From positions 1-22,233 of IMG/VR virus record IMGVR_UViG_3300037673_000048: 22,233 bases of DNA, one strand, 5' to 3'. A program made the position numbers and the translations under genes. The notes beneath the pieces were generated by a model. The model ran no database searches. It worked only from the letters and a program-made list of their open reading frames with translations, and had not been told where the DNA came from. Origin of the DNA: a virus. How positions within the stretch are numbered: position 1 is the first letter of the stretch; each line of letters starts with the position of its first letter. Below are positions 1-22,233 of the stretch, one piece after another.

Positions 1-2
1 CC

Positions 3-215
3 AAACCCCGTGAATGGCCTAACAATGCGCGGTGGGCCCGTGACGAAGCTGCCATGCTTGCTTTTCGAGGCGCGGGCCTGTTGCGCAAGCTGTTGGAAAA
101 CTACTTTGACATTTCAGATGCGGTCAGGATTGCCCTGATTGCACAAGCACAAGATTGTCTCCATCGGATAGACGAACTGATGACACAGGTGGGGGCAGAA
201 AGGAGAGGGGTATGA
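3..215 (+). CDS. Partial hypothetical protein, 5' end missing
   Basis: An open frame enters from the left edge and ends with TGA at 213-215, giving the last 70 residues of a protein. It is charged and helical (for example WARDEAAMLAFRGAGLLRKL), with no motif I recognise. Its stop overlaps the ATG of the next gene (ATGA at 212-215), which is typical of translational coupling within a phage operon. The absence of internal stops and the coupled junction are the reasons to call it a gene. Function is unknown. Confidence 0.6.
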   Translation, partial: KPREWPNNARWARDEAAMLAFRGAGLLRKLLENYFDISDAVRIALIAQAQDCLHRIDELMTQVGAERRGV

Positions 216-352
216 TGAAGGACATTGCGCGAATTTTTTCCATGAAGGAACTAGTTCAACTTAGCGTCCTGATGAAGCGTGGCCTGGGGCAGGAGCAAGC
301 GGCGCTTGCGATCATCCGAGCGCGCTTTGCCAGGATGGACAAGAGAAGCTAG
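212..352 (+). CDS. Small hypothetical protein (46 aa)
   Basis: This short gene starts at ATG 212, which overlaps the stop of the preceding frame, and has AAGGAG about six bases upstream. An in-frame GTG/ATG further upstream would put the start inside the preceding gene, so 212 is preferred. The product is basic and helical (MKELVQLSVLMKRGLGQEQA), perhaps a short helix-turn-helix-like peptide, but no family is recognised. It belongs to the run of tiny early genes at the start of the window. Confidence 0.55.
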   Translation: MMKDIARIFSMKELVQLSVLMKRGLGQEQAALAIIRARFARMDKRS

Positions 353-415
353 AAAGGAGATATAAGCAGTTTCACGGTTTTTATTATTAGATGCGTACTA
401 GTTAGGAGGGTGTAA

Positions 416-658
416 ATGAAGGCCGAGCTTTTAAGAGGTAATGTGCTTGTCAGCTTCTATGACGCGCCAGAGCTAATGGGCAAGCATCCCTGGTTCGCGG
501 GGTTTCGGCCCGATGACAGCGTGGGGAGCTTTGCATTGGGCGAGTGCCCATTTTGCGGGGAGCCCAGCCCGTTGGCGTTCATTGGCAACTACGATGGGTG
601 GAAGCGGATGGGCGTCATGGTATGCCGCCGATGCTGGCGTATCTTCGATGCGTACTAA
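416..658 (+). CDS. Small zinc-ribbon protein (80 aa)
   Basis: An AGGAGGG site lies about seven bases before ATG 416. The protein has two Cys pairs, CPFC near residues 44-47 and CRRC near 70-73, a classic C-x2-C...C-x2-C zinc-ribbon arrangement. It is rich in aromatic residues. Such small zinc-binding proteins are common in the early regions of phages and may bind nucleic acid or partner proteins. The zinc-binding fold is inferred from the cysteine spacing; the specific role is unknown. Confidence 0.7.
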   Translation: MKAELLRGNVLVSFYDAPELMGKHPWFAGFRPDDSVGSFALGECPFCGEPSPLAFIGNYDGWKRMGVMVCRRCWRIFDAY

Positions 659-682
659 GCAGGTGAGAGAAAGGAGTGAAAC

Positions 683-784
683 ATGTATCCTGATGCCTGC
701 TATTGTATTGTGGGAAGCCCAATGGCTGTGAAAAGAAAGGAGGAAGAACGATGCAAAAAGTACACATTGACGAGTATTTGGTGA
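683..784 (+). CDS. Possible micro-protein (33 aa)
   Basis: ATG 683 is preceded by AAAGGAG at a good distance and opens a 33-residue frame ending at TGA 782-784. The frame overlaps the start of the next gene (ATG 751). It has two early cysteines and a Lys/Glu-rich tail, with no recognisable domain. The good ribosome site is the only support, and the 3' half lies in a shadow frame of the next gene, so it may not be real. Confidence 0.3.
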   Translation: MYPDACYCIVGSPMAVKRKEEERCKKYTLTSIW

Positions 785-1030
785 GCCAGGGGCTATGTCC
801 TACCGATAGGTAGTTGCGCCTGGGTTCGCGTCGAGGAAATTTTAGCTCTTCGCCAGGGCAAGGAAGATTGGACAATCACCTACCGTGTCAAAGATGGCAA
901 AGTGACTCAGGCAATCAGGCCCGACCTAGCTCTAGAAATACTTGACCAAGATCTGATGGGCCGAGTGCTTGGCTCAGCGTTTTTCATTATCAACCCTACT
1001 CGGGTTGAGGAAATGGTCTACGTGACCTGA
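751..1030 (+). pseudogene. Small protein gene broken by a +1 frameshift
   Basis: ATG 751 follows a strong AAAGGAGG site. The frame reads MQKVHIDEYLVSQG and then stops at TAG 811. From about 785 a second frame, +1 relative to the first, is open to TGA 1028-1030 without a usable early start. It encodes coherent sequence such as GSCAWVRVEEILALRQGK and RVLGSAFFIINPTRVEEM. Skipping one G in the GGGG run at 789-792 joins the two into a 92-residue protein. The likeliest explanation is a one-base insertion (natural or sequencing); programmed +1 frameshifting is possible but less likely. The family is unknown. Confidence 0.55.
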
Positions 1031-1039
1031 GGGGCGCTG

Positions 1040-1150
1040 ATGTTCTTCGTGTGTTGGAGCATTGCCCAAATGGTCAAGCACGCCGACAGAGTGCTCTTAG
1101 TGATCCATGCCCAAGGGAAACAAGACCGCACTCTGTGCGGCATTCGGTAG
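1040..1150 (+). CDS. Possible small protein (36 aa)
   Basis: ATG 1040 lies ten bases after the preceding stop, with GAGGGGC just upstream. The 36-residue product begins MFFVCWSIAQMVKHADRVLL and ends at TAG 1148-1150. It is too short for family assignment. Position, spacing and a moderate ribosome site are the only evidence. It precedes a strong hairpin. Confidence 0.4.
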   Translation: MFFVCWSIAQMVKHADRVLLVIHAQGKQDRTLCGIR

Positions 1151-1158
1151 TATAACCT

Positions 1159-1182
1159 GTAAGCGTTGTTTGCAGCGCTTAC
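1159..1182 (+). other. RNA hairpin in front of a ribosome site
   Basis: GTAAGCGTTG (1159-1168) pairs with CAGCGCTTAC (1173-1182), giving ten base pairs (one G-U) around a four-base loop. No U-run follows, so this does not look like an intrinsic terminator. It ends 13 bases before the AAAGGAGG of the next gene and could be an RNA processing or stability element. Confidence 0.5.
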
Positions 1183-1204
1183 GATCTGAGAAAGGAGGAA
1201 AATA

Positions 1205-1471
1205 ATGGACAGAGACACTATAGATGCCTTCGGCAGTATGGACGAGCGCGTGGCGGCGCTGGAAGACGCGATGGAAGCGCTGGTGAAAGCCACGACATGT
1301 TTGCTCGACGCTATGCCTCTAATGTGCAGGTTTGACTTGGCTGATGCTGCTGATGCGCTCGAGTTGGATATTAAAAGCCTGGGCCTGGCTCCATATGCTT
1401 ATTGTCCACATGGGGAGCGAACCTTGCTGTGCAACAAGTGCAGAACCGTTGTGCCAGGCCAAACGGAGTAG
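1205..1471 (+). CDS. Hypothetical protein with Cys/His cluster (88 aa)
   Basis: ATG 1205 follows GAAAGGAGG. The first half is acidic and amphipathic (DERVAALEDAMEALVKATT), likely a coiled coil. The C-terminal part has CPHGERTLLCNKC, a C-x-H...C-x2-C arrangement that may bind zinc. A predicted helix followed by a small metal-binding tail is all that can be seen. It lies just upstream of the first copy of the pseudoknot repeat. No family is recognised. Confidence 0.65.
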   Translation: MDRDTIDAFGSMDERVAALEDAMEALVKATTCLLDAMPLMCRFDLADAADALELDIKSLGLAPYAYCPHGERTLLCNKCRTVVPGQTE

Positions 1472-1478
1472 CACAATG

Positions 1479-1636
1479 GCCTGCTCCGTTCGTGACGCTG
1501 GAGGCTCGGCGGGAATGATGCAGGAGTAGCGCTTTGGCTCAGGCGCGGGGAGAATAGCACGGCCTCGGCATATCCCGCGCTGAAATGCGGTGCCGTGCTC
1601 GCTCGATTGCCAAATAGACGGCGGGGCGGGCGGTGG
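1479..1636 (+). repeat. Pseudoknot leader element, copy 1
   Basis: This is the first of two imperfect direct repeats (the other is 2731-2886), about four in five positions identical by eye. GCGCGGG (1543-1549) pairs with CCCGCGC (1574-1580), and AGCACGGC (1556-1563) pairs with GCCGTGCT (1592-1599). The stems interleave as a-b-a'-b', giving an H-type pseudoknot with loops of 6, 10 and 11 bases. The second arm ends 66 bases before ATG 1666, so the element sits in that gene's leader. It matches no RNA family I can name. Confidence 0.7.
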
Positions 1637-1665
1637 AAAAGGAAGGCTGAAATAAGGCAGCGAGG

Positions 1666-1890
1666 ATGGTTATTCGGAACCTAGAGGATAGGCTTGTTTA
1701 TCAACTCCACACCTGGATTTATAGCTGGAAGCTTCAGGGTTACCGATGCGCCTGCGGTCACGTTGTCGAGCTCGTTAGTTCTAAAAATCTTCTTTACCGC
1801 TGTAGGTGCGGAGTCGAGATAATAGTAGAGCCCTGGGACAGCGTAGCTGATAGCGGTGGCGATCATGCGCCATCGGTTTATGATGCATGA
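1666..1890 (+). CDS. Small zinc-ribbon protein (74 aa)
   Basis: The frame runs from ATG 1666 to TGA 1888-1890. Two C-x-C pairs, CACGH near residues 28-32 and CRCG near 46-49, are spaced like a compact zinc ribbon. The rest is aromatic- and Val-rich. The gene lies between the first pseudoknot repeat and the annealing-protein gene, with an AAAGGAGG just after its stop for the next gene. A regulatory or single-strand-binding role is possible but not shown. Confidence 0.6.
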   Translation: MVIRNLEDRLVYQLHTWIYSWKLQGYRCACGHVVELVSSKNLLYRCRCGVEIIVEPWDSVADSGGDHAPSVYDA

Positions 1891-1903
1891 AAGGAGGCAA
1901 GCT

Positions 1904-2722
1904 ATGCACGAAAACCTGAACGAATTGGTTTACTGTGGCGATTTGCGAGGTGAAGATGCTAGGAAAGGAGGAACTGACATGCATATCAAGGAATTGCTTA
2001 AAGAGCTAGGCAAGCCGTTTCCACCAGAAGCCTTTGAGGTTGATGATAGCCGAGGCTTTGAGCTGGTGGGGATTAAGGGCGCTTATGTCATTGAAAGGCT
2101 CAATGAGGTCTTTGGGCCATGTGGCTCGGGCTGGGCGTACACTGTCAAACGAGCCGAGCTGATGGACGACTGGATGATGGTAGACATTGAGCTTCGATAT
2201 TGCATTAACGGCGAATGGAGTGAGCCTATCTTGGCTTTTGGCGACTGCCGCGTTGTGCGAGGGCGCTTGGGCGATGCTCGCAAAGGGGCATTGTCGGATG
2301 CGCTGAAAAAAGCGGCCTCCCTGTTAGGGGTCGGAAATGAGGCGTATAAGGGCCTGTTGCGAACCCAGGAGCAGAGGCAGGGACAAGACAACGTGGCTGC
2401 TAGGGTGGTTGCTATGAAGGCCAGGATGCGCGGGCCTGAGTCTGCGCGGGACGAAGAAGTGGCACAAGATTCGCCAAAAGCGCTGACTGGCATTTCATCG
2501 TCTGAGAGAGCACACCCCTGGCATCTATGTACCGACCTCATAAATAGGGCCAGGCGGGAAATCCCATATTACGAGGACAACGTTCCTCACATCCTCAATA
2601 CGTTACGCAAGCTAGAAGCGGAGGGCGTCATTATCTGGGACTCCACGAGCGTGGACGAGGTATTCGAGGCCCTGAACGAATACGCGCATAAGCGGGCCAA
2701 CGAGAAGGCAAGCAAGGATTAA
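1904..2722 (+). CDS. Rad52-like single-strand annealing protein
   Basis: Phage single-strand annealing proteins of the Rad52/Sak type anneal complementary single strands during recombination-dependent replication. Counting from ATG 1979, residues 50-70 hold the GWAYTVKR-type strand and residues 99-119 the signature DARKGALSDALKKAASLLG. Together these are typical of the Rad52/22 family. The C-terminal third (about residue 170 onward) is variable and charged. There are two in-frame starts, each with its own strong site: ATG 1904 (AAAGGAGG, 272 aa) and ATG 1979 (AAAGGAGG, 247 aa). The Rad52 homology begins after the second, so 1979 is probably the main start. The gene is flanked by the two pseudoknot repeats and precedes the initiator gene. 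Confidence 0.85.
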   Translation: MHENLNELVYCGDLRGEDARKGGTDMHIKELLKELGKPFPPEAFEVDDSRGFELVGIKGAYVIERLNEVFGPCGSGWAYTVKRAELMDDWMMVDIELRYCINGEWSEPILAFGDCRVVRGRLGDARKGALSDALKKAASLLGVGNEAYKGLLRTQEQRQGQDNVAARVVAMKARMRGPESARDEEVAQDSPKALTGISSSERAHPWHLCTDLINRARREIPYYEDNVPHILNTLRKLEAEGVIIWDSTSVDEVFEALNEYAHKRANEKASKD

Positions 2723-2730
2723 CAAGGCTT

Positions 2731-2886
2731 GCCTGCCCTGTTCGTGACGCCCGAGGCTCGGCGGATGATGCAGGAGGGGTATCCTGGCTTAGGCGCGGGG
2801 AGAATAGCGCGGTCTTGATATATCCCGCGCTGAAGTGCGATGCTGCGCTCGCTCCATTGCCAGGTAGACGGCTGGGCGGGCAGGCC
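2731..2886 (+). repeat. Pseudoknot leader element, copy 2
   Basis: This copy aligns with 1479-1636 at an offset of 1252, then 1250 after a 2-base indel. GCGCGGG (2793-2799) pairs with CCCGCGC (2824-2830), and AGCGCGGT (2806-2813) pairs with GCTGCGCT (2842-2849). An A-T pair in copy 1 is G-C here, and two other pairs change to G-U, so pairing is kept while sequence drifts. An extra outer stem, GCCTGCCC (2731-2738) with GGGCAGGC (2877-2884), is perfect in this copy only. The pseudoknot ends 64 bases before ATG 2914. Confidence 0.7.
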
Positions 2887-2913
2887 AATAAATGGAAGTT
2901 GAAGGAGAAAAAA

Positions 2914-3792
2914 ATGGAACAATTCCAGGTGCGTGATGCTCGTACTGAGCATCGCTACTTTGTGGATAACGCGATTATCCGCGTTTATGGGGACAAGTTA
3001 GGGCCGTATGGGATAGCGGCATACAACGCCCTTTGTGTACACGCCGACAAGGACACACAACAATGTTGGCCGTCTTATCAAACGCTGGCTGACTTGGTTG
3101 GGATGAGCAAGCGACAGATGATGCGCGAGATAGCCAAGTTGGTAGAGATGGGACTAGTGCACAAGGAGTCTGGCAAAGATGGCGCCCCCAATACTTACAC
3201 CCTACTTGACCCACCATGCTTGTCACCATGGGGTGACAGGGAGTCACTAGGGGGTGACAGGGAGTCACTAGGGGTAGTGACAGGGAGTCACCCTAACAAT
3301 CCTAATAAGAACAATCCTAAAGAACAATCCTCAAGGAACAATCCTAAAGAACAAAAAAATTCAGAAAATTTTCCAAAAAATTCTGCTGATAGCGAGCTTG
3401 ATGATCCGCTCTTGGCTTTTCTCCGCCGTGAAGAGCCGCAATCAGACAGAGAGCGCATCTTGTATGCGCTTTCAGAGGCGTTGCAAATGCCCTTACCGTC
3501 GGACGAATATCTCTATCGCGTTTGGGAACGTGGCCTTGACAGCCTCATCCGCAATTGCCGCGACCTGGCTGGGAAGCGGCAGCTTGATGCGGAGTTTGCC
3601 AAAGAGATTATCGCGGCTATTCAGCAAGCTCAGGGCCACTGGTCGTTTAAGAAAGCTCATACGCCGACAGCGGTGGTTGTGGCCGCAATTACGGACGCTT
3701 TTCGCGCATCGCGGAGGAAGGCCCCTAAGACTACTGAGGAGCGGCGAGCAAAATATGCTGGCGGGAAATATGCAGGGCAAATACTTACCTGA
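2914..3792 (+). CDS. Replication initiator with N-terminal helix-turn-helix (lambda O-like role)
   Basis: ATG 2914 has GAAGGAG upstream and gives 292 residues. Residues about 20-95 form a winged helix-turn-helix of the type found at the N-terminus of phage replication proteins (SYQTLADLVGMSKRQMMREI, then a wing ending NTYTLL). Residues about 105-160 are low-complexity Asn/Lys/Pro/Glu sequence encoded by the iteron and A/T-rich region. A helical C-terminal domain follows (about 165-290). In lambda, gene O has the same plan: DNA-binding N-terminus, origin inside the gene, and a C-terminus that recruits the helicase machinery. I infer the same role here. No helicase gene is visible in the window. 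The last residues overlap nothing, and the next gene follows after 22 bases. Confidence 0.75.
   Translation: MEQFQVRDARTEHRYFVDNAIIRVYGDKLGPYGIAAYNALCVHADKDTQQCWPSYQTLADLVGMSKRQMMREIAKLVEMGLVHKESGKDGAPNTYTLLDPPCLSPWGDRESLGGDRESLGVVTGSHPNNPNKNNPKEQSSRNNPKEQKNSENFPKNSADSELDDPLLAFLRREEPQSDRERILYALSEALQMPLPSDEYLYRVWERGLDSLIRNCRDLAGKRQLDAEFAKEIIAAIQQAQGHWSFKKAHTPTAVVVAAITDAFRASRRKAPKTTEERRAKYAGGKYAGQILT
3233..3291 (+). repeat. Three palindromic iterons (putative origin)
   Basis: GTGACAGGGAGTCAC occurs exactly three times, at 3233-3247, 3254-3268 and 3277-3291. Start-to-start spacings are 21 and 23 bases, about two helical turns. Each copy is a GTGAC/GTCAC inverted repeat with a five-base centre. 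A related half-site, GTCACCATGGGGTGAC, precedes the first copy. They lie inside the initiator gene, as lambda iterons lie inside gene O. Confidence 0.75.
3292..3390 (+). repeat. A/T-rich unwinding region with AACAATCCT repeats
   Basis: Directly after the iterons, AACAATCCT is repeated at 3295, 3310, 3323 and 3337. A run of A/T follows (AAAAAAATTC, AAAATTTTCC and similar) to about 3390. The contrast with the G/C-rich flanks fits a DNA unwinding element of an iteron-type origin. Confidence 0.65.
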
Positions 3793-3814
3793 CCGCCTAA
3801 TGGAGGAAGACCAA

Positions 3815-4039
3815 ATGACCGTTTGGGACGCAATGGCGTGGCTATTGAGCGCGACTAGCGCGCTTATGCTCTGGCTAATGGGCAACAAGAGCAAGTGGGG
3901 GCCACGCTTAGGGATTTTCAATCAAGTGCTCTGGTTGGCGTATGCCATCGGTCTTAGGCAGTGGGGATTGTTGCCTGGTATAGTGCTCTACACATTTGTT
4001 CACATGCGAAACCTCTACAAGTGGAGGGGTAGGCAATGA
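3815..4039 (+). CDS. Small membrane protein, two predicted helices (74 aa)
   Basis: ATG 3815 follows GGAGGAAG. The protein has a hydrophobic segment at about residues 8-22 (WLLSATSALMLWLM) and a second region at about 33-60 (FNQVLWLAYAIGLRQWGLLPGIVLYTF), with basic residues between and after. It should be an integral inner-membrane protein with one or two spans in its second half. Its tail recalls fragments of PnuC-like transporters, but it is far too short to be a full transporter. Its stop overlaps the next ATG (ATGA at 4036-4039). Confidence 0.6.
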   Translation: MTVWDAMAWLLSATSALMLWLMGNKSKWGPRLGIFNQVLWLAYAIGLRQWGLLPGIVLYTFVHMRNLYKWRGRQ

Positions 4040-4263
4040 AGTGGGAACAATTGGCATTAGCCGTTGATAATGACGGCGGCCTTAGCGTGGGTGACCTAGT
4101 GTGTCACAAAGCGAACTCCGAACTGGTGGGGCGTATCGTCGAGATTAACGGCCAGCAGGCTAGATTGGAATTGCTGACTTGGCCGACGGCATGGTACAGA
4201 GTGTGGTTTGCCAAGCGGCCCATGCCTGCCAGGGTGGAGAACTTAATACTAGCGGAGGCTTAA
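4036..4263 (+). CDS. Hypothetical protein (75 aa)
   Basis: The start overlaps the upstream stop (ATGA), suggesting coupled translation. The sequence (LSVGDLVCHKANSELVGRIVE and after) reads as a small beta barrel, an SH3-like or KOW-like fold with alternating hydrophobic strands. This is only an impression. No family is assigned. The 70 bases after it hold nothing but the strong AAAAGGAGG of the clamp gene. Confidence 0.6.
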   Translation: MKWEQLALAVDNDGGLSVGDLVCHKANSELVGRIVEINGQQARLELLTWPTAWYRVWFAKRPMPARVENLILAEA

Positions 4264-4332
4264 CATGAAATATGGGACTTAGTGGCGATTGACGCTGCGG
4301 ATGTCGCTCATAGACGAAAAGGAGGAAGACAA

Positions 4333-5484
4333 ATGAAGGTCGTTTGTGAACAAGAGAAGTTGCTTACAAGCCTGAAAGCAGTGGGGCAAGCGGTTGGCAG
4401 GCATGGTGTGTTGTCTATCCTGGATCATGTCTTGCTGACTGCTGGCGAAGGGCAATTGCGGGTTTCGGCAACTGACCTGGAGATTGCCGTTGTTTGCCAG
4501 GTGGAGGCCCAAGTGGAGCGCGAGGGCGCTGTGGCGGTGCCCTGGCGGGGCTTATATGATTTGGTGAAGACCTTGGCCCCTGGCCGAATGATGCTCGAAA
4601 GGCACAAGGACAAGAAGGGCAAGGTTGAGGTTACGTGGGAGGGTGGCAGGGCTGGCTTCTATTGCAAGGATGTCGAGGAGTTTCCCTCTCTGCCCACTCT
4701 TGACGATTTTGAGCACCAGATTGGCCTGGAGGCCAATGCGCTCAAGCGGGCAATCCAGCGCGTTGTGCTTGCGGCTGCTCCAGACGACCTTGACAGGCCC
4801 ATTTTGACAGGCGTCTTGTTCGAGGTCGAGGCTGAAGGCCGCCAGTTGACCTTAGTTGCTGCTGATGGGGTTCGGCTTTCGGCTGATACCCTTGAGCTTT
4901 CCGATGAAGCTGGCTTTACAAAGGCTATCGTGCCAGCGCGTGCATTGGCAAGCCTGGCGCGCTTGGTGGATGATGGGGCCGAGACAGTCACTTTCGGCTG
5001 TTCTGACCACCAGGCGATTTTTGTGATGCCTGGCGCAACCGTGATGGCCCAGCTTATTGATGGGCTGTTTCCTGATTGGCACGCAATCGTTCCTGATCCT
5101 CTACCAGAAGAAGTGACGCAGGTGACTGTGAAACGGGAGGCCATGCTACAGGCGTGCTACGCGGCCCGTGTCATTGCGCGCGAGGCTTTCAACAAGGTTG
5201 AGTTGCGTATAGAGCCGCCAGACGAACTGGTTGTGAAAGCCAGTGACATTGTATTTGGCGAGGAGGCAATCAGCGTCGAGGCTCGCGTCGAGGGAGCAAG
5301 GCTTGGCATTGCCTTCGACGTGAAGTATCTCTTGGACGTACTGCGGGCAGTCGAAGAGGAGTGGGTAAGATTTGAGTTTACGTGGCCGACCTCTCCTGGG
5401 GCGCTATATCTGCCCGAAACCCCAGGCTTTGTCCATTTGATTATGCCCATGCACATGTCAGGAGAAGCCACAGTTGGGCCATGA
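4333..5484 (+). CDS. dnaN: DNA polymerase III beta sliding clamp
   Basis: The 383-residue product has the length and three-domain repeat of bacterial DnaN. The clamp encircles duplex DNA and tethers polymerase and other proteins. Recognisable stretches are MKVVCEQEKLLTSLKAVGQA at the start, LSILDHVLLTAGEGQLRVSA in domain 1, RPILTGVLFEVEAEGRQL and LVAADGVRLSADTL in domain 2, and FDVKYLLDVL then PGFVHLIMPM at the C-terminus. The start at ATG 4333 is fixed by AAAAGGAGG. A phage-encoded clamp beside an initiator suggests the phage builds part of its own replisome on host polymerase. The stop overlaps the next ATG. The amino acid signature is clear. Confidence 0.93.
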   Translation: MKVVCEQEKLLTSLKAVGQAVGRHGVLSILDHVLLTAGEGQLRVSATDLEIAVVCQVEAQVEREGAVAVPWRGLYDLVKTLAPGRMMLERHKDKKGKVEVTWEGGRAGFYCKDVEEFPSLPTLDDFEHQIGLEANALKRAIQRVVLAAAPDDLDRPILTGVLFEVEAEGRQLTLVAADGVRLSADTLELSDEAGFTKAIVPARALASLARLVDDGAETVTFGCSDHQAIFVMPGATVMAQLIDGLFPDWHAIVPDPLPEEVTQVTVKREAMLQACYAARVIAREAFNKVELRIEPPDELVVKASDIVFGEEAISVEARVEGARLGIAFDVKYLLDVLRAVEEEWVRFEFTWPTSPGALYLPETPGFVHLIMPMHMSGEATVGP

Positions 5485-6404
5485 TTGACTACAAAAGGCG
5501 GGTTCGCTTGATGCGGCAGTATCAGGCGATGGAGCTAGATGCCAAAATTCGATACGCCAATCGGCTTATAGAGGCTGGGCTGGAGCTGGCCGATATGCCG
5601 TGTGTGGCCTGGAGCGGGGGCAAGGACAGCACGGTTATGCTGCACCTGGTGCGCCAGTTTGACCCTGACATTGTTGTGCTTTTCAACGACACCAAGGTGG
5701 AATTCCCCGAAACGCTCAAGTTTGTGCGGCGCGTGAGCAAGGAGTGGGGACTAAACCTGCACGTTGCAAAGCCGGAGCGGGGCAAAGACTTCTGGTGGTG
5801 TGTGGAGCAATACGGGTGGCCGCTGTTTGGCAAGGCGGCTGCTCGCCGAACCACAAACTTGCCTGAGCGTTATGCCAAGGTGCGAAGTAGCGGGGTGCGC
5901 ATCACGGCCCAGTGTTGCTATTGGCTCAAAGAGAAGCCGTCTTTGCGTGTTTACCGCGCACTTGGGATTGACGTGCTCTTTCTCGGCCTCATGGCAAGCG
6001 AAAGCCGACTGCGTTTATTTCAGTGGTGTCGCACTGGCGATCTGTACTGGAATAAGGAAAAGGGACTGTGGCATGTATTGCCCCTGGCCGTGTGGACGGA
6101 TGAGGACATTTGGGAGTACCACCGCCGTCACGATTTGCCCTTGTGCGAGCTTTACGCGATGGGCCACAGGCGCAACGGCTGTTGGCCTTGTGGCATGGGC
6201 ATAGGGTTTCCAGACAATCATTTGGCCTTGCTGCGCAGGACGCACCCTAAATTGTGGAGGTTTCTTATGATTGACAAGGGCTTAGCTAGGGAATTGCTCA
6301 AGGTCAAGTTAGCCCTGGACGACGGCCAGATGAACCTTTTTGCCGCTACCTGGGACATTGAGGCGCTATTGCGGCAGCGGCCTTGTTTCTTCGATAGGCT
6401 CTAG
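5481..6404 (+). CDS. PP-loop ATPase, PAPS reductase/DndC-like family
   Basis: ATG 5481 overlaps the dnaN stop (ATGA). The 307-residue protein has the PP-loop SGGKDS at residues 45-50, in the context CVAWSGGKDSTVMLHL. This loop binds ATP and adenylates a substrate in the PAPS reductase, ATP sulfurylase and DndC families. Further features are FNDTKVEFPETL, a CC pair in ITAQCCYWLKEKP, an exposed Cys pair in NGCWPCGMG, and a W-T-DEDIW motif typical of this family. In phages these proteins are usually annotated simply as PAPS reductase; a role in sulfur transfer or nucleic-acid modification fits better than sulfate assimilation. The radical SAM gene follows immediately. Confidence 0.85.
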   Translation: MIDYKRRVRLMRQYQAMELDAKIRYANRLIEAGLELADMPCVAWSGGKDSTVMLHLVRQFDPDIVVLFNDTKVEFPETLKFVRRVSKEWGLNLHVAKPERGKDFWWCVEQYGWPLFGKAAARRTTNLPERYAKVRSSGVRITAQCCYWLKEKPSLRVYRALGIDVLFLGLMASESRLRLFQWCRTGDLYWNKEKGLWHVLPLAVWTDEDIWEYHRRHDLPLCELYAMGHRRNGCWPCGMGIGFPDNHLALLRRTHPKLWRFLMIDKGLARELLKVKLALDDGQMNLFAATWDIEALLRQRPCFFDRL

Positions 6405-6408
6405 GAAG

Positions 6409-7233
6409 GTGGCGAAGATAGTACGTGTGTTCCCGCGTAGAACTAGCTACACTCCCACTGACGCGCTGGCCTTTGTTGGTGATCCGCCGCTGTTCCGTCC
6501 CGAGGCAGACGAAGTGCATATCTCTGTCTGCTTTACATGGGACATTGAAGAGGGATACCGCCTGTATGAGGCGTGGTCATTGTACTACGACAATGTGAAG
6601 ATCGGCGGGCCAGCCTTTGGTACTCCCTGTGACCAATTTGTGCCTGACATGTATGTCAAGTCGGGGGTGACGTTCACCACCAGGGGATGCAACAAGCGTT
6701 GTCCTTGGTGCCTGGTGCCTGAGCGCGAGGGACGGCTGCGGGAAATAGACGATTTTCCGCCTGGGCATATTGTGCAGGATAACAACCTGCTTCAGGCCAG
6801 TCGTGCTCATTTGCGCAAGGTGTTTGCCATGCTGAGATCGCAGGGGCGGGCGGCGGTGTTTGCTGGCGGCCTGGACGCAACGTTGCTAGACGATTGGGTG
6901 GTCGAGGAATTGCGCTCTTTGCGTATTGGGGAAGTATTTTTGGCGGCGGACACCCCAGAGGCTCTGCGGCCTCTCAAGAAGGCCGTAAGCAAGCTCAACT
7001 TTCTGAGCCGCCGACAGCTACGCTGCTATGTTCTGTTGGCGTTTGGAGGCGAGACAATCGCTGATGCTGAGGCAAGACTGAGGGAGGTTTGGGAAATCGG
7101 TTGTCTTCCCTTTGCCCAGTTGTATCAGCCGCCTGACAAGTGCATTGAGTATTCGCGAGAGTGGAAAGCATTGGCCCGCGCCTGGTCGCGGCCAGCAGCG
7201 ATGTTTGCTATGATGGGGAAGAAGCGCAAATGA
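6409..7233 (+). CDS. Radical SAM protein
   Basis: The likely start is GTG 6409, four bases after the preceding stop (MAKIVRVFPRR); in-frame alternatives upstream lie inside the previous gene. The radical SAM cluster motif C-x3-C-x2-C is at residues 94, 98 and 101 (RGCNKRCPWC). It binds the 4Fe-4S cluster that cleaves S-adenosylmethionine. Further on, VFAGGLDATLLDDW and CYVLLAFGGET fit the alternating strands of the partial TIM barrel. The length is 274 aa. Tight coupling to the PP-loop gene suggests the two act in one pathway, perhaps DNA or RNA base modification, but the substrate cannot be read from sequence. Confidence 0.85.
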   Translation: MAKIVRVFPRRTSYTPTDALAFVGDPPLFRPEADEVHISVCFTWDIEEGYRLYEAWSLYYDNVKIGGPAFGTPCDQFVPDMYVKSGVTFTTRGCNKRCPWCLVPEREGRLREIDDFPPGHIVQDNNLLQASRAHLRKVFAMLRSQGRAAVFAGGLDATLLDDWVVEELRSLRIGEVFLAADTPEALRPLKKAVSKLNFLSRRQLRCYVLLAFGGETIADAEARLREVWEIGCLPFAQLYQPPDKCIEYSREWKALARAWSRPAAMFAMMGKKRK

Positions 7234-7270
7234 AGAAGTGGATTGCGACGAATGGGCCAAGGAGGAGGCG

Positions 7271-7603
7271 ATGGCTAAGAGCGAGCTTGAGCAACTGTTT
7301 GTGAGCTTGTTGAACATCTATGCTCCAGACCTTGCGCCGCTGCGGGAGTATCGCTTTGCTCCACCTCGGCGGTTCAGGTTTGACTTTGCCTGGCCTGTCC
7401 AAAGGGTGGCGGTGGAGCTTGAAGGCGGTATTTGGTCAAGGGGTCGCCACGTGCGCGGCAAAGGCTATGAGACGGATTGCGAGAAGTACAACCTGGCCGC
7501 CAAGCGCGGCTGGCGCGTGTTTCGCTTTACGCGGGGAATGTTGGAGCGCGATCCTGAACAGTGTATCGAGATGGTGCGACAGGCCCTGGAGGGCCGTGAG
7601 TGA
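7271..7603 (+). CDS. DUF559/Vsr-like PD-(D/E)XK nuclease (110 aa)
   Basis: ATG 7271 is chosen because AAGGAGGAGG lies directly upstream; an in-frame GTG at 7238 has no such site. The protein is one compact nuclease domain: FRFDFAWP (catalytic Asp), VAVELEGG (Glu), then GRHVRGKGYETDCEKYNLAA and GWRVFRFT. This strand/acid pattern is shared by DUF559 and very-short-patch repair (Vsr) endonucleases. Phages often carry such stand-alone domains, possibly as structure-specific or nicking nucleases. Its position after the modification-like pair could mean a role in DNA processing. Confidence 0.82.
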   Translation: MAKSELEQLFVSLLNIYAPDLAPLREYRFAPPRRFRFDFAWPVQRVAVELEGGIWSRGRHVRGKGYETDCEKYNLAAKRGWRVFRFTRGMLERDPEQCIEMVRQALEGRE

Positions 7604-8649
7604 TGGACAAGGGGATACCGTTCTGGTGGTGGCGCGGTCGGCCTACCACTCAGGAAACTAAGACTGTATCCATCAAGACCGAGGTGGCCATTCCGCTCCT
7701 CCAGGCGCTGGTGATAGCCTGCCTGTGGGTGGCGGGGGGAATGCTAACTCTGGCTGCCCTTGTCGCCTGGGGGCGCACAGAATGGACGGCTGTCGCGACG
7801 ATGTTGGCAGGCTTTGCGCTATCAGCGTTAGTTGTCTGGGCAATGGTAAAGGTGGGCGAGGCGGCCCAAGAGGAGCGGGTATCTTCGGGCCAGTCCCTGG
7901 GAGCTGTTGCGCTTTTGCTGTGTGCGGGCTTGGTGGGAGTCGCTGCGCTCTTCTGGGGGTGGTACGATTTGTTGCCATACCTGAGAGGGCTAGACATCAC
8001 TTGTATTCGCCTCGCTATTGTGATAGGGGGCAGTGCATTTGCGCTTAGCACGGGCATTAAATTGGCCCGCTCTCATCTTGGAGCTGCCCTTGTGTTCATG
8101 CTGATTATCGCCATCGGTGCGGGGGCGCTCTATTGGCACATCTCCGCTATGGCGCTATCTGCTTGGTGGCCTTGGTTTTTATCCTTCGTGGCGCTTGGGG
8201 TAGATTTGGCGGGCGTTCTTTTGTTCCGTGCCTTAAAGCGGGAGTTGGTTAATCCATATTTGCCACTCCCGCCGCATGAGCAAATCATGTTGGAGTGGTT
8301 GGAGCGTAGCTTGCCAGAGCCCAAAGAGGTGCATAGGGAATGGAGTCCTGTTTTGCTCAATCCGCTTCGACAGAGTGCAGCAGACAGGCTATGGGGTAAG
8401 TTTCAGGCATTTGTGCACGCGGCAGCAGTAAACACCTCGCAGCGCCGCCTGGAAAGGCTAGGGTTCACAAGAAGCGAGATCAACCGCTGGCGCGATGTGC
8501 TTATCCGTGCGGGGTGGGCTGAATGGGTTCAGCCTGGCAACCCACGTGCTGGTTGGCGGCTTACTGCTCTTCCCGAAGAGATACTCGCCAATCTGGACAC
8601 CGAAGAAATTGTCTCCTCCCCTACCGAGACTGAGCGGCTTGAAATATAA
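7603..8649 (+). CDS. Membrane protein with C-terminal winged-helix-like domain
   Basis: The gene starts at ATG 7603, overlapping the upstream stop by one base, and yields 348 residues. Roughly six hydrophobic helices lie between residues 27 and 205 (for example LLQALVIACLWVAGGMLTLA and AALVFMLIIAIGAGALYWHI). A soluble tail from about 215 onward contains QRRLERLGFTRSEINRWRDV followed by a Gly/Trp wing (AGWAEWVQPGNPRAGWRLT). That resembles a winged helix-turn-helix. I have not seen a named family with this combination. It may be a membrane-anchored regulator or DNA tether. It ends the replication/modification operon. Confidence 0.65.
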   Translation: MDKGIPFWWWRGRPTTQETKTVSIKTEVAIPLLQALVIACLWVAGGMLTLAALVAWGRTEWTAVATMLAGFALSALVVWAMVKVGEAAQEERVSSGQSLGAVALLLCAGLVGVAALFWGWYDLLPYLRGLDITCIRLAIVIGGSAFALSTGIKLARSHLGAALVFMLIIAIGAGALYWHISAMALSAWWPWFLSFVALGVDLAGVLLFRALKRELVNPYLPLPPHEQIMLEWLERSLPEPKEVHREWSPVLLNPLRQSAADRLWGKFQAFVHAAAVNTSQRRLERLGFTRSEINRWRDVLIRAGWAEWVQPGNPRAGWRLTALPEEILANLDTEEIVSSPTETERLEI

Positions 8650-8712
8650 CACCTCTTCTCACGCAGTGCACGCAGCGCACATGGATTATGTCGAGTCGTG
8701 TTATGTCGAGCG

Positions 8713-8904
8713 ATGTACAAACAGGTGACGCTAATTTGGCCTGGAGATGTTCAGATGGTAACCATTGGTGACAAGTGGCGCAGGTTGCCTACGGGCGAGG
8801 TGGAGGCTACTTACACTCGTGAGGAGTTGGCGTTGTGTCTGGCGCTAATGGATCGGATAGCGGCTAGGCGAAAAGGCGGGAAGGAAGCGGAGGGCGAGCC
8901 ATGA
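8713..8904 (+). CDS. Small hypothetical protein (63 aa)
   Basis: The frame ends at TGA 8902-8904, overlapping the next ATG. The start is uncertain: ATG 8713 (weak GAG upstream) or ATG 8755 (GGAG upstream, 49 aa). The product has a beta-rich first half (TLIWPGDVQMVTIGDKW) and a helix with a basic tail. No motif is recognised. Two near-identical TTATGTCGAG stretches (8687 and 8700) precede it. Confidence 0.5.
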   Translation: MYKQVTLIWPGDVQMVTIGDKWRRLPTGEVEATYTREELALCLALMDRIAARRKGGKEAEGEP

Positions 8905-9092
8905 TTATTGTAGTGGTGATAAACGGCGAGGAAACCTCGGTGCGAGGCAAGGTGGCTAAAATGGTCTGGTGGCTTGTGCGGAATGAGCGCAAGCTGAACG
9001 CGATTGGCAAGGGTTCGGTGAAGTTTGACTTCAATCACACCACGCTCAAGGCGTCGTGCACCGAGGCTTACGAAGCAATTAGCATCAAGTAG
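8901..9092 (+). CDS. Small hypothetical protein (63 aa)
   Basis: ATG 8901 overlaps the upstream stop (ATGA). The protein begins with a hydrophobic strand (MIIVVVINGEE) and has VRGKVAKMVWWLVRNERKL, which resembles a short recognition helix, then beta-rich sequence to the end. No family is recognised. A likely terminator follows 46 bases later, so this gene probably closes the transcript. Confidence 0.55.
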   Translation: MIIVVVINGEETSVRGKVAKMVWWLVRNERKLNAIGKGSVKFDFNHTTLKASCTEAYEAISIK

Positions 9093-9137
9093 GTTGATCT
9101 AAGTTCCAGGTTAATATTTCCGCTTTATCGTAAGAAG

Positions 9138-9175
9138 AGGGCGGCTTGCTGGTTGATGCCAGTGGGCCGCTTTTT
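9138..9175 (+). terminator. Probable intrinsic terminator
   Basis: GCGGC (9141-9145) pairs with GCCGC (9166-9170), and CTGG (9149-9152) with CCAG (9159-9162), inside a small symmetric internal loop. TTTTT follows at 9171-9175. It sits just after the stop at 9092, and flanking G-U pairs extend the stem. If it works, transcription of the following genes needs another promoter or read-through. Confidence 0.55.
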
Positions 9176-9184
9176 GTTTGGGCG

Positions 9185-9436
9185 ATGGATGAAGAAATCC
9201 TGAACGTGTGGGGCGCGTTCAATCGGGCGGCTGTTGAAGAGGGATACGACAAGGCGGATATGCGTGCCTGGCAGGTGCAAGTATTCAAGCGACTGACGCT
9301 TAATGAGCTTGTGGTGGTATTGGGCATGATGGTCGGCTTGACGCAGGCTGAAATGGGCGAGGTGTTGGGCGTTGACCGCACGGCAGTAACGCATCGGCTG
9401 GAGGCTGCGTTGGGCAAAATTCGTCGGCAGATTTAA
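9185..9436 (+). CDS. Sigma-region-4-like helix-turn-helix protein (83 aa)
   Basis: The C-terminal half, LTQAEMGEVLGVDRTAVTHR followed by LEAALGKIRR, is a clear helix-turn-helix of the sigma-70 region 4 / LuxR-like type. Such phage proteins bind promoter DNA and often switch on late genes. The N-terminal half is an acidic helical segment. ATG 9185 has a poor ribosome site. An in-frame TTG at 9146 has GAGGG upstream but would start inside the terminator hairpin, so I keep 9185. It may regulate the structural genes downstream. Confidence 0.65.
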   Translation: MDEEILNVWGAFNRAAVEEGYDKADMRAWQVQVFKRLTLNELVVVLGMMVGLTQAEMGEVLGVDRTAVTHRLEAALGKIRRQI

Positions 9437-9491
9437 TAAATTCGACCTCACAATTTTGCTTTGGGATTAGTGAGTATATATGGAGGCTAAA

Positions 9492-9698
9492 ATGCATTGC
9501 TGTCTCGTTTGCGACAAGTATTGCGCTGTTAGCCAATGGTTGTGCCCAGATTGTCAGGCTCGGTGGGGTGATTATGAGGAGTGGCCGGCCTGGCTAAAGG
9601 AGCTTAAATCAATGGCTCAAAGGTATAGGGCGCAGCCTGGTGGCATCACAAACGCGCCCAAGGACATTCAGATCGTGCTACTTTGGACAGGTGGATAG
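9492..9698 (+). CDS. Small double-CxxC zinc-finger protein (68 aa)
   Basis: GGAGG five bases before ATG 9492 decides the start over ATG 9480, which overlaps that site. Cysteines CCLVC and CPDC, with a further Cys pair between (KYCAVSQWLC), form one rubredoxin-like zinc knuckle in the first 25 residues. A Trp-rich helix follows (EEWPAWLKELKSMAQRY). This looks like a small DNA- or protein-binding zinc protein. The specific function is unknown. The first structured repeat of the second family starts six bases after its stop. Confidence 0.65.
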   Translation: MHCCLVCDKYCAVSQWLCPDCQARWGDYEEWPAWLKELKSMAQRYRAQPGGITNAPKDIQIVLLWTGG

Positions 9699-9703
9699 AG
9701 TGT

Positions 9704-9887
9704 TTTTGATCATGCGCGCTGGGCGGTGATTCGCAGTAGCCGTCCTGAAGCGGTTTGCTCCCCTCCGCAAGCGCCAGGGATAGTTTATGGCCCTGGGGAG
9801 GCGTCGAGGCCAGGCGCCTGGGGAGCCTCCAGGGACTTATGGAAAAAATAAAAAATTTTTGAAATTTTTCCCAAGGGAGCAAGGGCG
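9704..9887 (+). repeat. Kissing-loop leader element, copy 1
   Basis: This element aligns with 10375-10545. Predicted helices are GGGCGGT (9721-9727) with GCCGTCC (9739-9745), and GCGG (9750-9753) with CCGC (9765-9768) around an 11-base loop. Then come CCAGGG/CCCTGG around 9773-9796, and CCTGG (9817-9821) with CCAGG (9829-9833). GCTCCCC in the second hairpin loop (9757-9763) is complementary to GGGGAGC (9820-9826) in the last hairpin, a possible kissing or pseudoknot contact. An A/T inverted repeat (9841-9871) follows, just before the ribosome site of the 9888 frame. Confidence 0.7.
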
Positions 9888-10025
9888 ATGGCGATTGATC
9901 GGCCAAGTCGTGAGGAGTTGTTGGAACTTGACTATTACAAGTTGCAACAGCTTTTGGCGAGTGAAGTCCATCCTTCAGTCTCTGATACGAGCGCAGAGAG
10001 ACGCTTTATAGGGAAGGTGGCGTGA
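9888..10025 (+). pseudogene. Internally deleted copy of the 10546 coiled-coil gene
   Basis: The first 24 residues (MAIDRPSREELLELDYYKLQ...) match the start of the intact gene at 10546. After TTGGCGA at about 9960 the homology jumps to the intact gene's end, but in another frame, where it reads VKSILQSLIRAQRDAL. Roughly 90 bases are missing between the two parts. The resulting 45-residue frame ends at TGA 10023-10025, which overlaps the next ATG, so it may still be translated as a leader that couples to the next gene. Confidence 0.65.
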
Positions 10026-10303
10026 TGGGCGACAACAAGCATCAAGAAGTGTGTAGTGCGCTTTGTCGTGAGGTAGAGCGTTGGTTTCACCCGTGTGTCT
10101 CTTTCGATGTTGCTCTCTTAGGGGAGAACGTTGTGGCAGTCAGGCTTTACCATTTGGGTTGGTGTGTAATGCAGCAAGCGTTTCCGATTGAGTATCTCTA
10201 CCGCGTGCGGGCGCAGGCCAATTGGTCTCAATGGGTGGAACTATTATTGCGGCGTTTAGTATGCACGTGGGTGGAGGGAAGCTTGTGGAGGATAGACAAA
10301 TAA
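10025..10303 (+). CDS. Hypothetical protein (92 aa)
   Basis: ATG 10025 overlaps the upstream stop by one base. The protein contains several Cys and Trp residues (EVCSALCREVERWFHPCVSF, LGWCVMQQAF) and a helical C-terminus (WSQWVELLLRRLVCTWVEGS). No domain is recognised. It lies between the decayed and intact copies of the duplicated coiled-coil module and is not itself duplicated, so it may have entered between them. Confidence 0.55.
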   Translation: MGDNKHQEVCSALCREVERWFHPCVSFDVALLGENVVAVRLYHLGWCVMQQAFPIEYLYRVRAQANWSQWVELLLRRLVCTWVEGSLWRIDK

Positions 10304-10356
10304 CCACGCTTGACGAAATCAACCGCGTGAGGCAAGAAGCCACCTCGATAATCTGA
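10285..10356 (+). pseudogene. N-terminal remnant of the 10768/11022 coiled-coil family
   Basis: A GTG at 10285, with GGAGGG upstream, opens a 23-residue frame ending TTLDEINRVRQEATSII. TLDEINRV matches ALEEINRL in the gene at 10768 and TLEQINRL in the gene at 11022, both near their N-termini. It stops at TGA 10354-10356. I read this as a truncated copy of the same family left by duplication and decay; it may be untranslated. Confidence 0.5.
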
Positions 10357-10374
10357 GTCTGTTATAAATATTTA

Positions 10375-10545
10375 TTTTGATGTTGCGCGTTGGGTGGTGA
10401 TTCGCGGTAACTGCCCTGAACGGGATTGCTCCCCTCCTGGAGCGCGGAGGATGTTGATCCTGGCGAGGCGTGAAGGCCAAGCGCCTGGGGAGCCGCCAGG
10501 GGGCATTATAAAAAAATTTTTTTACAAGGCACAAGGAGGGAGTGC
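10375..10545 (+). repeat. Kissing-loop leader element, copy 2
   Basis: The helices of copy 1 are preserved with changed bases. GGGTGGT (10392-10398) pairs with ACTGCCC (10410-10416), and CGGG (10421-10424) with CCTG (10436-10439) around an 11-base loop. AGGAT/ATCCT lies at 10448-10461, and CCTGG/CCAGG at 10484-10500. The loop GCTCCCC (10428-10434) and its partner GGGGAGC (10487-10493) are unchanged. In the second helix the first pair is swapped from G-C to C-G, a true compensatory change. A perfect A7T7 palindrome (10510-10523) precedes the ribosome site. Confidence 0.7.
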
Positions 10546-10764
10546 GTGGCGATTGAGCGGCTTACTCGCGAGGAGCTTCTTTCTTTGGATTATGAGGAGT
10601 TGCAGCGCTTGTTGGCCTTGGTACTTGATGAAATGCTTAACATACACGAGCAGTTACCCGAGGTAGAGGCACGCTACCGTGAGCTTCGTGCCCAGGAGCG
10701 TGTGCTCAGCGAGGTCAAAAGCATGTTGCAGTCGCTCATTCGTGCTCAGCGCGATATGTTCTAG
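10546..10764 (+). CDS. Coiled-coil protein (72 aa)
   Basis: GTG 10546 has AAGGAGGG about six bases upstream. The product is almost entirely charged helix (REELLSLDYEELQRLLALVL, then VEARYRELRAQERVLSEVKS), with heptad-like leucines, so it should form a coiled coil. The intact gene has a decayed twin at 9888 with the same leader element upstream. It is followed after three bases by another coiled-coil gene. No family name is known to me; oligomeric scaffold or adaptor is a guess. Confidence 0.65.
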   Translation: MAIERLTREELLSLDYEELQRLLALVLDEMLNIHEQLPEVEARYRELRAQERVLSEVKSMLQSLIRAQRDMF

Positions 10765-10767
10765 GCT

Positions 10768-11025
10768 ATGTCTAAGGCGCTGGAGGAAATTAACAGGCTC
10801 TCGAATTTGCGCTTTACATTATATCAGCTTCTTAGTCGGCGGATTGCCCAATGCCCTGCCACCTGGGGTTGGTTTGAGGAGCCCATTGAAGTGCGGCTAA
10901 TTCGGGAGATTGACAAGCGGCTAGAGGAGCTTTGGGACTTGCGCCGATGGGAACGGCGCGGCCAGGCCCTGCGCATTGTAGATTATTGGGGCGATGTTCC
11001 ACGCCGGGTGGTGATGTTGCGATGA
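10768..11025 (+). CDS. Coiled-coil protein, paralogue 1 (85 aa)
   Basis: ATG 10768 lies three bases after the previous stop. N-terminal SKALEEINRLSNLRFTLYQL and the later RLEELWDLRRWERRG align with the next gene (SATLEQINRLAAELL, QLWEWRRCEKS), so the two are tandem paralogues. The middle is variable. The protein is helical and charged. Its stop overlaps the next ATG (ATGA at 11022-11025). The function is unknown. Confidence 0.65.
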   Translation: MSKALEEINRLSNLRFTLYQLLSRRIAQCPATWGWFEEPIEVRLIREIDKRLEELWDLRRWERRGQALRIVDYWGDVPRRVVMLR

Positions 11026-11288
11026 GTGCAACGCTGGAGCAAATCAACCGCCTGGCGGCTGAACTGCTTGAGTGCTATCTGGAGCTGAGCGAGTTAATCC
11101 GACGGGGGAGCTGGGAGAAAGAGGCCAGGCCCCTTGTCATGCGTATCAGGCAGATCGAGGGCGAATTGGCGCAGTTGTGGGAGTGGCGGCGGTGTGAGAA
11201 GAGCTTGCCTGCGCGAGTTGTGTTAGTTGGATGTTTCTGGGCCAATGACGGTGAAGAAAAATCTACCGACAAGGTTGCTTGTAGGTAG
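11022..11288 (+). CDS. Coiled-coil protein, paralogue 2 (88 aa)
   Basis: ATG 11022 overlaps the upstream stop. Residues 1-60 are paralogous to the 10768 product. After QLWEWRRCEKS the last about 30 residues (LVGCFWANDGEEKSTDKVAC) overlap the 3' end of the minus-strand gene 11223-11675 by 66 bases. A remnant at 12743 shows an alternative ending (LWEWRRCERVYSHVR) for the same family, so this C-terminus was probably replaced when the minus-strand gene arrived. Confidence 0.6.
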   Translation: MSATLEQINRLAAELLECYLELSELIRRGSWEKEARPLVMRIRQIEGELAQLWEWRRCEKSLPARVVLVGCFWANDGEEKSTDKVACR

Positions 11289-11675
11289 TGCAACACATTC
11301 GGCTTTGTAAGAGCCAAGCGCAAGTCCTTCGGCGAGTAGGCCGCAAACAGTGATTGTCTTGCAAGGAGGAGGCAGGCGCGGGATGGGTGGAAAGAAGACT
11401 AGAAAAGGGGAACCACTGGGCATTTTCATCACTGAAATGCGGAGAGCTTCTCCCAAATTCGTGGGGTTGTAGTCAAACAGTACATAAATGGATTGCCCTT
11501 GGAGGAAAGTAGTTTGAGCGGGCGCCTTACAAGAAGTGCTTACTCGAAAGTTGGAAAAAGACGGCCTTGAACTAGCAACGAGAGGCAAGTAGACAGTGTA
11601 TTCTTGGGGACTGGCGTGCGAGGAAAGAGATCCAATCAAGCACAAGAGAACTATCAGCAACATTGTCCGTTTCAT
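11223..11675 (-). CDS. Secreted protein with YLPLV stretch (150 aa)
   Basis: Start ATG at 11675 (minus) has AGAGGGGG upstream and a near-consensus promoter. The longer open frame upstream (to 12008) is not used because it crosses that promoter. Residues 1-22 (MKRTMLLIVLLCLIGSLSSH) are a signal peptide with cleavage near HASPQ. YTVYLPLVASS follows, a stretch I know from exported proteins of Chloroflexota. The rest is beta-rich with spaced cysteines, ending GRFFFTVIGPETSN, probably an immunoglobulin-like fold. Its C-terminus resembles that of the 12804-13292 product (VFYIGPGPDN). Likely a cell-surface or exported moron product acting on the host. Confidence 0.7.
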   Translation of the reverse strand: MKRTMLLIVLLCLIGSLSSHASPQEYTVYLPLVASSRPSFSNFRVSTSCKAPAQTTFLQGQSIYVLFDYNPTNLGEALRISVMKMPSGSPFLVFFPPIPRLPPPCKTITVCGLLAEGLALGSYKAECVALPTSNLVGRFFFTVIGPETSN

Positions 11676-11697
11676 TTGCTCGCCCCCTCTTTGAGAG

Positions 11698-11726
11698 ATT
11701 GTAGTACGTTTTAGGGAAATTGTCAA
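11698..11726 (-). promoter_or_regulatory. Sigma70-type promoter for the 11223-11675 gene
   Basis: On the minus strand TTGACA (11721-11726) and TACAAT (11698-11703) are separated by exactly 17 bases. The -10 lies 22 bases upstream of the start codon, so the leader is short and carries the AGAGGGGG site. It points against the surrounding phage operon. Confidence 0.75.
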
Positions 11727-11805
11727 GTTGGCTGCGGACACAATAATGGCGCTTTCCTGCGTCAAGGCCGCTGGGGACATTGAAAGCAAAGATATTAGCG
11801 AACAG

Positions 11806-11825
11806 AGATAGTCCTGGGCATTGGA
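11806..11825 (+). repeat. Left inverted repeat of the secreted-protein cassette
   Basis: AGATAGTCCTGGGCATTGGA is the reverse complement of 12723-12742 with 18 of 20 positions matching. The two arms enclose only the gene at 11857-12711. No clear target-site duplication was found outside the arms. Confidence 0.6.
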
Positions 11826-11856
11826 GCAACAAGCAAACAAGCAGAGGAGGATGAAA

Positions 11857-12711
11857 ATGAAGAAGTGGTTGTGCGTCATTCTTGCCGTGATTCTTGTTGG
11901 GGGACTATTCGCTGTGGCTGCGTCCCCTGTCTTGGGGGAAGGCCCCACGGGGATAGATGCCGCGATTGTTGAGGAACTCAACAGGAATAAGCAGCTTCCA
12001 GACGGCACTCTCTTCAGAAAAGAGGGGGAGGCTGGTACACTTGACTGGCAGCCTGAGTTCTGGAGGGATTACGTTGTTATTGATAACCCTCCTATGGACA
12101 AAGAGTGGGAAGGTGTGGATGGCAAACTCCAGTGGGGCCCCGATGCGGTTTACACGGGATACCTGGAGGCTGAGGTCTGGTTTTATGATGTGCCGGACGG
12201 GACGCACGTGTGTTTTGAATTTGGCATATCGGTTCGTCCGTATTGGGCTCCCGACAAGGTGCTCCTCTACACCATCTACTATGATGACTACGACTACTAT
12301 TGGCTACAGATAGCGTATCTAGATGTTGATACGTATGCTCATCACGAATACTATTGGTACGTTTGGCGGGACAACACTTATCCTAATGCGCCCGAATTTC
12401 ACTATGGGGTGAAGGATAATACTACGGGACAATGGCTTTGGTATGACGCCTACTTCGAGACCCTTCAGCCTGTGGGAACTCTCTACTTTGCTACTACGGC
12501 GCTAGAGTACTGGGATACTTACTTTGTAGGCAAAGGAAGCGGACTGTTGGATAAAGTGTATCAGATTGATGAGAACACGGGGAGGCAGGTGTGTGGAGCG
12601 ATTCAATTCGCTACAGATTATACGACTATCAGCGACGATGCAGCTCACATAGACGGTAGCGCGTGGTGGTTTGAAAACCGGCGAAATGTGTCTGTATGGT
12701 ATGTTGATTAA
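11857..12711 (+). CDS. Secreted aromatic-rich protein (284 aa)
   Basis: GCAGAGGAGG ends directly at ATG 11851, so the second ATG at 11857, six bases further, is the better start. Residues 1-28 (MKKWLCVILAVILVGGLFAV, then AASPVLG) form a signal peptide. The mature part is unusually rich in Tyr, Trp and Asp (for example YDDYDYYWLQIAYLDVDTYA, EYYWYVWRDN), alternating like a beta-sandwich such as a carbohydrate-binding fold. This is an impression, not a match. It is bracketed by 20-bp inverted repeats and convergent with the minus-strand secreted gene downstream. No function can be named. Confidence 0.7.
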   Translation: MKKWLCVILAVILVGGLFAVAASPVLGEGPTGIDAAIVEELNRNKQLPDGTLFRKEGEAGTLDWQPEFWRDYVVIDNPPMDKEWEGVDGKLQWGPDAVYTGYLEAEVWFYDVPDGTHVCFEFGISVRPYWAPDKVLLYTIYYDDYDYYWLQIAYLDVDTYAHHEYYWYVWRDNTYPNAPEFHYGVKDNTTGQWLWYDAYFETLQPVGTLYFATTALEYWDTYFVGKGSGLLDKVYQIDENTGRQVCGAIQFATDYTTISDDAAHIDGSAWWFENRRNVSVWYVD

Positions 12712-12722
12712 TTAGCCAACTG

Positions 12723-12742
12723 TCCGATGCCCAGGACTACCT
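12723..12742 (+). repeat. Right inverted repeat of the secreted-protein cassette
   Basis: TCCGATGCCCAGGACTACCT is the inverted partner of 11806-11825, with mismatches at two positions. It begins 12 bases after the stop of the enclosed gene and abuts a remnant of the coiled-coil family. Confidence 0.6.
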
Positions 12743-12796
12743 TTAGAGTTGTGGGAGTGGCGGCGGTGCGAACGAGTTTATTCGCATGTGCGATAA
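12743..12796 (+). pseudogene. C-terminal remnant of the coiled-coil family
   Basis: The frame reads LELWEWRRCERVYSHVR and ends at TAA 12794-12796. The 22 bases at 12747-12768 are identical to 11173-11194 inside the gene at 11022, in the same reading frame. There is no start codon, so this is a 3' fragment separated from its 5' part by the secreted-protein cassette. Confidence 0.6.
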
Positions 12797-12803
12797 TTTC
12801 ACC

Positions 12804-13292
12804 CTAATTGTCTGGGCCAGGCCCTATATAAAAGACTTGACTATCGATTATTTGATTCCCTATCTTGACGGTAACTGTGTATGTGCCGTCGGGAAAACCC
12901 CCAAGCGGACAGAGAGGATGGCAAAATGTGCGGAGGGCGGGGGTGGGGCGTGACCCATGCCGAACGGGCAAACCGAGATCGGGCTGAGGCCCTGGGTTGA
13001 AATGCATTGTACCCTCTGCGGTCACGACGTAGCCGTGCCCCGAGCCTTGGAGCAGGATAAACCAATGAGCAAATGGACCCTCTGCGTTTTCCACGACAAA
13101 CTCAACAGTTGCACGTGTGGGGATATAGAGGTCAACCAAGATGCGGGGGCAACCATGTGAGGGGAATCGGGTCATGACGCTTCCTGCACAAGAATTGCTC
13201 AGGCGCAAATTGGAATTGCCCTGGTCTGGCGAGGATATGAATAGGAGGAACATAAGCAGGGCCAACAGAAGGGATAGAGACAGACGCCTCAT
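12804..13292 (-). CDS. Secreted protein, possible Ig-like fold (162 aa)
   Basis: ATG at 13292 (minus) follows GAGGG and a strong promoter. Residues 1-21 (MRRLSLSLLLALLMFLLFIS) are a signal peptide. The mature part has about four cysteines, Pro/Gly-rich loops (HFNPGPQPDLGLPVRHG) and a last segment FPDGTYTVTVKIGNQIIDSQ then VFYIGPGPDN. The closing strand pattern is typical of immunoglobulin-like beta sandwiches. It shares that ending with the 11223-11675 product, and both follow a coiled-coil gene end. It is probably an accessory gene that changes the host surface. Confidence 0.7.
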   Translation of the reverse strand: MRRLSLSLLLALLMFLLFISSPDQGNSNLRLSNSCAGSVMTRFPSHGCPRILVDLYIPTRATVEFVVENAEGPFAHWFILLQGSGHGYVVTAEGTMHFNPGPQPDLGLPVRHGSRPTPALRTFCHPLCPLGGFPDGTYTVTVKIGNQIIDSQVFYIGPGPDN

Positions 13293-13318
13293 CGTATTTC
13301 CCTCAAGTTGTTGAAATG

Positions 13319-13347
13319 ATTATAGCACATTTCATGACTCTGGTCAA
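13319..13347 (-). promoter_or_regulatory. Sigma70-type promoter for the 12804-13292 gene
   Basis: On the minus strand TTGACC (13342-13347) and TATAAT (13319-13324) are 17 bases apart. The -10 ends 27 bases before the start codon. Together with the promoter at 11698-11726 it suggests both genes can be expressed independently of the phage operon, for example in a lysogen. Confidence 0.8.
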
Positions 13348-13454
13348 ATTCTGCTATTGAGAAGGGAGGCGATAAGTAAGGGCAAGCGGAAAACTTTTGA
13401 ACCAGTTCATTTGAAAGAAAAGGAAGCAAAATAAAGCAGGAGGTAAAATAACAA

Positions 13455-14963
13455 ATGGGGAAGAGAAAGCTGATTGCGATAGTAGTGGCGATAGCAATGA
13501 CATTGGCGCTATTCGCGCTCGTCCATTCAATTCCTATGGGCAGAGAAATGCCGAGGGACAATGCGAATGCGAGCCTTGCATCGCTCTGTGGAACAATCCG
13601 AGGGCCTGCGACACATTCGACGTATTGTCTGCACGATTACAAGTGGCCACGTACTAATGGGACGGTAGCGGAGGTTCCGCTATATATACATTCCAGTTGG
13701 ATTTCGGAGTATGGAGGCGAAGGCAGCATTGCATGGGCGATGGTGGATGATGCCAGGGCCTATTGGTCAGGGGCGGGAGATTGGCAATTTCTTAATATTC
13801 TTCCGCAACAAGCTACCAGCAGCGGCTCTATACCTTATGGCATACTTTTTGCGGCGAAGGATTTCACTCAGGATCCGGGACTTGAAGATACACTCCTTGC
13901 TGTCTGTATGCCTCCGGAACTTGATGAGCAAGGTTACATAGAGAGGGTTGTGGTCTGGTTTAACACAAATTATATCTTCGACCAGGCGACAGGGGAATTC
14001 CAACTCACGGAGAACTGGCAGATGTGGGCCGTAGCCACGCACGAGCTAGGACATGCTATAGGCTTCAAGGATCACAGTTGTTATGACAAGGGGACGTACA
14101 CGATGATGTGGTATCACGAGGACAAGTGGTGGCCTGACATCTGGCCGCGCTTTGACCCGGACGATGACTATGTTCACTGCAAGTATGATTGGGCCTATCT
14201 GGGCTATAATTGCGAGAATGACCCTGTGTATTGTTGTGATCCGACAGAGGCATGTGGAGATTGGACGGAGGATGTGTATACATTTACCGAGTGTTATACC
14301 CAGGAGGATACGGATTATGCGTTGGACAGGATTTACCTTACCCACAACGATGATATGTGTCGCCAAGTTGATGTGTGGGTCAAAGACTGCGATGGGGTCA
14401 TGCACTGGCTAGGGAGTCAATACGTATGCCCAGGGGAGACGCATTGGTGGGACAACGAGCAGTGCCGAAGGGTTCAGGAAGTGCATGTGACCTACGAGTG
14501 TGAATTGAACGATTTTCCATACGAAATATCGTTTGAGGGGGCGTATTGCCCTTTGTATCTGAGAGATCATATTGATGTAGGAGGAGTATGGGTCACTGAC
14601 GTTACAGTAACGGTGGAAAATTTTTCCGACGTGGCTGTGGATGTTTTTGTAAGGCTCGGCTTCTGGGGTGAGCCAGTGGATATTAAGTATAAGACCATCC
14701 CGGCTGGTGAGTGGAGGGAATTCTATTGGACGGGGCCAGAGGCTTACCTTGAGTATGTGAAAGTATATACTGAATTGGAGGGCCTTGCCTTGACTGATTG
14801 CTCTAGCGATGGTGAGTGCCCCAGCGTGTGTGAGTCACCTTCTGGATGGCAAGGCTGGGATCACGGTGTTTATATTTTCCTCTCTGAAGAATCGTATTAC
14901 TATGACGACCCCGACTTTATGTGTTACGAAGAGCCGTGTGGAAGCAAGCCAAAGGATTGTTAG
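13455..14963 (+). CDS. Secreted metzincin metalloprotease (502 aa)
   Basis: ATG 13455 follows AGGAGG by ten bases. Residues 1-26 (MGKRKLIAIVVAIAMTLALF and on) are a signal peptide. The zinc site HELGHAIGFKDH at residues 196-207 is the full H-E-x2-H-x2-G-x2-H metzincin motif, followed by a Met-turn candidate TMMW at 216-219, as in matrixins. From about 230 onward is a long Cys-rich beta domain (CCDPTEACGDW, VWVKDCDGVMHW, CPGETHWWD) that may bind substrate or surface. A secreted protease in a phage genome is unusual. It could act on host-surface or environmental proteins, or belong to a moron block together with the other exported genes. Confidence 0.85.
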   Translation: MGKRKLIAIVVAIAMTLALFALVHSIPMGREMPRDNANASLASLCGTIRGPATHSTYCLHDYKWPRTNGTVAEVPLYIHSSWISEYGGEGSIAWAMVDDARAYWSGAGDWQFLNILPQQATSSGSIPYGILFAAKDFTQDPGLEDTLLAVCMPPELDEQGYIERVVVWFNTNYIFDQATGEFQLTENWQMWAVATHELGHAIGFKDHSCYDKGTYTMMWYHEDKWWPDIWPRFDPDDDYVHCKYDWAYLGYNCENDPVYCCDPTEACGDWTEDVYTFTECYTQEDTDYALDRIYLTHNDDMCRQVDVWVKDCDGVMHWLGSQYVCPGETHWWDNEQCRRVQEVHVTYECELNDFPYEISFEGAYCPLYLRDHIDVGGVWVTDVTVTVENFSDVAVDVFVRLGFWGEPVDIKYKTIPAGEWREFYWTGPEAYLEYVKVYTELEGLALTDCSSDGECPSVCESPSGWQGWDHGVYIFLSEESYYYDDPDFMCYEEPCGSKPKDC

Positions 14964-14992
14964 TCGCACACTCTCTTCAGTTTGTGGTCAGC

Positions 14993-15235
14993 ATGGGTAA
15001 GGTAAAGAAGTATATTGTGAATGTGTGTATAGCCCTTGACCAGCTCGTTAACGCAATCCTCTTAGGCGATCCTGACGAGACAATCTCTTCGCGGCTGGGA
15101 AAGTTCAAATCTAAAGTGCCACCCTATCAGTGGATTTGCTGGCTGTTGGATTTGATTGACCCTGGCCATTGTGATGAGGCGATTGAACAAGACGAAGGGC
15201 AGGATCAACTTCTGCCCTTCGCAAAGAAAAAGTAG
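14993..15235 (+). CDS. Small conserved phage protein near the lysin (80 aa)
   Basis: ATG 14993 begins MGKVKKYIVNVCIALDQLVN; the longer frame upstream overlaps the protease gene. It contains LLGDPDETISSRLGKFKSK and ends with a WLLDLIDPGHCDEAI stretch. I recognise this pattern (ALDQ...GDPDETISSR...DHC..AIE) from many tailed phages, where the gene commonly lies near lysis genes, but I know no established function. The first segment is hydrophobic. The position just before the lysin fits that habit. Confidence 0.7.
   Translation: MGKVKKYIVNVCIALDQLVNAILLGDPDETISSRLGKFKSKVPPYQWICWLLDLIDPGHCDEAIEQDEGQDQLLPFAKKK
15193..15221 (+). other. Perfect 10-bp hairpin at a gene end
   Basis: CGAAGGGCAG (15193-15202) pairs perfectly with CTGCCCTTCG (15212-15221) around a nine-base loop, within the last codons of the 14993 gene. 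No U-run follows, so it may protect the 3' end or pause transcription rather than terminate it. Confidence 0.45.
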
Positions 15236-15257
15236 AGCATGAGTGCGGCAAGCAGAC

Positions 15258-15296
15258 CTACCTGTCGGCGGACATGGCCTGTCGGCAGGCAGGTAG
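15258..15296 (+). repeat. Palindromic repeat with nested hairpin
   Basis: CTACCTG (15258-15264) pairs with CAGGTAG (15290-15296), and inside it GCCTG (15277-15281) pairs with CAGGC (15286-15290) around TCGG. CCTGTCGGC is repeated at 15261 and 15278. The pattern resembles dispersed palindromes seen in many bacterial genomes; it lies just before the lysin's ribosome site. Confidence 0.45.
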
Positions 15297-15309
15297 CGGA
15301 GGGGAGGAA

Positions 15310-16521
15310 GTGAAGAAAAGAAAAAGCAAACTGGGAATACAGGCTCTAAATCCTGTTAATAGTGCACTTGAATTTCAGCGGCAGTACAAGGCACGGGTTT
15401 TCAAGGTCGTGATTGTGAACGACCACGACTTTGTAAATTGGTGGCTTGATTTCCCCGACGACACGCTGGTCATCGGGCGCTTTTACGGCACTGGCAATAT
15501 TGACAGGCTGGAATGGACGCCTGAAAACGGCATTTGGCTGGCCGATAGGCTCAAGCAGGTAGCTGGCTTCAACAAGCGTATTGATGTGTGGGAATGCGTT
15601 AACGAGCCAATCGTTGGGTCTGTCGCGGATATGCAGCGGCTGGCCGAGTTTGAACGGGTCTGGGCCGATAGGATGCATGAGCACGGCCTTAAGACCATCG
15701 TAGGCAATTTCTCGGTGGGAAACCCAGCCGATATTTCACTCATGAAACACTTTCGCCCTGCTATGGAAGCAGGCGATTACTTCGCCTACCATGCATACGG
15801 ACGACCACCTCATGTACTGTCGGACGCTGAGTGGTGGGCACTTCGTTACCGTAAGTTGCTTGAGGCCGCCGAGTACGAGATGCCAGTGTTGCTTACCGAA
15901 GGCGGGATAGACGCCGGGGGCTGTCCCGAATGTGGCTATCAGAGCTATATGGGCGCCCTGGAGTACATAGAGCAGCTTAAGTAACTTGACGCTGAGCTTC
16001 AGAAGGATGAATACGTCGAAGGAATTACCATCTTTCACGGTGGCAGTTACGGCAACTGGGCTTCGTTCGGCCTAACGGACAATGCTCTCCGCTTATTGGG
16101 CGAGTATATCGAAGGGCAGGGCTGGTTGGACGTAGAAGAGAACGGAGAGGATGGGCCGCCCGAGCCTGAGTCCGAGCCTGAGCCTGAGTTGCCCGTGAAG
16201 GAGATTGAGGCAGCTATCCTGGCCCAGTTCTCAAAGCATTGGCCGCACGATATGCTCCGCTGGCTCAAGGCAGAAATTACCATGCACCTGCCCAAGCCGT
16301 TACACGACCTGCTAGGCAGCGAAGGTAAGTTTGGCTATATGCCCGATTTCGCGTTGCCAAAGGGGGCGAGGCAATACCGGGTGGGCCTACCGCCGCTCAC
16401 TGACGAACACGAGTTAAGGATAGCGGGGTACCGCATTGTGTATCAGTTTTATCCCTCTGGCGCAGTGTGGTGCGTGTATGGCGCGTGGGATAAACAGTAT
16501 GTGATTGATTACGGGCCTTGA
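15310..16521 (+). pseudogene. GH-A-type lysin interrupted by an in-frame TAA
   Basis: GTG 15310 follows GGAGGGGAGG. Residues 1-224 read as a TIM-barrel glycoside hydrolase of clan GH-A: VWECVNEP has the Asn-Glu-Pro acid/base at 98-100, and LLTEGG has the nucleophile Glu 197. TAA at 15982-15984 then stops the frame, but the same frame stays open to TGA 16521. It continues with barrel strand 8 (VEGITIFHGGSYGNWASFGL), a Pro/Glu linker (PPEPESEPEPELPV) and a C-terminal domain of about 110 residues. The whole reads as one cell-wall hydrolase of about 403 residues. The truncated form lacks part of the barrel. TAA is used as a normal stop elsewhere here, so this is a nonsense mutation, sequencing error or readthrough, not a recoded genome. 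Confidence 0.75.
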
Positions 16522-16524
16522 GAA

Positions 16525-16719
16525 ATGCCAATACGATCAAAAGCACAGTGGCGCAAATTCAGACTTCTACTCAAGCAAGGCAAGATCACCCGCGCCCAGT
16601 GGGAAGAGTGGACGGCAGGCGTGAAGTATAGTGAGTTGCCCGAACGAGCAGGCGGAAGAAAAAAGAAAAAATTTTCTGGAAAAAGGCGTAGAAGGCAAGC
16701 GAGATTGAGGAGGAAGTGA
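16525..16719 (+). CDS. Small basic phage protein (64 aa)
   Basis: ATG 16525 starts three bases after the lysin stop. The first half, MPIRSKAQWRKFRLLLKQG and TRAQWEEWTAGVKYSELPER, is a compact Trp-containing segment seen in small proteins of many phages. The tail is a dense run of Lys and Arg (GGRKKKKFSGKRRRRQARLR), pointing to nucleic-acid binding. The stop overlaps the next gene's start. The exact role is unknown; association with packaging or the capsid is possible from position. Confidence 0.7.
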   Translation: MPIRSKAQWRKFRLLLKQGKITRAQWEEWTAGVKYSELPERAGGRKKKKFSGKRRRRQARLRRK

Positions 16720-16931
16720 TGGCAAGAAAGAGGCGATGGATTCAGAAGGCCATCAGGAAACCCGGCAGTTTGCGCGCCGCCGCTAAACGCGCCGGTGCGT
16801 TGAACAAAGATGGCACAATTAAGGTTTCGTGGCTGCGCCAGCAAGCCAAGAAGAGCGGCACGATGGGCAAGCGAGCGCGGCTGGCATTGACGTTGCGGAA
16901 GTTGCGCAGACGAAAGCGCAGGAGCAAATGA
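16719..16931 (+). CDS. Small basic phage protein (70 aa)
   Basis: ATG 16719 overlaps the upstream stop, with GAGGAGG before it. The sequence (RRWIQKAIRKPGSLRAAAKR, then RARLALTLRKLRRRKRRSK) resembles short basic proteins found in many tailed phages next to packaging genes. About a third of the residues are Lys or Arg, so binding to DNA or RNA is likely. No named family. It is followed by the interleaved inverted repeats and the small terminase gene. Confidence 0.7.
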   Translation: MARKRRWIQKAIRKPGSLRAAAKRAGALNKDGTIKVSWLRQQAKKSGTMGKRARLALTLRKLRRRKRRSK

Positions 16932-16968
16932 TTGGCTGCACATCTCCTCCTTTCCGATTCCCTGGATA

Positions 16969-17020
16969 CTGGCCTCGTGGCATCTCCCCCCTCCACGAGG
17001 CCAGGCCAGGGGGAGATGCC
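16969..17020 (+). promoter_or_regulatory. Interleaved inverted repeats upstream of the small terminase
   Basis: CTGGCCTCGTGG (16969-16980) is perfectly complementary to CCACGAGGCCAG (16993-17004). GGCATCTCCCCC (16979-16990) is perfectly complementary to GGGGGAGATGCC (17009-17020). The arms interleave a-b-a'-b', sharing two bases. In RNA the two 12-bp stems would compete, or form a tight pseudoknot. In DNA they could be a protein-binding site. The element ends 45 bases before ATG 17066. A pac or cos-type site recognised by terminase is a reasonable guess from position. Confidence 0.6.
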
Positions 17021-17065
17021 GAGCGCAGCCGTTAAACTCTCTATACATTATTTTTCTGAACGAAG

Positions 17066-17455
17066 ATGAACAAGAAGCGATTAACCGTGAAGCAGAGGCG
17101 ATTCCTTGCAGAACTCCCTTTCTGCTCAACTGAAAAAGAGGCCGCTAAACGGGCGGGTGTGAAGCCCCAGGTGGTGCCTGCGTGGAAGAAAGACCCTTTT
17201 TTCATGGAGGCTTATGAGCGAGCTTGGGAGGCCGATTTGGAGTTTCGTCGTCAGCGCTTGGCCGAGGGGATTGCGAAGGCCATCGAGACGCTGCTTGCGC
17301 TGCTGGATTCGCGCAATCCCAACGTTCGGCTGAAAGCTGCGGCGGAGATTCTGGATCGGGCCGGCCTGATTCGCAGCGCGCACCTGGAGCACACGATTTC
17401 CCCTGCCTTGCAGCAGCTTTGGGATGAGGCGGCGGGAGAAGAGAAGAGCGCGTGA
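17066..17455 (+). CDS. terS: Terminase small subunit
   Basis: The 129-residue product begins MNKKRLTVKQRRFLAELPFC and has an N-terminal helix-turn-helix (STEKEAAKRAGVKPQVVPAW), then a long helical part with DSRNPNVRLKAAAEILDRAG. This layout matches small terminase subunits of the phBC6A51/Terminase_2 kind, which recognise the packaging site and assemble as a ring. The gene lies 600 bases before the large subunit, with two small genes between. The ribosome site is weak (GAACGAAG). The identification rests on the fold pattern and gene order. Confidence 0.75.
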   Translation: MNKKRLTVKQRRFLAELPFCSTEKEAAKRAGVKPQVVPAWKKDPFFMEAYERAWEADLEFRRQRLAEGIAKAIETLLALLDSRNPNVRLKAAAEILDRAGLIRSAHLEHTISPALQQLWDEAAGEEKSA

Positions 17456-17546
17456 AGGTATGCTTGTGGTTAACTCGACGCAAATGGCTACCGCTTGAGT
17501 GGCGGTTCCGAGGCTGAAGCGGCGCATAGAGGGGGAGCAAGAGGCA

Positions 17547-17921
17547 GTGGCGAAGGAGCTATATGTCCGCTACGGAGACGATTGGTACATGACCACAACA
17601 ACTACCGGCGCCGAGCGGGAGGAAACGCCCAAAGTGCGGCGGTGGAAGGTGGTGTGGGTGGAGCGGTTTGAATATGACTTGCCCTACCAGCAGGTGCGCG
17701 ATGAGCGGTTGCCCCTGGGCGCCATCTACGTCATCCCGGAGCATGTGGATGAGAGGGAACTCTGGGGTGACGACTGGGATGATTGCCCGGAGTTTTGTAA
17801 CGCCGGGCCGCCATACGGGGCCCTGCGGATAGGGTTGCGCTACGGCCAAGTCTTGGAGATGGCGGTGGAGGAATTGGACAGAAAAGACCTGGACGAGTAC
17901 GTCAAGGTGACGATGGGATGA
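17547..17921 (+). CDS. Hypothetical protein (124 aa)
   Basis: The start is uncertain: GTG 17547 has GGGGGAG about nine bases upstream, while GTG 17499 (140 aa) has no clear site. The protein is beta-rich, with WKVVWVERFEYDLPYQQVRD and an acidic stretch ERELWGDDWDDCPEF, ending in a helix (LEMAVEELDRKDLDEYV). Nothing matches a family I know. Its place between terminase subunits suggests a packaging or head accessory role, by position only. Confidence 0.6.
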   Translation: MAKELYVRYGDDWYMTTTTTGAEREETPKVRRWKVVWVERFEYDLPYQQVRDERLPLGAIYVIPEHVDERELWGDDWDDCPEFCNAGPPYGALRIGLRYGQVLEMAVEELDRKDLDEYVKVTMG

Positions 17922-17949
17922 AGGGCGCTTGCTCTGGGAGGAGGGCAAG

Positions 17950-18054
17950 GTGACTGTGGCAATGATAGCTGCGCTGGTTGCATGTTTTGTGGGCGGTTTC
18001 GTAATTGGAGCTGCGGTGGGATTTGCCCTGGGTTGTGCATTGTATGCGCCTTAG
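17950..18054 (+). CDS. Tiny single-span membrane protein (34 aa)
   Basis: GTG 17950 follows GGGAGGAGGG at good spacing. The product is one hydrophobic helix, MIAALVACFVGGFVIGAAVG, with small residues (Gly, Ala) that favour helix packing, then LGCALYAP. It would insert in the inner membrane. It is too short for family assignment. Its stop lies 14 bases before the large-terminase ATG, so it may couple translation. A holin-like or regulatory role cannot be excluded. Confidence 0.5.
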   Translation: MTVAMIAALVACFVGGFVIGAAVGFALGCALYAP

Positions 18055-18068
18055 TGTAGATGCGATGA

Positions 18069-19469
18069 ATGAGCAAGTGGCCGAGTTTCGCTCAGAAGCA
18101 GGTTTGGTTTCAGGCTGTCGGTTATCAGCCGACGGCGGCCCAGCTTCCTGTTCACCAGAGCTCTTCGCGCCATCTCCTCATCGGCGGTGGCTGGCGGGGC
18201 GGCAAGTCGCGGGTGACCGCGATGGAAGCCTTCGGCTGCTGGAGGGCCTGGGACTTGCTCTACATCGTCGCTGACAAGTACGAGCAGGCCACTCCTGAGT
18301 TCGACTACCTCGATGCCTATTTCCACCTCCTCCAGGCGCAAACGCAATCCAGGCTGATAGTTCGCCGTCAGCGACCAACACACGGCCAGGGCCGATGTTC
18401 CCTGGAACTTCGTGCCCCAGATGGCAAATTGAAGCGCGTCGTTACTATCTCTACCCATAATCGGGGAACCCAGGCGGTGACTGCCAGAGGCGAGGCCCCC
18501 GACATGGTGCTGCTGGTGGAATTCGAGAGCTTGGCCTACGACATCTACCTGGCCGCACGGGGCCGTGTGGCTGAGAAGCGCGGCAGACTCATCCTATCAG
18601 GCACTTTCCCAGATGACACGGGCTGGCAGGCCCAGTTGTGGCAGCGCTGGCAGGGCGACAACGAGGACGAGGGGCAGAGCTTCAGCCTGGCGACCTGGGA
18701 CAACACCTATGTCTTCCCTGGCGGGTGGGACGACCCCGAGATTAAGGCTCTTCGCGGCACCTATCCTGAGAGGGAATTGATGCGGCGGTTCGGGGCGAGA
18801 CCGCAGAAGCCTGCCACCTTGGTCTTTCCTGAGTTTGAGTATGCTATCCATGTTCGCGACTTTGTGGAGTATGAGGAGGGCATCCCTGTCGAGGTGTGGA
18901 TTGATCCAGGTTACGGTGAATCGGCTTACGCCGTCCTCGCCGTGCAGGTCTATGGCGGCATGGTGTTCGTCATAGACGAAATCTACGAACATGGACGCAT
19001 CGGCGAGGAGGTAGTCGAAATCGCCAAGAGTCGGGAATGGTGGGAGGACGTGGAGGGCGGCGTGATTGACTTCGCGGGCCAGCAACACCACGCGGCGCGC
19101 TCCCAGGTGGAAGTGTGGCGGGCGCTGGCGGGTATCACTTTGCGCAGTCAGCCTATCAGCCTGGAAGCAGGCAGAGAGCGGCTAAAGAGCTTTTTGATGA
19201 AACAACCAGAGACGGATGAACCAAGGATATTCTTCTCCCCTAAGTGCAAGAATACCTGTGCGGAGTTTGGCAAATACGTCTGGCGGCATCCTCCCGAAGA
19301 GAGAGTTGCAGGAGAGAAGCCGATAGACCAATATTGTGATGCGATTAAGGCACTTACTTATGGCCTGATAGATCACTTTGGCGCGGTGGAGTATCCGCCT
19401 CTGGGCGGGGCGGTGATAACCACGTCCAGGGAGCAAATCTGGCGGGCGGCTTTCCGCCTGAAAGGATGA
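18069..19469 (+). CDS. terL: Terminase large subunit
   Basis: The DNA-packaging motor protein has an ATPase followed by a nuclease. Walker A is GGGWRGGKS at residues 39-47, and the Walker B strand is DMVLLVEFES around 145-153 with the catalytic Glu at 151. The nuclease acids are probably D279 (VWIDPGYG), D334 (GVIDFAG) and D424 (QYCDAIKAL). The length, 466 aa, is normal. ATG 18069 has only a weak ribosome site and may rely on coupling to the tiny membrane-protein gene. Its stop overlaps an ATG (ATGA), with the next gene's better start a few codons later. It works with the small subunit upstream and the portal downstream. Confidence 0.92.
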   Translation: MSKWPSFAQKQVWFQAVGYQPTAAQLPVHQSSSRHLLIGGGWRGGKSRVTAMEAFGCWRAWDLLYIVADKYEQATPEFDYLDAYFHLLQAQTQSRLIVRRQRPTHGQGRCSLELRAPDGKLKRVVTISTHNRGTQAVTARGEAPDMVLLVEFESLAYDIYLAARGRVAEKRGRLILSGTFPDDTGWQAQLWQRWQGDNEDEGQSFSLATWDNTYVFPGGWDDPEIKALRGTYPERELMRRFGARPQKPATLVFPEFEYAIHVRDFVEYEEGIPVEVWIDPGYGESAYAVLAVQVYGGMVFVIDEIYEHGRIGEEVVEIAKSREWWEDVEGGVIDFAGQQHHAARSQVEVWRALAGITLRSQPISLEAGRERLKSFLMKQPETDEPRIFFSPKCKNTCAEFGKYVWRHPPEERVAGEKPIDQYCDAIKALTYGLIDHFGAVEYPPLGGAVITTSREQIWRAAFRLKG

Positions 19470-19486
19470 AGAAAGAGAGGTGCAAT

Positions 19487-19789
19487 ATGACTATTGAATG
19501 GCCTGATATTGATGTGTCTGGCGACCCACAGCTTGCCAAGGCCATGATTAACGTGTTGCGGCGAGCCTTTGAGATTTGGCAGGAGCGTCATGCCAAATAC
19601 GGGCGGTTGAACATTGCCCTGTGGGGCGCTGCTGGTTGTGCGCTTCGGGCGACCGACAAAGTTATGCGGCTTAGGCGCTATTACCTGGGGCAAGCGTTTT
19701 CAGACGAAACCCTCCAGGATACCTGGCTTGACCTGCTCAATTATGCCGCAATGGGTCTGTTGTGCCAGGAGGGCCAATGGTCACTGTAG
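19487..19789 (+). CDS. Nmad1/DUF1599-like protein (100 aa)
   Basis: AGAGAGG seven bases before ATG 19487 decides the start over ATG 19466. The central part, FEIWQERHAKYGRLNIALWG followed by TDKVMRLRRYYLGQ and ETLQDTWLDLLNYAAMGLL, matches the all-helical DUF1599 family (nucleotide modification associated domain 1), related to MazG-like nucleotide pyrophosphohydrolases with Glu/Asp metal ligands. In phages it is linked by annotation to base modification or nucleotide-pool control. Here it lies between terminase and portal, while other modification-like genes (PP-loop, radical SAM) sit 13 kb upstream. Confidence 0.7.
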   Translation: MTIEWPDIDVSGDPQLAKAMINVLRRAFEIWQERHAKYGRLNIALWGAAGCALRATDKVMRLRRYYLGQAFSDETLQDTWLDLLNYAAMGLLCQEGQWSL

Positions 19790-19808
19790 CGAGATACGAG
19801 GAATTATA

Positions 19809-21662
19809 ATGGCGGATTTACTCTCAACGGTTGAGGACAAAATCACATTTGCGACTGGGCTGTACGCTCAGCGGGACAGCGACATTGAGGATGTGGAACT
19901 CGTCTACAAGGCCGAGTTTGATGTAGATGAGGATGTGAAAGACCTTGGCCTTGCCATTGTCAATGTTCCTACTGCCCAGGCCCAGGTGAAGATACATAAG
20001 TCGTATCTCTCTATCGGCTTGGACATTGCCTGCCAGGTGCTTCCCCAGGATGACAGCGAGGAGGAGGAGAAGCGCTGCACGAAGCTGGAACGGTATCTTT
20101 CGGCGGTGCGGTGGGAAAGCGAGCGGCGGGCTCAGCGACGTGCCTATACCGACTTCGTGTGGTATTTCCTGGCACGTGGGTGTGGCGTATTTAAGACATT
20201 GTTTTATCCCGACCTGGTGGGGAGCTATTACTTCCCTATCCGCATCCTGGCCCGTGACTGGCGCTATGTCTACCCTGTCTTTGGGACAACAGGGCCATTG
20301 TTTGTGGTAGAGAAGTACGAGCGGTATGTTGGCGACCTGAAGCGGGAATTGCAGGCCCTGTGGGAGCGACGGAATAAGGAGGCGGTAGTTTGGAAGCCGC
20401 CTGATTTCAGCGAGCACGAGGATACCGAAAAGGTAGAGGTGGTGGAGTACTGGGATGAGACTTACAAGGGCCTACGCATCGCCAATGAATGGGTATGGTT
20501 GGTGCCACACCACTACCACGTCGAAGGGTTAGGCGGGATCATTCCCTATTCCTTCGCCTTCTGCGAGCCGACGCCTCTGGCCGATGGCAAGTGGATGGGG
20601 CGCTCAATTGTCGCGCCTATCAAGGACATCATCAAGCAGCAATCCATCCTCATGTCGAAGGTAGCGACAGCGACCGAGCTGTTCTACTATCCCCAAATCC
20701 TGGTGGAAACCCCACACGGCGAGGCATTTGTCATGTCCAGCGCGCCTGGGGAGGCGCGGCCTATTCCGCCTGGAAGCAAGGTCACGGTATTGAGCCCTGT
20801 TCCAAATCAGGCCCTGGTGACAACGCTCATGGCCTGGTATGAGAAGGCGATTTCCTTGTTCGGCCTGCCCGAGGTGATGTGGGGAGTGCAGCCAGGTGAA
20901 GTACAGGCAGGGTATGCCATTGCCATGTTGCAAGGCGGGGCGAAGGCGAAGCTGGCCGAGAAAGCGACGGAAATAGAGGCGGCCATTTCGCGCACTTATG
21001 AGCACGTTTTGCAACTTACTGAGATTTTTGCTCCCTTGGCGAAGGGTGGGTTTAAGATTTACCCTGCCGACGAAGGAGGGCCACCGTTAACCGTGACGGC
21101 GGACGATGTAAGCGGCCATTACCGCAATCGGGTGAAGATAACACCCGAGCTGCCGCAAGACCAGTTGTTGCAATGGCGGATTGCGGAGATGGCGCGGCGA
21201 CCGCATACGGTGACCAAGCTCCCTCTAGCTAGCGATGCATACATTCGCGAAGAGATCCTCAAACTTCGGCATCCTGACGTGGAGGCCGAACGGGTGCTAG
21301 ATGAGTTCCTGTCTTCTCATCCTGAAATCCAGGAGGCTAAGGCACGGCTCTTTGTCCACCAGTGGATGAAAGAGCACAGGGATAAGCTGGAGAAAATGCA
21401 GCGGGAAATGGAGCGCATGGCCGAAAGGCAGCAGAAGGAGGCCATGAGGGACATGGAGGCTCGCATACTCAAGGCATATCGGGAGGCAGTAGAGCGCGGC
21501 GAGGTTCCACCTGCGTTGATGCCAACGCCGCCTGAAGAGGGTGTTGGGATGCCGCCCGAAGTCATGCCGCCATCGTTCTTTGGGGAAGGGCCTGCGCCGG
21601 TTTCCTCAGAGGAGATACCTGAGCGTGTAGTGGAGAAGTTAGAAAGACCAGAGCAGAGGTAA
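19809..21662 (+). CDS. Portal protein
   Basis: The portal forms the dodecameric ring at one capsid vertex through which DNA is packaged. ATG 19809 begins MADLLSTVEDKITFATGLYA (617 aa); the longer frame upstream overlaps the previous gene. Features match long portals: an acidic N-terminus, a central PPGSKVTVLSPVPN loop, LFGLPEVMWGVQPGEVQAGY where the stem and clip helices are expected, and a helical Glu/Arg-rich C-terminus (EKMQREMERMAERQQKEAMR), ending in Pro-rich sequence. Its place directly after the large terminase supports the call. No scaffold or capsid gene is visible before the window ends. Confidence 0.85.
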   Translation: MADLLSTVEDKITFATGLYAQRDSDIEDVELVYKAEFDVDEDVKDLGLAIVNVPTAQAQVKIHKSYLSIGLDIACQVLPQDDSEEEEKRCTKLERYLSAVRWESERRAQRRAYTDFVWYFLARGCGVFKTLFYPDLVGSYYFPIRILARDWRYVYPVFGTTGPLFVVEKYERYVGDLKRELQALWERRNKEAVVWKPPDFSEHEDTEKVEVVEYWDETYKGLRIANEWVWLVPHHYHVEGLGGIIPYSFAFCEPTPLADGKWMGRSIVAPIKDIIKQQSILMSKVATATELFYYPQILVETPHGEAFVMSSAPGEARPIPPGSKVTVLSPVPNQALVTTLMAWYEKAISLFGLPEVMWGVQPGEVQAGYAIAMLQGGAKAKLAEKATEIEAAISRTYEHVLQLTEIFAPLAKGGFKIYPADEGGPPLTVTADDVSGHYRNRVKITPELPQDQLLQWRIAEMARRPHTVTKLPLASDAYIREEILKLRHPDVEAERVLDEFLSSHPEIQEAKARLFVHQWMKEHRDKLEKMQREMERMAERQQKEAMRDMEARILKAYREAVERGEVPPALMPTPPEEGVGMPPEVMPPSFFGEGPAPVSSEEIPERVVEKLERPEQR

Positions 21663-21666
21663 GGAA

Positions 21667-22233
21667 ATGGCACTTATAGCAGGAGCAGCAGGAGATACGG
21701 GCGGTAGACGCCCAAGGAGAAACGTGTGGGAGCAATACTGGCGGCGACGACCCACCTACTGGTACTACATACGTGGTCGTTCCCCCTATACTCCTGCAAT
21801 AAGGACGGAGGAACGAGAGCAGTTATGGCGCCAACCCTGGCTAAGGCGATTGGCTGGCCCGCCTGAGGCCAGGCAGGAATTGCGCTATCTGCCTGGCCGC
21901 GCATTGTGGCCTGAGGAAGAGCGCTACTATGTGCCGCCTTCAGGCCCTCCTCCGTTGGGGCCGCCTGTGCAGCCAGAGCGACGGCCTCAAGTGACGGTGC
22001 GAGTTGAGACCGAACCTCAAGCTCCGCCAATGCCAGTCTGGGGCGCTGGCCCTGGCTGGGGTGGTGGAGGCGGTGGTGGAGGCGGTGGTGAGCCTGTTAT
22101 TCCACCTCCGCCAGAGGTGATGCCTACGCCCTGGTGGGACATCTTTATCCCCTTCCGTGAGGCTGCAACAGGCCCTACGCGGGAGATTTGGATACGCCCT
22201 CAAGACTGGGCCGCCGTTCCCCGCGAGGTGCGA
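21667..22233 (+). CDS. Pro/Gly-rich protein, 3' end missing
   Basis: ATG 21667 has TAAGGAA just upstream and overlaps nothing; the frame is open to the window edge, giving at least 189 residues. The N-terminal third is basic and aromatic (RRNVWEQYWRRRPTYWYYIR). The middle is Pro-rich (VPPSGPPPLGPPVQP). A run of ten glycines follows, then PPPPEVMPTPWWDIFIPFRE. Low-complexity linkers suggest a structural or tail-tip component, or a scaffold-like adaptor, but no domain is clear. Being next to portal it is probably a head or neck gene. Confidence 0.65.
   Translation, partial: MALIAGAAGDTGGRRPRRNVWEQYWRRRPTYWYYIRGRSPYTPAIRTEEREQLWRQPWLRRLAGPPEARQELRYLPGRALWPEEERYYVPPSGPPPLGPPVQPERRPQVTVRVETEPQAPPMPVWGAGPGWGGGGGGGGGGEPVIPPPPEVMPTPWWDIFIPFREAATGPTREIWIRPQDWAAVPREVR

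Follow-up and report, generated by a model that had tools for sequence, protein, structure and literature searches.

What element is repeated between the genes near one end of this viral DNA, and what might it do there? The window analysed here is the whole of an IMG/VR virus record (IMGVR_UViG_3300037673_000048; 22,233 bases, position 1 being its first letter), and the elements, helices and neighbouring genes described below lie on its + strand. An earlier note, made from the sequence alone, had reported two copies of an H-type pseudoknot ahead of a zinc-ribbon gene and a replication initiator gene, and had proposed a new regulatory RNA or cis element. Both copies and all the stems that it quoted are present; the loop lengths (6, 10 and 11) are the same in the two, and the change from A-T to G-C and the two changes to G-U are real.

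The two copies, E1 (1479–1631, 153 nt) and E2 (2731–2881, 151 nt), score 179.5 and 191 bits, respectively, with our covariance model R1 and align with 82% identity. E1 is preceded by an 88-aa ORF (1205–1471), whose stop codon ends 7 nt 5' of the closing stem P1, and is followed by a purine-rich leader of 34 nt (1632–1665), which runs to the start codon of an ORF (1666–1890) encoding a small cysteine-rich, zinc-ribbon-like protein without a Pfam or PHROG match. Next come a gene for a Rad52-like protein (1979–2722; Pfam Rad52_Rad22, 2.9e-7), the stop codon of which ends 8 nt 5' of P1 of E2, then E2 itself and a leader (2882–2913) that contains AAGGAG, predicted to be unpaired with a probability of 0.95, and runs to the start codon of the replication initiator gene (2914–3792; HTH_36; PHROG replication initiation, 1.1e-16). 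The gene order is E1, small cysteine-rich ORF, Rad52-like gene, E2, initiator gene. Two further features of this region were observed. A short hairpin (GTAAGCG...CGCTTAC, 1159–1182) stands directly 5' of the strong ribosome-binding site that serves the ORF beginning at 1205. The initiator gene contains (3222–3354) a 21-bp repeat, GTCACTAGGGGGTGACAGGGA, in 3.2 copies and, after it, an A/T-rich array with a repeat unit of ~13 bp, in a layout like that of the lambda origin inside gene O.

A third long copy, E3, was found at positions 22615–22766 of another virus contig (IMGVR_UViG_3300005099_000009, 61 kb; hereafter G001) by a pattern scan of IMG/VR with the conserved pseudoknot loops, and was the sole further true copy from that scan. 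E3 has 91% identity with E2 and 85% with E1. Outside the element, matches between the two viruses are confined to a few proteins and two short stretches of DNA, and the viruses are largely unrelated. As a separate observation, a locus of G001 (L018, 7532–7911) has a translation resembling QueC of the 7-deazaguanine pathway.

The architecture was resolved once E3 was added to E1 and E2. Each copy is a domain of ~152 nt with P1, a stem of 12 positions, closing its exact ends, and with a three-way junction inside from which two arms, P3 and P2, extend; the junction strands are an unpaired UUCGUGAC after P1 and UAGRC returning to P1. P1 pairs 1479–1490 with 1620–1631 in E1, where a G-C pair is replaced by C-G in E3 (a two-sided change), and 2731–2742 with 2870–2881 in E2, where it can be extended to 2726/2886. 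Arm P3 (1497–1530 in E1, paired at 1497–1500/1527–1530; 2749–2780 in E2, paired at 2749–2752/2777–2780) has a nearly invariant loop and is written GCTG/TAGC, GCCC/GGGT and GCCC/GGGC in the three copies, with two two-sided changes among them. Arm P2 (1533–1614 in E1, paired at 1533–1538/1609–1614; 2783–2864 in E2, paired at 2783–2788/2859–2864) also shows two two-sided changes (TTTGGC/GCCAAA, CCTGGC/GCCAGG and CTTGGC/GCCAGG) and encloses the pseudoknot, which spans 1543–1599 in E1 (stem a, 1543–1549/1574–1580; stem b, 1556–1563/1592–1599) and 2793–2849 in E2 (stem a, 2793–2799/2824–2830; stem b, 2806–2813/2842–2849), each stem having one two-sided change among the three copies. The H-type pseudoknot of the earlier description is therefore present, but it accounts for 57 nt of the ~152-nt domain, and P1, P2 and P3 had been missed; since it is one arm of a P1-closed domain, and since a short form described below lacks it, the description as a bare pseudoknot was incomplete.

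How far can this fold be trusted with so few sequences? A de novo helix search over the three long copies, which used no prior structure and was followed by greedy choice of compatible helices, yields P3, P2, P1 and the two pseudoknot stems, together with one weak 4-bp helix. The helices computed in this way carry seven two-sided (compensatory) changes in the three sequences, whereas shuffles of the columns with every variable site left in its place averaged 2.7 and never exceeded 6 in 400 trials. A chance origin of the pairing is unlikely. The third copy, E3, brings further compensatory changes, which fall in P1, in P2 and in the two stems of the pseudoknot. When the same helix search was run with minus-strand pairing rules, two two-sided changes were obtained against seven, which rules out the opposite strand and identifies the + strand, co-directional with the genes, as the functional one. 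Variable columns make up 12 of the 72 unpaired but 22 of the 82 paired positions, as expected of sequence-specific loops on compensated stems; the departures from pairing within stems comprise 18 G.U and one A.C, a count partly biased by how the helices were picked. The folding energy of the single sequences is not better than that of shuffled ones (z of -0.49 for E1 and -1.03 for E2), so that the support for the fold comes from covariation and conservation rather than from energy, and minimum-energy nested folds disagree with the model. Two other accounts of the conserved letters were rejected: an alternative hairpin between b and a' is, on inspection, disrupted in both E1 and E3, and a coding sequence is contradicted by the loss of every frame, since the frames are shifted in E1 by an indel of 2 nt and in E3 by an insertion of 1 nt, and the stops differ. 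For a comparison of so few sequences (three long copies plus a single short form, from two viruses), the fold is well supported.

The short form, of 73 nt, was detected in G001 (16406–16478) with R1 at E values of ~4e-4 to 9e-4. Its P1 is complete (CTCTGCCCCGTT with GGCGGGGCGGAG) and shows one more two-sided change, at position 2; the short form retains the junction strands, while both arms are swapped for a short sequence and there is no pseudoknot. The run of pairs adjoining the junction is 10 in the short form, as against at most 4 at the 35 other IMG/VR sites that contain the junction words, none of which (0/35) extends into P1; lacking P1 pairing, these 35 were set aside as chance hits. 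If the short form works, the pseudoknot is dispensable. Reading the sequence, a possible 47-codon ORF overlaps it, and it could be a relic.

Placement between genes follows a rule. The distance from the stop codon to the start of the element is 7, 8 and 7 nt for E1, E2 and E3, and that from its end to the start codon is 34, 32 and 31 nt (taking a putative GTG start for E3); the short form lies 24 and 25 nt from stop and start. The spacing of 64–66 nt before a start codon that had been given earlier holds when counted from b', but the structured unit ends 34 and 32 nt before it. Beyond P1 the flanks of the copies are unrelated, an apparent match downstream of E1 and E3 being no better than that between control leaders. 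The predicted probability that the Shine–Dalgarno (SD) sequence is unpaired is not uniform, ranging overall from 0.22 to 0.95 (E3, 0.60; E2 at the upper end), and the genes directly downstream differ between copies. Assignment of the element to leaders of initiator and zinc-ribbon genes stands for this window only, the second virus having other downstream genes. The elements of the second virus are nonetheless near a Rad52-like gene and a replication initiator gene: the Rad52-like gene is 5' of the short form (it was recognized by eye from its translation, not by a model), and E3 is ~400 nt 3' of the initiator gene. With Rad52-like and initiator genes near the elements in both viruses, the elements keep company with replication and recombination genes.

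The suggestion that this is a new structured RNA of no known family has held up, since no match to Rfam 15 was found at the gathering score across the window, and permissive E values gave chance-level hits elsewhere. The expectation of many hits in related phages failed, the element being found in one other virus contig only. No further copy was recovered by eight pattern scans of IMG/VR, by scanning ~85,000 species genomes, or in phage and plasmid collections; six hits in the species-genome scan, and one further locus (L020), are chance matches without P1 pairing. A covariance search with R1 of ~730 Chloroflexota genomes (sets of 400, 29 and 301, with some overlap) found no copy, and, since R1 recovers the G001 copies in the same tool, the search works. 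Chloroflexota were picked because the DnaN of the virus is up to 42% identical to sequences there, Chloroflexota alone having been compared, and as a host they are a weak guess. The family is either rare or too diverged to detect. The 18 loci reached through the gene at 3815–4039 (one of them G001) hold that gene in other contexts, with no element.

Some other contents of the window deserve mention. The gene at 3815–4039 encodes a 74-aa membrane-like protein of phrog_2421 (function unknown), relatives of which are present, among other neighbouring genes, on at least 17 IMG/VR contigs that otherwise differ; it is a widely exchanged phage gene. The phage's own DnaN sliding clamp is encoded beside PAPS-reductase-like and radical-SAM-like proteins (4333–7233). 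A second G+C-rich repeat pair (9704–9834 and 10375–10501, 78–88% identical) precedes two related ORFs (~9894 and 10546; M/V-AID/ERL...REELL), and so probably reflects tandem duplication of a leader with its gene.

What, then, might the element do? Our tentative preference, at less than even confidence, is for a new and rare RNA that acts in cis between cistrons of phage replication modules, probably as an operator to which a protein binds, like that of T4 gene 32. Computation has established the fold, its exact limit at P1, the strand, the placement and the lack of an Rfam match, whereas the post-transcriptional role is inferred. The element would be transcribed with the + strand genes as a cis-acting structured RNA of ~152 nt, and a putative nucleic-acid-binding protein of the phage or its host would probably recognize it as a post-transcriptional operator. 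Protein bound at the structured domain would govern access to the less structured, SD-bearing leader, as gp32 does on T4 gene 32 mRNA, and expression of replication genes would thereby be tied to the state of DNA replication. A search for a conserved expression platform or a known binding protein found neither. A terminator or attenuator was rejected as being at chance level; pairing of the ribosome-binding site and reading frame are likewise not conserved among the copies, so that an attenuator, a simple riboswitch or read-through is poorly supported. The element would be an undescribed addition, combining a pseudoknot with a three-way junction, to the small number of structured leader RNAs described from phages; if it is a shared operator, it would show how a phage coordinates its replication genes post-transcriptionally. 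It follows a clear positional rule, and its three long copies, together with the short form, offer a ready set of sequences for tests.

An unlikely alternative that we retain makes the element a mobile or selfish cassette, of MITE-like or RNA-based kind, that depends on its structured ends in order to move. It is kept because E2 resembles E3, from the other virus, more closely than it does E1 of its own, and because the boundaries are sharp; the exact limit computed for P1, the unrelated flanks, the occurrence in two mosaic viruses, and a short form that keeps these ends around different contents are all in keeping with it. Yet inspection revealed no target-site duplication at E1, E2, E3 or the short form, no adjoining transposase was recognized, and there are three or four copies only. 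Also against it, departures within the stems are almost all G.U-compatible (with the bias of helix choice noted above), and the interior covaries too. P1 itself resembles an inverted repeat, its departures being of this nearly all G.U-compatible kind.

Rather unlikely is a role resembling that of the put RNAs of phage HK022, in which the RNA would bind the RNA polymerase transcribing it and so let that enzyme run through pause sites and terminators of the early operon. Two related structured copies per phage, on the coding strand of an early region, recall putL and putR (PMC9378689), but the unit here is a ~152-nt domain with a pseudoknot placed between cistrons, departing from put RNAs in size and structure, and no promoter-like or terminator-like site rises above chance in positions 1–5500.

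We consider it improbable that the element functions as DNA, with the + strand folding while single-stranded in the course of replication to serve, say, as a primosome site or a single-strand initiation site. Proximity to the initiator gene, which bears the origin-like repeats, and to Rad52-like genes would suit such a site, and STAXI motifs near DNA-handling genes have posed the same question (PMC2864571). The strict stop-to-start placement suits RNA better than a DNA site, however, and the G.U-compatible changes are numerous.

Just as doubtful is that the fixed placement is itself the mechanism, the element being a self-contained intercistronic module and a portable translation-coupling device spread among phage replication operons. 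A ribosome stopping 7–8 nt before P1 would touch or open P1, or be held by the domain, and would re-initiate ~32 nt after it; the closed domain would bring the stop and the next start close, and the downstream gene would be translated under the control of, or by handover from, translation of the upstream one. The near-constant distances at three unrelated sites favour such coupling, but there are three sites only, one with a putative start, compact phage genomes have little intergenic space anyway, and the short form is spaced differently on both sides.

A metabolite-sensing riboswitch is very improbable: a fold that is compact and aptamer-like, contains a pseudoknot, has invariant loops and recurs in the leaders of different genes would be compatible with one, but no Rfam class matches, there is no terminator, the downstream genes have no common pathway, and anti-SD pairing is not conserved, the only CTCC lying near the 3' end of E2 and being absent from E1 and E3 in the alignment. 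Stop-codon read-through or frameshifting, in which a structure after the stop lets some ribosomes continue, is scarcely credible, for although viral read-through pseudoknots have a stop-to-structure spacing similar to the 7–8 nt here, the in-frame continuations, read from the sequence, show no conservation (the next stop comes after 7 codons in E1 and E3 and after 31 in E2) and no slippery sequence precedes the stops.

Finally, the protein-binding operator that we favour can be set beside known systems. The cyanophage manA and wcaG motifs, found mainly in metagenomes, are structured RNAs lying in probable 5' UTRs of phage genes, but they are tied to carbohydrate, exopolysaccharide or light-related genes (PMC2864571), and the present element has no match in Rfam. 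The put RNAs of HK022 are ~70 nt long, have two stem-loops, lie near early promoters and act on RNA polymerase; they have no pseudoknot and no closing stem (PMC9378689). The STAXI motif consists of a short pseudoknot in two or three tandem copies, frequently with UUCG tetraloops; like the present element it occurs near DNA-handling genes, and whether it is RNA or single-stranded DNA is uncertain (PMC2864571). Here, in contrast, there is one pseudoknot per element, within an arm of a larger domain, and the copies are 1.25 kb apart; both the put and the STAXI comparisons fail because the structure differs. The operator of T4 and RB69 gene 32 consists of a ~28-nt pseudoknot and an unstructured stretch of >40 nt with UUAAA repeats, before the gene for the ssDNA-binding protein (PMC535899). 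The element is not a member of that family: it is a ~152-nt unit with a P1-closed junction and several copies, its leaders have no UUAAA or UAAA repeats, and downstream are the initiator gene and the small cysteine-rich ORF in place of a single-stranded-DNA-binding-protein gene. What it shares with the gene 32 operator is a location in a phage replication and recombination region and an order in which a structured, pseudoknot-bearing part comes first and the ribosome-binding site lies in a less structured stretch after it (PMC535899), a layout clearest in E2, which ends 32 nt before the ATG with its SD predicted to be largely unpaired (0.95), and weaker in E3 (0.60).
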